A stretch of DNA of 64,000 nucleotides from Giesbergeria anulus (GTDB lineage: Bacteria; Pseudomonadota; Gammaproteobacteria; Burkholderiales; Burkholderiaceae_C). The notes beneath the pieces were generated by a model, which saw nothing but the letters and a program-made list of their open reading frames with translations, did no database searches and had not been told where the DNA came from. Location: positions 186,001 through 250,000 of the forward strand of contig NZ_FOGD01000002.1 of assembly GCF_900111115.1 (NCBI RefSeq), given 5' to 3'. Every line of letters starts with the position of its first letter. The stretch's first letter is position 1. Position numbers and translations under genes: made by a program. Shown here one piece after another: positions 1 to 64,000 of this stretch.

Positions 1-1778
1 TCATGAGCGGCTCGGTGGGCGTGATCTATCGACAGTTTTCCTTGTCATTAGCGGTATCTATTCTGTTCTCAGGCTTTCTCGCCCTCACACTCACACCAGC
101 CCTTTGCGCAACGTTGCTCAAGCCCATCCCAAAGGGCCATCATGCAGAAAAGCAGGGATTGCTGGGTTGGTTCAACCGACGCTTTGAAGCACTGACTGCA
201 CGCTTTGAGGCACTCAACTGCCGGCTGCTTCGCCGCACGGGCCGGTACATGCTGGTCTACGGCATCATCGTTGTAATGTTGGCATTTATGTACGTGCGCG
301 TGCCTGAGTCCTTCGTGCCCGTTGAGGATCAGGGTTACCTGATCGTTGACATACAACTGCCTCCGGGCGCAACCTATTCGCGAACGGAAAAGCTAGTTAC
401 CGAGGTCGATCAGTTTCTCATGTCACGTGAGAGCGTAGCATCGAGCTTCAGCATTCTCGGGTTCAGCTTCTCTGGTATGGGCCAGAACGCGGCATTGGGC
501 TTTCCCAACATGAAGAACTGGTCAGAGCGCAGTGCAGATCAATCGCCTGCGGCGGAAGCAGCTGCGCTCAACGAACGCTTTGCGGGCAACAAAGACGGCA
601 CTGTGATGGCTGTTACACCGCCACCGATAGAAGGGCTGGGGAACTCTGGAGGGTTCTCGTTGCGATTGCAAGACCGTGGTGGCTTAGGTCGTGATGCCCT
701 GATTGAGGCCAGAGACCAATTGCTACAGCGCGCGAATACGACGCCGGTTATTGCTTACGCGATGATGGAAGGGCTTCAGGATGCGCCACAACTGCGGTTA
801 GATGTTGATCGGGCTAAGGCTGAGACCTTTGGGGTAGGCTTTGATGTGCTCAATACAGCTATTTCAACAGCCTACGGGTCTGCAATGGTCAGCGACTTTG
901 GCAATGCCGGGCGCTTGCAGCGCGTCGTAATCCAGGCAGATGTGCGAAGTCGCATGACGCCAGAGAGCGTCATGCAGTTACACGTACCAAGCAAAAGCGG
1001 AACACAAGTTCCTCTAAGCGCCTTTGTGAACGCACGTTGGGAAACTGGGCCTGTACAGATCTCTCGCTACAACGGTTATCCAGCATTCAAGATCAATGGC
1101 GATGCAGCACCTGGTCACAGTACTGGCGAGGCAATGGCAGAACTGGAGCGCATCATGGCCGAGCTGCCCAAGGGCATCGGCCATGAATGGACTGGACTGT
1201 CTCTTCAGGAGCGCCAAGCAGGTGGTCAAGCGCCATTTCTGTTTGCTCTAGCAATTCTTGCAGTCTTTCTGCTGTTAGTCGCTCTCTACGAAAGCTGGAC
1301 GGTTCCTGTGTCTGTGATGCTGATCGTCCCGATTGGCGCTTTTGGTGCGGTGCTGGCAGTGACAGTGACGGGCATGTCCAACGACGTGTACTTTAAGGTT
1401 GGCCTCATCACCATCATTGGTCTGGCCGCGAAGAATGCCATTCTCATCATAGAGTTTGCCAAGAGCCTGCACGAGGAAGGACACTCACTTATTGACGCGG
1501 CCTTGGGGGCTGCCCGGCTGCGTTTTCGCCCCATCGTAATGACGTCACTGGCCTTCATTCTTGGCGTGGTACCGTTAGTGATGGCTTCTGGAGCTGGCGC
1601 TGCAAGTCAACGCTCGTTAGGCGTAGGCGTGATTGGTGGCATGTTGAGCGCTACGGTGCTTGGGGTAATTTTTGTGCCCGTGTTCTTCGTCTGGGTGATC
1701 TCTCTGTTTTCGCACAGAAATCGTATAAAGGACGATACACCACCTACCAGCCCCTCACATCTAATTTCCGCAGAATGA
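1..1778 (+). CDS. RND multidrug efflux transporter, inner-membrane subunit (5' end outside window)
   Basis: C-terminal ~590 residues of an AcrB/MexB-type (HAE1) resistance-nodulation-division pump, which uses the proton gradient to export drugs through a periplasmic adaptor and outer-membrane channel. The visible part starts in the middle of the family pattern GGSVGVIYRQFS, continues through a TM segment ending LTPALCATLLKP, then the second porter domain, and ends with the last TM helices. The segment AAKNAILIIEFA carries the conserved lysine of the proton-relay helix. Family proteins are about 1,050 residues, so about 460 residues lie left of the window. The adaptor and outer-membrane genes are not visible. 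The C-terminal tail is short and polar. Substrate cannot be predicted from sequence. Confidence 0.93.
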   Translation, partial: MSGSVGVIYRQFSLSLAVSILFSGFLALTLTPALCATLLKPIPKGHHAEKQGLLGWFNRRFEALTARFEALNCRLLRRTGRYMLVYGIIVVMLAFMYVRVPESFVPVEDQGYLIVDIQLPPGATYSRTEKLVTEVDQFLMSRESVASSFSILGFSFSGMGQNAALGFPNMKNWSERSADQSPAAEAAALNERFAGNKDGTVMAVTPPPIEGLGNSGGFSLRLQDRGGLGRDALIEARDQLLQRANTTPVIAYAMMEGLQDAPQLRLDVDRAKAETFGVGFDVLNTAISTAYGSAMVSDFGNAGRLQRVVIQADVRSRMTPESVMQLHVPSKSGTQVPLSAFVNARWETGPVQISRYNGYPAFKINGDAAPGHSTGEAMAELERIMAELPKGIGHEWTGLSLQERQAGGQAPFLFALAILAVFLLLVALYESWTVPVSVMLIVPIGAFGAVLAVTVTGMSNDVYFKVGLITIIGLAAKNAILIIEFAKSLHEEGHSLIDAALGAARLRFRPIVMTSLAFILGVVPLVMASGAGAASQRSLGVGVIGGMLSATVLGVIFVPVFFVWVISLFSHRNRIKDDTPPTSPSHLISAE

Positions 1779-1862
1779 TGTGCACAACTCAAAATGCAAT
1801 AGGTCTGCTTGACGCGAACACCGAGCGTCAGGTTGCGCGCGCGAAATTGGTGATTCAATCTA

Positions 1863-1890
1863 TTGAGATAAATTAGAATTTTTCTATAGT
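1863..1890 (+). promoter_or_regulatory. Probable sigma-70 promoter for the TRAP binding-protein gene
   Basis: TTGAGA (1863-1868) and TATAGT (1885-1890) are separated by 16 bp in an AT-rich patch just before the gene. Transcription would start near 1897, which favours the ATG at 1913 over the in-frame GTG 1889 or ATG 1895. A 6-bp dyad (TGACGC/GCGTCA, 1810-1815 and 1825-1830) lies upstream. Read by eye; no experimental support. Confidence 0.45.
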
Positions 1891-1912
1891 GTGGATGTCA
1901 ACACACAGCAGT

Positions 1913-2974
1913 ATGCGCAGCACCAGCTCCTCTCCAGACTCCACCCCGGCTTTGACACGCCGCAGCTTTGCCTGCGCACTGCCACTAGCCGTGGCGGGCG
2001 GCTGGCCCTTGGCCTACACCACGGCCCAAGCACAAACTGCCCATGACCCCATCGTGATCCAGTTCAGCCATGTGGTGGGTGCCGATACTGCCAAAGGCAA
2101 AGCAGCGCTGAAATTTAAAGAACTAGCCGAGGCGCGCACCGCAGGCCGAGTGCGCGTAGAGGTCTACCCCGACAGCACACTTTACAAAGACCGAGAGGAA
2201 TTGCAGGCGCTGCAAATTGGTGCCGTGCAAATGCTGGCTACCTCGCTGTCCAAGCTCGCTACCGTGGGCGGCAGCGATTTCGAAGTCTTTGACCTGCCTT
2301 TTTTGTTCAAAGACCATGCAGCCTTTCGGGCTGCCGTGGATGGCCCGGTGGGAGCCTCCCTGCTGCGGCGCTTAGAACCCAGCGGCCTGCAAGGGCTGGC
2401 ATTTTGGGACAACGGTTTTAAGGTGTTTACTGCCAACCGGCCACTGCTGAGTCCAGCGGACTTTCGCGGGAGCAAGATTCGGATTCAATCATCGCGGATT
2501 TTGGTCTCACAAATGAAGGCGTTGGGGGCCGATGTATCCATCCACCCAATGGCTAATGTGTATGAAGCCCTGCGCTCCGGCCAACTCGATGGCCAAGAAA
2601 ACGTGCCCACTAATATTTACAGCCAGCACCTGCACGATGTACAAAGCCATTTGAGCGTAACCCGGCATGGCTATCTGGCGTATGTGGTGCTAGTGAACCG
2701 GCAGTTTTGGGACAAGCTGCCCGCTGATATTCGCGAAGCCCTGCGTTTGGCTTTGCGCGAGGCTACGCAATATGCCAACAGCATTGCCGAAGCAGAAAAC
2801 CAACGGGCGCTGGAGTTGCTCAAGGCCAGCGGCAGACTCACCGTGCATGAGCCTACGGCCCCAGAGCTGGCGCTGTGGCGCACTACGCTAGCCCCGGTCT
2901 ATCGGCAGGCCAGCGCTTGGATTGATCCCACCATGCTGGCAGCCATCCGGGCCAGCGGTGGCAGTACGCGCTAA
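1913..2974 (+). CDS. TRAP transporter solute-binding protein, DctP family
   Basis: About 353 residues. The N-terminus has a twin-arginine-like TRRSF followed by a hydrophobic Ala-rich stretch ending in AQAQ, so it should be exported to the periplasm. The mature protein begins IVIQFSHVVGADTAKGKAA and contains the DctP-family pattern of TRAP binding proteins (VYPDSTLYKDREELQALQIG, then DLPFLFKD). Such proteins bind carboxylates and deliver them to a DctQM permease. No dctQ or dctM gene is adjacent: the next genes are a two-component system on the opposite strand. Start is uncertain (GTG 1889, ATG 1895 or ATG 1913); the promoter placement favours 1913. No clear ribosome-binding site is visible. 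Ligand unknown. Confidence 0.85.
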   Translation: MRSTSSSPDSTPALTRRSFACALPLAVAGGWPLAYTTAQAQTAHDPIVIQFSHVVGADTAKGKAALKFKELAEARTAGRVRVEVYPDSTLYKDREELQALQIGAVQMLATSLSKLATVGGSDFEVFDLPFLFKDHAAFRAAVDGPVGASLLRRLEPSGLQGLAFWDNGFKVFTANRPLLSPADFRGSKIRIQSSRILVSQMKALGADVSIHPMANVYEALRSGQLDGQENVPTNIYSQHLHDVQSHLSVTRHGYLAYVVLVNRQFWDKLPADIREALRLALREATQYANSIAEAENQRALELLKASGRLTVHEPTAPELALWRTTLAPVYRQASAWIDPTMLAAIRASGGSTR

Positions 2975-2990
2975 ACCGGCGGGCTGGCCC

Positions 2991-3728
2991 TTAAGCCATC
3001 AGGGCTTCGCGCACTACCGGCACCTGCCGCCGCGATACCGTCAGCCACTGTGCCAGCCCATGCAGACGCACTGCCCAGACTTCGCCCTCTTGCGGATCGC
3101 GGTGTTTTTCTAGCGCACGGATGGCATGGCGGGCCACCAGCGCATTGCGGTGGATACGCACCCAATGCGCGCCATAACGGGCCTCTAAGTCACTTAAAGC
3201 ATCATCGAGCACATAGCTGTGCGTGGCAGTACACACGGTGACGTATTTGAGTTCTGCTTTGCAATACAGCACCTCGGCCAAAGGCACGCGCTCGGTGCGG
3301 CCCCGATCTTGGATCAGCAGCACCTCGCCCACGGCGGGTTCTAGGCCCAGCGCAGGCGGTGCAGCCAGCACCCGCCCCACTTTAGCCAGTGCCTGTTGCA
3401 ATCGTTCACGGCGCACCGGCTTGGTCAGGTAGTCCACAGCATCCAACTCAAAGGCACTCAGGGCATGTTCGGTATGTGCCGTGACAAACACCACGGCAGG
3501 GGCGTGGACCAAGGTGCGTAAATGCCGGGCCAATTGCAAACCATCTTGGCCGGGCAGGTGGATATCGAGCAACAGCACATCAAAGGTTGGCCCGTCGCCC
3601 GCTGCCAGCAAAGCCAAGGCTTCATGGGCGGTGGCGGCCTCGGCCAGCTGGTGAGCCCCCCCTTCAGCCAGCAGGGTGTGCAAACGGCTGCGGGCCAGTG
3701 GTTCATCGTCAACGATCAGGATGTTCAT
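2991..3728 (-). CDS. algR: LytTR-family response regulator (AlgR-like)
   Basis: 245 residues. An N-terminal receiver domain begins MNILIVDDEPLARSRL (acidic pocket DD) and contains DVLLLDIHLPG with the phospho-acceptor Asp, then TAH and the conserved Lys in DYLTKP. After a linker, a LytTR DNA-binding domain follows (VLYCKAELKYVTV, then ARYGAHWVRIHRNALVARHAI). The ATG at 3728 is chosen because the receiver domain starts directly there; a longer reading frame upstream only shadows the kinase gene. The kinase gene ends 7 bp upstream, so the two form one transcript. The algZ/algR pair beside argH matches the order in pseudomonads and many betaproteobacteria. Targets in this organism are unknown. 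Confidence 0.88.
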   Translation of the reverse strand: MNILIVDDEPLARSRLHTLLAEGGAHQLAEAATAHEALALLAAGDGPTFDVLLLDIHLPGQDGLQLARHLRTLVHAPAVVFVTAHTEHALSAFELDAVDYLTKPVRRERLQQALAKVGRVLAAPPALGLEPAVGEVLLIQDRGRTERVPLAEVLYCKAELKYVTVCTATHSYVLDDALSDLEARYGAHWVRIHRNALVARHAIRALEKHRDPQEGEVWAVRLHGLAQWLTVSRRQVPVVREALMA

Positions 3729-3735
3729 GGCGGTA

Positions 3736-4821
3736 TCAGGCAGAAGCAGGGGCAGGCAGGGTGATGCGCACTTCATAAACATCGCCGTGAACGCCCGCCC
3801 TGAAATCACACTGCACATCATGCAGCAACAGCAGCCGGGCGCGCACATTGGCCAAGGCAATGCCGTGGCCTTTGGTGCCCGCAGCACTCCCAGATGGGTG
3901 GGCCACTGGCAGGGTGTTGGTAATACGCACCACCACCCGGCTGCTCCGCAGTTCGGTACAAACACGCAATTTTCCGCCCCGCGCACAAGGCTCGACGCCA
4001 TGCTTGACGGCGTTCTCTACCAAGGGCTGCAACAACAACGGCGGCAACAAGGCGGCGTCGGCACGCGAATCCAAACGCCATTGCACTTGCAAGCGCTCGC
4101 CAAAGCGCACCTGCTCAATGGCTAGATAACGACGGGCGAGGGTGATTTCTTCTTCCAGCGTCACGGTCTCGCCCTGCTCAGTCAGGGCACTGCGAAACAG
4201 GTCGCTCAGGTCTTCCAGCAGCGCCTCGGCCTTAGCCGGTTCATCGCGCACCAAGGCAATAGCACTGTTGAGGGTATTGAACAAAAAATGGGGCCGGATG
4301 CGCGATTGCAACTCGGTCAGCCGGGCTGTGGTGGCGGCTGGGGTGCGGGCCTGCGCCCTCAGCACCAAGGCCACCACCAGCATGGCAGCCAATAGGGCAC
4401 CGCTGGCAGCACTGGCCAGCCACGGCACAGGCTGCTGCACCGCATCTATCCACGCGAGGATGGTGCAAGCATACAAGCCCGCCAACGCACCCAACAGCAC
4501 CCCGGCGGCCAGTTGGCCCGCCACGCCCAAGCCTTGCAGGCGTTGTTTCAGGCTACAGGCGATGAGCAGCCAAGCCAGTGTGGCAGGCAGCACCACCCCC
4601 GTGAGCAACGCTAGCCGGGCCAACCACTCTAGCGCACTCTGGCTGCCAAACAAGGCACCCACCCCGACCACAGTTTCGACAAACAGCACCGCCCGCAACA
4701 CCACACCTGCATCGCAGGCATCAAAGACCAACACGCGCCCAATCTCCACCCGCCCTTGCGGCTGTGTAGCGATGGCATCGGGCCGATGGAGCGGGGTCGA
4801 TAAAATTCGCGGCTTCTGCAT
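3736..4821 (-). CDS. algZ: LytS/AlgZ-type sensor histidine kinase
   Basis: 361 residues. Four hydrophobic segments fill roughly residues 35-155 and form the membrane sensor. The kinase core follows: [16 protein letters not shown] carries the H-box histidine of the His_kinase/LytS group, and [16 protein letters not shown] is the N-box of the ATPase domain, with a [14 protein letters not shown]-box near the end. This is the short, LytS-like kinase type paired with LytTR regulators, and the regulator gene follows after 7 bp. It is divergent from argH with about 50 bp between starts, so the two promoters overlap. The extreme N-terminus is uncertain. The signal sensed cannot be read from the sequence. 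Confidence 0.85.
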
Positions 4822-4872
4822 TGCGGCATCCGGGTGTTCCGGGTGTCTGTTTCACCGGATTATTGCCCTCCC

Positions 4873-6330
4873 ATGCCCACCAGCCAAGCTACCCCCCCCT
4901 CACACAACCAACTCGACACCAAAGCACAGGCTTGGTCAGCGCTGTTTTCTGAACCCATGAGCGATTTGGTCAAGCGCTACACCTCTAGCGTTTTCTTTGA
5001 CAAGCGCCTGTGGCAAGCCGACATCACAGGCAGCTTGGCGCACGCCGAGATGCTGTCGGCACAAGGCATCATTGCCCCAGCCGACCACGCTGCCATCGAG
5101 CGCGGTATGGCACAAATCAGCCAAGAAATTGAGTCCGGTCAGTTTGAATGGAAACTGGACTTAGAAGACGTTCACCTGAACATCGAAGCCCGCCTGACGC
5201 AACTGGTGGGCGATGCAGGCAAACGCCTACACACAGGCCGCAGCCGCAACGACCAAGTAGCTACCGATGTGCGTCTGTGGCTGCGCAGCGAGATCGACCT
5301 GATTGGCGGCCTGCTGACCGAGCTGCAAAAGGCACTGGTAGAAGTGGCCGCCCAAAACATCGACGTAATTTTGCCCGGCTTTACGCACCTGCAAGTGGCC
5401 CAGCCCGTGAGCTTTGCCCACCACCTGCTGGCCTATGTCGAAATGTTTGCCCGCGATGCCGAGCGCATGGCCGATGTGCGCAAGCGCACCAATGTGTTGC
5501 CCTTGGGCAGCGCCGCACTGGCGGGTACCACCTACCCGCTCGACCGCGAGCGCGTGGCTCGCACGCTGGGCATGGAAGGCGTGTGCCAAAACAGCCTCGA
5601 TGCCGTGAGCGACCGCGACTTTGCCATCGAGTTCACTGCCGCTGCCAGCCTGTGCATGGTGCATATCAGCCGCCTGTCGGAAGAACTGATTATCTGGATG
5701 AGCCAAAATTTTGGCTTTATCAAAATTGCCGACCGCTTTACTACCGGCAGCTCGATCATGCCGCAGAAGAAAAACCCCGATGTGCCTGAACTGGCACGCG
5801 GCAAAACCGGGCGCGTGGTCGGCCATCTGATGGGCCTCATTACGCTGATGAAGGGCCAACCACTGGCCTACAACAAAGACAACCAAGAAGACAAAGAGCC
5901 ACTGTTTGACACCGTGGACACGCTCAAAGACACGCTGCGCATTTTTGCTGAGATGGTGGGCGGCCAAATCAACCCAGCCACGGGTGCCAAAGAAGGCGGT
6001 ATTACCGTCAATGCCCAAGCCATGGAAGATGCTGCCAAGAAGGGCTACGCCACCGCCACCGATCTGGCTGACTATCTGGTCAAAAAGGGCCTGCCCTTCC
6101 GCGATGCCCACGAAACCGTGGCCCATGCAGTCAAAGCTGCCACCGCCCATGCCTGTGATTTGTCTGAGCTACCCCTGACGGTGCTGCAAGGCTTTCACGC
6201 CTCGATTGAAAAGGATGTGTATGAAGTGTTGAGCCTGCGCGGCTCGCTCAACGCACGCAACACCTTGGGCGGCACGGCCCCGGCGCAGGTGCGGGTGCAG
6301 ATTGCACGGCACCAAATGCGCTTGAGCTAA
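4873..6330 (+). CDS. argH: Argininosuccinate lyase
   Basis: 485 residues. Splits argininosuccinate into arginine and fumarate, the last step of arginine synthesis, in the cytoplasm as a tetramer. It has the fumarase/aspartase-superfamily signature [12 protein letters not shown] at about residue 297 (the catalytic serine loop), plus [12 protein letters not shown] and the histidine-containing [10 protein letters not shown] segment. The ATG at 4873 gives a length slightly above the usual ~460 residues; the in-frame start at 4834 would overlap the divergent kinase promoter. argH next to algZ/algR is a conserved arrangement. No transcription terminator is obvious before the convergent chemoreceptor gene, only about 20 bp away. 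Confidence 0.97.
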
Positions 6331-6349
6331 AGCCAACCCCTTGCACAGA

Positions 6350-8332
6350 TCAGGACATACGAAACCGGGCCACGCGCTCGGACAACGCTTGTGCCTGTTC
6401 GCGCAAGGTGGTGGAGGCAGCAGCAGTGTGCTCGACCAATGCCGCATTTTGCTGCGTGCTGTGCTCCAGCGTTTTGGTGGCCTCATCTACCTGCACAATG
6501 CCTTGAGCACCCGCACGGGCATCTGCGGCGATGTCACCAATCAACTGGCCGATACGATCGGCGTTGGCCTGTACCTTGGCAATAGAAGCTCCGGCCTCAT
6601 TGGCCACCTGCACGCCTTGGAGGGCTTGCACGACGTTGTCACTGATCAGTTGGCGGATTTCATGCGAGGCAGCAGCGCTGCGTTGGGCCAAATTGCGCAC
6701 CTCAGTGGCTACGACGGCAAAACCGCGACCGGCCTCTCCGGCACGGGCGGCTTCTACGGCAGCGTTGAGTGCCAAGATGTTGGTCTGAAAGGCAATACCA
6801 TCAATAGTGCCAATAATGTCATTGATCTTGCCCGAAGCGGTGCCGATGTCATCCATCGTGGCCACCATGCGCTGCATGATTTGCCCGGCCTCGTGCGCAG
6901 TTTTAGCGTTGTCGGTAGCCATTGCGGCAGCCTGCTCGGCGTTTTGCGCACTGTTTTGGATGGTGCCAGAAATCTGCGCAAGGGCATGTGCCGTTTCTTG
7001 TAAGGTGCTGGCTGCCGCTTCAGTGCGCGCCGACAAATCGATTGAGCCTTCGGCAATATCGGCACTGGAGCCGACGATCTCATCGCTGGCTACGTGCATA
7101 TCGCCCACAATGGCCCGCAGTGAATCTTGCATCTGGCGCAAGGACAACATCAGCGCAGCAATATCGTCCGCCCCCCAAGGGCTGGGCTGGGTGGTCAAAT
7201 CACCACTGCTCATGGCTTCTAGGTGGCGGCGCGTTTCTTTCAGGCCACCATCCATCACACAGTAAAAACTGTAGAAAAAATAACCCGCCAGCGCCAAGGC
7301 CAGCAAAATCAAGCCCATCGACAGATTGCGCTCAGTTTTGGCGGCCACCAAACGGGCCTCTAGGCGTTGGTGAGCCATTTGCATGGCGGCCGCTTGGGTA
7401 GCGTACAAATCGACCACCAACTGGCTGCCCTGACGCCACCAGCCATCTACATCGGCCACCAAAGCCGGGTCGGCCTTGGCAAATACCTTGTTTACTTGGG
7501 CCACATAGGTTTGGGCACGCTCTAGCACCGCTAGGTCAAGTTGCTTTTCTACGGTGGGTGCCGCTTGGATGACCCCTTGGAGCCAAGCTTTGCTCTCCAT
7601 CACATGCTTTTGTGCCCGTGCGCTCCAACCAAACAACCGCTGTATGGCAGCAGGGTCTTGCAACTGCGTCACTAACGCTACCGTGCCCCAACTGCGCATT
7701 TGCCCCACCGCCTCGGCCAAGAAAGGCACCTCACGGGTGTAAGCCATGAGCAGCTGTAGATCGGCAGCATCCGAGTCGAGAATGACCCCAGAGCGGGCGG
7801 ACATCAGGTTGTAGTAGTCCACCGTTTTTTGTAATACCGCCTCAATCGCCTTGATGTCGGCCTTGTCTGGCAAAGCCTCCAGTGCTTGGTGCAGTTGCAC
7901 AGCCTCTTGCACCAGCCCCAAGCGTTCGACATAACTTCCTTCTACCAAACGCAGCGCCTCTTCAGCTTGGTGCAAATCGGCATGGGCCTGCACCAGCAGT
8001 GGCGCTGCCGCCGAGTAGCCCACACCTTGGGCGCGGCTGGCGTTGCGCAGGTCAGTGAGCGCGCGCAGCACCGGGGCCAACCGACCCGCAATCAACACCC
8101 CCGCCTGCTCTTTGCGTAGCTGCTCAATACCCTGCTGGGCACTACTCAGATACAGCGCTACCCCGATCAGGGTGGCAATCAGAAACAAGATGCTGACGAT
8201 GGCTGCCTTAGCACCAAAGCGCAACTGACGAAACAGCCGTATGCCCAGCGACCAGATACCGTGGTGGGAAAAAAAACCGGGGTCTTGGTCAGACGAGGGG
8301 GTAGAAGGAGCAAAGGGCAGAGGGCGGTTCAT
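6350..8332 (-). CDS. Methyl-accepting chemotaxis protein
   Basis: About 660 residues. A first membrane helix (near residues 40-65) is followed by a ~260-residue mostly helical periplasmic domain with no recognisable ligand fold, then a second membrane helix ([20 protein letters not shown]), a HAMP-like linker and the cytoplasmic signalling domain. The hairpin tip carries the invariant [20 protein letters not shown] motif that contacts CheA and CheW. Expected to send ligand signals to the flagellar motor or another CheA pathway; no che genes are nearby. Start chosen at ATG 8332; an in-frame TTG lies two codons upstream. A long helical sensor of this kind is common in Comamonadaceae receptors. 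Ligand unknown. Confidence 0.93.
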
Positions 8333-8414
8333 ATGCAAAAGGTAAGAACCTTTACATTTTGTAATTTTTTGCTTTATGCCGTCTCAGCACAAAGCAAAAG
8401 ACCATTGAACGCAC

Positions 8415-9740
<1,326 letters not shown>

Positions 9741-9804
9741 TTAGGCGGCAGTGTCGCTAACATCCTTACCTTGTGCTTATCCACAGCGGCCACTAGGAGA
9801 ACGT

Positions 9805-10485
9805 ATGTTTTTTGTCTTTGGCCCTTCAGGGCAGATGTACCGGGGCGGCCCAGAGAACTTGGCCAAAATCTCTCCCGTGCGCGCCGTCACCCGCCCACAG
9901 GCCCTGCGCATCCGTGCTGCCGGTTTGTATGGCGAAGAGGCAGCACCGCCCATGCCACTGCCTGCACCCAGCGCTACGGCTGCCCCGCGCACGTTGCTGG
10001 CCCAAGATGCAGTGTCGGCCTATGCCAACAGCAGTGGGCTAGCACCTGAGCGACAACCGCTTACGCTGGTGCGCGACGTCATGACACGCGGTGCCCTGAC
10101 GGTGCCGATGTCAGCGCGGGCACACGATGCTTGGGAGATGTTTGCCCGCTATCAAGTGGGGCAAGCGCCAGTGCTCAATGGGGCCGGGCGTGTGGTGGGC
10201 TTGCTGCTGCGCACGGATATGGGGCCGCCAGAGTTGTTGCCCGCCCCCGGCAATGTGGGCGAACAGCTAGAGCATGCCCGCCGCCCGGTGTCGGAGGTGA
10301 TGGTCAGCCCAATACCTACGGTGTCAGAAGATACGGAGTTGCGCCGCTTGGCGGGCGTACTGCTAGAAACAGGCTTGCCCGGCCTGCCCGTAACAGACGA
10401 CAGCGGCGAGCTGAAAGGCTTTGTCTCACGCACCGACCTGCTGCGCGCCATCGCCGCCAATCCGCCACTGGATTTGTGGACTTAG
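9805..10485 (+). CDS. CBS-domain protein
   Basis: 226 residues. The N-terminal ~75 residues (MFFVFGPSGQMYRGGPENL) are family-specific and proline/alanine-rich in the linker. Two CBS motifs follow: one around VRDVMTRGALTVPMSARAHD and one around VSEVMVSPIPTVSEDTELRR, each ending with a hydrophobic strand and an Asp (LLLRTDMG; FVSRTDLLRAI). Paired CBS motifs bind adenine nucleotides and act as energy or ligand sensors. ATG 9805 is preceded by AGGAGA at good spacing. No enzyme domain is fused, so the partner is unknown. This is the last G+C-rich gene before the AT-rich retron island. Confidence 0.85.
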   Translation: MFFVFGPSGQMYRGGPENLAKISPVRAVTRPQALRIRAAGLYGEEAAPPMPLPAPSATAAPRTLLAQDAVSAYANSSGLAPERQPLTLVRDVMTRGALTVPMSARAHDAWEMFARYQVGQAPVLNGAGRVVGLLLRTDMGPPELLPAPGNVGEQLEHARRPVSEVMVSPIPTVSEDTELRRLAGVLLETGLPGLPVTDDSGELKGFVSRTDLLRAIAANPPLDLWT

Positions 10486-10549
10486 GCACCCCCTTAAATA
10501 TGCAAAATATTGATTGCAATAGTAAAATCAATAGAAAAAAATCTATAAA

Positions 10550-10577
10550 AAGATGTTATTTAATACACCAACATCTT
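10550..10577. repeat. 8-bp dyad and paired TCTATAAAA boxes before the retron
   Basis: AAGATGTT (10550-10557) and AACATCTT (10570-10577) form a perfect 8-bp inverted repeat around a 12-nt loop. The sequence TCTATAAAA occurs on both sides (10542-10550 and 10577-10585). The second copy contains a TATAAA box that could serve as the -10 element for the retron RNA, placing the dyad where a -35 element or operator would sit. No T-tract follows, so it is not a convincing terminator for the CBS gene. Confidence 0.45.
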
Positions 10578-10578
10578 C

Positions 10579-10584
10579 TATAAA
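10579..10584 (+). promoter_or_regulatory. Candidate -10 box of the retron transcript
   Basis: TATAAA at 10579-10584 lies about 30 nt upstream of the structured RNA, so transcription would begin near 10592. No good -35 element is visible at the expected spacing (TTATTT at 10556-10561 is the closest), which weakens the call. The region may depend on a factor binding the adjoining dyad. Confidence 0.3.
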
Positions 10585-10612
10585 ATGGCGAAACCATCAG
10601 GCGAAAGCCTGA

Positions 10613-10902
10613 CTTATCGCTCTTTGAAAATTAGCTGACCTAGAAAAACAAGTCTGAGTCTTTTTCGAAAGAAAAAGACGCTTGCGTAAAACAATTTTGC
10701 GTAGGCTCGACCGGCATGCCCCTAGGAGTCGACGCCCGTAACACGGGAAGAAGACTAGAAAGGACGACGGCACACCATTGTTGAACGAATATACAGACGT
10801 CTAAAGCCCTGACAGGTTGTTATTGTTTTCTCTACCTCCTTAGTTGAACGGGGTCATGCGCCGCATGACTCAAAACATCGGAGGTAATTTCATATGCGTA
10901 AG
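10613..10902 (+). ncRNA. Candidate retron msr-msd RNA
   Basis: A stem-loop-rich non-coding stretch directly before the retron genes. Candidate a1: CTTATCGC and TGAAAATTA (10613-10633). Candidate a2: TAATTTCA and GCGTAAG (10885-10902). They pair over 15 bp with two single-base bulges and one small internal loop. The base after a1 is G10634 in the context TTAGC, as at the branching G of retron-Ec86. The msr part would hold a 9-bp GAAA hairpin (10658-10679) and a 12-bp stem with three G-U pairs (10680-10706). Further stems: CCCGT/ACGGG (10735-10747) and GTCATGC/GCATGAC (10853-10869). An alternative long msd fold pairs 10712-10728 with 10836-10863. A 6-bp GAAA hairpin (10597-10612) precedes a1. 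Ends and fold are inferred by eye. Confidence 0.6.
10834..10885 (+). promoter_or_regulatory. Ribosome-binding site of the 67-residue gene and its internal complement
   Basis: GGAGGT (10880-10885) is a perfect Shine-Dalgarno sequence nine bases before ATG 10894. ACCTCC at 10834-10839 is its exact complement, within ACCTCCTTA, which matches the 3' end of 16S rRNA. Pairing of the two would hide the site. The candidate a2 strand also overlaps the spacer and start codon. Regulation is inferred from complementarity only. Confidence 0.5.
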
Positions 10903-11097
10903 CAGAAAAAATTGGGTCGGCGTAATTGTGGTGCATGCACCACTAAAAAGATTGGAGCCTCTCAGCTTGAAGGGTTAGGTTCCAAATTTGATAAGGCCTG
11001 TCGGGGTCTTGGAACTGTTTATCACGCATACAACGCGTACCGTGGTTTTGAAGTTCTTAAATCTTTGATTGATTATGTGATAAATATGCTCAATTGA
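10894..11097 (+). CDS. 67-residue protein of the retron operon, unknown function
   Basis: Not recognised. The N-terminal third is very basic (MRKQKKLGRRNCGACTTKK) and has one CxxC (Cys12, Cys15); a third Cys is at 36, so a complete zinc site is not evident in a monomer. The C-terminal half is more hydrophobic, with a likely amphipathic or membrane-interacting helix (GFEVLKSLIDYVINMLN). It has an excellent ribosome-binding site and ends 6 bp before the reverse transcriptase start, so translation is probably coupled. Codon use is AT-rich like the reverse transcriptase and unlike the flanking genes. As the first gene after the candidate RNA it could be an effector or accessory factor; this is inference from position only. 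Confidence 0.65.
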   Translation: MRKQKKLGRRNCGACTTKKIGASQLEGLGSKFDKACRGLGTVYHAYNAYRGFEVLKSLIDYVINMLN

Positions 11098-11103
11098 AGT
11101 TAG

Positions 11104-12288
11104 ATGTCTGTTATTTTTAATTCATGTATGAAGGCTAAATTCTTAGGGACTCCTATTGCTCGCGTGGAGTCGCTTGCTCGTACTCTCGGAGTATCTATCC
11201 ATGATTTACGAACAATCGCTGGAGCAGCATCATCTAGATACAATGACTTTCAAATAGATAAAAAAGATGGTGGAAAACGTGATGTTTCATCGCCACGAAT
11301 AGAGCTAAAATTAATTCAAAAGCGAATTAATAGAGAAATTTTTGAGAAAGTATATTTCCCAAGCTATTTAAATGGCGGGATCAAGGGAAGGGATTACGTA
11401 AAAAATGCATATGAGCATGGTAATTCTGAAACAATAATATCCCTTGACATAGAAAACTTTTACCCAAAAGTATCAAGAATAAGTATACTAAATATTTTTA
11501 AGAACTTCCTAAAACAACCAGAAGAAATTGCAGAAATACTTACAAATCTTTGCACAAAAGACAACAAACTACCTCAAGGTGGATGTGCAAGCTCATATTT
11601 AGCCAACCTTGTATTCTTTGACATCGAGCCAAGATTAGTCAGTCGCCTTCAAGAAGAAGGATTTACATACACAAGATTAATTGATGATATAACAATATAT
11701 TCAAAAAATCTTATTAGCAAGAAAAAGATTTCCGATTTAATAGAAAGCATCACAAAAATGCTTAAATCTCGTGGTTTCAAATTAAAACAAAAGAAAACTC
11801 GATGTACATCTGCATCGAATCCTGAAAAATTAATGGAAGTCACCGGTCTTTGGTTAAATCGAGGTGCACCAAGAGTTCGACGAAATGAACGTGCAGAAAT
11901 TCGAAAAGAGGTTAGAGAATGCTTGATTTCTGCCGAACTCAACAAAACCGACAAAGAATACCACGACCTCCATCAAAAAGTATCAGGTAGAGTTGCCAAG
12001 CTTTCTCAACTCAACCATTGTCAAGCAGAACGTTTTCGCAAAGAATTACGAGAAATACTTCCTATTTACAGTGATGCAGATATTCGTAAAACACGCCGCC
12101 TTGTTGCGAAAATCATAAAAACCCCAAGAACTACTCGCTCTAGTTTAGGATATATTAAAAAATATCATCAGATAGTTTACAGAATAAACATTCTAGCGAG
12201 AAGCAACAAATCAATCGCTAGAAGTCTAAGAGAAAAAATGAAAATTTGCGCGCCAACAATTACAAAAGAAAATTCAATTCATGGCTAA
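11104..12288 (+). CDS. Retron-type reverse transcriptase
   Basis: 394 residues. Domain order fits a retron reverse transcriptase: fingers/palm motifs, then a C-terminal thumb/X region without maturase or endonuclease. The retron hallmarks are present: NAYEH (101-105) fits NAxxH and EVTGLW (245-250) contains VTG. Motif A is SLDIENFYPKV with Asp115; motif B is LPQGGCASSYLANLVF (156-171). The catalytic box reads RLIDD (191-195), so the aromatic residue of the usual YxDD is Leu, while both Asp residues remain. It should copy part of the upstream RNA into branched msDNA. Starts 6 bp after the small gene with only a weak ribosome-binding site; ATG 11128 is a possible alternative start. It overlaps the next gene by 8 bp. 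Strongly AT-rich, suggesting horizontal transfer. Confidence 0.9.
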   Translation: MSVIFNSCMKAKFLGTPIARVESLARTLGVSIHDLRTIAGAASSRYNDFQIDKKDGGKRDVSSPRIELKLIQKRINREIFEKVYFPSYLNGGIKGRDYVKNAYEHGNSETIISLDIENFYPKVSRISILNIFKNFLKQPEEIAEILTNLCTKDNKLPQGGCASSYLANLVFFDIEPRLVSRLQEEGFTYTRLIDDITIYSKNLISKKKISDLIESITKMLKSRGFKLKQKKTRCTSASNPEKLMEVTGLWLNRGAPRVRRNERAEIRKEVRECLISAELNKTDKEYHDLHQKVSGRVAKLSQLNHCQAERFRKELREILPIYSDADIRKTRRLVAKIIKTPRTTRSSLGYIKKYHQIVYRINILARSNKSIARSLREKMKICAPTITKENSIHG

Positions 12289-12514
12289 AGATGAAGATAT
12301 TCTTAATGAAGGCCAGAGGATTTTTGGTGGAGTCAATTATTACTCTCCCATAAAAGGTTACGGATTTATCCGCAGAGAAAAAGGTCGTGATGTATTTTTC
12401 TTATGGACTGACGCAGCCAGCGAATCAATTCTAATTGAAGGATCAAAAGTATCCTTCGTACTAACAATCTCATCAAAAGGCCCACGAGCTAACGAGATAA
12501 AAAGAGAAGGCTAA
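12281..12514 (+). CDS. Cold-shock-domain protein of the retron operon
   Basis: 77 residues, close to a single CspA-type OB fold. RNP1 reads KGYGFIRRE (25-33; usual KGFGFI) and RNP2 reads DVFFLW (37-42; usual DVFVHF). It is diverged: an extra acidic N-terminus (MAKDEDILNEGQ) precedes the fold and the conserved His of RNP2 is lost. Its start lies inside the reverse transcriptase gene (8-bp overlap), so the two are translationally coupled and probably work together. Cold-shock folds bind single-stranded RNA or DNA, so binding the retron RNA or msDNA is a reasonable but untested idea. Base composition matches the island rather than the chromosome. Confidence 0.8.
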   Translation: MAKDEDILNEGQRIFGGVNYYSPIKGYGFIRREKGRDVFFLWTDAASESILIEGSKVSFVLTISSKGPRANEIKREG

Positions 12515-12571
12515 CGCCTCTTAAATCCTATAAACAATTAAGTAGTCCAGCATCACTGTGATTTATAAATC

Positions 12572-12590
12572 TATTCTAAGAATTAGAATA
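12572..12590. repeat. Perfect 8-bp inverted repeat downstream of the retron operon
   Basis: TATTCTAA (12572-12579) and TTAGAATA (12583-12590) enclose three bases. It lies between the convergent retron operon and ispH. All pairs but two are A-T and no T-run follows on the plus strand, so it is a poor terminator; a palindromic GATTTATAAATC lies just before it. The AT-rich intergenic DNA ends near 12650. Confidence 0.5.
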
Positions 12591-12653
12591 CGCAAAAACC
12601 ACATCAGTTACGCAGGATTACTTAACATGATCTATGGAAATACTTCTTAAGCG

Positions 12654-13601
12654 CTAAACAGCTGCCTCGATTTTGAGGCCCTTGGGCAGCGGGAACTTGA
12701 TAGTCTCTTCCATACCTGGCACCGTGCGTACCGATACGGCTCCCAGCGCCTTGATGCGGTCAACCACTTGGCGCACCAAAATCTCAGGGGCCGAAGCTCC
12801 GGCGGTCAGGCCGACGCGGGTCACGCCTTCAAACCATTCGGGGCGCAACTCTTCTGCGCTATCGACCATGTAAGCGGGGATACCCAATTTCACGGCCAAC
12901 TCGCGCAGGCGGTTGCTGTTGGAGCTGGTAGGGCTGCCCACCACGATCATCAAATCGACTTGGGCACTGAGCACCTTGACCGCATCTTGGCGGTTTTGCG
13001 TGGCGTAGCAGATGTCTTGCTGCTTAGGCTCGCGCACGCTAGGGAAACGCGCCCGCACGGCGGCAGTGATCTCTGCGGCATCATCGACGCTCAAGGTGGT
13101 TTGTGTCACCACGGCCAGCAGCTTGGTCTGTAGGGGCTGCACGCGGGCCACATCGGCCACATCCTCGACCAGATGGATACCATGCTCCAACTGGCCCATG
13201 GTGCCTTCTACCTCTGGGTGGCCTTTGTGGCCAATCATGATGAACTCGTAGCCTTCTTGTGCCAGCTTGGCTACTTCGACATGGACTTTGCTTACCAATG
13301 GGCAAGTGGCATCAAAGATACGAAAGCCCCGTGCCTCGGCCTCGTTTTGCACCGCTTTGCTCACGCCGTGTGCGCTGAATACCAGCGTCGCGCCGGGGGG
13401 CACCTCGGCCAGCTCTTCAATAAAGATGGCACCCTTGGCCTTGAGGTCGTTGACCACATAGGTGTTGTGCACGATTTCGTGGCGCACATGGATCGGGGCA
13501 CCAAACTTTTGCAGCGCCCGCTCCACGATCTCAATGGCGCGATCAACCCCGGCACAAAAACCGCGTGGCTCGGCCAACAAAATTTCTTGCGGCTGGCTCA
13601 C
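12654..13601 (-). CDS. ispH: 4-hydroxy-3-methylbut-2-enyl diphosphate reductase
   Basis: 315 residues, full length. Last enzyme of the methylerythritol phosphate route, forming IPP and DMAPP with an iron-sulfur cluster. The three cluster cysteines are in [13 protein letters not shown] (N-terminus), [12 protein letters not shown] and [10 protein letters not shown]. The isoprenoid substrate-binding segments HEIVHN and [10 protein letters not shown] are intact, and [13 protein letters not shown] near residue 220 is typical. The start overlaps the stop of fkpB by 4 bp (ATGA), so both are co-transcribed; fkpB-ispH pairing is also known in E. coli. The retron island sits immediately downstream in convergent orientation. 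Confidence 0.97.
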
Positions 13602-14050
13602 AACGCTCCAATCACATGCACTTCAAAGGTCACGGGCTGGCCTGCCAGAGGGTGGTTAAAGTCCACCAAAATGGCGTTGGGGCTGTCGGCATTGCCCACT
13701 TGTACCACCACACCAGCATAGGTAGCCATGCCGTCGGGGGTGGCAAACTCCACCACTTCGCCCACGGCATAGCGCTCATCGGGGTCACCCAGATCATTGA
13801 GCAGCTTGCGCGCTACCCATTGCTGCATATCGGGGTTGTGTTGCCCGAAAGCCTCGCCAGCGGCCAGCTCAAAGGTGGCGCGCTGGCCTTCTTCTAGGCC
13901 CAGCAGGCGCTCTTCTACCGCTGGGGACAGCTCGCCGCTGCCCAGCGTCAGGGTGGCGGGCTTATCGGCAAAGGTATTGATGATGTCGCCAGCGGGGCCC
14001 GCCAGACGGTAATGCAGGGTCAGAAACGAACCCGGTTGAACGGTTGCCAT
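13598..14050 (-). CDS. fkpB: FKBP-type peptidyl-prolyl isomerase, SlpA-like
   Basis: 150 residues. Short two-domain FKBP with an inserted flap, as in E. coli FkpB/SlpA: FKBP part [18 protein letters not shown] and [20 protein letters not shown], then the insert-in-flap region ([18 protein letters not shown]), then the closing strands [18 protein letters not shown]. No signal peptide, so cytoplasmic. It catalyses prolyl cis-trans isomerisation and acts as a chaperone. It is coupled to ispH by a 4-bp overlap and is divergent from radC, with 53 bp between starts. Confidence 0.92.
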
Positions 14051-14103
14051 AAGAAGCCTCTATAAACTGGCTGCATTTTACGTTTGCCCTAGGCTCTTGC
14101 ACC

Positions 14104-14817
14104 ATGTCCTTCAAAGACCTTCCTGCCGACACCCTGCCGCGTGAAAAACTGCTGGCCCGTGGCCCGGCGGCACTGGCTGATGCGGAGTTGCTGGCAATTT
14201 TGCTGCGCACCGGCATTGCGGGCAAAAACGTGTTGCAAATGGCACAAGAGCTGCTCGACCCGCCCAGCACGGATGCCACCACCGGCCAACTGCGTGGCGG
14301 TTTTGGTGGTATTGGTGGCCTGCTGCACACCAGCGCGGCTGATTTAGCCCGCATCAAGGGCTTGGGGCCAGCCAAACGGGCCGAACTGGTGGCAGTGTTG
14401 GAGTTGGCCCGGCGCGCACTGGCGCAGCAATTGCAACAGGGCGAGGTGTTTGACTCGCCCGATGCCGTCAAGCATTACCTGCAATTGCACTTGGCCTACA
14501 AGGGCCACGAGGTGTTTGCCGTACTGTTTTTAGATGCCCAACACCGGCTGCTGGCGCTCGAAGAAATGTTCCGGGGTACCCTGACGCAAACCAGCGTTTA
14601 CCCACGTGAAGTGCTGCTGCGGGCCTTGCATCACCAAGCCGCTGCCGTGGTGTTGGCACACAACCACCCCAGCGGCAGTGTGCAGCCCAGCCCCGCCGAT
14701 AACGCCCTGACGCAAACTCTCAAAACGGCATTAGGCATGGTGGATGTGCGCGTGCTTGACCATGTGATCGTGGCACCGGGGGCTGCGTTGTCGATGGCAG
14801 AAAAGGGCTTGCTCTAA
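14104..14817 (+). CDS. radC: RadC family protein (JAB/MPN domain)
   Basis: 237 residues. An N-terminal helix-hairpin-helix region ([20 protein letters not shown] onward, with [20 protein letters not shown]) precedes an MPN/JAB metalloprotease-like domain with the metal motif [15 protein letters not shown] near the C-terminus and the Glu of EEMFRGTL upstream. Despite the name, a role in DNA repair is not established for the family; the domain resembles a metal-dependent peptidase. Full length. It is followed after 11 bp by the adenylate cyclase gene, which may share its transcript. Confidence 0.92.
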
Positions 14818-14828
14818 AGGAGAGTGTG

Positions 14829-16745
14829 ATGGCATTTTTGAGCACCACCTCCCCACGTTGGCAGCAGCTACTCAGCCTGCGCCGTTGGGGCACAGCCGCG
14901 TTGATTGCTCTGTGCTCGCTAGCCCTGACCGAAACCCTCTGGCGGCAAGGTGCCCTCGAAAGCGTAGACCAGTGGTACAGCGATGCTTGGTTCAGGGTAG
15001 CTGGGCAGCGCCATGCGGTAGAGCGGGTGGTGCTGGTGAAACTCGACGAGGCTACCCTCAGTCAGTTTCCAGATGAACCATTGGTGTTTTGGGGGCCACA
15101 TTACGCCAAGGCCATCCAAACCCTGCACGCCGCTGGTGCCACGGTCGTGGGCATGGACTTTTTGCTCAGTAGCAGCCCTGAGCAATGGTTGGCCAAACTA
15201 GGGGCCATGCCTACCTTGGCGGCACGCCAGTTTGACCAGCCACTGCGCCAAGCCTTGGCCACCGGCCAAGTGGTGGTGGCCGGAATGCAGGCCCCCGACG
15301 AGCTGTTGCTGCCCACCCCCGACTACCTTGCCGCCCTGCCTGACTGGGACGTGGCCCGCTTTGTGGGTGCTGCCAACCTGCAAGCCGATGCTGATGGTGT
15401 GCTGCGCGCTTACTCTCCTGCCGTGGCATACACCGATGCCGCTTCAGGGCTGCGCTTGCGCTCTTTGCCGTTTTTGCTGGCGCTGCACGCCAGCGGCCAG
15501 TCTGCGGCAGACAATAGTTGGCAGTTTGCTGGGCGCAAGGTGGCGGTGGATGATCGCCTGCGCTTGGCCTACGCTGGGCCGCCCGGCACGGTGCCCGCTG
15601 TGTCGATGCACGAATTGCTGCGCCCCGATGCCCTGAGTCTGCCGCAAGTGCAAGCCCTGCGCGGTAAGGTAGCGCTGATTGGGGCCAGCTATGGCGGCAT
15701 GAACGATGTCCATATCACCCCCTATGGCCGTGGTTGGGGCCAAGCACCGCTGATGCTGGGCATGGAAATCCAAGCGCAAACCATCGAGGCGCTGTTGCAA
15801 GGGCATTGGCTCGATGCCACCCCGGCCAGCACGCGCATCGGCTTGGCACTGCTGCTTACCTTACCAGCCAGCCTGTTCTGGTGGCAGCAGCGGCTTTGGC
15901 GTGGTTTGCTGCTGTGTGCGCTGCTGTGGCTGCTGGCCGCTGGCCTGAGTTATGCCGCTTTGGGGCGCAATAGTTTGCTGTCTACCGGGCATTTGCAACT
16001 CACGGCGCTGTGCGGTTTTATGGGTATTTACGCTTGGCGCTTTACCCACGGTGAGCGCGAGCGCCAGCGCATCCGGTTGATGTTTTCGCGCTATCTGGAG
16101 CCGGGGGTGGTAGAGGCACTAATCCATTCCGACCAGATGCCACAGTTGGGCGGCGAGCGCTGCGAAATGACGGTGCTGTTTACCGACATCCGCAACTTCA
16201 CCACCATCAGCGAGCAATTGACCCCGGAAGAAGTGGTGGAGATGCTCAACCACTATTTTTCTGCGGCCTGCGCGGTGCTGACCGAACAGGGCGGCTGTAT
16301 CGACAAATTTATTGGCGATGCCATCATGGCCGAGTTTGGTGCCCCGCTCAAAAATGCCGACCACGCCCACCGTGCCCTGACCGCCGCCCTGCATTTGCGC
16401 ACCGTGGCTGAGGAGTTTGACCAGTGGATGCTCCAGCGCTTTGCCGGGCGCAACCTGCCACCGTTTCGCATTGGTATTGGTATTCACACCGGGATGGCGA
16501 TTTCAGGCAATATCGGCACTGCACAGCGCATGGAATACACCGCCATTGGCGATACCGTCAACCTTGCATCGCGGCTCGAGGGCATGACCAAAACCTTGGG
16601 CTGCGTGATTTTGGCCAGCCAAGACACCCTGCACGCGGCAGGCCCCGGCTTTGTGCGGGGCCGCAGCGACACCATCACGGTGCGCGGGCGCACCCGCCCC
16701 ACCGAGGTGTTTGAAGTCATCGGATTGGAGGAAAAAGCATCATGA
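14829..16745 (+). CDS. Adenylate/guanylate cyclase with CHASE2 sensor domain
   Basis: 638 residues. One N-terminal membrane helix leads to a ~300-residue extracytoplasmic CHASE2 domain (from LESVDQWYSDAWFRVAG to the GRGWGQAPLMLGMEIQAQ segment), then three further hydrophobic helices (residues ~340-410) and a class III cyclase domain. Metal-binding Asp residues are visible in VLFTDIRNFT (D453) and KFIGDAIMAEFG (D497), and the TAIGDTVNLASRLEG segment is typical. It should make a cyclic nucleotide, probably cAMP, in response to an external signal. ATG 14829 has AAGGAGAG upstream. It overlaps the next gene by 4 bp (ATGA), pointing to a two-gene signalling unit with the FecR-like protein. Confidence 0.93.
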   Translation: MAFLSTTSPRWQQLLSLRRWGTAALIALCSLALTETLWRQGALESVDQWYSDAWFRVAGQRHAVERVVLVKLDEATLSQFPDEPLVFWGPHYAKAIQTLHAAGATVVGMDFLLSSSPEQWLAKLGAMPTLAARQFDQPLRQALATGQVVVAGMQAPDELLLPTPDYLAALPDWDVARFVGAANLQADADGVLRAYSPAVAYTDAASGLRLRSLPFLLALHASGQSAADNSWQFAGRKVAVDDRLRLAYAGPPGTVPAVSMHELLRPDALSLPQVQALRGKVALIGASYGGMNDVHITPYGRGWGQAPLMLGMEIQAQTIEALLQGHWLDATPASTRIGLALLLTLPASLFWWQQRLWRGLLLCALLWLLAAGLSYAALGRNSLLSTGHLQLTALCGFMGIYAWRFTHGERERQRIRLMFSRYLEPGVVEALIHSDQMPQLGGERCEMTVLFTDIRNFTTISEQLTPEEVVEMLNHYFSAACAVLTEQGGCIDKFIGDAIMAEFGAPLKNADHAHRALTAALHLRTVAEEFDQWMLQRFAGRNLPPFRIGIGIHTGMAISGNIGTAQRMEYTAIGDTVNLASRLEGMTKTLGCVILASQDTLHAAGPGFVRGRSDTITVRGRTRPTEVFEVIGLEEKAS

Positions 16746-17434
16746 AAAAATGGCATTTGTGGGCTGTTCTGGGCAGCAGCATGGTTGTCTGTGGCATGGC
16801 GTGGGGGCAAGCCTCTTCGGCGATGGTGCTGAGTGTGCAAGGCGAGGTGCTGCTAGAGCTAGCCAACAAGACCCAGCCGGTAGAGCCTCTGATCCGCCTG
16901 CTTGAGGGCGACCGCCTACGGCTGGCACCGGGGGCGCAGGTGCGCCTGCTGTATGCCCGCAGTGGCTTGCAGGAAGACTGGCAAGAGGCCGGCGTGCTGC
17001 GCATTGAGGAGAGCGAAAGCAGCATTGTGCGTGGCAAGCCACAACGGCAAACCCGCCAGCTACCGCTGCTGATTACCCAGCAAATGGCGCGCACCCCCCG
17101 CACGGACAGCACCGCACGCATCGGGGGGGTGCGGCTGCGCAACCTCCCGGAGCTAACGGCTACAACCCCCAAGCCACCCGCCCCTGAAAAAATGGCCGAG
17201 CTGGAAGGAAACTACCAGTCCTTGCGCCACAGCAGCCCCCCTGATGACCGCAGCCCGGAGGTGTATTGGTTGGCTGGCCTGTGGGACTTAAAAGCCCATG
17301 AACGCCTGCGCAGCGAGTTAGAGCGCCTCAAAGGACTGCACCCCCAAGACCCGGTCATAGTGCGGTTGCAAACACTGTATGCAGGGGTACTGCCCGCCAC
17401 GGGCACACCAGCGCCGGGGGATGCAGCAAAATAG
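16742..17434 (+). CDS. Exported FecR-like domain protein, partner of the CHASE2 cyclase
   Basis: 230 residues. It has a Sec signal peptide (MKKWHLWAVLGSSMVVCGMAWGQA, no lipobox) followed by a domain resembling FecR/LysM-associated proteins (VLSVQGEVLLELANK, LLEGDRLRLAPGAQVRLLY). The C-terminal half is proline-rich and then helical (YWLAGLWDLKAHERLRSELERL). The gene begins inside the cyclase stop codon, so it is translationally coupled. FecR-type periplasmic proteins frequently accompany CHASE2 cyclases, which suggests it is the periplasmic input or modulator of the sensor. The domain assignment is by pattern only and moderately certain. Confidence 0.7.
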   Translation: MKKWHLWAVLGSSMVVCGMAWGQASSAMVLSVQGEVLLELANKTQPVEPLIRLLEGDRLRLAPGAQVRLLYARSGLQEDWQEAGVLRIEESESSIVRGKPQRQTRQLPLLITQQMARTPRTDSTARIGGVRLRNLPELTATTPKPPAPEKMAELEGNYQSLRHSSPPDDRSPEVYWLAGLWDLKAHERLRSELERLKGLHPQDPVIVRLQTLYAGVLPATGTPAPGDAAK

Positions 17435-17439
17435 CCTGC

Positions 17440-18387
17440 ATGAGCCACAATGATTCGGGTGCCCTGCGTTCCGCACTGGCCCATGCCCTAGAGGCAGCGT
17501 GCCATCCCCCGGCAGGGGCCAGCACTGCTGTCACCCCACCCGCCTCTGTGCGTCCGGCGCGGGCAGCTCGCCGCGCCTTGGCTAATGCTAGTGCGTTATT
17601 AACGCGCTCTGTGCGCGCTAGCCGCGCCTTGGCAGGCAGCACGGGCACCGGGGGATCACCAGCCCAGCCAGCAGCCCGCCCACGGCGCACCAAGCAGCCA
17701 CCAGCCCCCCGCCCGGCCAGTGTGCGCCTAGAGGGCCTGCACGACTTGGGCGTGGTGGCACAGCAATGGCGTGAGGCACAAGCCAAAGCCCAAGCCGAAG
17801 AACAAAAGCGCCGCGAGGCCGCCGCTCGCCAAGAGGCCGAGCGCCAGTGGTTCAGTCGGGCCGTAGGGCCGGTCAAGCCGCTGCACCAGCGCAACCACAT
17901 CCACCTCAAGCACCCGCAACCCGAACCCCTGCCGCTGCAACTGTGGCTAGACGAAGAGCGCGTGCTGCAAGAATCCATCAGCGATGATTTTGATGTCAGT
18001 ACCCTGCTCGATACCGATGACCAACTGAGTTTCCGCCGTCCCGGCATTGGTATCGAAATCACACGCCGCCTGCGCGCTGGGCATTGGAGCATCCAGCGCC
18101 AGCTCGATCTGCACGGCCTGCGCACCGACGAGGCCCGCGAAGCCTTGGGCGCTTTTATTCGCCAAGCACACCGCAGTGGCTTGCGCTGTCTGCGCATCAT
18201 CCACGGCAAGGGATTAGGCTCACCGGGTAAAAGCCCGGTGCTCAAAGGCCGGGTGCAAGGCTGGCTGGTGCAAAAGAAAGAAGTGCTGGCCTTTGTCCAA
18301 GCGCGCCCAGTGCAAGGTGGGGCCGGGGCTTTGCTGGTGCTGCTGGTGCCAGCAGGGCACGCGCAAGCTGCTTCTGATCCAAGTTAA
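17440..18387 (+). CDS. Smr domain protein (MutS2-type small domain)
   Basis: 315 residues. The C-terminal ~100 residues form an Smr domain: LDLHGLRTDEAREAL and IIHGKGLGSPGKSPVLK carry the LDxHG and HGKG signatures of this nuclease-like fold. A helical, Arg/Glu-rich middle (WREAQAKAQAEEQKRREAAARQ in part) precedes it, as in proteobacterial YdaL/SmrA-like proteins. The first ~94 residues are unusually alanine/arginine/proline-rich and have no counterpart in the usual ~220-residue form; GTG 17722 (residue 95) is a possible alternative start but lacks a ribosome-binding site. DNA or RNA cleavage activity is known for some relatives; function here is unproven. Confidence 0.85.
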   Translation: MSHNDSGALRSALAHALEAACHPPAGASTAVTPPASVRPARAARRALANASALLTRSVRASRALAGSTGTGGSPAQPAARPRRTKQPPAPRPASVRLEGLHDLGVVAQQWREAQAKAQAEEQKRREAAARQEAERQWFSRAVGPVKPLHQRNHIHLKHPQPEPLPLQLWLDEERVLQESISDDFDVSTLLDTDDQLSFRRPGIGIEITRRLRAGHWSIQRQLDLHGLRTDEAREALGAFIRQAHRSGLRCLRIIHGKGLGSPGKSPVLKGRVQGWLVQKKEVLAFVQARPVQGGAGALLVLLVPAGHAQAASDPS

Positions 18388-18402
18388 GGCCGATGCGCGC
18401 AC

Positions 18403-19485
18403 CTACAAGTAGCGCGCAAACGGATCGACCTGTGCCGCCAACGAGTCTGGGCCGGGTTGCAACACCGGCTTGGGCGGTTGGGGGTCGGGGGGCATTTCGA
18501 TACGTACCAGCGGCAGCGGTGGCATGGGGCGGCCATAAATGCGCCGCACCCGATCCAGCAACGGCGGATGGCTATCGAGCCACCGTGCCCAACGCCCACC
18601 ACCAGCCAGATCGACCAGCAGCATATGCTGCAAGCTGGGATGCTCCAGACCGGTTTGGCTGTGCCTGTCTGCATCCGCTGCCTGCTGCTGGGCCAGCACC
18701 TTGCGCAGCACGCCGCCCAAGCCCTGCTGGTTGCGCGTCCATTGCACAGCACGGGCATCGGCCAAATATTCACGCTGGCGCGACACGGCAGCTTTGAGCA
18801 CCTGCCCCACCAGCCAGCCCAACCAACCCACCGCCATGATAGCGCTGCCAAACAGCGTAGCCAGCCCGCCGCGCTCTCGCAGGGTATCGCCAAAATGGTG
18901 GACTAACTCTAGCCCAAATACCATGCCCGCCAAGCGCATTTTGAGGCGGGTATCGCCCTCGTGTAGGTGCGATAGTTCATGGGCCACCATACCTTGCAGT
19001 TCTTCGCGGTTCAGGTAGTCCAGCGCGCCTTGGGTAACGGCTACCACCGCATCCGACTGATCCCAACCCGCCGCAAAGGCATTGATGGCCGGGGTGCGCG
19101 CCAACACCATGACTTGGGGCACCGGCATATGGGCGGCAATGCACAGCTCTTGCACGATATTGCACAGGCGCTGCTCGGCATGCGAGCTACCGGGCCGTGC
19201 CTCGCGTGCCCCGACACGCACTGCCAACTTGACGCCGCCAGCACGCAAATTGGCCGTTTCTAGCCACCAGCCGCCCAAAATAAAAAACAGCGTCATGCCG
19301 ATATTGACGGCCATAAAGCCTGCCGGGTAGGACAAATGTACCGACAGCAGGGCATTGAGCAACCACCAAGCCAGCACCAACGCACTATGCACCCCCGCCA
19401 CCACCAGCAGCACGGCCATGCTAAAGGCCAGCAGCAGGCGACGGGTTTCGATGCGGGCGTTTTCTTGGTGATCCCAAAATTTCAT
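18403..19485 (-). CDS. M48-family membrane metalloprotease (HtpX-like)
   Basis: 360 residues. Two N-terminal membrane helices (about 20-75) are followed by a zinc protease domain: HELSH at 169-173 is the HExxH site and REYLADARAV supplies the third ligand Glu; a further hydrophobic stretch is near 210-230. The protein ends with a proline-rich tail. HtpX relatives degrade misfolded membrane proteins. In many bacteria this type of gene lies beside lemA; here lemA is 2.9 kb away with norR-hmp between. Its start overlaps the norR stop by 4 bp (ATGA), so it should be co-transcribed with norR. Confidence 0.92.
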   Translation of the reverse strand: MKFWDHQENARIETRRLLLAFSMAVLLVVAGVHSALVLAWWLLNALLSVHLSYPAGFMAVNIGMTLFFILGGWWLETANLRAGGVKLAVRVGAREARPGSSHAEQRLCNIVQELCIAAHMPVPQVMVLARTPAINAFAAGWDQSDAVVAVTQGALDYLNREELQGMVAHELSHLHEGDTRLKMRLAGMVFGLELVHHFGDTLRERGGLATLFGSAIMAVGWLGWLVGQVLKAAVSRQREYLADARAVQWTRNQQGLGGVLRKVLAQQQAADADRHSQTGLEHPSLQHMLLVDLAGGGRWARWLDSHPPLLDRVRRIYGRPMPPLPLVRIEMPPDPQPPKPVLQPGPDSLAAQVDPFARYL

Positions 19486-21071
19486 GCGTTGGCGCTCCCG
19501 TCTTGTTTTAAGCCCAGCCGTTTAGCCAGCCTAGCCAAATTGGCCCGGTCGATACGCAACTCGCGCGCGGCTGCCGCCCAATGGTAATCATGCCGTTGCA
19601 AACAATCTTGCACTAGCTGGCGCTCAAAAGCATCTACCGCTGCACGCAGGCCCTGCCCCTGCGGCACAGCACTGGCAAGCGGCACTGGAGCCGCAGCCAC
19701 CACTGGCCCCACAAACGGCACGAACTCCCGCAGCCCTAGATCGGCGGCGGTCAGCGTCAAAATCCGTGGGCGGGGCCGATGGCGGCCCAACGCCTTGAGC
19801 ACACTGCGGCCAATCAGGTGCTCTAGCTCGCGCACATTGCCCGGCCAATCGTAGGCCAACAGCGCGGCTTGGGCCTCGCGGTCTAGCCGCAAGCTGCCCA
19901 GCCCCAAGCGGGTGCGGTTTTCTTCCAAAAAGAAGCCACTGAGCATCAGCACATCGCGCCCACGCTCGCGCAGTGCGGGCACCGGCAGCGGATACACACT
20001 GAGGCGGTGGTAAATGTCGGCGCGCATCCGCCCAGCGCGTACCTCGGCCACCAAATCGCGGTTGGTGGCTACGATCAGGCGTACATCGACATGGTGCTCC
20101 CGATCCGAACCTAGGCGCTGCAACTGTCCGCTTTGCAGCACACGCAATAGCTTGGCTTGCACCGGCAAGGGCAACTCCCCGACCTCATCCAGAAACAGCG
20201 TACCGCCATCGGCCAACTCAAACTTGCCTTGGCGCTCTTGCACCGCCCCGGTAAAAGCGCCACGCACATGGCCGAACAGTTCGCTCTCCACCAGTGTATC
20301 GGGCAGGGCGGCGCAATTGAGGCTGATCAAAGGCCGATTGGCGCGGCGTGAGCGCGCATGGAGCGCCCGCGCCACCAACTCTTTGCCCACGCCGGTCTCA
20401 CCGCTGATGAGCACGGTCAAATCGCTGGGGCCGACCACCTCAATCTCGTGCAACAACTGCTGCAAGGCTAGGCTGTGCCCCATCAATTGGTGCGCAGAAC
20501 CACCACCGCTGGCAGCCAACCGGTAAGACTCGGCACGCAGGTGCTCGTTGTCGGCCCGTGCTGCCAGACGGTTGATACGCATGGCTGCTGCCACCGTGGC
20601 CGCCGCCAAATCGCTAAAGGCTCGCAAGGCCGCCAAATGGGCCGGCGTAAACTGGCCCGGCACCAAGGCATCCAAGGTCAACAGCCCCCAAGGCTGGCCC
20701 TCTACCGCCAGCGCACAACCCATGCAATCGTGGACTTCCAAGTGCCCGCTCACCCCCTCAATCAGGCCATCGTAGGGGTCGGGCAAATCGCTGCCCAAAG
20801 GGAAATGCGTCGGCTGGCCCGCCTGCAACAGCGCTTGCAAACGCGGGTGGGCGCTGACGCGAAAGCGCCGCCCCAGCGCATCGCTGCTCAGGCCATCCAT
20901 GGCTAACGGTACCAGCCATTCGCCCTCCAGCCGCAACAAGGCTACGGCATCGCAAGGAAACAGCGCCCGCACCGCTTGCAATAAACGACGATAGCGCTCG
21001 CGCTCAGGCAGTTCTTGGGACAAATCAGCCACCAAGGGAACCAAGGCAGCCAGCAGGGTCGATGTAGTCAT
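19482..21071 (-). CDS. norR: Nitric oxide-responsive sigma-54 activator NorR
   Basis: 529 residues. Order: N-terminal GAF sensory domain (residues ~1-170) of the type that holds a non-heme iron sensing NO, AAA+ sigma-54 interaction domain with Walker A GETGVGKELVARAL, the GAFTGA loop (in HVRGAFTGAVQERQG) and DGGTLFLDEVGELP, then a C-terminal Fis-type helix-turn-helix (HDYHWAAAARELRIDRANLA). On NO binding it activates RNA polymerase-sigma-54. It is divergent from hmp, and three GT-N7-AC sites lie between, the first overlapping its own start codon, suggesting autoregulation. It overlaps the M48 protease gene by 4 bp. Confidence 0.95.
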   Translation of the reverse strand: MTTSTLLAALVPLVADLSQELPERERYRRLLQAVRALFPCDAVALLRLEGEWLVPLAMDGLSSDALGRRFRVSAHPRLQALLQAGQPTHFPLGSDLPDPYDGLIEGVSGHLEVHDCMGCALAVEGQPWGLLTLDALVPGQFTPAHLAALRAFSDLAAATVAAAMRINRLAARADNEHLRAESYRLAASGGGSAHQLMGHSLALQQLLHEIEVVGPSDLTVLISGETGVGKELVARALHARSRRANRPLISLNCAALPDTLVESELFGHVRGAFTGAVQERQGKFELADGGTLFLDEVGELPLPVQAKLLRVLQSGQLQRLGSDREHHVDVRLIVATNRDLVAEVRAGRMRADIYHRLSVYPLPVPALRERGRDVLMLSGFFLEENRTRLGLGSLRLDREAQAALLAYDWPGNVRELEHLIGRSVLKALGRHRPRPRILTLTAADLGLREFVPFVGPVVAAAPVPLASAVPQGQGLRAAVDAFERQLVQDCLQRHDYHWAAAARELRIDRANLARLAKRLGLKQDGSANA

Positions 21072-21123
21072 ATTGACTATTGTGCAGTCTTTATGACACT
21101 TATTTTGCTGTAGTCATTAAGAC
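21067..21123. promoter_or_regulatory. Three NorR-type enhancer sites between norR and hmp
   Basis: GTCATATTGAC (21067-21077), GTCTTTATGAC (21087-21097) and GTCATTAAGAC (21113-21123) each match the NorR consensus GT-N7-AC, with inverted GTC/GAC ends. Three such sites upstream of a sigma-54 promoter is also the arrangement at E. coli norVW. The first covers the norR start codon. The identification depends on the divergent norR-hmp setting; no binding data exist. Confidence 0.75.
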
Positions 21124-21164
21124 CACTATCGGTATAAGTCTTTGTTTTTCAAATGGCTAAATAT

Positions 21165-21180
21165 TGGCACAGATGCTGCG
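21165..21180 (+). promoter_or_regulatory. Sigma-54 (-24/-12) promoter for hmp
   Basis: TTGGCACAGATGCTGCG matches the sigma-54 pattern TGGCAC-N5-TTGC closely: GG (21166-21167) and GC (21178-21179) are exactly 10 bp apart. It lies 42 bp downstream of the last NorR site and 55 bp before ATG 21235. Confidence 0.75.
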
Positions 21181-21234
21181 TAGGCACAACAGGCTCACTT
21201 TGCCTTGCTGATTATTTTTTCTCTTGGAGACTCT

Positions 21235-22416
21235 ATGCTCACCGAAGCCCAACGCGCCATTGTCAAAGCCACCGTCCCGCTGCTCGAAACCGGCGGCGAA
21301 GCCCTGACCAAACACTTCTACGGCATCATGCTCAAGGAGTACCCCGAAGTGCGCCCGCTGTTCAACCAAGCGCACCAAGCCAGTGGCGACCAGCCCCGCG
21401 CCTTGGCCAACAGCGTGCTGATGTACGCCCGCCACATTGACCACTTAGAGAAGCTGGGCAACCTGCCCGCGCAAATCGTTCACAAACACGTCGCCCTGCA
21501 AGTGCTGCCGGAGCAATACCCGATTGTGGGTACCTGCCTGCTGCGGGCCATCCGCGAAGTGCTGGGCGCTGACATTGCCACCGACGAGGTGCTGGCCGCT
21601 TGGGGCGCTGCCTACCAACAGTTGGCCGATATGTTGATCGGTGCCGAAGAGCAAGTCTATGCCGCCAACGCCGCCAGTGAAGGCGGCTGGCGCGGTGTGC
21701 GCCTGTTCCGTGTGGCGCGCAAAGTGGCCGAGAGTACCGAGATCACCTCGTTGTACCTAGAGCCCCAAGACGGCGGCCCCGTGCTGCGTTACCTGCCCGG
21801 CCAATATATTGGCCTGCGCTTGGCGCTAGAGGGTAAAGAAGAACAGCGGCGCAATTATTCGCTGTCGGCAGCCGCCGATGGCCGCAGCCTGCGCATCAGC
21901 GTCAAGCGCGAAGCGGGGGGCGTGGTCTCTAACTACCTGCACGACCAAGTGCAAGAAGGCAGCACGTTGGAGGTCTTCCCGCCCGCTGGCCCGTTCACAC
22001 TGCAAACCAGCGACAAGCCCTTGGTGCTGATCAGTGGTGGCGTGGGCATCACCCCCACCTTAGCCATGTTGCCTGCCGCATTGGCCAGCGGGCGGCCCGT
22101 GCATTTCATCCACTGCGCTCGCAACCGCGCCGTCCACGCCTTCCGCGACACCGTGGACGCACTGGCCGCCGAGCACCCGCAATTGCAACGCTTTTATAGC
22201 TATGACCAAGCCACCGAGGCCGATGGTGCCGATGCCGTGGGCTACCTGACCCAAGAGCAATTGGCGCAATGGCTGCCCGAAAATCGCGATGTGGATGCCT
22301 ACTTCCTTGGCCCCAAGCCGTTTATGGCACTGGTGAAACGCAACCTGCACGCACTGGGGGTGCCAGAAAGCCAAACCCACTACGAGTTTTTTGGCCCCGC
22401 TGCCGCGCTGGCCTAA
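21235..22416 (+). CDS. hmp: Flavohemoprotein, nitric oxide dioxygenase
   Basis: 393 residues, full length. N-terminal globin (MLTEAQRAIVKATVPLLETG; the proximal His lies in the IVHKHVALQV segment), then an FAD-binding domain (RNYSLSAAADGRSLRISVK) and an NAD-binding domain (VLISGGVGITPTLAML, ending HYEFFGPAAAL). It oxidises NO to nitrate using O2 and NADH. ATG 21235 is chosen because the globin begins there and a TTGGAGA box precedes it. Controlled by the NorR/sigma-54 region upstream. It is convergent with lemA only 19 bp away. Confidence 0.97.
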   Translation: MLTEAQRAIVKATVPLLETGGEALTKHFYGIMLKEYPEVRPLFNQAHQASGDQPRALANSVLMYARHIDHLEKLGNLPAQIVHKHVALQVLPEQYPIVGTCLLRAIREVLGADIATDEVLAAWGAAYQQLADMLIGAEEQVYAANAASEGGWRGVRLFRVARKVAESTEITSLYLEPQDGGPVLRYLPGQYIGLRLALEGKEEQRRNYSLSAAADGRSLRISVKREAGGVVSNYLHDQVQEGSTLEVFPPAGPFTLQTSDKPLVLISGGVGITPTLAMLPAALASGRPVHFIHCARNRAVHAFRDTVDALAAEHPQLQRFYSYDQATEADGADAVGYLTQEQLAQWLPENRDVDAYFLGPKPFMALVKRNLHALGVPESQTHYEFFGPAAALA

Positions 22417-22435
22417 CCGAACGGGCGAACCCGGC

Positions 22436-23029
22436 TCAGAACTGCACGCGGGGCGCTTGGCGCTCGGCCTCAGACTGGGTCGATTCGAGCATCGCTGCTG
22501 GGGGCAAACCCGTCAGCCGTGCCACCAACACCGCAGGAAACTGCGTGGCGAGGTTATTAAAGTCCAGCACCTGATCGTTGTAGGCTTGGCGGGCAAAGCC
22601 AATGCGGTTTTCGGTGCTGGTCAGTTCTTCGCTCAAAGCGGCCATCGTGGCATCGGCTTTGAGGTCTGGGTAGTTTTCGGCTACCACCATCAGGTGGCCT
22701 AGGCTAGAGCCTAAAGCCCCTTCGGCCACCGCCAGTGCGCCCATGGTGGCGGCATTGGTGGGCTGGTTGCGTGCGGCTTGGGCTGCGCCTTGGGCTTGGC
22801 CCCGCGCTTGAATCACCGCTTCTAGCGTAGCGGCCTCGTGCTTGAGATAGCCCCGTGCCACCTCGACCAAATTGGGCACCAGATCGTGCCGCCGCTTGAG
22901 TTGCACATCAATCTGGCCGAAGGCATTGGCAATGCGGTTGTGCAGCTTAACCAGCCGGTTATATACCCCGATCGCCCACCACGCCACCGCCGCCAACACC
23001 ACCAGTTGCGCCCAAGTTGTCAGGTTCAT
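22436..23029 (-). CDS. lemA: LemA family protein
   Basis: 197 residues. One N-terminal membrane helix (LTTWAQLVVLAAVAWWAIGVYN), then the family core: YNRLVKLHNRIANAFGQIDVQLKRRHDLVPNLVE, a helical hairpin ending in ENRIGFARQAYNDQV and FP. Topology places the helical domain outside the cytoplasm. The molecular role of LemA is unknown. ATG 23029 follows an AGGAGG box at 4 bases; the GTG one codon upstream would be too close to it. The M48 protease that usually neighbours lemA lies beyond norR-hmp. Confidence 0.93.
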   Translation of the reverse strand: MNLTTWAQLVVLAAVAWWAIGVYNRLVKLHNRIANAFGQIDVQLKRRHDLVPNLVEVARGYLKHEAATLEAVIQARGQAQGAAQAARNQPTNAATMGALAVAEGALGSSLGHLMVVAENYPDLKADATMAALSEELTSTENRIGFARQAYNDQVLDFNNLATQFPAVLVARLTGLPPAAMLESTQSEAERQAPRVQF

Positions 23030-23051
23030 CACGCCTCCTATCGGTGCAGCT

Positions 23052-24098
23052 TTAACGCAACTGCGGCACGGCGCTTTGCGTTTGCAGCGCCTGTGCCATA
23101 CCCAAGCCCGCTGCTACGCCAAAGCGCTTAGCCAAGCGCTCGGCCACGTTTTCGTGGCGGGTGTAGTCAATCAACTCTTCGGCCTTGACCACCTCGCGGG
23201 CGACATAATCGACGTTGCCCAAGCGGTCGGCCAGCCCCATGTCAATGGCTTGCGTACCCGTCCAGAACAGGCCGCTAAAGGTTTGCTCGGTAGGCTTGAG
23301 CCGGTTGCCGCGTCCGGCGCGCACCACGGCAATAAACTGCTGGTGGATTTGATCGAGCATGGTTTGGGCATAAACGCGCTGCTGCTCGGTTTGCGGGCTA
23401 AACGGGTCTAAAAACCCCTTATTTTGGCCCGCAGTGAGCAAGCGGCGCTCTACCCCCAATTTATCCATCGTGCCGGTAAAACCAAAGCCATCCATCAGCA
23501 CACCAATGCTGCCCACAATGCTGGCCTTATCGACATAAATTTCATCCGCCGCCGCCGCAATGTAATAAGCGGCTGAGGCGCAGGTTTCTTCTACCACCGC
23601 ATAAATGGGTTTGTGGTGTTTAGCCTTCAGGCGCACGATCTCATCGTTGATGATGCCTGCCTGCACCGGGCTGCCACCGGGCGAGTTAATCAGCAAGACC
23701 AGCGCCTTAGAGCCTTGGTCTTCCAACGCACTGCGCATAGCGGCGATGATGTTTTCGGCGCTGGCATCGGCACCAGAGGCGATCTCCCCTTTGATGGCTA
23801 CCACGGCAGTGTGTGGTTTGCTCTTTTGCGTTGAGGCGGTCATCTCTTGTGATAGTGCCATCCACAACAAAAAGGCAAAAAAAGCCAGCCAGCCCAAGCG
23901 AGTAAAAATGCGCCAGCGCCGAGCAGCGCGCTGCTCGGCCAAGGTGCCCAGCAGCAGTTTTTCGAGCACCTCACGCTCCCAGCCTAGCATATTGGTATGG
24001 GGGGCCTGTGCTGCCGCAGTAGCGCTGGCTTGCGGCCCCCAGAGGTCTGAGGCAGGGGGAAGAGGGGATGCGGAGGACGGTGGGTGCGGTTCAGACAT
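23052..24098 (-). CDS. sppA: S49 signal peptide peptidase-like serine protease
   Basis: 348 residues. A Pro/Ala/Ser-rich cytoplasmic head (~70 residues) precedes one membrane helix (LGWLAFFAFLLWMAL), then a periplasmic S49 protease domain. The catalytic Ser lies in ETCASAAYYIAAAADEIY and the Lys general base in ERRLLTAGQNKGFLDPF. INSPGGSPVQ and GSIGVLMDGFGF are family segments. This is the short, single-domain form (about half of E. coli SppA). It should degrade cleaved signal peptides. It lies 23 bp upstream of lemA on the same strand, so co-transcription is possible. Confidence 0.93.
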   Translation of the reverse strand: MSEPHPPSSASPLPPASDLWGPQASATAAAQAPHTNMLGWEREVLEKLLLGTLAEQRAARRWRIFTRLGWLAFFAFLLWMALSQEMTASTQKSKPHTAVVAIKGEIASGADASAENIIAAMRSALEDQGSKALVLLINSPGGSPVQAGIINDEIVRLKAKHHKPIYAVVEETCASAAYYIAAAADEIYVDKASIVGSIGVLMDGFGFTGTMDKLGVERRLLTAGQNKGFLDPFSPQTEQQRVYAQTMLDQIHQQFIAVVRAGRGNRLKPTEQTFSGLFWTGTQAIDMGLADRLGNVDYVAREVVKAEELIDYTRHENVAERLAKRFGVAAGLGMAQALQTQSAVPQLR

Positions 24099-24172
24099 GG
24101 CTAGATCAAGGGGCTATCGGCAGGGGCGGGGCGTGAGAGTGCAGTATGCCAGCGGCACAAGGCGCTGCGCGT

Positions 24173-24841
24173 TCAACCATGAACACGCAGCCAGTCGTGT
24201 AGCTCCTGCACGGTATGCGCTACCCCTAAGGGCCGCAGGGGCGCAAAGGTCTGAGGGTCGTGGGCACCATAGGCCACGCCCACACTGGCACAGCCCGCAT
24301 TGAGCGCCATTTGCAGATCGTGCGTGGTGTCGCCAATCATCAGTACGCGCTCAGGCGGCACATCAAATTCGGCCATCAGCTCTTGCAACATCAACGGATG
24401 GGGCTTGCCCGCCGTTTCATCAGCGGTGCGTGAGCCATCAAACACCCCCCGCAGCGCGGCGCTTTGCAGCGCATCATTCAAGCCCCGGCGGCTCTTGCCC
24501 GTCGCCACAGTCAGCAAATGGCCACGGGCGCGCAAATCGTCTAGCAGCGGCAAGATACCCTCAAACAGGCTCAATTCATCTTGCAGGCGCAGATAGTGGT
24601 AACGGTAGCGGTTGCTCAACTCCGGGTATTTTTCTGGCGGTACATCAGGCGCAGCATGGGCCAGTGCTGGTATCAAGGCCATGCCAATCACGTAGGCAGC
24701 CGCCTCTTGGCTGGGCACCACGCCCCCCACATCCTGCACCGCCTGCTGAATGCAGCGCACGATGATCTGAGTGGAATCAAACAAGGTGCCATCCCAATCA
24801 AAGGCGATCAGGTCAAAGCGGCGGGAGCGGGGCAGGGTCAT
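24173..24841 (-). CDS. HAD-superfamily phosphatase, phosphoglycolate phosphatase-like
   Basis: 222 residues. HAD motif I is FDWDGTLFD (nucleophile Asp and DxD), motif II is LLTVATGKSRRGL, motif III is AGKPHP and motif IV is MIGDTTHDLQMALNAG. An inserted helical cap follows motif I, as in Gph and YjjG-type enzymes. The substrate cannot be assigned; phosphoglycolate or a pyridoxal/nucleotide phosphate are possibilities. ATG 24841 is preferred over the in-frame TTG 24862 because the HAD fold begins only a few residues later. An HAD gene next to an sppA-like gene is common in Burkholderiales. Confidence 0.88.
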   Translation of the reverse strand: MTLPRSRRFDLIAFDWDGTLFDSTQIIVRCIQQAVQDVGGVVPSQEAAAYVIGMALIPALAHAAPDVPPEKYPELSNRYRYHYLRLQDELSLFEGILPLLDDLRARGHLLTVATGKSRRGLNDALQSAALRGVFDGSRTADETAGKPHPLMLQELMAEFDVPPERVLMIGDTTHDLQMALNAGCASVGVAYGAHDPQTFAPLRPLGVAHTVQELHDWLRVHG

Positions 24842-25205
24842 GGCGGGGAGGTCAAAGGTCAAGAATCGGCAAAAAACACAGGCGCAGCGATGGTAAACCA
24901 GTCAATCGCTATCGCAGGCCATGCCCGAAACGACCGCAGACAAAGCACGTAGAACTTGCCCTCTCTGTGCAGCACATCAAGGCAAGGGTTTTTGATACAC
25001 AGTGTTTCAATTTTCTACGGCCAGAGGTTGCTGATTTCTTGCGCAGAAATTAGCGAAGATTGCGGTCAAAAAATCCCCAATCAGCAAGCAGCAAGCAGCA
25101 AGCAGCAAGCAGCAAGCAGCAAGCAGTCCTACAATGATCTGGCTATGCCCCTACCAAACGCCATGCGGATAAACCGGGCGAGGCGTTTGTTTAAAAATCA
25201 GCAAG
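24842..25205. other. Intergenic stretch with no supported gene
   Basis: About 360 bp between the HAD gene and the heme chemoreceptor. Apart from the CAGCAAG tandem repeat (25082-25126) I see no credible gene, RNA or clear terminator. Short frames here lack ribosome-binding sites and typical codon use. Confidence 0.5.
25082..25126 (+). repeat. Six-copy heptanucleotide tandem repeat CAGCAAG
   Basis: Exactly six perfect CAGCAAG units (25082-25123) followed by a partial CAG. It lies in non-coding DNA about 80 bp before the end of the chemoreceptor gene (which runs on the opposite strand). Perfect units suggest slippage-prone, recently expanded DNA, so copy number may vary between isolates. Confidence 0.95.
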
Positions 25206-26759
25206 TTAGCGGCTACCATCGCCTTTTGTCAACTTGAATGCATGAACCACATGCTCAAGGTGCTCGGCTTGGTCTTGTAGGGATTGCGCCGCTGAGGCTG
25301 CTTGCTCCACCAAAGCCGCGTTTTTCTGGGTGACCTGATTCATATGGTCGATGGCATTGCCTACACGCTCTATGCCACTGCTCTGGCTTGCGCTGGCCTC
25401 CAAAATTTCAGCCATGATGTTCGTGACGTGGCCAATACTGTCAACGATGTCGTTCATGGTGCTGCCTGCTTGCTGCACCAGACTGCTGCCAGCATCCACT
25501 TTACTTACCGACTCATCAATCAGTCCCTTGATCTCCTGTGCCGCATTGGCCGAGCGCTTGGCCAAGTTGCGCACTTCGGCGGCCACCACGGCAAAGCCAC
25601 GGCCCTGTTCACCGGCACGTGCGGCCTCTACGGCGGCGTTGAGGGCCAGAATATTGGTCTGGAACGTAATCCCATCAATCACTGCAATGATGTCCACAAT
25701 GCGCTTGCTAGAGGCATTGATCGATGCCATCGTGTCAATCACCCCAGCCACCACGGTACCACCACGCACGGCCACGTCAGAGGCCGACTGTGCAAGCTGA
25801 TTGGCCCGGCGTGCATGGTCTGCATTCTGGTTGGCTGCGGCAGTGACCTCTGCCATAGAGGCAGCCGTGTTTTCTAGCGTCTTGGCCTGTAGTTCGGTGC
25901 GGTTGGACAGGTCAAGATTGCCACTGGCAATGTCACTGGAGGCGCTAAAGATGGTGTCGGTACCAACCCTCACTTGGCGCACCACTTTCTCCAGACTGGT
26001 GTTCATCTCCTTGAGCGCTTGTTGCAATTGGCCCATTTCGTTGTGCGAACCCACTTGAACCTGTTGGGTCAGGTCGCCTGAGGCAATGCCTTTGGCCACC
26101 ATGATGCAATACTCCAATGGCTGCGTCACCACCCGGCGGATGAATGGATAAATCAACATCAGTATCGGAATGCAGGTGATAAGTGCCATCAGTATGGACT
26201 TGAGCTGCTGGTCGGCCAAACTGGCATTGACCTTGTCTAAAGATACCTTCATGCTCACCACCCCCAGCACAGAGCCTTCAGGCACTTGGTGGCACATAGT
26301 GCAATCTTTGCCCAGATAATTCTTCAATGCCAGCGCGGGCCGCACAGACCGCAGGTGCTCACCACCATTGTCGCTCGATTCAACCAGCCATACTGCTTGG
26401 CCAGATTTCAGCACCTGTTGCTCCAGTGCATCAGGTTTGGAGTCATCTTTTTCGGTGCCTACCCCAAAGGCCTTAATAACGGCCTCGCCACGCAAGACGC
26501 GCACATCACGAATAGAGTCCAAACTTTTCATCTGATCCAGAAACACATCGCGCTGGGCCACAGTGCCGGTCACCATCATGCCAGTGAGTCCAGCCATAGT
26601 GGCATCGTGCATGGTGCTGGAAAAATCAAGCGCCTGATCCAGCGCCGCCTGCCGTGTGACATGGCCTTGCCAGAAGATCACACCAGTCCAAACCACCAGC
26701 AGCGCTGCGCCAATAGTGCCCAGGAGTTGAATCCAAATTTTGTATTTAACAGTGTTCAC
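25206..26759 (-). CDS. Chemoreceptor with periplasmic c-type heme motif
   Basis: 517 residues. An N-terminal membrane helix ([23 protein letters not shown]) is followed by a ~160-residue periplasmic domain containing CTMCHQ at 153-158, a CxxCH covalent heme motif. A second membrane helix ([19 protein letters not shown]) leads to HAMP and the methyl-accepting domain with the tip motif [20 protein letters not shown]. Heme in the periplasmic part suggests sensing of oxygen, NO or redox state, as in other heme-bearing receptors. No che genes or cytochrome maturation genes are nearby. The start is clear (MNTVKYK). Confidence 0.9.
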
Positions 26760-26975
26760 AAATTTTCCTGAGCAATATTTTTGGTGGTAGCAAATTATTA
26801 TTAGATAGAGTAATTCAGACCCTAAAAATTCACTCCTCTAATATTGGTGCTAGGCGGCGGATAGCTCACCGATAGCCACTAGCAGAGATGTCCTATCTGT
26901 CTATGTTTCTCATAAACTTTTTTACCCCATCGCACAGTGGCAGTTGAATTTCAGTAGATAGCAACACCCCATCCT

Positions 26976-27524
26976 TCAATGCAACACGCTGGCCTGCAAG
27001 TACCCCAGCACCATCACCGCCACTTGCAGCAGCACCAACAGCACCAGTGATGCAAAATCCACGCCACCCACCAAAGGGATGATGCGGCGTACAGGCCGCA
27101 ACAGCGGTTCACTGAGCCGGTCAATCACATCAGCCAGCGCCGAGCGCGTTTGCACCCAAGACAACACGGCATGGATGATGATGAGGCCCGTCATGCCAGT
27201 CAGTGCCACCCGCACCAAGGCACACAGCGCCAACCACGGCAGCCAGAGCAGTCCGGTGCCTGCGCCTAGCAGCAACCAGAGCAACAGGTATTGCAACAAC
27301 TCCACCAGCGCAGCCGCCAGCAAGCTGGCCGTGTCGATGCGGCCCAGCGGCGGAATGACTTTGCGCAGCGGCAAAATCAGCCAATCGCTCAGGGCAAATA
27401 CCATTTGCCCCACTGGATTGCCAAACGGCACACGCTGCCACTGCATATACAGGCGCAGCAGGCAGGCACCACAGAGCAGGCCAGCGGCCACATCAAGCAG
27501 AAAAGAGACAATTTGGTAAAGCAT
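26976..27524 (-). CDS. yggT: YggT family integral membrane protein
   Basis: 182 residues, start at ATG 27524. Two YGGT repeats, each with a pair of membrane helices and the conserved pattern VxPxxRIIPPLGxID: first LPLRKVIPPLGRIDTASL, second RPVRRIIPLVGGVDFASL. Family members are linked to osmotic shock resistance and cell division-related protein complexes, but the function is not settled. The frame continues upstream of 27524, but that part has no support and overlaps lysS's promoter. It is divergent from lysS. Confidence 0.9.
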   Translation of the reverse strand: MLYQIVSFLLDVAAGLLCGACLLRLYMQWQRVPFGNPVGQMVFALSDWLILPLRKVIPPLGRIDTASLLAAALVELLQYLLLWLLLGAGTGLLWLPWLALCALVRVALTGMTGLIIIHAVLSWVQTRSALADVIDRLSEPLLRPVRRIIPLVGGVDFASLVLLVLLQVAVMVLGYLQASVLH

Positions 27525-27705
27525 GGAGTGGCAAATCCTTGAGCGCAGTGCGTACACGGGATGATAACGATAACTTTTTTGCCTATAGCAGGCCGCACTG
27601 GTGGGCACCTGAAGGTGGTTCAGCAGCCAGCCTTTGCCTGAACCCATAAAATCGACCGTTTGGCTGTCAACAGCCCCATTTTTACGTCCCGCAGCGACGG
27701 CACCT

Positions 27706-29250
27706 ATGTCTGACCATCTCCACGCCTCTCCTTCCCAAGATGAAAACCAACTCATGGCCGAGCGCCGCGAAAAACTGCGCGCCTTGCGCGAATCCGTGCA
27801 GGATGGCGCAGGCGTAGCCTTTCCCAACGACTTCAAGCCCGCACACCATGCCGCGCACTTGCAGCAAGAATATGCAGGCACCAGCGCCGAGGCATTGGAA
27901 ACCCAGCCCGTCACCGTCTCGGTAGCCGGGCGCATGATGCTCAAGCGCGTGATGGGCAAGGCCAGCTTTGCCACAGTACAAGACGGCTCCTTGGGCAGCA
28001 CCGGGGGCCGGGTGCAGTTGTATGTCACACGCGATGCGCTGGGTGAAGAGCTCTATGCCGCCTTCAAGCACTGGGACTTGGGCGATATTGTCGGTGCCGA
28101 AGGCACCTTGATGAAAACCAAGACCGGCGAGCTATCCATCAAGGTCACGCACCTGCGCTTGCTCACCAAGAGCCTGCGCCCGATGCCCGACAAGTTCCAC
28201 GGCATCCACGACCAAGAAGTCAAATACCGCCAGCGCTATGTCGATTTGATGACCGATGAATCGGCCCGCCGCCGCTTTATCGCCCGCAGCAAGGCCGTCA
28301 GTGGCATCCGTGACTTCATGGTGCAACACGACTTTCTGGAGGTGGAAACCCCGATGCTGCACCCCATTCCCGGTGGTGCCAACGCCAAGCCCTTTGTTAC
28401 GCACCACAACGCGCTAGAACAAGAGATGTACCTGCGCATTGCGCCGGAGTTGTACCTCAAGCGCTTGTTGGTGGGCGGTTTTGAGCGCGTGTTCGAGATC
28501 AACCGCAACTTCCGCAACGAAGGGATTTCGGTACGCCACAACCCCGAATTCACGATGATGGAGTTCTATGCGGCCTATTGGAACTACCGCGATCTGATGG
28601 ACTTTACCGAAGCGCTGGTGCGCGACGCGGCCATGAAGGCGGTTGGCTCTTTGGAGCTGTCGTACCAAGACCGCAGTGTGGATTTGAGCCAGCCTTTCCA
28701 GCGCCTGACTATCCGCGAGGCTATTTTGGCGCACACCGAGGCCGGTGACAATGTAGATGATGCAGCTTGGTTGATCGCCGCCCTGCAAAAGCTGGGCATG
28801 AATGAGGCCAAAAATCGCCTGTCGCAGCGCACATTGGCAGGCTTGCAAGTGCTGTATTTTGAAGAAACGGTAGAAGACAAGCTCTGGCAGCCCACCTTCA
28901 TCATGGAGCACCCGACCGAGATCAGCCCGCTGGCCCGCGCCAATGACCAGCGCCCCGAAGTGACCGAGCGTTTTGAGCTGTACATCACGGGCCGCGAGTT
29001 TGGCAACGGCTTTAGCGAGCTCAACGATGCCGAAGACCAAGCGGCGCGCTTCCATGCCCAGGTAGACAACAAGCACGCAGGCGATGATGAGGCCATGTAT
29101 TACGACCACGACTTTGTGCGTGCGTTGGAGTACGGCATGCCCCCGGCAGGCGGTTGCGGTATTGGCATTGACCGCCTGATGATGTTGCTCACTGATAGCG
29201 CCAGCATCCGCGATGTGATCTTGTTCCCAGCCCTGCGCCGCGAACTCTGA
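27706..29250 (+). CDS. lysS: Lysyl-tRNA synthetase, class II
   Basis: 514 residues. N-terminal OB-fold tRNA-binding domain ([21 protein letters not shown]) followed by the class II core: motif 1 around [24 protein letters not shown], motif 2 [20 protein letters not shown], and motif 3 [19 protein letters not shown]. It charges tRNA-Lys. ATG 27706 is selected because the family sequence begins there; the longer frame from 27634 has no homology support. It ends 24 bp before the small MscS-like gene. Confidence 0.97.
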
Positions 29251-29274
29251 TATTGAGCATCAAGCTACAGCAGC

Positions 29275-29940
29275 ATGGCAAAGCGCAATTGGCAAGATCA
29301 ACTGCCCGAATGGGCACAAGACTGGCTAGAAGTCATCGTTCCGGGTGGGCAAATCTTGCTCATTTTGGTGGCTGCTTGGGCTTTGCAACGGCTGATCGTG
29401 CGCGTGGTGGATCGGGCAGGTACCCACTACCAGATGCCGCTGGAACTGATGGTACCCATCAATGGCTTGCTGCGCTGGACGATTTTGCTCAGTGCCTTGC
29501 TGTTGGTGTTGGAGCGCATGGGCGTGTCGGCCACGGTGCTATGGACAGCCTTTACCGGCTTTGCCACCGTGGGGGCGGTCGCCTTCTTTGCCGCTTGGAG
29601 CGTACTGTCAAACCTGTTTTGTGCGCTGTTGATTTTTACCATCGGGCCGTTCAGTCTAGGTGACACGATTGAACTGCTCGATACCGCAGAAAAACCCGGT
29701 GCCAAGGGGCGGGTGATTGACATTAATCTGCTCTACACCACGCTAGAAGACAGTACCGCACCCGGCACCTTTTTACAAATCCCCAACTCTCTGATTTTTC
29801 AGCGCGTGCTGCGCCGCTGGAAAGGCGGGCAGGCGGTAGCAGCCTCCAGCAGCACACCAGCCCCAGCTGCCGAGGTCACACCAGACCCTCACCCTGTAGT
29901 AGCACCACTGAACAATACACCAGCCCCCAGCCCTCCCTGA
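29275..29940 (+). CDS. Small MscS-family mechanosensitive channel
   Basis: 221 residues. Membrane helices near 25-45, 65-85 and 90-130 precede an MscS beta domain (FSLGDTIELLDTAEKPGAKGRVIDI, then LYTTLEDSTAPGTFLQIPNS). The GSxxSNxFA-like region AAWSVLSNLFCALLIFTIGPF is the pore-lining helix TM3 and its kink. The C-terminus after residue ~185 is a Pro/Ala/Thr-rich tail instead of the usual alpha/beta domain. This short form gates under membrane tension. It directly follows lysS (24 bp), probably in the same transcript. Confidence 0.85.
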   Translation: MAKRNWQDQLPEWAQDWLEVIVPGGQILLILVAAWALQRLIVRVVDRAGTHYQMPLELMVPINGLLRWTILLSALLLVLERMGVSATVLWTAFTGFATVGAVAFFAAWSVLSNLFCALLIFTIGPFSLGDTIELLDTAEKPGAKGRVIDINLLYTTLEDSTAPGTFLQIPNSLIFQRVLRRWKGGQAVAASSSTPAPAAEVTPDPHPVVAPLNNTPAPSPP

Positions 29941-29976
29941 ATGGGGGGGCATTCGTCCATCGCAACATTGCTGGCA

Positions 29977-29994
29977 CTGTCATACGCTTGCCAT
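29977..29994 (+). promoter_or_regulatory. Pho box upstream of phoX
   Basis: CTGTCAT (29977-29983), four bases, then TTGCCAT (29988-29994): two 7-bp direct repeats at 11-bp spacing, matching the PhoB-binding consensus closely, with the second repeat in the place of a -35 box. It lies 55 bp before ATG 30049. A good -10 box is not evident. Confidence 0.7.
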
Positions 29995-30048
29995 ACGGTT
30001 TTTGAAGAATGGATTCTTTTTGCATTCCATTGTCCTTTGGAGCCCCTG

Positions 30049-32217
30049 ATGACCGCACCCAGCACCTACGATGACAACGAAATCGTTAACGCCTCCAGCA
30101 ACTTGCATATGGATGCGCTGATTGCCACGCGCCTGAGCCGCCGCCAAGCACTCAAGGGTGGGATGAGCGTGACAGCTGCAGCCTTGTTGGGCAGCGTCAG
30201 CCTAAGCGCCTGTGGCGGCTCCGACGATGCAGCCACAGCGGATGGGCTACAGCTGAGTTTTAGCGCCGTAGCAAAAAACAAGAATGACTTGGTCACAGTG
30301 CCCGAAGGCTACCAAGTAAGCATTCTGCACGCGCTGGGTGATCCGCTGCAATTTGGTGAAGAATCTTGGAAGGGTGATGGCAGCGAAAGCGCTGAATCCT
30401 ACAACCGCCGCATTGGCGACGGCCACGATGGCATGTATTACTTTGGCCTGTCCGACGACGGCAAATTCAACGCTGAGCGCTCAGATCGTGGCCTGCTGGC
30501 CATGAATCACGAGTATGTCGTCGCCCCTTATGTCCTGCACCCCAATGGCATGACCACAGGAGCCGCCCGCGTGCCCACCGAAGTAGAAAAAGAAATCTAC
30601 GCCCACGGCGTCAGTGTGGTGGAGGTCAAGCGCAGCAGTGGCAATGACATGGCGATGGTGCGCGGCTCGCGTTTTAACCGCCGCATCACCTCGGCCACCG
30701 AGATAGCCTTCGCCGGCCCCGTGCAAGGCCATGCCTTGGTGCGTACCAAATTCTCGCCCGATGGCCTTAAAACCCGTGGTACCAACAACAACTGTGCCAA
30801 TGGTTATACCCCTTGGGGCACTTACCTGACTTGTGAAGAAAACTGGCTCAATGTGGTGAGCCGTGCTGCGGGCGACGATGCCAAGCGCAGCGCCAAGGAG
30901 GTGGTAGCACTGAAACGCTACGGCCTGCCAGAAAACCGCAAAAGCCCCTACCTGTGGGACACCGCTGGCAGCGATGATTTGTTTGCCCGCTGGACTTCTT
31001 CCGTGACCGGAGCCAGCGCCAACGACGATTACCGCAACACTGCCAACACCTTTGGCTGGGTGGTAGAGATTGACCCCTTCAACCCCACATCGACCCCTGC
31101 CAAGCGCAGCGCCTTGGGCCGTTTTAACCACGAAGGTGCTTGGCCTGCGCCCGCCGTGGCAGGCCAGCCTATCGTCATTTACATGGGTGACGATGCCCGC
31201 AACGAGTACATCTACAAGTTTGTCTCTAAAGCCCTGTGGAACCCACAAGACGTAAACGGTGGCATGGCCGTAGGAGCCAAGTATCTGGACGAGGGCACGT
31301 TGTATGTGGCTAAGTTCAATGCCGATGGCAGCGGCCAGTGGCTAGAACTGAGCTATGGCAAGAACGGCTTGGATGCCAGCAATGCCGCCTACCCGTTTGT
31401 CGATCAGGGCGATGTCGTGACCCATGCCCGCTTGGCTGCCGACAAAGTAGGAGCCACGAAGATGGATCGTCCAGAATGGGGTGCCGTGCATCCGCGCAAC
31501 GGCGAGGTCTATATGACCCTGACCAACAACAGCAACCGTGTCGATCCCAGCGCCACCCCCACCGGCAGCCAACTCAAGCCCGATGCCGCCAACCCACGCT
31601 ACTACAGCGACAACTACACCAACAACGACGGCAGCAGCAAGAGCAACAAGGGCAACCCCAACGGCCACATCATCCGCTGGCACGAAAATGGCAGCAATGG
31701 TGCCGCCACGGCGTTTGCTTGGGATATTTACCTGTTTGCCGCCCAAGCCGATGCAGCGGGTGACGTCAACCTGTCAGGCTTGAGCGCAGTGAATGATTTT
31801 TCTAGCCCCGATGGCCTGTATTTTGACCCGCGTGGTTTGCTGTGGATTCAGACCGATGATGGTGCTTATACCGATGTGACCAACTGCATGATGCTGGCCG
31901 CTGTGCCCGGCCAAGTGGGCGATGGCGGTGCGGTCACTGCTGCGGGTGGCACAGCCACACGCAAAGGAGCCAATGCCTCGCCGGACAATCTGCGCCGCTT
32001 TTTGGTTGGCCCCAAGCAGTGCGAGATCACTGGCGTGGCCGTCACCCCGGACGGCAAAACGCTGTTCTTTAATGTGCAACACCCCGGAGAAGAAAGCAGC
32101 CTGAGCAACTTGGGCAGCCATTGGCCCGCCAGCCAGACTAATCCAGCCGCCACCCAGCGCCCACGCTCGGCTACGGTGGTGGTAACGCGTACCGATGGCG
32201 GGGCTATCGGGCTTTGA
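30049..32217 (+). CDS. phoX: PhoX-type alkaline phosphatase (DUF839)
   Basis: 722 residues. Twin-arginine leader (RLSRRQALKGGMSVTAAALL) ending in LSAC, which looks like a lipobox, so it may be a Tat-exported lipoprotein. The mature domain fits the PhoX/DUF839 family: GHDGMYYFGLSDDG, GLLAMNHEYV, GTYLTCEENWLN, and a Glu/Asp-rich metal-binding core, with a late FDPRGLLWIQTDDG segment. PhoX releases phosphate from organic esters using iron and calcium. The Pho box upstream fits phosphate-starvation control. The start at ATG 30049 has TTGGAG upstream; the frame extends further 5' without homology. Confidence 0.93.
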   Translation: MTAPSTYDDNEIVNASSNLHMDALIATRLSRRQALKGGMSVTAAALLGSVSLSACGGSDDAATADGLQLSFSAVAKNKNDLVTVPEGYQVSILHALGDPLQFGEESWKGDGSESAESYNRRIGDGHDGMYYFGLSDDGKFNAERSDRGLLAMNHEYVVAPYVLHPNGMTTGAARVPTEVEKEIYAHGVSVVEVKRSSGNDMAMVRGSRFNRRITSATEIAFAGPVQGHALVRTKFSPDGLKTRGTNNNCANGYTPWGTYLTCEENWLNVVSRAAGDDAKRSAKEVVALKRYGLPENRKSPYLWDTAGSDDLFARWTSSVTGASANDDYRNTANTFGWVVEIDPFNPTSTPAKRSALGRFNHEGAWPAPAVAGQPIVIYMGDDARNEYIYKFVSKALWNPQDVNGGMAVGAKYLDEGTLYVAKFNADGSGQWLELSYGKNGLDASNAAYPFVDQGDVVTHARLAADKVGATKMDRPEWGAVHPRNGEVYMTLTNNSNRVDPSATPTGSQLKPDAANPRYYSDNYTNNDGSSKSNKGNPNGHIIRWHENGSNGAATAFAWDIYLFAAQADAAGDVNLSGLSAVNDFSSPDGLYFDPRGLLWIQTDDGAYTDVTNCMMLAAVPGQVGDGGAVTAAGGTATRKGANASPDNLRRFLVGPKQCEITGVAVTPDGKTLFFNVQHPGEESSLSNLGSHWPASQTNPAATQRPRSATVVVTRTDGGAIGL

Positions 32218-32656
32218 CGCCAAATGCAGCCTGCCGGGCCATGCCTAGCGGGCTGTTTACGCCAGCAGGGCGTCCGCGCTGGCATAGGAAGGCCCGCTGT
32301 TGCGGGCAATGTCGCGTACCTCTTGGGTGGCTTGGCGGTTGATTTGATGGCGCTGCCGCATCGCCCTTGCCTGTTCTGGCGTCAGGCGAAGCTCAAAGGG
32401 AATGCCATTAACGCCTGACCAAGTTCTTGGGCGCTGGGGTGAATGCGTTCTACAAGGCTTTTCCATCAAAGAGCGAGGTGCGCCTTTATGCAGACCTTCT
32501 GTAGCGGGTTTTATTTTTAATCAGTTGCTGTGTACGTTACCGAACAGTCTAGACCAACTTACGAAGCTACTATCAGTTAGCACTTTGGTTAGGTGAAAAC
32601 AAAACCAGTGCTGATTGACTGTAAATTCATCCACTTCTTCAAGTTAGGAAAATATT
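32218..32656. other. Long intergenic stretch, mostly unassigned
   Basis: About 440 bp. It contains a 6-bp hairpin GCCCGC/GCGGGC (32292-32307) without a T-tract and one low-confidence small frame on the minus strand. Nothing else is supported. Confidence 0.4.
32257..32466 (-). CDS. Possible small protein, unrecognised
   Basis: About 69 residues. The C-terminal part (RLTPEQARAMRQRHQINRQ, then ATQEVRDIARNSGPSYASA) has regular coding-like composition with a predicted helix, but the first ~20 residues look random and no ribosome-binding site is visible. It may be a remnant of a longer gene or a chance frame in the intergenic region after phoX. No function proposed. Confidence 0.25.
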   Translation of the reverse strand: MEKPCRTHSPQRPRTWSGVNGIPFELRLTPEQARAMRQRHQINRQATQEVRDIARNSGPSYASADALLA

Positions 32657-32860
32657 ATGACTAATACCAACGAATCCAGCGCTCTGCACAAAAAAGCTGC
32701 CGGCGATCACGAAGCAGCCGCAAAACACCACCAGAAGGCAGCCGAATCCCATGACCAAAACAAGTTGAGTGACGCGAAGGTCAGCGCCAAGAGCGCCATG
32801 GATAGCTCCGACGCTGCACACAAAAATACGAAAGTCGCTTGCGACAGTTCGGCAAAGTAA
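32657..32860 (+). CDS. Small Ala/Lys/His-rich hydrophilic protein
   Basis: 67 residues, without Trp, Tyr or Phe and with one Cys. It has repeating patterns HKKAAGDHEAAAKHHQKAAESH, then SAKSAMDSSDAAHKN, predicted to form a highly charged, partly helical or disordered chain. Similar small His/Ala/Lys-rich proteins occur in many Burkholderia and Pseudomonas genomes with no known function; a stress or desiccation role has been suggested for such compositions but is not shown. A weak ribosome-binding site (AGGAAA) precedes ATG 32657. It stands alone between phoX and thrB genes. Confidence 0.7.
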   Translation: MTNTNESSALHKKAAGDHEAAAKHHQKAAESHDQNKLSDAKVSAKSAMDSSDAAHKNTKVACDSSAK

Positions 32861-32871
32861 ATTCTTGCTGG

Positions 32872-32928
32872 AGGGCATAAATCGTCATCTAGATCAAATC
32901 TAATTTATCTAAATAAAATTTATGCCCT
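32872..32928. repeat. 11-bp perfect inverted repeat with 35-nt loop
   Basis: AGGGCATAAAT (32872-32882) and ATTTATGCCCT (32918-32928) are exact inverted copies around an AT-rich loop, just after the small Ala/Lys/His-rich gene. The following TTCATTTCT is only partly T-rich. Possible terminator or a protein-binding dyad; it could also serve the convergent gene on the minus strand. Confidence 0.6.
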
Positions 32929-33021
32929 TCATTTCTAAAAATACAAATAAAAATTAATTTTTTATAGTCAAATAATTTATCTGGTATTAAAAAGCGGTAA
33001 TGGCCGCTACCGGCACCAGAA

Positions 33022-33849
33022 TCAAAACGTGCTATCGAGCTTGGTATCAGGCAAATCGACATCCGCAGCTTGGGGTGGCTCAAAGCAATCGCGGAAGGTA
33101 AAGACGATAGAGCTAAAGAACATGGCGGCCATCATCATGGCCATAGCCACCATCAGGCCCGCCATCGCCCCAGCGCTGAACAGGCCCAGCCCGGCCAGCA
33201 GCGCCCCCAGCAAACTGATAAGCACACCACCGATAGCAAAAGCCCCCAGCCAGCCTAGGCCAAAGAAGATAAAAGCCGTGATGTTGCGCGTACAAGCCAC
33301 TAGGCTAAAAAAGAGGCTTTTGACCGGCGGCACCCCATGCCAATGCACCAAGCCCGGCGCATGCCAAAACAGCAGCGACAGCGGTAGGTACAGCAACATA
33401 GCCAGCCACATGGCATACTGGAACTCATCGCTTTCGGCCAGTTCCGCACTCATGGGGATATGGCCCAAATAGACTTGGGCAAACAGGCCGCCATCGACCA
33501 ACGCAGACAGCGCCATCACCAGCAAAAACCCAACCGCATACAGCGCCCCCAACACTAGCATATCGCGCAGGTGTTGCTTGCCAGTGCGAAAAGCCACCAG
33601 CAGCACGGCGGGGGTCGGAAAGCGCCCTTGCATGGCCTCTGCCGCCGCCACCATCATCGCTAAGGTGGCCGAGGGCAACAGGCCCAGCGCCAGCGCAGGG
33701 CCAATCAAGGGCACGATGGAGACCAATGACATCGAGGCCATGGTCATGAAAAACAGCGCCGCGATGGCCATCGGCTGACGCCGGAACACGCTGATCCCCC
33801 CCTTGACCCAAGTGAGGCCGGTGCTGGCAGGGACGATGCGAAGTTTCAT
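33022..33849 (-). CDS. BPSS1780-type membrane protein
   Basis: 275 residues with about six hydrophobic segments (near residues 28-60, 95-120, 160-180, 190-215, 220-250). It begins MKLRIVPASTGLTWVKGGISVFRRQP, the characteristic start of the BPSS1780 family that sits beside homoserine kinase in Burkholderiales. The C-terminus is short and polar. Function unknown. It lies 11 bp downstream of thrB, so it belongs to the same transcript. Confidence 0.8.
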   Translation of the reverse strand: MKLRIVPASTGLTWVKGGISVFRRQPMAIAALFFMTMASMSLVSIVPLIGPALALGLLPSATLAMMVAAAEAMQGRFPTPAVLLVAFRTGKQHLRDMLVLGALYAVGFLLVMALSALVDGGLFAQVYLGHIPMSAELAESDEFQYAMWLAMLLYLPLSLLFWHAPGLVHWHGVPPVKSLFFSLVACTRNITAFIFFGLGWLGAFAIGGVLISLLGALLAGLGLFSAGAMAGLMVAMAMMMAAMFFSSIVFTFRDCFEPPQAADVDLPDTKLDSTF

Positions 33850-33860
33850 AAATCAGACGA

Positions 33861-34811
33861 TCAAAGTGCCAGAGGCTGGGCAATGCGCTGGCGCAGCACG
33901 CGCTCAAAATGGGCGGGGTCGTGCGGCGTGAGCAAAGAGGCTTGGCGTGGTAGGTGGAAATCCCAGAGGCGCGAAATCCAAAAGCGCAAGGCCCCAGCGC
34001 GCAGCATGGCGTTGAGCAGTTCGCGCTCGGCAGCGATCAGCGGGCGCACCGCCTGATAGGCACGCAACATGGCCTCGGCGCGGGAGGTGTCGTGCTGGCC
34101 GGTAGCCAAGTCAATGCACCAGTCGTTCAGGCACACGGCCAAATCGAACATCCACGTATCGACGCCCGCAAAATAAAAATCAAAAAAACCGGTCAGGGTG
34201 TCGCCGTCAAACATGACGTTGTCGCGGAACAAATCGGCATGGACGGGGCCACGCGGCAGTGCGGTATAGGCCGAAGAGGCGGCGACATGGTTTTGGTAGG
34301 CCAGCTCCGATTGCAACAACGCAGCCTGCTCGGGCGCAAGGTAAGGCAGCACCACTGGCACAGTTTCGTTCCACCACGGCAGGCCGCGCAAGTTGGGCTG
34401 TTGGCGCTCGTAGTCGCGCCCAGCCAAGTGCATACGGGCCAGCATATCGCCCACTGCGGCGCAATGCACGGCTTGGGGGGCCAATTGGCTTTTGCCTTGC
34501 AGGCGGTTGACCAGCGCGGCGGGCTTGCCACAGACGCGGTGCAAAATCTCGCCATGCTGGTCGGGCCGGGGGTCGGGCACCGGAATGCCTGCATGGGCCA
34601 AGTGCTTCATCAGGTGCAGATAAAACGGCAACTGCTCGGCGGTCAGGCGCTCAAACAGAGTGAGCACAAACTCACCTTGGTCGGTGGTGACAAAGTAGTT
34701 GGTGTTCTCAATGCCCCCTTCAATGCCGCGCAGCGCTTGCAGTTCTCCGAGTTGCAACCGTTGCACGAGGGTGTGTGCATCTTTCAGGGGGACTTGGGTA
34801 AATACGGCCAT
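33861..34811 (-). CDS. thrB: Homoserine kinase (ThrB type II)
   Basis: 316 residues. Aminoglycoside phosphotransferase-like fold: [18 protein letters not shown], the catalytic loop [14 protein letters not shown] (HxDxxxxN) and [21 protein letters not shown] (metal-binding DxD-like Asp). This is the ThrB-II form used by betaproteobacteria and Pseudomonas instead of the GHMP-type kinase. It makes O-phosphohomoserine for threonine synthesis. Its neighbours (BPSS1780 protein, DUF2782 protein, polA) are conserved in this group. Confidence 0.95.
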
Positions 34812-34900
34812 CGCTCAACAGACTAGGGAATAGAGGCTAAAAAAAGGAAATCCCACAGCACTACCGAGCCAACACCGGCCCCGCAGCACGCACGGAAAAA

Positions 34901-35251
34901 TCAGAACTGCTTAAGGTTCCAGACACGGGTGCCAGTATTGGTCTCGCCGCCGTTGCGTGGGCGGTTGCGCACACCATCGGAGGGTTGCACCTCGTAGGCG
35001 GGTACATCGCCCACCTTGGGCTGGACGGTGATGCTTTGGGTTTGACCACCAATGCGCAGCTCATCGACGCGGCTGCCACCATCTTCAACGTGGATGCGTT
35101 GGGTGCGTTGTTCGGGGCGATGGCTTTTAGCGGCAGGCGGTGGCGGATTGGTATGCCCGGCAGTGGCCTTGGGGCTGAAAGCATCAGGATTTTGGGCCAA
35201 GGCCGGGCCAGCAGCCAAAGCCAGCAACAGAAGGGGTAGAACAGCGCGCAT
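34901..35251 (-). CDS. DUF2782-type exported protein
   Basis: 116 residues from ATG 35251. Signal peptide MRAVLPLLLLALAAGPALAQ ends after AQ, then a proline/lysine-rich spacer and a conserved domain: RIHVEDGGSRVDELRIGGQ, SITVQPKVGDVPAYEVQPSD, ending RVWNLKQF. The motif and the place between thrB and polA fit DUF2782, conserved in betaproteobacteria and pseudomonads; function unknown. The frame upstream of the signal peptide is not supported. Divergent from polA. Confidence 0.8.
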   Translation of the reverse strand: MRAVLPLLLLALAAGPALAQNPDAFSPKATAGHTNPPPPAAKSHRPEQRTQRIHVEDGGSRVDELRIGGQTQSITVQPKVGDVPAYEVQPSDGVRNRPRNGGETNTGTRVWNLKQF

Positions 35252-35307
35252 AGCGCGATTGTAGGCCGCGCCTGCGCCCACTGGCCGGGCCATGCACAAT
35301 CGGCCCC

Positions 35308-38181
35308 ATGAGCAAGCCTAAAACCTTGGTGCTGGTCGATGGTTCCAGCTACCTATACCGTGCCTTCCATGCCATGCCCGACCTGCGCGCCGTGCCGGGC
35401 GACCCTAGCAGCCCCGCCACTGGGGCCATTCAGGGCATGATTAAGATGTTGCAGGCGCTGCGCCGCGAGCACCCTGCCGATTATGCCGCCTGCATTTTTG
35501 ATGCGCCCGGCCCCACGTTTCGTGATGCCATCTATCCGGCCTACAAAGCCACGCGCAAACCGATGCAAGATGATTTGCGTGCGCAAATCGCTCCCATCCA
35601 CGAGGTGGTGCGCCAACTGGGCTGGAGCGTGCTGGCCGTACCCGGCGTCGAGGCAGACGATGTGATTGGCACCCTCGCCCATGCAGCGGCACAACAGGGC
35701 GTGGATGTGATTGTGTCCAGTGGTGATAAAGACTTAAGCCAACTGGTCAATGAGCATGTCACCATCATCGACACCATGAAGCAGGGCAAGCGCCGCGATG
35801 TGGCGGGCGTGACCGCAGAGTTTGGCGTGCCCCCAGCGCTGATGGTGGATTTTCAGATACTGGTGGGCGATAGCGTGGACAACGTGCCCGGTGTGCCCAA
35901 AGTGGGCGAGAAAACGGCGGCCAAGTGGTTGCAAGAATACGGCTCGCTCGATGCCATCATCGCCCAAGCTGACCAGATCAAAGGCGTGGTCGGGCAAAAC
36001 CTGCGCGCCAGCCTCGGCTGGCTGCCCACAGGCCGCCAGTTGGTCACTATCAAAACCGATTGCGATTTGGCCGATTGGGTGCCGGGCTTGCCCGCGTTGG
36101 ATGCCTTGGCGGTGGGTGAACCGCAAACCCAAGCGTTGTACGATTTTTACAAGCGTTATGGCTTGAAGGGGCTGGCGCAGGCATTGCCCACAGCGGCAGC
36201 AGCCACCACGACGCCCACCCGGCCTGCCAAGCCAGCGGCGTTGGCGCGTGGTGAGAGTGGCGATTTATTTGCTGATCCACCACCGCCGTCCGCTGAAGGC
36301 CCGCAGCACCTTACCGTAGAAGGTGATTTGTTTGCTGCCCCCAATGCCACCGAATTGGCGCAGGCGGTAGAGCACCGCAGCTTGGCTTATGACACCATTG
36401 TGGATTGGGACACCTTAGAGCGCTGGCTGGCCAAGGTGCAAGCAGCAGAATTGGTAGCCATCGACACCGAAACCACCTCCTTGGACGCCATGCGCGCCGA
36501 GCTGGTAGGCATCAGCCTGAGCGTGCAGCCCGGCGAGGCGGCCTACATCCCGTTGGCCCACACCGGCCCGGAGGCCCCAGCACAGTTGCCCTTGCTAGAA
36601 GTGCTGGAGCGCCTGCGCCCGTGGCTAGAAGATGCCCGCCACGCCAAGCTGGGCCAACACATCAAATACGACCGCCATGTTTTTGCCAACTACGGCATTG
36701 AGGTGCGCGGCTATGCCCACGACACCATGCTGCAAAGCTATGTGCTAGAAGTGCATAAGCCCCACAGTTTGAGCAGCTTGGCGCAGCGCCACTTGGGGCG
36801 CAGCGGCATTAGCTATGAGGATTTGTGCGGCAAGGGCGTACACCAAATTCCGTTTGCCCAAGTCCCGGTGGATAAAGCCGCAGCCTACGCCTGCGAAGAC
36901 GCCGACCAAACGCTGGACGTCCACCAAGCGCTATGGCCGCTGCTGGCCGCCCACGACAAGCTGCGCGCCATTTACGAGCTAGAAATCGCCAGCAGCGAGG
37001 TGCTCTACCATGTCGAGCGCCACGGCGTGCTGATTGATGCGCCACTGTTGGCCGCGCAAAGCCAGCAACTGGGCGCACGCATTGTGGAGCTAGAGCAAGA
37101 AGCCTATGCGCTGGCTGGGCAGCCATTCAACCTGAGCAGCCCCAAGCAGTTAGGCGAGATTTTCTTCGACAAACTGGACATGCCGGTGGTGAAAAAAACC
37201 GCTACCGGCGCACGCAGCACCGACGAAGAAGTGCTAGAAAAGCTGGCGCTGGACTACCCCCTGCCCGCCAAAATTTTGGAGCACCGCTCCTTGAGCAAGC
37301 TCAAGGGCACCTACACCGACAAATTGGCGGGCATGGCACATCCGCGCACAGGGCGCGTGCATACCCATTACGCGCAGGCGGTGGCCGTGACCGGGCGCTT
37401 GTCCAGCAATGAGCCGAACCTGCAAAACATTCCGATCCGCACCCCCGAAGGGCGGCGCGTGCGCGAAGCCTTTGTGGCCGCGCCCGGCTGTGTGATTGCC
37501 AGCGCCGATTACAGCCAGATTGAACTGCGCATCATGGCGCACCTGAGCGGCGACCATGCACTGCTGCACGCCTTTCAGCATGGCTTGGACGTCCACCGGG
37601 CCACGGCAGCAGAGGTGTTTGGCGTCAGCGTGCATGAGGTGACGCAAGAACAGCGCCGCTATGCCAAGGTGATTAACTTTGGTTTGATTTATGGCATGAG
37701 CAGCTTTGGGCTGGCGCGCAATTTGGGCATCGACCAGACGGCGGCTAAAAACTACATTCAGCGCTACTTTGAGCGCTACCCTGGCGTCAAGCAATACATG
37801 GACGACACCAAGGCCCAAGCCAAAGCGATGGGCTATGTCGAAACCGTGTTTGGCCGCCGGTTGATGCTGCCTGAAATCAACTCCCCCAACGGCCCGCGCC
37901 GCGCCGCTGCCGAGCGCGCTGCCATCAATGCACCCATGCAGGGCACCGCCGCTGACCTCATCAAAATGGCGATGGTGGCAGTGCAAAAAGTGCTAGAAGC
38001 TGAAAAGCCCAGCATCAAAATGATTATGCAGGTACACGATGAACTGGTGTTTGAACTGCCAGAGTCCGAAGTGGACTGGCTGCGCCAGCAGGTGCCGCGC
38101 CTGATGGCGGGAGTAGCCAGCCTGCGCGTGCCCCTGCTGGCCGAGGTGGGCGTGGGGCCTAATTGGGAGCAGGCCCACTAG
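35308..38181 (+). CDS. polA: DNA polymerase I
   Basis: 957 residues. Three domains: 5'-3' exonuclease (LVLVDGSSYLYRAFHAMPD; GVEADDVIGTLA; SGDKDLSQLV), 3'-5' proofreading exonuclease (AIDTETTSLDA, with acidic residues intact) and polymerase (SADYSQIELRIMAHLSGD; QVHDELVFELPE; the O-helix region YAKVINFGLIYGM). It removes RNA primers and fills gaps in replication and repair. A Pro/Ala-rich linker of about 60 residues joins the first two domains. It is the usual size and not truncated. Confidence 0.98.
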   Translation: MSKPKTLVLVDGSSYLYRAFHAMPDLRAVPGDPSSPATGAIQGMIKMLQALRREHPADYAACIFDAPGPTFRDAIYPAYKATRKPMQDDLRAQIAPIHEVVRQLGWSVLAVPGVEADDVIGTLAHAAAQQGVDVIVSSGDKDLSQLVNEHVTIIDTMKQGKRRDVAGVTAEFGVPPALMVDFQILVGDSVDNVPGVPKVGEKTAAKWLQEYGSLDAIIAQADQIKGVVGQNLRASLGWLPTGRQLVTIKTDCDLADWVPGLPALDALAVGEPQTQALYDFYKRYGLKGLAQALPTAAAATTTPTRPAKPAALARGESGDLFADPPPPSAEGPQHLTVEGDLFAAPNATELAQAVEHRSLAYDTIVDWDTLERWLAKVQAAELVAIDTETTSLDAMRAELVGISLSVQPGEAAYIPLAHTGPEAPAQLPLLEVLERLRPWLEDARHAKLGQHIKYDRHVFANYGIEVRGYAHDTMLQSYVLEVHKPHSLSSLAQRHLGRSGISYEDLCGKGVHQIPFAQVPVDKAAAYACEDADQTLDVHQALWPLLAAHDKLRAIYELEIASSEVLYHVERHGVLIDAPLLAAQSQQLGARIVELEQEAYALAGQPFNLSSPKQLGEIFFDKLDMPVVKKTATGARSTDEEVLEKLALDYPLPAKILEHRSLSKLKGTYTDKLAGMAHPRTGRVHTHYAQAVAVTGRLSSNEPNLQNIPIRTPEGRRVREAFVAAPGCVIASADYSQIELRIMAHLSGDHALLHAFQHGLDVHRATAAEVFGVSVHEVTQEQRRYAKVINFGLIYGMSSFGLARNLGIDQTAAKNYIQRYFERYPGVKQYMDDTKAQAKAMGYVETVFGRRLMLPEINSPNGPRRAAAERAAINAPMQGTAADLIKMAMVAVQKVLEAEKPSIKMIMQVHDELVFELPESEVDWLRQQVPRLMAGVASLRVPLLAEVGVGPNWEQAH

Positions 38182-38193
38182 AGCCGCGCGCAT

Positions 38194-39084
38194 TTAGCGC
38201 CAAGCCGTTGCCACCAACCGGCGGTAAGGGACGGCTGAACGGCCCAGCAGACGAGCAAAATCAGCAGCATCGCCCACGTTATCGGTGCCCAACATAGCCA
38301 AAGTCTCACTGCACCAAGGCGAGGCGGGCACACTATCGCCCAACCGGGCGCTGAGTTTGGTGAGCCAGCTAGGCATCCGCAGCACCCACGCCGGGCCGTG
38401 GCCCAGTTGCTGGCGCAGGCTGGCAATAAAGGCCCCCATGCGCAAGGCTTCGGGGCCCACACATTCAACCATGCCAACGGTGGCTTGGGCTGGGCCAAGC
38501 AGCGCTACCACCGCAGCGGCCAAATCGTGTACCGAGACTGGCTGCACTTGGGCATCGAGCACCGGCCCCGGCAACACCACCATGGGAAGCCGGGCCAAAT
38601 TCATGAATAGAGCGCTGCTGTCGCCGCCTTGTCCAAACACCACGCTGGGACGCAAAATAACCGGTCGCAGCTTGTGCTGCGCCGCCAGCGCCCACAGCCG
38701 CTCTTCCGCCGACCGCTTGGTGCTGGCGTATTGCGTGGTGCTGCCATCAATGCCCAAGGCCGAGATTTGCACTACGCGCTGCACCCCGGCTTGAGCACAG
38801 GCTTCAAACAGGGCAATGGGGGTGTCGCGGTGTACGGCTGCAATCGGGCGGGCGCTGCTGTCGCGCAGCACGCCCACCGCATTGACCACGGCATCCATGC
38901 CTTCAAGCCGGGGCAGCCAGAAGGCGGGCATGGTGTCGTAGGCAAAGTCCATCGGCACCTGCAAGGCATTGCGGGGCGTTTGGCGCGGCGAGATACCACC
39001 GTACACCGTATGCCCGGCGGCGGTCAGAGCAGCGTAGAGGGTTTGGCCAACAAAGCCGGTCGAGCCGGTGAGAAGAATACGCAT
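38194..39084 (-). CDS. NAD(P)-dependent epimerase/NDUFA9-like SDR protein
   Basis: 296 residues. N-terminal Rossmann motif MRILLTGSTGFVGQTLYAAL, then DAVVNAVGVLRD, and YxxxK in QYASTKRSAEERL (catalytic Tyr and Lys of extended SDRs). LRPSVVFGQGGDSSALF is typical of NDUFA9-like members. It may bind NADP and act on a sugar nucleotide or act as a complex assembly factor; substrate unknown. ATG 39084 is selected because the nucleotide-binding motif begins there. It is convergent with polA and divergent from the next gene. Confidence 0.85.
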   Translation of the reverse strand: MRILLTGSTGFVGQTLYAALTAAGHTVYGGISPRQTPRNALQVPMDFAYDTMPAFWLPRLEGMDAVVNAVGVLRDSSARPIAAVHRDTPIALFEACAQAGVQRVVQISALGIDGSTTQYASTKRSAEERLWALAAQHKLRPVILRPSVVFGQGGDSSALFMNLARLPMVVLPGPVLDAQVQPVSVHDLAAAVVALLGPAQATVGMVECVGPEALRMGAFIASLRQQLGHGPAWVLRMPSWLTKLSARLGDSVPASPWCSETLAMLGTDNVGDAADFARLLGRSAVPYRRLVATAWR

Positions 39085-39333
39085 GGTAGAGCTTTCTACG
39101 AATAGAGTGGTCTTTATAAGACAATCGGACACCATCTACACAGATATCAAACTGGCGAACGCACAGTTTTACCAAACCAAAGCAAGTGGCCGCAATCGGG
39201 CAGTAACTTTCGATCCTCGCCTTCTCTGGGGCGGTTGCCATCAAATCCAGACAATATCTGCGGACATGGCGCCTGCGCCTAGGGACTGCGCTAGGGCTGG
39301 CCCTAGACTGCACATTTTTGCAGGACCCCATCA

Positions 39334-40248
39334 ATGCCAAATGCCAACTGGTTTTCTGATATCAATGCCTTGCTGCCGGGGCGCAGCACCACTACAGGCA
39401 CCACCCGCCGCACCGCTCTAGGCGCTGCGCTGGGGCTGGGGCTGGGCTATGCGGCGGCTGCCGCCCCATTGATGGCACAAACGGCCATCCACACCACTGC
39501 GGAAGGGCTCGATGCGGGCTGGATCAGCTTTAGCGTGCAGGGCTTTGAGGTGCCTGCCTACCGCGCCGCCCCCAGAACCGTGCCCGAGGGCCAAAGTGGC
39601 CTGCCAGTGGTGCTGGTAGTGCAAGAAATTTTTGGCGTACACGAGTACATTGCCGATGTCTGTCGGCGCTTGGCACGGGCAGGCTATCTGGCCATTGCCC
39701 CACAGCTTTATGCGCGCCAAGGCAACCCCTCCAGTTACAGTGAAATCACCAAGCTGATGGCCGAGTTGGTGTCTAAAGTGCCCGACGCCCAGGTGATGGC
39801 CGACCTCGATGGTGCAGTGCATTGGGCTACCACGCACGGCGGCGATGCCAGCCGTGTGGCAGTCACCGGCTTTTGCTGGGGTGGGCGCATCACTTGGCTG
39901 TATGCCGCCCACGGCCCCGTCAAGGCGGGCATAGCTTGGTATGGTCGCCTCGTGGGCGAGGCTACACCACACACCCCCAAGCATCCGGTCGATCTGGCGT
40001 CGTTGCTCAAAGCCCCGGTGCTGGGCCTGTACGGTGAAAAAGACAGCGGCATCCCGCTTGACACGGTTGATAAGATGAAAAAATCCCTGGCTCAAGGCTC
40101 GGCAGCGGCCAAATCATCGCAGTTTGTGCTCTATCCAGATGCACCCCATGCCTTCCATGCCGATTACCGCCCCAGCTACCGCAAAGAAGCGGCGCAAGAT
40201 GGCTGGCATCGGGCGCTCGATTGGTTGCATCAGCACGGCGTGGCCTGA
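39334..40248 (+). CDS. Exported dienelactone hydrolase family protein
   Basis: 304 residues. A leader (TTRRTALGAALGLGLGYAAA, ending PLMAQ) contains twin arginines and resembles a Tat signal, which is unusual for this family, normally cytoplasmic. The alpha/beta hydrolase domain has the nucleophile elbow GFCWGGRI (Cys replacing Ser, as in dienelactone hydrolase), the acid in LYGEKDSGIP and the His in PHAFHADYR. It likely hydrolyses a lactone or ester. Followed by a strong terminator at 40269-40300. Confidence 0.87.
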   Translation: MPNANWFSDINALLPGRSTTTGTTRRTALGAALGLGLGYAAAAAPLMAQTAIHTTAEGLDAGWISFSVQGFEVPAYRAAPRTVPEGQSGLPVVLVVQEIFGVHEYIADVCRRLARAGYLAIAPQLYARQGNPSSYSEITKLMAELVSKVPDAQVMADLDGAVHWATTHGGDASRVAVTGFCWGGRITWLYAAHGPVKAGIAWYGRLVGEATPHTPKHPVDLASLLKAPVLGLYGEKDSGIPLDTVDKMKKSLAQGSAAAKSSQFVLYPDAPHAFHADYRPSYRKEAAQDGWHRALDWLHQHGVA

Positions 40249-40268
40249 GCGCGGCCCTTGCTGCACCC

Positions 40269-40300
40269 AAGCCGCCAGGCATTTGCCGGGCGGCTTTTTT
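40269..40300 (+). terminator. Rho-independent terminator after the hydrolase gene
   Basis: AAGCCGCC (40269-40276) pairs with GGCGGCTT (40289-40296) over 8 bp and is followed by TTTTTT. An inner GGC/GCC pair further stabilises the loop. Confidence 0.85.
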
Positions 40301-40366
40301 GCTTGCTTGGCCGTGTATTTTTGATTCCACAGGGGCTTGTATCCCTGCAAAGAAAGTGTTTCAGCT

Positions 40367-41242
40367 ATGGTTCTGTTCACCATCATCATCGCCACTTTGG
40401 TCACTGGCATTGGCAGTGTTTGGATTGCTGCGCTGTTGTTGCGCACCCGCTTTGGTGGCCGCAGCGATAGCTTGGGGCCACAGTATCTGCTTAGTTTGGC
40501 CGCTGGCGCGCTGTTAGCTACCTCGTTCATGCACCTGCTGCCTGAAGCCTTTGAGAGCCAAGCGGGCGCGCACGATCTGTTTACCGTGTTGCTGCTGGGG
40601 GTGGTTTTTTTCTTTTTGCTCGACAAGGCCGAACTGTGGCACCACGGCCATGAGCACAACCACGACGCCCCAGCCCCACAAGCACCAACGCACCCGCACA
40701 GCGCGGCCCGGCACGAACATGGCGCTAGCCCGCACCATCACGACCACCACCATCATGACCACAGCCACCCTGCAAACGGAGGTGGCTTGCGCACCGGCGG
40801 CTGGACGCTCATCACTGGCGATAGCGTGCATTGCTTTGGCGATGGTGTGCTGATTGCTTCGGCGTTTATGGCCGACCTGCGCTTGGGGCTGATTGCCGCC
40901 GTCTCGGTGCTGGCCCATGAGGTGCCGCACCACATTGGCGATTTGGTGGTGCTGCGCCAAAGCAGCGCCAACCGGCGCATGGCACTGGTCAAAGTGTCAC
41001 TGGCTGGGGCCGTAACGGCCATTGGTGGGCTGGTGGGTTACTTTTTGGTGGCGCAGTTGCAAGACTGGCTACCGTATTTTCTGGCGCTGGCCTCCAGCAG
41101 CTTTATTTATGTGGCACTGGCCGATTTGATTCCGCAACTGCAAAAACGCCTGAGCGCCCGCGAGACAGCAGCCCAGATTGCTTGGCTGCTGCTGGGTATG
41201 GGTGTGGTGGTGCTGCTCAGCAGCATGGCCCACAGCCACTGA
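40367..41242 (+). CDS. ZIP family metal transporter
   Basis: 291 residues with six to eight membrane helices. The loop around residues 90-140 is very His-rich (HHGHEHNHD; HHHDHHHHDHSH). Transport motifs are HCFGDGVLIASAF and HEVPHHIGDLVVL; these correspond to the HNxxDG and HExPHE motifs of LIV-1-type ZIPs, here with Cys for Asn and His for the last Glu. Probably moves zinc or another divalent metal into the cytoplasm. ATG 40367 is selected because the first membrane helix begins there. It is downstream of a terminator, so it has its own promoter. Confidence 0.88.
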   Translation: MVLFTIIIATLVTGIGSVWIAALLLRTRFGGRSDSLGPQYLLSLAAGALLATSFMHLLPEAFESQAGAHDLFTVLLLGVVFFFLLDKAELWHHGHEHNHDAPAPQAPTHPHSAARHEHGASPHHHDHHHHDHSHPANGGGLRTGGWTLITGDSVHCFGDGVLIASAFMADLRLGLIAAVSVLAHEVPHHIGDLVVLRQSSANRRMALVKVSLAGAVTAIGGLVGYFLVAQLQDWLPYFLALASSSFIYVALADLIPQLQKRLSARETAAQIAWLLLGMGVVVLLSSMAHSH

Positions 41243-41266
41243 GGGCCGGGGCAGGCAGCCAGAGAC

Positions 41267-42061
41267 TCAGCGCCCAAGGGCAAACACCACCGGGGTGTGT
41301 TTGTCCGGGGCTTGGGGATTTTGACGCCACTGGCGCACCGCCATGCTTTGGATACGGGCTTCGGCCAGCGTCAGGCCACTGGCCAGTGCCAGCCGGGTAT
41401 TGGGCTGCAAAGTGTGCAGCAGGCCCTGCAACAGCGCGGCATTGCGGTACGGGGTTTCAATAAACAACTGGGTCTGACCGCTTTGCAAAGCCAAAGACTC
41501 TAAGGCCCGGATGCGCTGGGCGCGTTCGGCGGCGTCTTGCGGCAGGTAGCCGACAAAAGCAAAGTTTTGCCCATTCAAACCACTGGCCGCCAGCGCTAGC
41601 AACAGCGAAACCGGCCCCACCAGTGGCACCACGTTCAGGCCCAAGTCATGCGCAGCGCGCACCACCGAGCTGCCGGGGTCGGCCACAGCGGGCATACCAG
41701 CTTCGCTCACCAGCCCAATGTCGTGTCCAGCCAAGGCTGGGGCCAGCAGGGGCCGGGCATCAAACACGGCACCGCCCTTGTCGCCATGATCGCCTTTTTT
41801 GTGCGCTTCGCGCGGCAACTCGGTAATCTGTTGCGCTTGTAGCGGCTGGGCCAAGGGATACAGGGCTTCTACCCGTTTGAGGTAGGCGCGGGTGCTTTTG
41901 GCATTCTCACACACCCAATGCGTCAAACGGGCAGCCACCGTTAGGGTGGTTGCGGGCAGGCTGTCTTGCAATGGGGCTTGGCTGGTACAGCCAAAATCGA
42001 GCGGTGCAGGTACCAAATACAGGGTACCGCGCCCACTTTGGCTTTGTGAGGTAGCGGTCAT
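41267..42061 (-). CDS. RsmI-like SAM-dependent methyltransferase (tetrapyrrole-methylase fold)
   Basis: 264 residues. The fold resembles RsmI: GTLYLVPAPLDFG at the start, then DIGLVSEAGMPAVADPGSSVV (the conserved glycine-rich SAM-binding region), PLVGPVSLLLALAASGLNGQNFAFVGYLP and QLFIETPYRNAAL. It is a paralogue-like form lacking the typical extended N-terminus of RsmI, and methylates an unknown target, probably rRNA. It overlaps maf by 4 bp (ATGA). Confidence 0.85.
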   Translation of the reverse strand: MTATSQSQSGRGTLYLVPAPLDFGCTSQAPLQDSLPATTLTVAARLTHWVCENAKSTRAYLKRVEALYPLAQPLQAQQITELPREAHKKGDHGDKGGAVFDARPLLAPALAGHDIGLVSEAGMPAVADPGSSVVRAAHDLGLNVVPLVGPVSLLLALAASGLNGQNFAFVGYLPQDAAERAQRIRALESLALQSGQTQLFIETPYRNAALLQGLLHTLQPNTRLALASGLTLAEARIQSMAVRQWRQNPQAPDKHTPVVFALGR

Positions 42062-42657
42062 GGCAGGATGATCCCGGCCGCCCGCAGCAGGCGGCAGGTG
42101 CGAATCAAGGGCAGGCCAATCAGCGCCGTAGGATCGTCGCTCACGATGGCATCGAGCAGACTGATGCCCAAGCCCTCGCTCTTGGCGCTGCCCGCGCAGT
42201 CGTAGGGCTGCTCGGCGCGCAGGTAGCGTTCAATCTCGTCTTCGGCCAAGGCGCGAAAGCGCACTTCCACCGCTGCCAGCTCTGCCTGTTCAAAGCCAGT
42301 GGCATGGCAGACCACCGCCACCGCCGTCTGAAAAATCACCGTATGGCCGCTCATCATGCCCAGTTGGGCCACGGCGCGCTCATGGTTGCCGGGCTTGCCC
42401 AGCGGGTGACCAGCCAAATCGGCTACCTGATCGGAGCCAATCACCACCGCTTCGGGGTATTGCGAGGCCACAGCATGGGCTTTGGCCAAGGCCAAACGCA
42501 GCGCCAGCGCTGGTGGTGCCTCGCCGGGCTGCGGGGTTTCATCCACATCAGGTGCTGTCACCTCAAAGGGCAGACGCAAACGTTGCAACAGCTCGCGCCG
42601 ATAACGCGAGGTAGAACCCAGCACCAGTGGGCGTTGTGGGGGAAAGAAAGATTGCAT
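42058..42657 (-). CDS. maf: Maf-family nucleotide pyrophosphatase (YceF-like)
   Basis: 199 residues. LVLGSTSRYRRELLQRL carries the SxSxxR start motif, TAPDVDET and VIGSDQVADLAG are the acidic and substrate motifs, and YDCAGSAKSEGLG completes the family. It fits the YceF type, which hydrolyses modified nucleotides such as m7GTP. ATG 42657 is preferred; the frame runs further upstream without homology. Divergent from yceD with 27 bp between starts, and coupled to the methyltransferase downstream. Confidence 0.9.
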   Translation of the reverse strand: MQSFFPPQRPLVLGSTSRYRRELLQRLRLPFEVTAPDVDETPQPGEAPPALALRLALAKAHAVASQYPEAVVIGSDQVADLAGHPLGKPGNHERAVAQLGMMSGHTVIFQTAVAVVCHATGFEQAELAAVEVRFRALAEDEIERYLRAEQPYDCAGSAKSEGLGISLLDAIVSDDPTALIGLPLIRTCRLLRAAGIILP

Positions 42658-42684
42658 GGCCGCGATTCTCTTACACTGCACCCC

Positions 42685-43248
42685 ATGACCAAGACCTTCC
42701 ACCCTGAGAAACTGGACATCAAAGCCTTTGCCAAGGCCAGCGGGCATCTGAGCGGCCATGACACGCTGCTCAAATATGCACGTTTGGCCGAAGAAGCCCA
42801 CGGCTTGCTGCACCCCGATTTGCATGTGAACTGGCAGGCCAACGCTGAGATGCTCTCCGATGGTGGCAACGGCCATCAACCTTGGCTGCATCTGCATGTA
42901 GAGGCCACCTTTCCGATGCTGTGCCAGCGCTGCCTCGGGCCGGTAGATGTGCCGCTGCTGGTGGAGCGCTCCTTCCGCTTTGTGCCTGATGAGGCCACTG
43001 CCGAGGCGCTGGACGAGGAGTTTGAAGAAGACCTGTTGGCGCTAGAGCCTGATTTTGACCTGCACACGCTGATCGAAGATGAGCTACTGATGGCCCTGCC
43101 CGTGGTACCCCGCCACGACGAATGCCCTGAGCCGGTACCGCTGGCTTCCAGCGACGAAGATTTTGAAGCGGCCAATGCAGAAAAGCCCAATCCCTTCGCG
43201 GCGCTTGCCAGTTTGCGGGTAGAAAAACCCAAGAATGAAGGCCATTGA
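42685..43248 (+). CDS. yceD: 23S rRNA accumulation protein YceD (DUF177)
   Basis: 187 residues. The conserved part includes LCQRCLGPVDVPL (CxxC pair), FRFVPDEATAEALDEEFEED, the acidic middle and NPFAALASLR near the C-terminus, all characteristic of DUF177/YceD, which is needed for normal 23S rRNA levels in plants and E. coli. ATG 42685 is selected because the family N-terminus starts there (MTKTFHPEKLDIKAFAKASG); the long upstream frame is a shadow of maf. It leads the conserved yceD-rpmF-plsX-fab cluster. Confidence 0.93.
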   Translation: MTKTFHPEKLDIKAFAKASGHLSGHDTLLKYARLAEEAHGLLHPDLHVNWQANAEMLSDGGNGHQPWLHLHVEATFPMLCQRCLGPVDVPLLVERSFRFVPDEATAEALDEEFEEDLLALEPDFDLHTLIEDELLMALPVVPRHDECPEPVPLASSDEDFEAANAEKPNPFAALASLRVEKPKNEGH

Positions 43249-43254
43249 GGCGTT

Positions 43255-43263
43255 TGCTATAAT
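43255..43263 (+). promoter_or_regulatory. Extended -10 promoter upstream of rpmF
   Basis: TGCTATAAT (43255-43263) is a perfect extended -10 element. No good -35 box lies 17 bp upstream, consistent with an extended -10 promoter. It would give a leader of about 80 nt for rpmF and the fatty acid cluster. Confidence 0.6.
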
Positions 43264-43351
43264 CTTAGGCTTCGCGCGAATCCCACCTCGTGTCTTTTGA
43301 ATGGGCTGATCGCGTTTTTACCAACCCCCTTTTTAAGACCAGGAGCCCATC

Positions 43352-43534
43352 ATGGCTGTCCAACAGAATAAAAAATCCCCCTCCAAGCGCGGTATGCACC
43401 GTTCGCACAATGCCCTGAACGTGCCCGGCATTGCTGTCGAAGCCACCACTGGCGAAATCCACCTGCGCCACCACATCAGCCCCAACGGCTTTTACCGTGG
43501 CCGCCAAGTGCTGAAGAATAAATCTGCTGCCTGA
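43352..43534 (+). CDS. rpmF: Ribosomal protein bL32
   Basis: 60 residues, normal length. [20 protein letters not shown] and the later [17 protein letters not shown] segments are the standard bL32 sequence; the CxxC zinc form is absent. Component of the large ribosomal subunit. A good ribosome-binding site (AGGAG) precedes it. A terminator (43559-43603) separates it from plsX, so downstream genes rely on read-through or another promoter. Confidence 0.98.
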
Positions 43535-43558
43535 CCGCATTCAGACCTTCGTACCTCC

Positions 43559-43603
43559 AAAGGCCCGTGGCTACTTGTTTTGTAGCACGGGCCTTTGCTT
43601 TTC
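43559..43603 (+). terminator. Terminator/attenuator between rpmF and plsX
   Basis: AAAGGCCCGT (43559-43568) pairs with ACGGGCCTTT (43587-43596), extended by GCTAC/GTAGC with one bulge. A short T-rich tail (TTTGCTTTTCT) follows. It probably reduces transcription into plsX. Confidence 0.75.
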
Positions 43604-43655
43604 TCGCTGCTTTCTCTCTTGAACCGGCTGCGCATACAGCCCCACATTTGTTCCG

Positions 43656-44711
43656 ATGATTACTCTGGCTGTTGATTGCATGGGGGGCGACCACGGCCCC
43701 CGCGTCACCTTGGCGGCGTGCCGCCGGTTTCTGGACGAGCACCCCGACGCCCGCCTGTTGCTGGTGGGTTTGCCTGAGGCTTTGCAGAGCTTTACCCATG
43801 AACGGGCGCAAGCCATCCACGCCAGTGAAGTCGTGACGATGGAAGACCCAGTAGAAATCGCCCTGCGCCGCAAAAAAGATTCTTCGATGCGCGTGGCGAT
43901 TCAGCAGGTCAAAGAAGGTACGGCAGCAGCGGTGGTGTCGGCGGGCAATACCGGTGCGCTGATGGCCATTGCCCGTTACATCCTCAAAACACTCGATGGC
44001 ATTGACCGGCCCGCCATTGCAGGCCAAATTCCCAATGCCTTGGGCGGCTCCACCACCGTGCTCGATTTAGGGGCCAATGTCGATTGCACCGAGCTGCACT
44101 TGCTGCAATTTGCCATCATGGGCTCGGCGCTCGACTCAGTGCTCAAGGGCCGAGAGCAGCCCACAGTGGGGCTGCTCAACATCGGTGCTGAAGCCATCAA
44201 GGGCAGCGAAGTGATTAAAAAAGCCGGAGAGTTGCTGCACCATGCCGGCGATTCCGGCAGCATCAACTTTGTCGGCAATGTGGAAGGCAACGACATCTTC
44301 AAGGGCACCGTCGATATCGTCGTCTGCGACGGCTTTGTCGGCAATGTCGCCCTCAAAACCGGCGAAGGGCTGGCCAGCATGGTCAGCAGCTTTCTCAAGC
44401 AAGAATTTGCCCGCAACCCTTGGACAAAATTTGCCGCGCTCATGGCCTACCCGGTGTTGTCGGCATTTAAAAAGCGCTTAGACCACCGCCGCTACAACGG
44501 TGCAGCCCTGCTGGGCCTGCGTGGGCTGGTATTCAAAAGCCACGGCTCCGCCGATGAGGTGGCCTTTGGGCAAGCCTTGAACCGGGCGTATGATGCGGCC
44601 CGCAACAACTTGCTGGACCGGGTTCGCCACCGCATTGCCAGCGCAGCACCCTTTTTGCTGCCTGCCAGCCCTGCTACGGAGCGCGCACCAACGCCAGTTT
44701 CTCACCCATGA
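43656..44711 (+). CDS. plsX: Phosphate acyltransferase PlsX
   Basis: 351 residues. [19 protein letters not shown] is the standard start; [10 protein letters not shown] and [11 protein letters not shown] are conserved glycine-rich segments. It converts acyl-ACP and phosphate to acyl-phosphate for phospholipid synthesis and is peripheral to the membrane. Overlaps fabH by 4 bp (ATGA), so they are translationally coupled. Confidence 0.98.
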
Positions 44712-45685
44712 AACCCTACTCCCGCATTATCGGCACGGGCAGCTATCTGCCACCACGCCGCGTAACCAACGCTGATCTGGTGGCCGATTTGGCTGCGCGC
44801 GGCGTGGAAACCTCTGATGAATGGATTGTGGAGCGCACCGGCATCCGAGCGCGCCACTTTGCCGATGCCGATGTGGTTAGCAGCGATTTGGCCTTAGAAG
44901 CAGCGCGCCAAGCGCTACAGGCCGCCCATCTGCAAGCCCAAGACATCGACCTCATCATCGTGGCCACCTCCACGCCGGACATGGTGTTTCCGTCCACCGC
45001 CACCATCTTGCAACACAAACTCGGTGCCCACGGTTGCCCGGCCTTTGATGTGCAGGCGGTGTGCAGCGGCTTTATCTATGCCCTGACCGTGGCCGACGCC
45101 ATGATCCGTGCAGGCACCGCCACGCGGGCGCTAGTGGTAGGTTCTGAAATTTTTAGCCGCCTATTGGATTTCCAAGACCGCACCACCTGCGTGCTGTTTG
45201 GCGATGGCGCTGGGGCCGTGGTGCTCGAAGCCTCCGACGAGCCGGGCATCTTGGCCACCGACATCCATGCCGATGGCAAACATGTAGGCATTCTGTGCGT
45301 GCCCGGCCATGTGTCGGGCGGCAAAGTCACTGGCTTGCCCCTGCTAACAATGGACGGCCAAGCCGTGTTCAAGCTGGCCGTGGGCTTGCTCGAAGGCGCG
45401 GCCCGCACCGTGCTGAACAAGGCCAGTCTGACCGAAGCCGATATCGACTGGCTGATCCCGCACCAAGCCAACATCCGCATCATGCAAAGCACGGCGCGCA
45501 AGCTCAAAATGGGTATGGACAAGGTGGTCGTCACCGTGCAAGAGCACGGCAACACCTCGGCAGCCTCCATTCCGCTGGCGCTAGACCATGCTGTGCGCGC
45601 CGGTCAGGTGCAAAAAGGCCAAACCCTACTGCTTGAAGGCGTGGGCGGCGGCTTTACGTGGGGCGCGGTGCTGCTCAAGCTCTGA
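44708..45685 (+). CDS. fabH: 3-oxoacyl-ACP synthase III
   Basis: 325 residues. Catalytic Cys in [14 protein letters not shown], His in [12 protein letters not shown] and Asn in [12 protein letters not shown] form the FabH triad. [18 protein letters not shown] is the usual N-terminal segment. It condenses acetyl-CoA with malonyl-ACP to start fatty acid synthesis. It sits in the conserved plsX-fabH-fabD order. Confidence 0.98.
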
Positions 45686-45709
45686 TTTTTCGATCAAAAC
45701 AAAAACACC

Positions 45710-46657
45710 ATGAAGACTTTTGCATTTGTCTTTCCGGGGCAAGGCTCCCAATCCGTGGGTATGTTGGATGCTTGGGGCGACCACCCCGTCGTGGCCCAAA
45801 CGCTGCAAGAAGCCTCCGATGCCTTGGGTGAGGATGTCGCCAAGCTCATCCACGAAGGCCCTAAAGAACAACTGGCACTGACCACCAACACCCAACCGGT
45901 GATGCTGGTGGCCGGTGTGGCCGCATGGCGGGTTTGGCAAGCCGAAGGCGGCGCTTTGCCTGCGGCGGTGGCTGGGCACTCGCTGGGTGAATACTCGGCC
46001 TTGGTGGCTTCTGGCGTGCTCACGTTGGCCCAAGCAGCGCCGCTGGTGCGCCTGCGCGCTGCCGCCATGCAAGAAGCCGTGCCGGTGGGCACCGGCGCGA
46101 TGGCCGCTATTCTGGGCTTAGAAGCCGCCAAAGTCATTGCAGGCTGTGCCGAAGCCACCGCCGCACTGGGCAGCAGCACCGAGGTGGTGGAGGCCGTCAA
46201 CTTTAACGACCCCGCCCAAACCGTGATTGCCGGTAGCAAAGCGGCGGTTGAAAAGGCGTGCGAACTGCTCAAGGCGGCGGGTGCCAAACGCGCCCTGCCG
46301 CTGCCGGTGTCGGCCCCGTTCCACTCCAGCCTGATGAAGCCCGCCGCCGAAAAGCTGCGTGTGGCCTTGGCCAACACCAGCTTGGCTGCGCCACAAATTC
46401 CGGTGCTCAACAATATTGACGTGGCGGTGCAGCAAGACGCCGATGCCATCCGCGACGCGCTGGTGCGCCAAGCCTTTGGCCCGGTGCGCTGGGTCGAATG
46501 CGTGCAAGCGCTCAAAGCCCGTGGCATCAGCCACATCATCGAATGCGGCCCCGGCAAGGTGCTGGCCGGACTGGTCAAGCGCATTGATGCCGAACTGGTA
46601 GGCGCTGCCCTGTACGACCCCGCTACCCTCACCCAAACCAAGGAATTATTGGCATGA
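45710..46657 (+). CDS. fabD: Malonyl-CoA:ACP transacylase
   Basis: 315 residues. The nucleophile motif GHSLGEYSALVASG and the start FAFVFPGQGSQSVGML are intact, with the His in SAPFHSSLMKPA. It loads malonate onto acyl carrier protein. Overlaps fabG by 4 bp (ATGA). Confidence 0.98.
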   Translation: MKTFAFVFPGQGSQSVGMLDAWGDHPVVAQTLQEASDALGEDVAKLIHEGPKEQLALTTNTQPVMLVAGVAAWRVWQAEGGALPAAVAGHSLGEYSALVASGVLTLAQAAPLVRLRAAAMQEAVPVGTGAMAAILGLEAAKVIAGCAEATAALGSSTEVVEAVNFNDPAQTVIAGSKAAVEKACELLKAAGAKRALPLPVSAPFHSSLMKPAAEKLRVALANTSLAAPQIPVLNNIDVAVQQDADAIRDALVRQAFGPVRWVECVQALKARGISHIIECGPGKVLAGLVKRIDAELVGAALYDPATLTQTKELLA

Positions 46658-47400
46658 GCGAAACCACCACAAAAGCCCCCGTCGCACTGGTCACTGGCGC
46701 CTCGCGCGGCATTGGTGCGGCCATTGCACAAGAACTGGCCGCACGCGGCTACCAAGTCGTTGGCACTGCCACCACCGCTGAAGGTGCAGAGCGCATCAGC
46801 GCGGCACTGGCCGCCTACCCCGGCTGCCGGGGTGCTGCCTTAGATGTGAATGATGCCCCCGCTGTCGAAGCCCTGATCGACAGCCTCGTCAAACAACAAG
46901 GCGGCCTGCAAGTGTTGGTCAATAACGCGGGCATTACCCGCGACCAACTCGCCATGCGCATGAAAGATGACGACTGGGATGCCGTGCTCGACACCAATCT
47001 CAAGGCCGTGTTCCGCGTCAGCCGCGCCGCCATCAAGCCGATGATGAAGCAGCGCTTTGGCCGCATCATCAGCATCACCAGTGTGGTCGGTGCCTCTGGC
47101 AACCCCGGTCAGGCCAACTACGCCGCTGCCAAAGCCGGTGTGGCAGGCATGACCCGCGCACTGGCGCGTGAATTGGGCAGCCGCAATATCACCGTCAACT
47201 GCGTGGCCCCCGGCTTTATTGACACCGACATGACCGCCAGCCTGCCCGAAGCGCAGCAAAAGGCCCTGACGGCACAAATTCCGTTGGGCTGCTTGGGCAA
47301 GCCCGCCGACATCGCCCATGCCGTCGCTTACCTCGCCTCCAATGAGGCAGGCTACGTCACTGGGCAAGAGTTGCACGTCAATGGCGGCATGTACATGTAA
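46654..47400 (+). CDS. fabG: 3-oxoacyl-ACP reductase
   Basis: 248 residues. Short-chain dehydrogenase: TGASRGIGAAIAQELAARGY (NADPH-binding), NNAGITRDQL, active-site Ser and YAAAKAG (YxxxK). It reduces 3-ketoacyl-ACP to 3-hydroxyacyl-ACP. Follows fabD by overlap and precedes acpP. Confidence 0.97.
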   Translation: MSETTTKAPVALVTGASRGIGAAIAQELAARGYQVVGTATTAEGAERISAALAAYPGCRGAALDVNDAPAVEALIDSLVKQQGGLQVLVNNAGITRDQLAMRMKDDDWDAVLDTNLKAVFRVSRAAIKPMMKQRFGRIISITSVVGASGNPGQANYAAAKAGVAGMTRALARELGSRNITVNCVAPGFIDTDMTASLPEAQQKALTAQIPLGCLGKPADIAHAVAYLASNEAGYVTGQELHVNGGMYM

Positions 47401-47745
<345 letters not shown>

Positions 47746-47786
47746 TCGGCGCTTTGCGCCTTTCGATCAGCACAAGGTTTTAACGC

Positions 47787-49031
47787 ATGAGCCGTCGTCG
47801 CGTTGTCGTGACCGGCCTGGGTTGCATCAGTCCCGTGGGTAACACGGTGCAAGATGCCTGGGCCAACATCCTCGCCGGTAAATCCGGCATTGATCTCATC
47901 ACCAAGTTCGATATATCGAACTTCGCCTGCAAAATTGCCGGTGAGGTCAAGGGGTTTGACCTGGGGTCCTATATCAGCGCTAAAGATGCGCGCACTATGG
48001 ACAGCTTCATCCACTTTGGCATTGCTGCCGCAGCACAGGCGGTACAAGACGCCGGGCTGCCCACCGGCGATGCCTTAGATGAAGAGCTGGCCACGCGCAT
48101 TGCTTGCGTGATTGGCTCAGGCATAGGCGGCCTGCCGCTGATCGAAAACACCCACGCCGAGCTGGCCAGTCGTGGCCCCCGGCGCATTACCCCTTTCTTC
48201 GTGCCCGCCTCCATCATCAACATGGTGGCTGGGCATGTGTCGATGCGCTTTGGTTTCAAAGGCCCCAATCTGGCCGTAGTCACTGCCTGCACCACTGGCC
48301 TGCACTGCATTGGCGAGGGTGGCCGCATGATCGAATACGGTGATGCAGACATCGTCGTCGCTGGCGGCACCGAGGCCACCATCTCGCCGCTGGGCGTAGG
48401 CGGTTTTGCCGCTATGCGCGCCCTCTCTACCCGCAACGATGACCCACAAAGCGCCTCGCGCCCTTGGGACAAAGACCGCGATGGTTTTGTGCTGGGCGAA
48501 GGTGCAGGCGTGATGGTGCTCGAAGAGTACGAACACGCCAAAGCCCGTGGGGCCAAAATTTATGCCGAGCTGTGCGGCTTTGGCATGAGCGCCGACGCTG
48601 GCCACATGACAGCCCCCAGTATGGACGGCCCACGCCGCGCCATGCTGGCTGCGCTGCGCAATGCCGGTATGAACGCCGATCAGGTCGATTACCTCAACGC
48701 CCACGGCACCTCCACGCCGCTGGGAGACATCAATGAGACCAACGCCATCAAGGCCGCCTTTGGCGACCACGCACACAACATGGTGGTCAGCTCAACCAAG
48801 TCCATGACCGGCCACTTGTTGGGCGGTGCTGGTGGCATTGAGAGCATCTTTACCGTGCTGGCCCTGCACGATCAAAAGATTCCGCCCACCATCAACCTCA
48901 ACACCCCCGACCCTGAGTGCGATCTGGACTATTGCGCCAATACGGCGCGTGATGCCAAGCTCGATATTGCTGTCAAAAACAATTTCGGCTTTGGCGGCAC
49001 CAACGGCTCGCTGGTTTTTCGGCGTATCTAA
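47787..49031 (+). CDS. fabF: 3-oxoacyl-ACP synthase II
   Basis: 414 residues. Catalytic Cys in [17 protein letters not shown], the two His in [14 protein letters not shown] and [12 protein letters not shown], and the C-terminal [12 protein letters not shown]. It elongates acyl-ACP, including unsaturated acids. A dyad (CAGGGC/GCCCTG, 49041-49069) follows but has no T-tract. Ends the fab cluster. Confidence 0.98.
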
Positions 49032-49100
49032 GCACCACGTCAGGGCCTGCTGCTTCATGGCCTGCCCTGCACCACGGCCCACCCAGGCCCAAGGTTGCGC

Positions 49101-49521
49101 ATGAGCCAGTCGGCTCCGGTGGTCACATACCCCATCACCCGCAGCCGGTCTGGGCGTTTTATGGGCTTGGGGGCTGTGGGGTGCTCCTGCGGGCCAAACC
49201 ACCATGGCGATAGCCGCCGCTGCGTGGCTGCTGTGTGCCACGCTGGCAGCCCGGTTTTGGTGGCAATCGCCCCAAGGCCGCTTGCTCTGGGATGGCTACC
49301 ACTGGGGCTGGACGCCTTCCTCTGGCACAGCCAGCGGCCCCGGCAGTGCCCATATCCATCTAGATTGGCAACACAGCCTGTGGGTGCGCTGGCAGTCTGA
49401 TGATCGCACCCAAGTGTGCTGGTTCTGGCTAGAGCAGCGCCATGCCCCAGCACAATGGGCCGATCTGCGCCGCGCACTCCACGCACCTCCTGCTCCTCCA
49501 CCTTCTACATCCACACCATGA
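49101..49521 (+). pseudogene. Small membrane protein gene with a frameshift, between fabF and rpoE
   Basis: A short gene of about 140 residues usually stands here in Burkholderiales. The N-terminal part is in one frame (ATG 49101: MSQSAPVVTYPITRSRS) and the rest in the next frame (GLGVLWAWGLWG, first membrane helix; then MAIAAAAWLLCATLAARFWW, second helix, and a hydrophilic end HSLWVRWQSDDRTQVCWFW, stopping at 49521). Switching needs one missing or extra base near 49145-49155. This may be a true mutation or a sequencing/assembly error. The stop overlaps the rpoE start by 4 bp, as expected for an intact gene end. Function unknown. Confidence 0.65.
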
Positions 49522-50150
49522 CCGCCTTTTCTTCTGCCGATGTGCCTGCGGGCGACAGTGACCTGGCGCTGGTTCAGCGAACGGTGGCCGGCGACCAGCG
49601 CGCTTATGAGTTGCTGGTGATTAAATACCAGCGCCGCATTGAGCGCCTGATCGGGCGTATGGTGCGCGACACCAATCTGGTAGAAGACATCGCCCAAGAA
49701 ACCTTTATCCGCGCCTACCGTGCCTTGCCCCAGTTTCGTGGTGACGCCCAGTTTTACACCTGGCTGTACCGCATTGCCGTCAATACTGCCAAAAAAGCGC
49801 TAATGGATCTCAAGCGCGATCCGTTAATTTACGAAGGCGCGATGGCACTTCACGATGAAAACGATGAAACTTCACGGCCCGGACATGAACCAAGCACTGA
49901 CGAAACCCCAGAAACCGTGCTGGCGGCCCAAGAAATCGCTGCGGCGGTCAATACCGCGATGGAAGCCTTGCCCGAAGACCTGCGCCAAGCCGTGACCCTG
50001 CGCGAAATTGAAGGATTGAGCTATGACGAAATTGCCTTGGCCATGAACTGCCCGATTGGCACGGTGCGTTCGCGCATCTTTCGGGCGCGCGAGGCTATTT
50101 CTTCGCGCGTGCGGCCTTTGCTGCAAAACCAGACGGGTAAACGCTGGTAA
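49518..50150 (+). CDS. rpoE: RNA polymerase sigma-E factor
   Basis: 210 residues. Region 2 (YELLVIKYQRRIERLIGRMVRD, then DIAQETFIRAYRAL and FYTWLYRIAVNTAKK) and region 4 (LREIEGLSYDEIALAMNCPIGTVRSRIFRARE) are complete; this is the ECF group 2 type. It directs the envelope-stress response. ATG 49518 is selected because the family N-terminus follows; the frame extends upstream through the previous gene. It precedes rseA and degP. Confidence 0.95.
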   Translation: MTAFSSADVPAGDSDLALVQRTVAGDQRAYELLVIKYQRRIERLIGRMVRDTNLVEDIAQETFIRAYRALPQFRGDAQFYTWLYRIAVNTAKKALMDLKRDPLIYEGAMALHDENDETSRPGHEPSTDETPETVLAAQEIAAAVNTAMEALPEDLRQAVTLREIEGLSYDEIALAMNCPIGTVRSRIFRAREAISSRVRPLLQNQTGKRW

Positions 50151-50212
50151 GTAGGCTCAGACGGCTCTAGCTAATGCAGGCCCCGCTCAGGGCCAAGACA
50201 GGTGAGAAAATC

Positions 50213-50854
50213 ATGATGAAACAGCAAACTCAGCGGGAACAACTCTCGGCACTGGCTGATGGACAATTGCCAGATGAAGAATGGGCCTCGGCCCTTGGCT
50301 TTGCCGCCACAGACGAAGGGCGCGAAACTTGGCAGTTGTACCAACTGGTGGGCGACGTGTTGCGCTCGCCCGAACTGGCCCGCCAAACCCACGATGATGG
50401 AGCATTCTTGGCCCGGCTGCGCCAAGGCTTAGCCCAAGAGCCACTGCATGGTGTGCCCCCCGTGGCCGCTGCCACGACGCCCCCACAACCACCAGAGATA
50501 CCCCAGCCTGCTACCTTCGTACCCAAAGCAGCAGCCAACGATTCGGTGTTCCGCTGGAAAATGCTGGCCGGAGTGGCTTCTCTAGCCACCGTAGCCGCCT
50601 TGGCTTGGAGCACTTGGGGCAGCAGCCAAGCCCCGGCAGCCCAGCAATGGTCTATGGCTGCACCGCTTGTTGCACCCGCCACTGTCTCCGCAGCCAACAG
50701 CCCAGCCAATCTGGCCTCTCACCCCCAAGTCATGCTGCGTGACCCCCGTCTGGATGAATTGCTGGCAGCACACCAGCGCTTCCACGGTGCCTCGGCTTTG
50801 CAACTGCCCGCCGACTTTTTGCGCAACGCCAATTTTGAGTCGCCCAAACGTTAA
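50213..50854 (+). CDS. rseA: Anti-sigma-E factor RseA
   Basis: 213 residues. N-terminal cytoplasmic domain (REQLSALADGQLPDEEW, then RETWQLYQLVGDVLRSPELA) that binds and holds sigma-E, one membrane helix (MLAGVASLATVAALAWSTW) and a short periplasmic tail (RDPRLDELLAAHQRFHG) with the site for regulated cleavage. AGGTGAG precedes ATG 50213; the second ATG follows directly. It sits directly after rpoE, giving the usual feedback unit with degP. Confidence 0.92.
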   Translation: MMKQQTQREQLSALADGQLPDEEWASALGFAATDEGRETWQLYQLVGDVLRSPELARQTHDDGAFLARLRQGLAQEPLHGVPPVAAATTPPQPPEIPQPATFVPKAAANDSVFRWKMLAGVASLATVAALAWSTWGSSQAPAAQQWSMAAPLVAPATVSAANSPANLASHPQVMLRDPRLDELLAAHQRFHGASALQLPADFLRNANFESPKR

Positions 50855-50951
50855 AGCTGCGGAACCAATCGGCTGTCAGGCCTTCTCAAGCACAAGGAAC
50901 CGCACTGACCCTAGCGCGGTTTCATTGCTTCTGAATCGAGAAAGGCGTCTG

Positions 50952-52424
50952 ATGAAAAACAACACACACTGGACAGTTTCGCGCTCTGTGCTGGCCGCTT
51001 GCGTGATGGCCGCAGCCAGCGTCACGGTGGTGCCCAGCACCGCTATCGCCCAACCCGCAGCAGCGGCCCGTGGCCTGCCCGACTTTACGGATCTGGTCGA
51101 TCAGGTCGGGCCAGCGGTGGTCAATATCCGCACCACTGAAAAAACCGCTTCACGCACGCCCGTTAATGGCATGGACGAAGACATGCAAGAGTTCTTCAAG
51201 CGCTTTGGCCTGCCCATGCCCCATGCACCGCGCCCACAGCGGCCCCAGCGCCCGCACGACGACGAAGGCCAAGCCTCGCGTGGCGTCGGCTCAGGCTTTA
51301 TTGTCAGCAGCGATGGCTACGTCATGACCAACGCCCATGTGGTGGAAGGCGCAGACCAAGTGCTGGTCACGCTCACCGACAAGCGCGAGTTCAAGGCCAA
51401 AATTGTCGGCACCGACAAGCGCACCGATGTCGCCGTGCTCAAAATTGAGGCCAGCGGCTTGCCTGCTGTCAAGGTGGGCGATAGCAACCGCTTAAAAGTG
51501 GGCGAATGGGTGATGGCCATTGGCTCGCCCTTTGGATTGGAGAACTCGGTCACGGCGGGCATCGTCAGCGCCAAACAGCGCGACACCGGCGACTACCTGC
51601 CCTTTATCCAGACCGATGTGGCTATCAACCCCGGCAACTCTGGCGGCCCACTCATCAATATGCGTGGCGAAGTGGTGGGCATCAACAGCCAAATTTATTC
51701 GCGCTCCGGCGGCTACATGGGCATTGCCTTTTCCATCCCCATCGATGAGGCCATGCGTGTGAGCGAGCAACTGCGCGCCAGCGGCAAAGTGACACGCGGG
51801 CGCATCGGGGTGCAAATTGGTCAAGTTTCTAAAGACGTGGCCGAATCTTTGGGGCTAGGCAAGCAACAAGGCGCGCTGGTCACTGGCATCGAGGCCGGAT
51901 CGCCCGCCGACAAAGCCGGGGTAGAGGCAGGCGACATCATCACCAAGTTCAACGGCAAAGCGATTGATAAAGTCTCAGATTTGCCCCGCTTGGTGGGCAA
52001 CACCAAACCCGGCAGCAAAAGCACGATTACGGTGTTCCGCCGGGGTGGCAGCCGCGATTTGAACATCACCATTGCCGAGGTGGAGCCCGACAAGGTGGCG
52101 CGCAAAGCAGCCGACAGCGATGCCCACCCCAAGGCCAAGTTAGCCAGCGCGCAACAGTTGGGCCTGCAAGTGTCTGACCTGAGCGAGGCACAAAAGCGCG
52201 ATCTCAAGCTCAAAGGTGGTGTTTTGGTAGATGCTGCCAGCGATGCTGCTGCCCGTGCTGGTCTGCGCGAGGGTGATGTTATCTTGGCCATTGCCAACAC
52301 CGAGATAGCCAGCGCCAAAGAACTGGAAGCCGTATTGACCAAGGCCGACAAAACCAAGCCTATCAATGTGTTGTTTCGCCGGGGCGAGTGGGCGCAATAT
52401 GCGCTGATCAGGCCCAGCCGCTAA
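50952..52424 (+). CDS. degP: DegP/MucD-type periplasmic serine protease
   Basis: 490 residues from ATG 50952. Signal peptide (to AIAQP), then trypsin-like domain with His in MTNAHVVEGADQVLV, Asp in KRTDVAVLKIEASG and Ser in NPGNSGGPLINM, followed by two PDZ domains (GRIGVQIGQVSKDVAESLGL; VLVDAASDAAARAGLREGD). It degrades misfolded periplasmic proteins and fits the sigma-E regulon, since it follows rpoE-rseA. ~100 bp after rseA without an obvious terminator. Confidence 0.96.
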   Translation: MKNNTHWTVSRSVLAACVMAAASVTVVPSTAIAQPAAAARGLPDFTDLVDQVGPAVVNIRTTEKTASRTPVNGMDEDMQEFFKRFGLPMPHAPRPQRPQRPHDDEGQASRGVGSGFIVSSDGYVMTNAHVVEGADQVLVTLTDKREFKAKIVGTDKRTDVAVLKIEASGLPAVKVGDSNRLKVGEWVMAIGSPFGLENSVTAGIVSAKQRDTGDYLPFIQTDVAINPGNSGGPLINMRGEVVGINSQIYSRSGGYMGIAFSIPIDEAMRVSEQLRASGKVTRGRIGVQIGQVSKDVAESLGLGKQQGALVTGIEAGSPADKAGVEAGDIITKFNGKAIDKVSDLPRLVGNTKPGSKSTITVFRRGGSRDLNITIAEVEPDKVARKAADSDAHPKAKLASAQQLGLQVSDLSEAQKRDLKLKGGVLVDAASDAAARAGLREGDVILAIANTEIASAKELEAVLTKADKTKPINVLFRRGEWAQYALIRPSR

Positions 52425-52551
52425 AGTGCGCAGGCCACCCCGTTGGGTAGAATAGCTGCTTGTCCCAGATGCAGGCCCTGCCGCCGGGACTTGCGCTGTA
52501 CTGCCTCCAATACCACACCAACCACCGCAGTGGCACGGGAGAGTTGGTTCA

Positions 52552-52581
52552 GGGCGCGTCATCACCCGATGCGCCCTTTTT
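52552..52581 (+). terminator. Terminator between degP and lepA
   Basis: GGGCGC (52552-52557) pairs with GCGCCC (52571-52576), with CATC/GATG continuing inside after a two-base bulge, followed by TTTTT. It lies only 33 bp before lepA, so it may also serve as an attenuator in the lepA leader. Confidence 0.8.
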
Positions 52582-52613
52582 CTTGCGCGCGCCTTTTTCT
52601 GTAATCCTCTGAC

Positions 52614-54422
52614 ATGAACCATATCCGAAACTTTTCCATCATTGCCCACATCGACCACGGAAAATCCACGCTGGCAGACCGGCTGATCCAGCGCTGCGGC
52701 GGGCTGGAGGAGCGGCAAATGGAGGCCCAGGTGCTTGACTCGATGGACATCGAGAAAGAGCGTGGCATCACCATCAAGGCGCAAACCGCTTCTTTGCAGT
52801 ACAAGGCCAAAGATGGTCAGGTGTACAACCTGAACCTGATCGACACCCCCGGCCACGTCGATTTTTCTTATGAAGTAAGCCGCTCACTGTCGGCCTGCGA
52901 AGGCGCGCTGCTGGTGGTCGATGCCAGCCAAGGCGTAGAAGCGCAAACCGTGGCCAACTGCTACACCGCACTCGATTTGGGCGTGGAAGTGGTGCCCGTG
53001 CTCAACAAAATGGACTTGCCCCAGTCCGACCCCGACAACGCCAAAGCCGAAATTGAAGACGTGATTGGCATTGATGCCACCGACGCCATTCCCTGCTCGG
53101 CCAAAACGGGCATGGGCATTGACGAAATCTTAGAAGCCATTGTGGCTAAGGTGCCCGCCCCCAAGGGCAACCCCGACGCGCCGCTGCGCGCGATGATTAT
53201 TGACAGCTGGTTTGACCCCTATGTGGGCGTAGTAATGCTGGTGCGCGTGGTCGATGGCCGCCTGCTCAAGGGCGAGCGCATCAAAATGATGGCCTCAGAG
53301 GCCGTTTACAACGCCGACAACTTGGGTGTGTTTACCCCCGCCAACGAGCCGCGCAGCGCCCTGCGCGCTGGTGAAGTGGGCTACATCATTGCGGGCATCA
53401 AAGAGTTGCAAGCCGCCAAGGTGGGCGACACCATCACACTGGAAAAAAAGCTGCCCAACAACGCAGGCCCAGCCACCGAAGCCCTGCCCGGCTTCAAAGA
53501 AATCCAACCCCAAGTGTTTGCCGGTTTGTACCCCACTGAGGCCAGCGAGTACGACCAACTGCGTGATGCGTTAGAAAAGCTCAAGCTCAACGACGCCTCA
53601 CTGCACTACGAACCTGAAGTAAGCCAAGCGCTGGGTTTTGGCTTTCGCTGCGGCTTTTTGGGCCTGCTGCACATGGAAATTGTGCAAGAGCGCCTAGAAC
53701 GCGAGTTTGACCAAGACCTTATCACCACCGCGCCCAGCGTGGTCTATCAGGTGGTCAAGCCCGATGGCGAAGTCATCATGGTGGAAAACCCAGCCAAAAT
53801 GCCCGACCAAGGCAAGCTGCAAGAAATCCGCGAGCCAATCGTGACGGTGCATTTGTACATGCCACAAGAATACGTCGGCCCAGTGATGACGCTAGCCAAC
53901 CAAAAACGAGGCGTGCAGCAAAACATGGCCTACCACGGCCGCCAAGTGATGCTGACCTACGAAATGCCGCTCGGTGAGATCGTGCTCGACTTTTTTGACA
54001 AGCTCAAATCGGTCTCACGCGGTTATGCCTCAATGGACTACGAGTTCAAAGAATACCGCGCCTCGGATGTGGTCAAGGTCGACATCTTGCTCAACGGCGA
54101 GAAGGTCGATGCGCTGTCCATCATTGTCCACCGCAGCCAGTCCCAATACCGGGGCCGCGCCGTGGTGGCCAAGATGCGCGAAATCATCAGCCGCCAGATG
54201 TTTGATGTGGCGATTCAGGCGGCCATTGGTGCCAACATCATCGCCCGCGAGAGCATCAAGGCGCTGCGCAAAAACGTGCTCGCCAAATGTTATGGCGGCG
54301 ACGTCAGCCGCAAACGCAAGCTGCTCGAAAAGCAAAAGGCCGGTAAAAAGCGCATGAAGCAGATTGGCTCGGTCGAGGTGCCACAAGAAGCGTTCTTGGC
54401 TATTTTGCAGGTGGAAGACTGA
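52614..54422 (+). CDS. lepA: Elongation factor 4 (LepA), ribosome back-translocase
   Basis: 602 residues. GTPase G-domain with [14 protein letters not shown] (P-loop), DTPGHVDF and NKMD motifs, then EF-Tu-like domain II and the LepA C-terminal domain (ending [29 protein letters not shown]). Binds ribosomes to rescue or remodel translation complexes. It leads the lepA-lepB cluster; lepB follows after 1 bp. Confidence 0.98.
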
Positions 54423-54423
54423 T

Positions 54424-55398
54424 ATGCAAGTGGTACAAATTTTTACCACGCTGCTGCTGGCCGCCTTTATTGGCTACATTGGTGCTTGGTACACCGGGGC
54501 CATTGAGGGCAACTTTGCCCTGCTGCTGTTCATGGCTACCGTGGTCACGGGCTGCTATTGGCTGGCCGAGCGCTTTCTCTTTTTGCCCAAGCGCCAACGC
54601 GCCGCTCAAGCCATTGCCGACGCCGCCGCCCAGCGCCGCGCCGAGCTAGACCGCATGGGCATTGCCAAGGTCGATTTGGATGTGAACGAGGCCCAGCAGC
54701 ACGCACTGGCCCAGCCTTGGTGGCTGGACTGGACGGCGGGGCTGTTTCCGGTGATTGCAGCGGTGTTTTTGCTGCGCTCATTTTTGTTTGAGCCGTTCAA
54801 AATTCCTTCAGGCTCGATGATTCCGACGCTGCTGGTGGGCGACCTGATTTTGGTCAACAAATTCACCTATGGCGTGCGCCTGCCAGTGATTAACAAAAAA
54901 ATCACTGAGGGCAATAAGCCCCAGCGCGGCGATGTGATGGTGTTTCGCTACCCGCCCCAGCCCCATATGGACTACATCAAGCGCGTGGTGGGTGTGCCCG
55001 GCGATGAGGTAGCCTATCTGAACAAGCGCTTGACCATCAATGGCCAAGAAGTGCCCACCACCACCGTGCCCGATTTTTTTGATGCCAGCGCCATGCGCTA
55101 CTTTAAGCAGTTTGAAGAAAAAATCGGTGACCAGCCACATCGGTTGCTCAACAACCCTGAAGTGTCTGCCTTTATCCAAGGGGCTAGTGATTTTGCCTAC
55201 CGTGACCAATGCCGCTACAGTATTGAGGGCGTGGTGTGCAAAGTGCCCGAAGGGCATTACTTCATGATGGGCGACAACCGCGATAATTCACTCGACTCGC
55301 GCTATTGGGGTTTCGTGCCTGATGCCAACATCGTGGGTAAAGCCTTTTTTGTTTGGATGAACTTTGGCGATCTCAAGCGCATCGGGGCCTTCCATTAA
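54424..55398 (+). CDS. lepB: Signal peptidase I
   Basis: 324 residues from ATG 54424. Two N-terminal membrane helices with a cytoplasmic loop between (~60 residues), then the catalytic domain: Ser in FKIPSGSMIPTLL and Lys in DYIKRVVGVPGDEV form the dyad, and MGDNRDNSLDSRYWG is the family C-box. It removes signal peptides from secreted proteins. It follows lepA by 1 bp, as in E. coli. Confidence 0.97.
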   Translation: MQVVQIFTTLLLAAFIGYIGAWYTGAIEGNFALLLFMATVVTGCYWLAERFLFLPKRQRAAQAIADAAAQRRAELDRMGIAKVDLDVNEAQQHALAQPWWLDWTAGLFPVIAAVFLLRSFLFEPFKIPSGSMIPTLLVGDLILVNKFTYGVRLPVINKKITEGNKPQRGDVMVFRYPPQPHMDYIKRVVGVPGDEVAYLNKRLTINGQEVPTTTVPDFFDASAMRYFKQFEEKIGDQPHRLLNNPEVSAFIQGASDFAYRDQCRYSIEGVVCKVPEGHYFMMGDNRDNSLDSRYWGFVPDANIVGKAFFVWMNFGDLKRIGAFH

Positions 55399-55435
55399 CG
55401 CGCCTGTGCTCTATCCACACACAAGGAGTAAAGCT

Positions 55436-55798
55436 ATGCACCTCAACCGTAGCAGAAGCCGTTTGCGCCAACGGGGCTTATCTTTTATTGGTGTCATCAT
55501 CATCAACTTGTTGGCAGTGGCTGTCTTTGCCATTGGTGGTCAGTCGATTCCGATTTTTGTTGAGTCGCACGCAATCCAAAAAGCCTTAGACAAGTCCAAG
55601 GAGGGCGCTAGCGTGCCCGAAGTGCGTTCCATCTTTGATAAGGCCACGCAGATTGATGACATCAAATCGGTCAAAGCGGCTGATTTAGATGTGTCCAAAA
55701 ATGACGAAAAGGTAGTGGTGCGGGCCAAATATTCCCGTGAAGTGGCCTTAGCTGGCCCGGCTTATTTGGTATACCGATTTGACCTCAAAAGTAAGTAA
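55436..55798 (+). CDS. DUF4845 family membrane protein
   Basis: 120 residues. A short basic N-terminus with one membrane helix ([17 protein letters not shown]), then a conserved domain ([40 protein letters not shown]). DUF4845 proteins sit between lepB and rnc in many beta- and gammaproteobacteria; function unknown. AAGGAG lies before ATG 55436. The end overlaps the proposed rnc start by 20 bp. Confidence 0.8.
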
Positions 55799-56489
55799 CA
55801 TCCCTGCCGCGCCCCTACTACAAGCACTGCAAGCGCGGCTACAACATCACTTTGCCAACCCAGCGCTGTTGCAACGCGCCATCACGCACCGCAGTTTCAG
55901 TGCCGACCACAACGAGCGCCTAGAATTTTTGGGCGATTCGGTGCTCAACTTGGCTGTCTCCAGCCTGCTGTACCAGCGCCTGAGCAACCAGCCTGAAGGC
56001 GATTTGTCGCGGGTGCGGGCCAATTTGGTGCGCGAGGGCACCTTGCACCAGTTGGCACTGCAATTGCAACTGCCCAACGTGCTGCGCTTGGGTGAGGGTG
56101 AATCGCGCTCTGGCGGGCAGCAACGGGCTTCTATTTTGGCCGACGCCTTAGAGGCACTGATTGGTGCTGTCTATCTGGATGCAGGCTACACCGTAGCTGA
56201 GGCGCTAGTGCATCGCTTGTTTGCCAACGTTGAGATCAACCCGCAGATGCAGGCCGCCGCCAAAGATGCCAAAACGGCGCTGCAAGAATGGCTACAAGGG
56301 CACAAAATGAAACTGCCCCAATACACCGTGGTGGCTACCGCTGGGGCAGCCCACCGGCAGACCTTTGAGGTCGAATGCCACATTGCCGAACTCGAACTCA
56401 CCGAGCGGGGCAGCGGTGCCTCGCGCCGTGCCGCAGAGCAAGCTGCCGCAGCCTCCCTGCTGACCCTCTTGAAAGCCAAAAAAATATGA
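55779..56489 (+). CDS. rnc: Ribonuclease III
   Basis: 236 residues. Catalytic domain signature [18 protein letters not shown] and the second acidic motif [17 protein letters not shown], then a double-stranded RNA-binding domain ([32 protein letters not shown]). It cuts double-stranded RNA, including rRNA precursors. The start is uncertain: TTG 55779 overlaps the upstream gene, with no better ATG nearby. Overlaps era by 4 bp (ATGA). Confidence 0.95.
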
Positions 56490-57493
56490 ACGCAGAACCC
56501 GCCGCCAACGATTCCACCCCCGCAACCGCACCAGCACAGCCCGATTTGGACGCCATGCTGGCTGCCGCCCAAGCGCCGGGGGCCACCCCCGCCGTAGAGG
56601 GGCAGCGCTGCGGCGTGATTGCCATTGTTGGCAAGCCCAACGTGGGAAAATCTACGCTGCTCAATGCACTGGTCGGGCAAAAGATCAGCATTACCTCGCG
56701 CAAGGCGCAAACCACGCGCCACCGCATCACGGGCATTCGCACGCAGGGGGCGACGCAGTTTATTTTTGTCGATACCCCCGGCTTTCAGACCCGCCATGCC
56801 ACCGCGCTGAACAAATCGCTGAACAAAACGGTGATGGGTGCCATTGGTGACGTCGATTTGATCTTGTTTGTGGTGGAAGCGGGCAGCTTTACCTTGGCCG
56901 ATGCCAAGGTGCTCAGTTTGTTTAAACCCGGCATCCCAACGCTGCTGATTGCCAACAAATTAGACAACGTACACCGCCGCGCCGAGATTGCCCCTTGGCT
57001 GCGCGATATGCAAGAGCGCCACCCGTTTGCCGAGTTTGTGCCCATGTCGGCCAAGAACAAGGGCGACATTGGCCGCCTGTACGGCATCTGCGAAAAATAC
57101 CTGCCCGAAGCGCCTTGGTGGTATGCCGCCGACGAACTGACCGACCGCAGCGAAAAGTTTCTCGCCTCCGAGACGGTGCGCGAAAAATTGTTCCGCTTTA
57201 CCGGCGACGAGCTGCCCTACACCTCCACCGTCATCATCGACAAGTTTGAGGAAGAAAAGAGCAAAGTCCACAAGCGCATGATCCGCATTGCCGCCACCAT
57301 CGTGGTGGAGCGCGATAGCCACAAGGCGATGATTATTGGCGACAAGGGCGAGCGCCTGAAACGCATTGGCACCGAAACGCGCCAAGAGCTAGAAAAACTC
57401 ATGGACGCCAAAGTGTTTTTGGAGTTGTGGGTCAAGGTGCGCTCTGGCTGGGCCGACGACGAGGCCCGTGTGCGCTCCTTCGGTTACGAATAA
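56486..57493 (+). CDS. era: GTPase Era
   Basis: 335 residues from ATG 56486. GTPase motifs [22 protein letters not shown] (switch region), [14 protein letters not shown] and [11 protein letters not shown], then the KH-domain region ([22 protein letters not shown]). It binds 16S rRNA and helps assemble the small ribosomal subunit. The N-terminal ~40 residues are an acidic/Pro-rich extension. Coupled to rnc. Confidence 0.96.
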
Positions 57494-57501
57494 GCCTTAT
57501 T

Positions 57502-58278
57502 GTGGCCACTGCGCGCCGCTTTAGCCATGAACCAGCCTTTGTGCTGCACCGCTACGACTGGAGCGAGTCCAGCTTGATTCTGGAAGTATTCACCCGCCAC
57601 CACGGCCGCACGGCGCTGGTGGCTAGGGGCGCAAAAAAGCCCAGTTCTAACTTTCGCCCGGTGCTGCTGCCCTTGCAGCCTCTGAGCCTGCACTGGACAG
57701 AAAGCGCCAGCCCCGCCACGGATGGCAGCGGTATCCACCCGCTCAAAGGGGCGGAATGGGTGGGCGGACATATCTTGCCCATGGGCGACGCCCTGCTTTC
57801 GGGCACTTACCTTAATGAGCTGCTGCTGCGCCTGTTGGCCCGCCACGACCCCCACCCGGCCTTGTTTGATGCCTATGCCGCCGTGGTGCGTGTGCTGGCC
57901 AGCGAGCATGGCGAGGCGCTAGAACCCGTGCTGCGCGCCTTTGAATTGTTGCTGCTGCGCGAACTGGGGCTGCTACCGGCACTCAATGCCCACACCCTGA
58001 CCTTGGCCCCCGTGCAAGAACAGGCCCGCTATGCCTTGCTGCCCGACAGCGGCCTGTGCCCCACCCCAGCACAAGAGCGCGCCAGCCTGAGCGGCGCGCA
58101 ATGGCTGCAACTTAATCAGGCTTTGGAGGGCACGGGCGTGCGCCTGTCGGCCCTGCTACAAGCCTGCGCCCCGGTGGCGGCAGAACTCAAACCGCAGTTG
58201 CGCACCTTGCTGCAATACCATTGCGGCGCACCGCTGCTGCGCACCCGCCAGCTCATGATGGATATGCAAACTCTATGA
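57502..58278 (+). CDS. recO: DNA repair protein RecO
   Basis: 258 residues from GTG 57502 (start by fit to family length; no ATG near the N-terminus). N-terminal OB fold ([40 protein letters not shown]) and C-terminal helical domain ([15 protein letters not shown]). The four-Cys zinc motif of some RecO proteins is not present. RecO loads RecA with RecR. Overlaps pdxJ by 4 bp. Confidence 0.92.
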
Positions 58279-59051
58279 ATTCTTCTACTCCCGCCCACCG
58301 CACCGCCCTGTCGGTCAATGTGAACAAAGTGGCCTTGGTGCGCAATACGCGCCATTTGGGTATTCCCAGCGTCAGCCGCGCCGCGTTGCTGTGCCTGCAA
58401 GCCGGGGCGCAGGGTATTACCGTACACCCGCGCCCAGACGAGCGCCATATTCGCGCCCAAGACGTGATGGAACTGGCTACCCTGCTGCAAAACTGGCCGG
58501 ATCGGGAATACAACATTGAGGGCAACCCCTTTCATAACCTGATGGACTTTATCCGCAGCGTGCGCCCGCATCAGGCTACCTTTGTGCCCGATGGCGAAGG
58601 CCAGTTCACCAGCGACCACGGCTGGAATCTGGCGCAAGATGCCGAACGCCTGCGCCCCCTGATCGCAGAATGCCGCGCGCTGGGCGTGCGCGTGAGCCTG
58701 TTCATGGACCCCATCCCAGAGCAAATGGCCGCCGCCAAGGCCGTGGGTGCCGACCGGGTGGAGCTATATACCGAACCCTATGCCGCCGCTTGGGGCACAC
58801 CGCAACAGGCCCAAGAATTGGAACGCTACCGCGCTGCTGCCCAAGCCGCGTTGGATGCAGGCTTGGGCGTGAACGCTGGCCACGACCTCAACCGCGACAA
58901 CCTCGCTGCTTTTGTGCACACCGTGCCCGGCTTGCTGGAGGTGTCGATTGGGCACGCCCTGATCGCTGATGCGCTAGAGCTGGGCTATGGGGCTACCGTG
59001 CGTGCCTACTTGGACTGCATCCAGCAAGGGACAGCAGCCAACCCAGCATGA
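58275..59051 (+). CDS. pdxJ: Pyridoxine 5'-phosphate synthase
   Basis: 258 residues. TIM barrel: [41 protein letters not shown] (catalytic Glu/His region) and [14 protein letters not shown]. It forms pyridoxine 5'-phosphate (vitamin B6). ATG 58275 overlaps the recO stop by 4 bp; the upstream frame is not supported. Stop overlaps acpS start (ATGA). Confidence 0.97.
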
Positions 59052-59473
59052 TCTACGGCATTGGCACCGATATTTGCGACATCCGCCGCATTCAGGCCAG
59101 CCTAGAGCAGCATGGCGAACGCTTTGCCGCCAAAATTTTGACCCCCACTGAACTGGCAGCATGGCAAGAGCGCCGCAGTCGCTCGCCTGAACGTGGCGTG
59201 CGTTTTGTCGCTACCCGTTTTTGTGCCAAAGAAGCCTTGAGCAAGGCGATTGGCTTGGGTATGGTGCTGCCCATGTCTTGGCAGGCTTGCCAAATCACCA
59301 CGCTCGATAGCGGCCAACCAGCACTACTCACGCATGGCGCTTTGCACGACTGGTTGCAAGAGCGTCAGCTCAGTATCCACCTCAGCATCAGCGATGAGCA
59401 AGACTATGCTGTGGGCTTTTGCGTGGTAGAAAAACTCCCTTTGTCTCCTCTTCATCCTCCTTCTTGCGCATGA
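59048..59473 (+). CDS. acpS: Holo-ACP synthase
   Basis: 141 residues. [13 protein letters not shown] (metal-binding Asp) and [14 protein letters not shown] (catalytic Glu) are standard. It transfers the phosphopantetheine arm to the Ser of AcpP. Overlaps pdxJ and nagZ by 4 bp each; the pdxJ-acpS-nagZ order is usual in Burkholderiales. Confidence 0.96.
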
Positions 59474-60609
59474 CCAACACCCATTCCCCCCTGATTTTGG
59501 ACGTGGCTGGCACCGAACTGACCGACATCGACCGCCGCCGTCTGGCCCATCCGCTCACTGGTGGGGTAATTTTGTTTGCCCGCAACTGGCACAACCGTGC
59601 GCAACTGGTGCAACTCACCGCTGCCATCAAGGCCGTGCGTGGCGATTTGCTGATCTGCGTCGATCACGAAGGTGGGCGCGTGCAGCGCTTTCGCAGTGAT
59701 GGCTTTACGCACCTGCCGCCCATGCAGGCGCTGGGTACTTTGTGGCAACGCGATAGCGCCAAGGGCAAAAACAAAAAAGGCCACAAAGCCAGCAAAAAGG
59801 GACAAAAGCGCAGCAGCTTTCTGAGTGGCAGCGCCCTCAAGGCTACCAATGCCGCTACGGCAGCGGGCTATGTGCTGGCCAGCGAACTGCGCGCCTGTGG
59901 CGTGGATTTCAGCTTTACCCCAGTGTTGGATTTAGATTGGGGCAGCAGCGGCGTGATTGGCGACCGCGCCTTTGGCCGCGACCCGCGCACCGTAACCCTG
60001 CTAGCCAAAAGCCTGATGCATGGCTTGCTGCAAGGCGGCATGGCTAACTGCGGCAAGCATTTTCCGGGGCATGGCTATGTCAAGGCCGACTCGCACACCG
60101 AAGTGCCGGTGGACAAGCGCAGCCTGAAAAAAATCTTGGCCGATGATGCCGCGCCCTACCCTTGGCTGCGCAGTAGCCTGACCAGCATCATGCCTGCCCA
60201 TGTGATTTACCCGAAAGTGGATAGCCGCCCGGCAGGCTTTTCTAGCCGCTGGCTGCAAGATATTCTGCGCCAGCAAATGGGCTTTGATGGCGCTATCTTC
60301 AGCGACGATTTGAGCATGGAAGGCGCGCGCCGCTTGGACGGCCAAACTGTGAGCTACACCGATGCCGCCGTGGCTGCCTTGCAAGCCGGTTGCGATTTGG
60401 TGCTGCTGTGCAACCAAAGCCTGGGCGATGGTGCTGCCATTGACGAATTGCTCGATGGCCTGAGTGCCGCCCACGCCCAAGGTGACTGGCAACCCAGCGC
60501 TGACAGCGAAGCGCGCCGCATGGCCTTGCTGCCCCTGACGCCACCACTGCCGTGGGATGAACTGATGTTCCAGCCAGCGTACCAGCAAGCGCTGGAGTTG
60601 TTGCCTTAA
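59470..60609 (+). CDS. nagZ: Beta-N-acetylhexosaminidase NagZ with Lys-rich insertion
   Basis: 379 residues. Glycoside hydrolase family 3: [12 protein letters not shown] (substrate), KHFPGHG (catalytic His region) and the nucleophile Asp in [10 protein letters not shown]. It removes N-acetylglucosamine from peptidoglycan turnover products. Compared with the usual ~340 residues, residues ~95-117 are an extra lysine-rich stretch ([20 protein letters not shown]), likely a surface loop. ATG 59470 overlaps the acpS stop. Confidence 0.95.
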
Positions 60610-60623
60610 CGGATACCACCTCT

Positions 60624-61262
60624 ATGTACTGCCCAGCCCACTTTCAACAAAATCAGCCTGAGTTGCTTTTAGGGCTGATAGAGGCGTTTCCGTTTGCCAC
60701 GGTGGTAGCCAATGGGCCATCGGGCTTGGTAGCAGACCATCTTCCGGTGTTCCATCGCCCGGTGCCCAATGGATGGGGCCAACTGATGGGTCATGTGGCG
60801 AAGAATAATCCGCTATGGCGCTGCGCCCCAGAACAAGAACTGCTCTTGATTTTTCAAGGCCCATCCACTTATATCTCACCCCAGTGGTACGCCAGCAAAC
60901 CCATAGATGGCAAAGTGGTTCCCACTTGGAACTATGCAGTGGTGCATGTCTATGCCACGCTCAAGGCGCTGCATGCGCCTGACGAGATTCTAGAAATCGT
61001 CACGCAACTCACCCAGCAGCACGAAGCAGCGCAGGCGCAGCCGTGGCAGGTGTCTGATGCGCCTGCTGATTTCACTCAGAAGCTGCTGGCGGGCATCGTT
61101 GGCGTAGAGTTCTCGATCCAACGGATACAAGGCAAATGGAAAGCAAGTCAAAACCAATCGGCATCCAACCAAGGCAGTGTGGTGGAGGGGCTGTTACAGC
61201 AAGGCACGGCACCCGCGTTGCAGATGGCCGAGTTGGTCAAGAAGTCTTTGGGCGCTCGGTGA
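60624..61262 (+). CDS. PaiB-like FMN-binding protein
   Basis: 212 residues. MYCPAHFQQNQPELLLGLIE, VADHLPVF, GHVAKNNPLWR and SWYASKP-like FQGPSTYISPQWYASKP with VPTWNYAVVHVYA are PaiB/negative transcriptional regulator family segments; the fold is a flavin-binding split barrel. Function unclear (possibly FMN-dependent or heme-binding); the regulatory role known from Bacillus is not certain here. Stop overlaps the next start. Confidence 0.85.
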   Translation: MYCPAHFQQNQPELLLGLIEAFPFATVVANGPSGLVADHLPVFHRPVPNGWGQLMGHVAKNNPLWRCAPEQELLLIFQGPSTYISPQWYASKPIDGKVVPTWNYAVVHVYATLKALHAPDEILEIVTQLTQQHEAAQAQPWQVSDAPADFTQKLLAGIVGVEFSIQRIQGKWKASQNQSASNQGSVVEGLLQQGTAPALQMAELVKKSLGAR

Positions 61263-61468
61263 TGCGTGCGTACGTTCTGGCTCTGGTGGCCGTAGCCAGC
61301 TTGGGGGGCTGCGCCTCTGAGCAATGGTATGGCGCGGGCCAGCTTTGGCAGCGCCAAGAGTGCAACAAGATGCTCGATGCCCAGCAGCGCAGCCGTTGCG
61401 TGGCCAGCACCAGCAGCTCGTATGAGCAATACCAGCGCCAGCGCCAAGCCACCGAAGGCGCACAGTAG
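61262..61468 (+). CDS. Small lipoprotein, unknown function
   Basis: 68 residues. Signal peptide MRAYVLALVAVASLGGCAS carries a lipobox (LGGC, Cys at 17), so it should be a lipid-anchored envelope protein. The mature part is hydrophilic with Gln/Arg/Ser and two further Cys residues (ECNKML; RCVAST). Starts at the PaiB-like stop (overlap of 1 bp). Not recognised beyond that. Confidence 0.65.
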   Translation: MRAYVLALVAVASLGGCASEQWYGAGQLWQRQECNKMLDAQQRSRCVASTSSSYEQYQRQRQATEGAQ

Positions 61469-61477
61469 CACCTAGCC

Positions 61478-63847
61478 TTATGCAACGATGGTGAGCTTGG
61501 CTACCGCCAGCGCCAGCCATTTGCTGCCGTGGCGGCCAAAGTGAACGTGGGCGCGGGCATCGTCTCCCGTGCCTTCAATCGCTAAGACTTTGCCCTCGCC
61601 AAACTTGGTATGAAACACCGCTGTACCGGCACGCAACCCATGCGACGGTGTGGCTTTTTGCACTGGCACCGGCGGGCTGGCAAAGGTCTCGGTTTTGCTG
61701 CCTGTACTGCCCTTGCTGTAGCCGCTGTAACCGCCATAGCTGTTGCCTTGGCTGGCACGGGGCGCAAAACTGCCAAAACTGTTGCGCTGGGGTGTCAGCC
61801 ATTTCAGGGCGCTGTCGGGCAATTCCTGAAAGAAGCGGCTTTTCTCGTTGTAGCGTGTCTGGCCGTGCAGCATCCGGGTTTGCGCGTGGCTGAGGTACAG
61901 GCGCTGGCGCGCACGGGTGATGGCGACATACATCAAGCGGCGCTCTTCTTCGAGGCCATCGCGTTCCCCTGCTGATTGGTCGTGCGGAAACAGCCCTTCT
62001 TCCAACCCACTGATAAAAACGCAGTCAAACTCCAGCCCCTTGCTGGCATGAACGGTCATCAGTTGCACAGCCTCTTGACCCGCTTGGGCTTGGTTGTCGC
62101 CCGCTTCCAGCGCTGCATGGGTTAAAAAGGCAGCCAAAGGCGAGAGCGTCTCGCCGGTATCACCATCCACAAGGTCGGGCAGGGTGGTGGTAGGGACGCC
62201 ATGCTCGTCCACCGGTAGCGCCACCGCATCGCGGCCAAAGCCTTCTAAAGTGACAAAGCTTTCGCCCGCATTGACCAGTTCTTCTAAATTTTCGACACGG
62301 TCGGCACCGTCTTTGTCTGCGCGGTAATGCGCCACTAGGCCACTGGCTTGCAGCATCTGGTCGATGATGGTGCGCAGGTTTTGGCCTTGCGTTTGTTCGC
62401 GCAGCACCTGCACCAGCGCAACAAAATGATTCAGCTTGGCCCCGGCGCTGCCCGGCACCAACGATACGGCATCGTGCAGCGAGCAGCCACTGCTGCGGGC
62501 GCTGTCTTGCAAAATTTCGACACTGCGCGCACCAATGCCGCGTGGCGGAAAGTTAACCACGCGCATAAAGCTGGTGTCGTCGTGTGGGTTTTCTAGCAGG
62601 CGCAAATAGGCCAAGGCGTGTTTGATTTCGGCACGCTCAAAAAAGCGCAAGCCACCATAGACGCGGTACGGAATGCGGGCATTGAACAGCGCCGATTCAA
62701 TCACCCGGCTTTGGGCGTTGCTGCGGTACAGGATGGCGATTTCTTGGTGCCGGAGCTGGTCGGATTTAAGCAACTGGCGGATTTCATCGGCCATCCATTG
62801 CGCCTCGGCCAAGTCGCTGGCCGCTTCATACACGCGCACTGGCTCGCCGGGGCCTTGTTCGGTGCGCAGATTTTTGCCCAAGCGGCGGCTGTTGTGGCTG
62901 ATGAGCTGGTTGGCGGCGTCCAGAATGTTGCTGTAGCTGCGGTAGTTTTGCTCCAGCTTGATCTGCTGCTGCACATCAAACTCGCGCAAAAAGTCTTGCA
63001 TATTGCCCACGCGTGCGCCGCGAAAGGCGTAGATGCTCTGGTCATCGTCGCCCACGGCAATCACGCTGGCATGGGTTTGCAATTGCCCATCTGCCTCGTC
63101 GCCTGCCAGTTGTTTGAGCCACAGGTATTGCAGCCGATTGGTGTCTTGGAACTCATCGACCAAGATATGCGCAAAGCGCCGTTGGTAATGGGCGCGCAGG
63201 GGGTCGTTGTCGCGCAGCAGTTCGTAACTGCGCAGCATCAGTTCACCAAAATCGACCACGCCTTCGCGCTGGCATTGTTCTTCGTAAAGTTGGTACAGCT
63301 CTACCTTTTTTCGTGTGTCTGGGTCGATACCAGCCACATCGCGCGGGCGGCGGCCTTCTTCCTTGCAACCGGCAATAAAGTATTGCACCTGCTTGGGCGG
63401 AAAGCGCTCCTCATCCACACCAAATTGTTTGCACAGCCGCTTGATGGCTGAAAGCTGGTCTTGGGTACCCAAAATTTGGAAGGTTTGTGGCAAACCCGCT
63501 GCTTGGTGGTGGATGCGCAGCAGCCGGTTGCACAGGCCGTGGAAGGTGCCGATCCACATACCGCGCACGGCAATGGGCAGCATGGCCCCAAGGCGGGTGA
63601 GCATTTCTTTGGCCGCCTTGTTGGTAAAAGTGACAGCCAAAATGCTACCGGGGCTGGCCTGCCCGGTGTGCAGCAACCAAGCAATACGGGTAGTGAGTAC
63701 GCGGGTTTTGCCCGAACCGGCACCGGCCAGCACCAAGGCATGGCCGCTGGGCAGCGTGACAGCCGCTAATTGTTCGGGGTTGAGGTGGTGCAGCAGGGCT
63801 GCTGTGTCAGGGCTTGTAGGATCGAAAGGCAGGGAATGTGGGTGCAT
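61478..63847 (-). CDS. uvrD: ATP-dependent DNA helicase UvrD/Rep family
   Basis: 789 residues from ATG 63847. Superfamily 1A helicase: Walker A VLAGAGSGKTRVLTTR, DEFQDTN, GDDDQSIYAFRGA, YRSNAQSRVIE, TVHASKGLEFD and VAITRARQRLYL. The C-terminal part has a Ser/Gly-rich linker and a Tudor-like end (GTAVFHTKFGEGKVLAIEG), as in UvrD. It unwinds DNA in mismatch and excision repair. The frame extends 21 codons upstream without homology. Convergent with the lipoprotein gene. Confidence 0.95.
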   Translation of the reverse strand: MHPHSLPFDPTSPDTAALLHHLNPEQLAAVTLPSGHALVLAGAGSGKTRVLTTRIAWLLHTGQASPGSILAVTFTNKAAKEMLTRLGAMLPIAVRGMWIGTFHGLCNRLLRIHHQAAGLPQTFQILGTQDQLSAIKRLCKQFGVDEERFPPKQVQYFIAGCKEEGRRPRDVAGIDPDTRKKVELYQLYEEQCQREGVVDFGELMLRSYELLRDNDPLRAHYQRRFAHILVDEFQDTNRLQYLWLKQLAGDEADGQLQTHASVIAVGDDDQSIYAFRGARVGNMQDFLREFDVQQQIKLEQNYRSYSNILDAANQLISHNSRRLGKNLRTEQGPGEPVRVYEAASDLAEAQWMADEIRQLLKSDQLRHQEIAILYRSNAQSRVIESALFNARIPYRVYGGLRFFERAEIKHALAYLRLLENPHDDTSFMRVVNFPPRGIGARSVEILQDSARSSGCSLHDAVSLVPGSAGAKLNHFVALVQVLREQTQGQNLRTIIDQMLQASGLVAHYRADKDGADRVENLEELVNAGESFVTLEGFGRDAVALPVDEHGVPTTTLPDLVDGDTGETLSPLAAFLTHAALEAGDNQAQAGQEAVQLMTVHASKGLEFDCVFISGLEEGLFPHDQSAGERDGLEEERRLMYVAITRARQRLYLSHAQTRMLHGQTRYNEKSRFFQELPDSALKWLTPQRNSFGSFAPRASQGNSYGGYSGYSKGSTGSKTETFASPPVPVQKATPSHGLRAGTAVFHTKFGEGKVLAIEGTGDDARAHVHFGRHGSKWLALAVAKLTIVA

Positions 63848-63961
63848 TCCGTCATTGTAGAAATTCCAAGGATTGGAGACGAACGCATCCGTGCTGCACT
63901 GGGCTGGCAATGTAGGCCAAAAAGTGCAAAAACCCTGTACCGGTGGCTACAAAAAACCAAA
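63848..63961. other. Short upstream region of uvrD, no feature seen
   Basis: About 110 bp between the uvrD start and the terminator. No promoter of good match is evident and no RNA gene is seen. Confidence 0.4.
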
Positions 63962-63997
63962 AAAGGCTTGCTACTAAATTTATAGTAGCAAGCCTTT
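63962..63997 (-). terminator. Bidirectional terminator at right edge
   Basis: AGGCTTGCTACTA (63964-63976) and TAGTAGCAAGCCT (63983-63995) form a perfect 13-bp stem around a 6-nt loop, extending with AA/TT to 15 bp. Reading leftwards on the minus strand it is followed by TTTTTTGGTTTTTT, a good U-tract; on the plus strand only TTT follows. Most likely ends a gene coming from the right of the window. Confidence 0.85.
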
Positions 63998-64000
63998 GTA

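Follow-up and report, generated by a model that had tools for sequence, protein, structure and literature searches.

The window analysed here, a 64-kb stretch (64,000 nt) of Giesbergeria anulus DNA, carries an AT-rich insert between a CBS-domain gene and ispH (positions 10486–12653, no strand assigned), recognized as such by comparison with loci of the same genus. The CBS-domain gene and ispH lie tail to tail in eight of nine such loci, with about 20–210 nt between them, too tight for a retron; in the ninth, ispH was absent from the stretch read. In 300-nt windows the G+C content is 30–46% across 10350–12599 versus 55–66% in both flanks. Three genes follow each other on the forward strand of the insert: a small open reading frame (ORF) for a 67-aa protein (10894–11097), a reverse transcriptase (RT) gene (11104–12288) and a gene for a cold-shock domain protein (CSD, 12281–12514). 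The first two are 6 nt apart and the last two overlap by 8 nt. A sigma-70 promoter scan returned four sites versus 5.7 in shuffled sequences, and none on the forward strand upstream of the leader RNA described below.

Among the PADLOC models, the 394-aa RT matched RT_V best (370 bits, 2.8e-111), with RT_IV as runner-up (267 bits), and in the RT tree it lies together with 46 other type V RTs on one side of a branch with support 98/85. Retron RTs are characterized by the signatures NAxxH, xxDD and VTG; the window RT contains NAYEH, LIDD and VTG, and across the 47 type V RTs NAxxH occurs in 37, N[AS]xxH in 46 and VTG in 41. The usual xxDD form in retrons is Y-A-D-D; within the type V clade LLDD or LIDD is the commonest form, and the window RT has L-I-D-D. 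The 77-aa CSD matched both the PADLOC model CSD_V (3.3e-27) and the NCBIfam family NF038236, "retron Se72 effector" (90.8 bits, cut-off 82). It keeps nucleic-acid-binding motifs, and a Pfam search found no additional domain in it. By sequence we assign the locus to type V (Se72/Sen1 family), an established type of anti-phage retron. These results uphold the first-pass annotation of the locus as a retron with NAxxH and VTG in its RT, lying as a closely packed operon in AT-rich DNA between G+C-rich regions, and the search against retron profiles that it had proposed placed the RT within the retrons. Its view of an undescribed system whose type could not be placed has to be given up: since RT and CSD match models of type V, which PADLOC and NCBIfam already cover and of which retron Se72 is a known example, the system is by these parts not undescribed.

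The region upstream of the small gene is highly structured. Positions 10541–10893 fold with −112.4 kcal/mol (z −5.9, none of 100 shuffles as good), and a covariance model (R1), trained on 25 loci that did not include the window, detected a conserved type V leader RNA at 10600–10720 on the forward strand (38.3 bits, E 6.6e-8), its sole match within the window. Of 21 held-out type V loci, two of which (L096 and L099) are close kin of rows of the model, 19 were recovered at E ≤ 1, 15 of those at E ≤ 0.014, compared with two of 51 non-V loci (best E 0.051). Over 369 genomes the model gave three matches, namely the window and two seemingly ordinary coding stretches without a nearby RT (31.2 and 28.1 bits). 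An Rfam search of the region gave no match.

The leader begins with a hairpin, TCAGGCGAAAGCCTGA (10597–10612), followed by a boxA-like motif, CGCTCTTTGAAAA (10618–10630), both on the forward strand. The motif is present in 31 of 51 type V loci (1.0 expected) versus two of 50 non-V loci (0.9 expected), its exact form being absent from the other 20 type V loci. A 5-bp hairpin precedes it in 30 of 30 motif-bearing loci (14.1 expected), with stems that differ between loci. Further downstream, a forward-strand hairpin with an 11-bp stem (10680–10706) stands immediately 5' of a conserved GACCGGC (10709–10715), in the same register as in the family. GACC[CG]G occurs in 38 of 46 loci, nearly always 169–212 nt upstream of the small gene. 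With loops of up to 16 nt, the preceding hairpin was found in 32 of 39 loci (4.2 expected), the window not among them because the five outermost pairs of its long stem enclose 17 nt; with loops of up to 24 nt it was found in 36 of 39 (6.4 expected), the window included. The order of a hairpin and then a GCTCTTTAA/GTTCTTTRAA motif in an untranslated leader recalls the boxA leaders of rRNA operons and CRISPR arrays, a likeness that is one of motif resemblance only. The published boxA of Legionella CRISPR is GTTCTTTAAAA (PMC7862264). In the host, the rRNA leader has GAACTTTAAAA, unlike the boxA-like motif of the window retron.

A scan of genome contigs with a single sequence gave no match, and one with an alignment did. 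Throughout, type V counts exclude two copies of the window (L001 and L002) and one locus cut at its start (L101, kept among the 47 CSDs). The 47-locus tests also exclude the truncated or near-copy loci L009, L019, L090 and L100, and the 46-locus k-mer count additionally L007; the 51-locus counts of boxA and of the small ORF retain these five.

A second set of RNA features surrounds the small gene. On the forward strand, a 5' arm, ACAGACGTCTAA (10793–10804), pairs with a 3' arm, TTAGATGTCTGT (11100–11111), which overlaps the RT start codon. Across the type V family, pairing of each arm with its own partner scored a mean of 25.9 versus a permutation maximum of 22.45 (none of 20,000 permutations as good), although a locus's own 3' region fell outside the best five partners in 17 of 47 loci; taken on their own, the window arms were equalled by six of 60 shuffles. 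The arms flanking the small gene thus co-vary across the family, and they may act in priming as the a1/a2 arms that flank msr-msd do. As read from the arms, the small gene lies within the retron RNA, enclosed by complementary sequence. The first-pass annotation had correctly called a structured RNA upstream of the RT, but its limits need revision: instead of starting at 10542 and ending before the small gene, the family-conserved RNA begins at about 10597 and continues through the small gene to the RT start codon.

Two copies of a direct repeat (D3) lie around the 5' arm on the forward strand, CCATTGTTGAACG (10775–10787) at the place of TTGTCTGGC in other loci (27 of 46) and CCTTAGTTGAACG (10838–10850) at the place of TGGTCTGGC (25 of 46), homology between the window repeats and these motifs being judged by eye. 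The two repeats are spaced 59–68 nt in 27 loci, and the 72-nt product of Se72 might span both. In the minimum free energy (MFE) and centroid folds, TACCTCC (10833–10839) pairs with GGAGGTA (10880–10886), the Shine-Dalgarno-like site of the small gene, both on the forward strand. This pairing scored 17.56 for own partners in the family versus a maximum of 17.24 in 20,000 permutations; in L016 and L017 the partners have changed yet still pair, as they do, by eye, in L015. Inside the small gene, a forward-strand hairpin formed by TTGGAGCCT and AGGTTCCAA (10952–10985) was equalled by one of 60 synonymous shuffles, and its family mean exceeded all 60 shuffle sets. A second hairpin, GTGGTGCATGCACCAC (10928–10943, forward strand), is predicted by the fold; in L015, L016 and L017 its counterparts differ in sequence and are likewise paired.

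Conserved hairpins within the frame would be expected if the region were msr/msd RNA only and the open frame a by-product. We consider this very improbable: all 51 type V loci have an ATG-initiated ORF of 59–85 aa at the matching place, whereas in the 47-locus frame control the small-gene frame was open in all 47 and each of the other two forward frames in none, and dN/dS is below 1 in most pairs. To be chosen, an ORF had to be 45–110 codons long and to stop no more than 75 nt upstream or 60 nt downstream of the RT start, and ATG and a good ribosome site were preferred; a separate ORF listing was made without this preference. A ribosome-site match of at least four bases precedes 47 of the 51 ORFs, a figure biased upward because the chooser preferred such sites. 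Thus no homologous locus lacked the small gene, and with the leader RNA found in nearly all held-out loci, the first-pass expectation of a conserved set of RNA, small gene, RT and CSD is borne out. The small gene carries no annotation in any of the 25 E. coli records listed.

Another reading takes the small ORF as a regulatory leader peptide, itself functionless, whose translating ribosomes would switch the RNA between open and closed and thereby balance ncRNA against RT expression. In its favour, the ORF sits between the paired arms, base pairing engages its ribosome site, the RT start falls within the 3' arm, and the amino-acid sequence is extremely divergent across type V loci. However, dN/dS of the small gene is 0.21–0.72 in 12 of 16 informative pairs (0.92–1.12 in the other four), and a hydrophobic or amphipathic C-terminal character recurs among divergent loci. 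On these two grounds the peptide sequence itself appears to be selected, and we hold the leader-peptide explanation to be clearly unlikely.

The small protein resembles nothing in the collections searched. That of the window gave no credible match in Pfam, PADLOC, NCBIfam or PHROGs, nor did those of relatives (seven against Pfam and PADLOC, four against PHROGs); the best match, at E 0.032, fell short of the curated cut-off. A tblastn search against plasmids returned chance matches only. AlphaFold2 predicted a helix over residues 20–66 at low confidence (mean pLDDT 60), and a Foldseek comparison of this model with viral structures found no match. The protein had been described as basic and hydrophobic. 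Its N-terminus is indeed basic, but its best 19-residue Kyte-Doolittle window reaches just 0.66, not above shuffles (p 0.48), and its C-terminal part is instead amphipathic (p 0.01); the L015 protein is similar (0.78, p 0.18). Of 47 small proteins, 46 have the centre of their best hydrophobic 19-mer in the C-terminal half, and 36 have a net positive N-terminal half. A single hydrophobic transmembrane segment, a trait of the small membrane toxins of type I toxin-antitoxin systems, is approached to differing degrees: 42 of the 47 reach at least 1.2, only 23 at least 1.6, and only 15 exceed their own shuffles at p < 0.05. Such a segment is plausible for many of the relatives' proteins and not for that of the window, a point against a membrane-acting effector.

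The earlier deduction that the effector is either the 67-residue protein or the CSD is reasonable. If the locus were an ordinary type V retron of three parts, toxicity would lie with the CSD, through attachment to RNA of the cell or to ssDNA, for instance, and the small protein would be an accessory that helps to assemble RT or msDNA or that localizes the complex. NCBIfam names the CSD as the Se72 effector, which also speaks against the small protein in that role, and PADLOC lists the CSD as the type V partner. Moreover, a CSD follows the RT in 48 of 51 type V loci and conserves its motifs well (GFIxR in 47 of 47 aligned CSDs, K in 45, DVFF in 39–47), and the small protein would be suited to RNA binding by its basic N-terminus. 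On the other side, L049 retains RT and small gene without a recognizable CSD, the hydrophobic C-terminal segment of many small proteins suggests membranes, and CSDs are, to our knowledge, small RNA chaperones without catalytic residues. We regard a toxic CSD as less likely than not and lean towards the small protein as the effector.

Retron Se72 (Retron-Sen1), of type V, is represented in our data by the enterobacterial plasmid relatives L006, L007 and L119, which have the RT clade, the immediately downstream CSD and the leader RNA in common with the window; in L007 and L119 the CSD is annotated as a Se72-family effector. L006 and L007, whose RTs are 38–39% identical to that of the window, also share the complementary arms and, at the matching place, have an ORF of 60 aa. 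The window locus differs in lying among chromosomal housekeeping genes, in its more basic and less hydrophobic small protein, and in its direct-repeat motif (TTGAAC versus TCTGGC). By RT model, the nearest other type is type IV (Ec48-like, with a 2TM effector). Unlike the window, all eight loci that we take to be type IV from their layout have a hydrophobic ORF of 220–244 aa after the RT; they have no CSD and gave no confident leader match. Several type VI-like loci (RT plus HTH protein) also carry, upstream, an ORF whose C-terminus is hydrophobic, but an HTH gene replaces the CSD where seen, and their RTs are shorter and fall outside the type V branch. Both types were rejected for the window, whose RT is on the type V branch: no ORF for a 2TM effector was found in 10486–12653, and HTH is absent among the three genes. 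RecBCD inhibitors are reported to trigger both Se72 and Ec48 (PMC12409349).

Our preferred explanation, with a probability of roughly 0.5, is a horizontally acquired type V (Se72-family) retron of four parts, in which the small protein would be a membrane-acting effector and the CSD would bind RNA or msDNA. The boxA would let RNA polymerase pass through the structured RNA, the RT would bind the retron RNA and make msDNA, the CSD would bind either nucleic acid, and the RNA fold would mask the ribosome-binding site of the small gene. Phage disturbance of RecBCD would change the complex, whereupon the small basic helical protein would act on the membrane and stop growth. The analogy is with the 2TM effector of Ec48, a type IV retron guarding RecBCD, which is believed to be membrane-acting and growth-stopping; the rank of RT_IV as second-best RT model and the reported RecBCD trigger of both Se72 and Ec48 speak for it. 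A bolder version, which we think rather unlikely, makes the retron RNA both the template for reverse transcription and the messenger of the toxin: binding and copying by the RT would silence the small membrane-acting protein, and disturbance of the RT-msDNA complex by the phage would free the messenger, open its ribosome site and let the toxin be made. If true, reverse transcription itself would play the antitoxin in a toxin-antitoxin system, with an antitermination leader in the style of rRNA operons assisting it.

The gene embedded in the retron RNA, shared by all type V loci that we examined and left without annotation, is a concrete and easily tested effector candidate, and its product may be the missing toxic part of type V retrons. 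Were it the effector, type V would have four parts instead of three, and a component would be missing from its gene calls, from the constructs cloned to test it and from databases of defence systems. A retron leader of the boxA type would, in addition, connect expression of the retron RNA with the Nus machinery that serves antitermination in rRNA operons and CRISPR arrays.

The locus is a member of retron type V, judging by its reverse transcriptase (RT) and its cold-shock domain protein (CSD). Among PADLOC models, RT_V matched the window RT best (370 bits, 2.8e-111; RT_IV 267, RT_VI 242), while the CSD matched CSD_V and exceeded the cut-off of NCBIfam NF038236, the retron Se72 effector. A branch with support 98/85 in a tree of 93 RTs has the window RT and 46 other type V RTs on one side; the sister of the window RT is a Pelomonas RT, and those of Burkholderia and Ralstonia come next. 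The genes are tightly packed in an AT-rich stretch between G+C-rich neighbours: a small ORF of 204 nt (10894-11097, forward strand) is followed after 6 nt by the RT gene (11104-12288, 394 aa), which overlaps the CSD gene (12281-12514, 77 aa) by 8 nt. The first-pass annotation had rightly recognised a retron and its compact, AT-rich layout, and what it put forward as a candidate for an undescribed system, of a type it could not place, belongs to type V.

Housekeeping genes, a CBS-domain gene and ispH, flank the insert. The CBS gene is present in 15 other genomes of the genus. The retron is absent from eight of the nine loci read among these, since CBS and ispH lie there tail to tail, ~20-210 nt apart; at the ninth, ispH was not seen within the stretch. 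This absence points to a patchy, presumably horizontal insertion. An RVT_1 search of the whole host genome gave a single match, the window RT. A AAGATGTT/AACATCTT hairpin at 10550-10577, past the CBS gene and ahead of the leader RNA, falls outside the match to the family RNA model; it may be the terminator of the upstream gene.

For comparison, loci were collected by RT alone from plasmids (six regions fetched), whole genomes, genome contigs (80 of 101 loci kept) and viral contigs (10 loci). Calling type V by RT score and CSD yielded 51 loci with a readable upstream region, window included. A CSD was detected by profile in 48 of them; of the other three, L009 and L090 are truncated at the RT, and L049 (Cupriavidus necator UYPR2.512) has intact RT motifs and the small ORF followed by no recognisable CSD, which has possibly decayed. 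In L009 (E. coli plasmid NZ_AP027425.1), the RT is broken beside an ISEcp1-blaCMY-2 insertion and the CSD lies beyond the insert. Four type V retrons (L005, L006, L007, L119) sit on 4-6 kb enterobacterial plasmids, three of which were typed as mobilizable. Type V is rare: at E 1e-60 or better, PDLC02951 was found in 3 of the 399 genomes searched in the order and in 6 of the 369 in the class; the host of the window counts in both. Among the seven other loci that these hits gave, a CSD was seen only at L003; the L012 sequence stops 16 nt past the RT, too early to show one.

An ATG ORF of 59-85 aa occurs in all 51 type V loci, its stop falling no more than 75 nt ahead of the annotated RT start and no more than 60 nt beyond it. 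With four truncated or near-duplicate loci set aside, its frame was open over 55 codons in 47/47, versus 0 and 0 for the other forward frames and 5, 0 and 5 for the reverse frames. dN/dS was 0.21-0.72 in 12 and 0.92-1.12 in 4 of 16 informative pairs (18 tested), so by codon comparison the small protein bears signs of selection. In 46 of 47 small proteins the best hydrophobic segment has its centre in the C-terminal half. The segment reaches at least 1.2 in 42 and at least 1.6 in 23; only 15 proteins are more hydrophobic than their own shuffles. In the window protein and the three relatives nearest to it, weak hydrophobicity (0.66-1.27) goes with a strongly basic N-terminal half (+7 or +8) and an amphipathic C-terminal part (p 0.01-0.04). 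AlphaFold2 predicted, at low confidence, a disordered N-terminus and a single helix (20-66). The 183-nt ORF of L007 is present in 28 of 5,426 RefSeq E. coli genomes, and none of the 25 records listed carries an annotation there. Outside type V, four type VI-like or unassigned loci (L061, L063, L084, L088) have an upstream ORF, called as 81-181 aa, with a hydrophobic stretch near the C-terminus; at L063 and L088 an HTH gene also adjoins the RT.

Many loci carry a 5' arm, ~280-390 nt ahead of the RT, that is complementary to a 3' arm close to where the RT begins; the letters of the arms differ between groups. When own and swapped partners were compared over 47 loci, own pairing averaged 25.9 versus a permutation mean of 20.0 (maximum 22.45; none of 20,000 permutations reached the own value). 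In 30 loci, the window among them, the own 3' region came within the top five of 47; arms were poorer in the remaining 17 (for example L022, L028, L030, L039). The window arms (10793-10804 and 11100-11111, the latter overlapping the RT start codon) were, taken alone, matched by 6 of 60 shuffles. At family level, then, the comparison places the small gene inside an RNA, between paired arms. The gene also folds: the strongest hairpin found within nt 21-110 of the ORFs exceeded synonymous codon shuffles (mean 16.5 versus 15.2 for the highest of 60 sets). Loops of these hairpins keep TAGAGATAG or TGGAGAC while stems vary (L024, L034, L043, L048, L007 and L040, among others), which suggests a bound RNA motif. 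In the window subgroup the ribosome-binding site GGAGGTA pairs with an upstream TACCTCC, as happens with different letters in L016, L017 and, by eye, L015; over all 47 loci this pairing is modest (17.56 versus a maximum of 17.24 in 20,000 permutations). What a review of retrons (PMC6868368) describes for the type V retron Se72 agrees with this architecture across the type: an ORF with a hairpin between repeats appears as a possible alternative msr, 2'-5' linkage was not observed and the product was double-stranded.

In the leader upstream of the small gene, a hairpin is followed by a boxA-like motif. Next come a second hairpin, which ends immediately ahead of GACC[CG]G, and a pair of short direct repeats bracketing the 5' arm. 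Of 51 type V loci, 31 have the motif G[CT]TCTTT[AGT]A (1.0 expected), versus 2 of 50 others (0.9 expected), and in 30 of 30 loci with the motif it stands after a hairpin (14.1 expected). We call it boxA-like by its resemblance to the E. coli rRNA boxA and to a published boxA, GTTCTTTAAAA (PMC7862264); a literature search for boxA with retron returned nothing relevant. L012, a non-V retron, carries an exact boxA-like GCTCTTTAACA ~609 nt before its RT and a small hydrophobic ORF upstream. The second hairpin stands at fixed register in 32 of 39 loci with GACC[CG]G in place (4.2 expected, loop up to 16), with up to five pair types at a single position. The window is one of the seven loci missed, as its 11-bp stem leaves 17 nt inside the outer five pairs; with loops up to 24 the count is 36 of 39 (6.4 expected), window included. 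Of 46 loci, 27 have the repeat 9-mer TTGTCTGGC and 25 have TGGTCTGGC; the form in the window is diverged. In 20 shuffles, no 9-mer exceeded four loci.

A covariance model (R1) built on 25 loci, window left out, matched the window once in 64 kb (10600-10720; 38.3 bits, E 6.6e-8). Of 21 held-out type V loci it recovered 19 with an E up to 1, and 15 of these with an E up to 0.014; of 51 non-V loci it matched two (best E 0.051). In a scan of 369 genomes its hits were the host of the window and, at 31.2 and 28.1 bits, two stretches of coding sequence, so a score of about 30 bits is unsafe alone. The set of RNA, small gene, RT and CSD described in the first-pass annotation recurs across type V: leader in 19/21 held-out loci at E up to 1, ORF at its fixed place beside the RT in 51/51, CSD in 48/51.

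In the accessible literature, where key classification and Se72 papers lay outside our search and we claim no priority, the small gene and leader were undescribed beyond the Se72 remark. Two features appear to be new: the small gene that the RNA contains at each of the type V loci examined, and a boxA-type leader on these retrons. Sequence comparison establishes the parts, their order, the family-level arm pairing and, for the small protein, signs of selection. Phage inhibitors of RecBCD are reported to trigger Se72, and likewise the type IV retron Ec48 (PMC12409349; PMC10732053). We propose, with a probability of about one half for the whole chain, that the leader would be read through with Nus factors, the RT would make msDNA, the CSD would bind RNA or msDNA, and the small protein would be the effector, acting at the membrane. 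Binding would use the CSD motifs KGxGFIxR (GFIxR in 47/47, K in 45, G in 46) and DVFF (39-47 of 47 per position). That the CSD, with its match to the Se72 effector family, is itself the effector seems to us a less likely alternative. With the small protein as effector, a bolder reading is that reverse transcription would silence the toxin's messenger.
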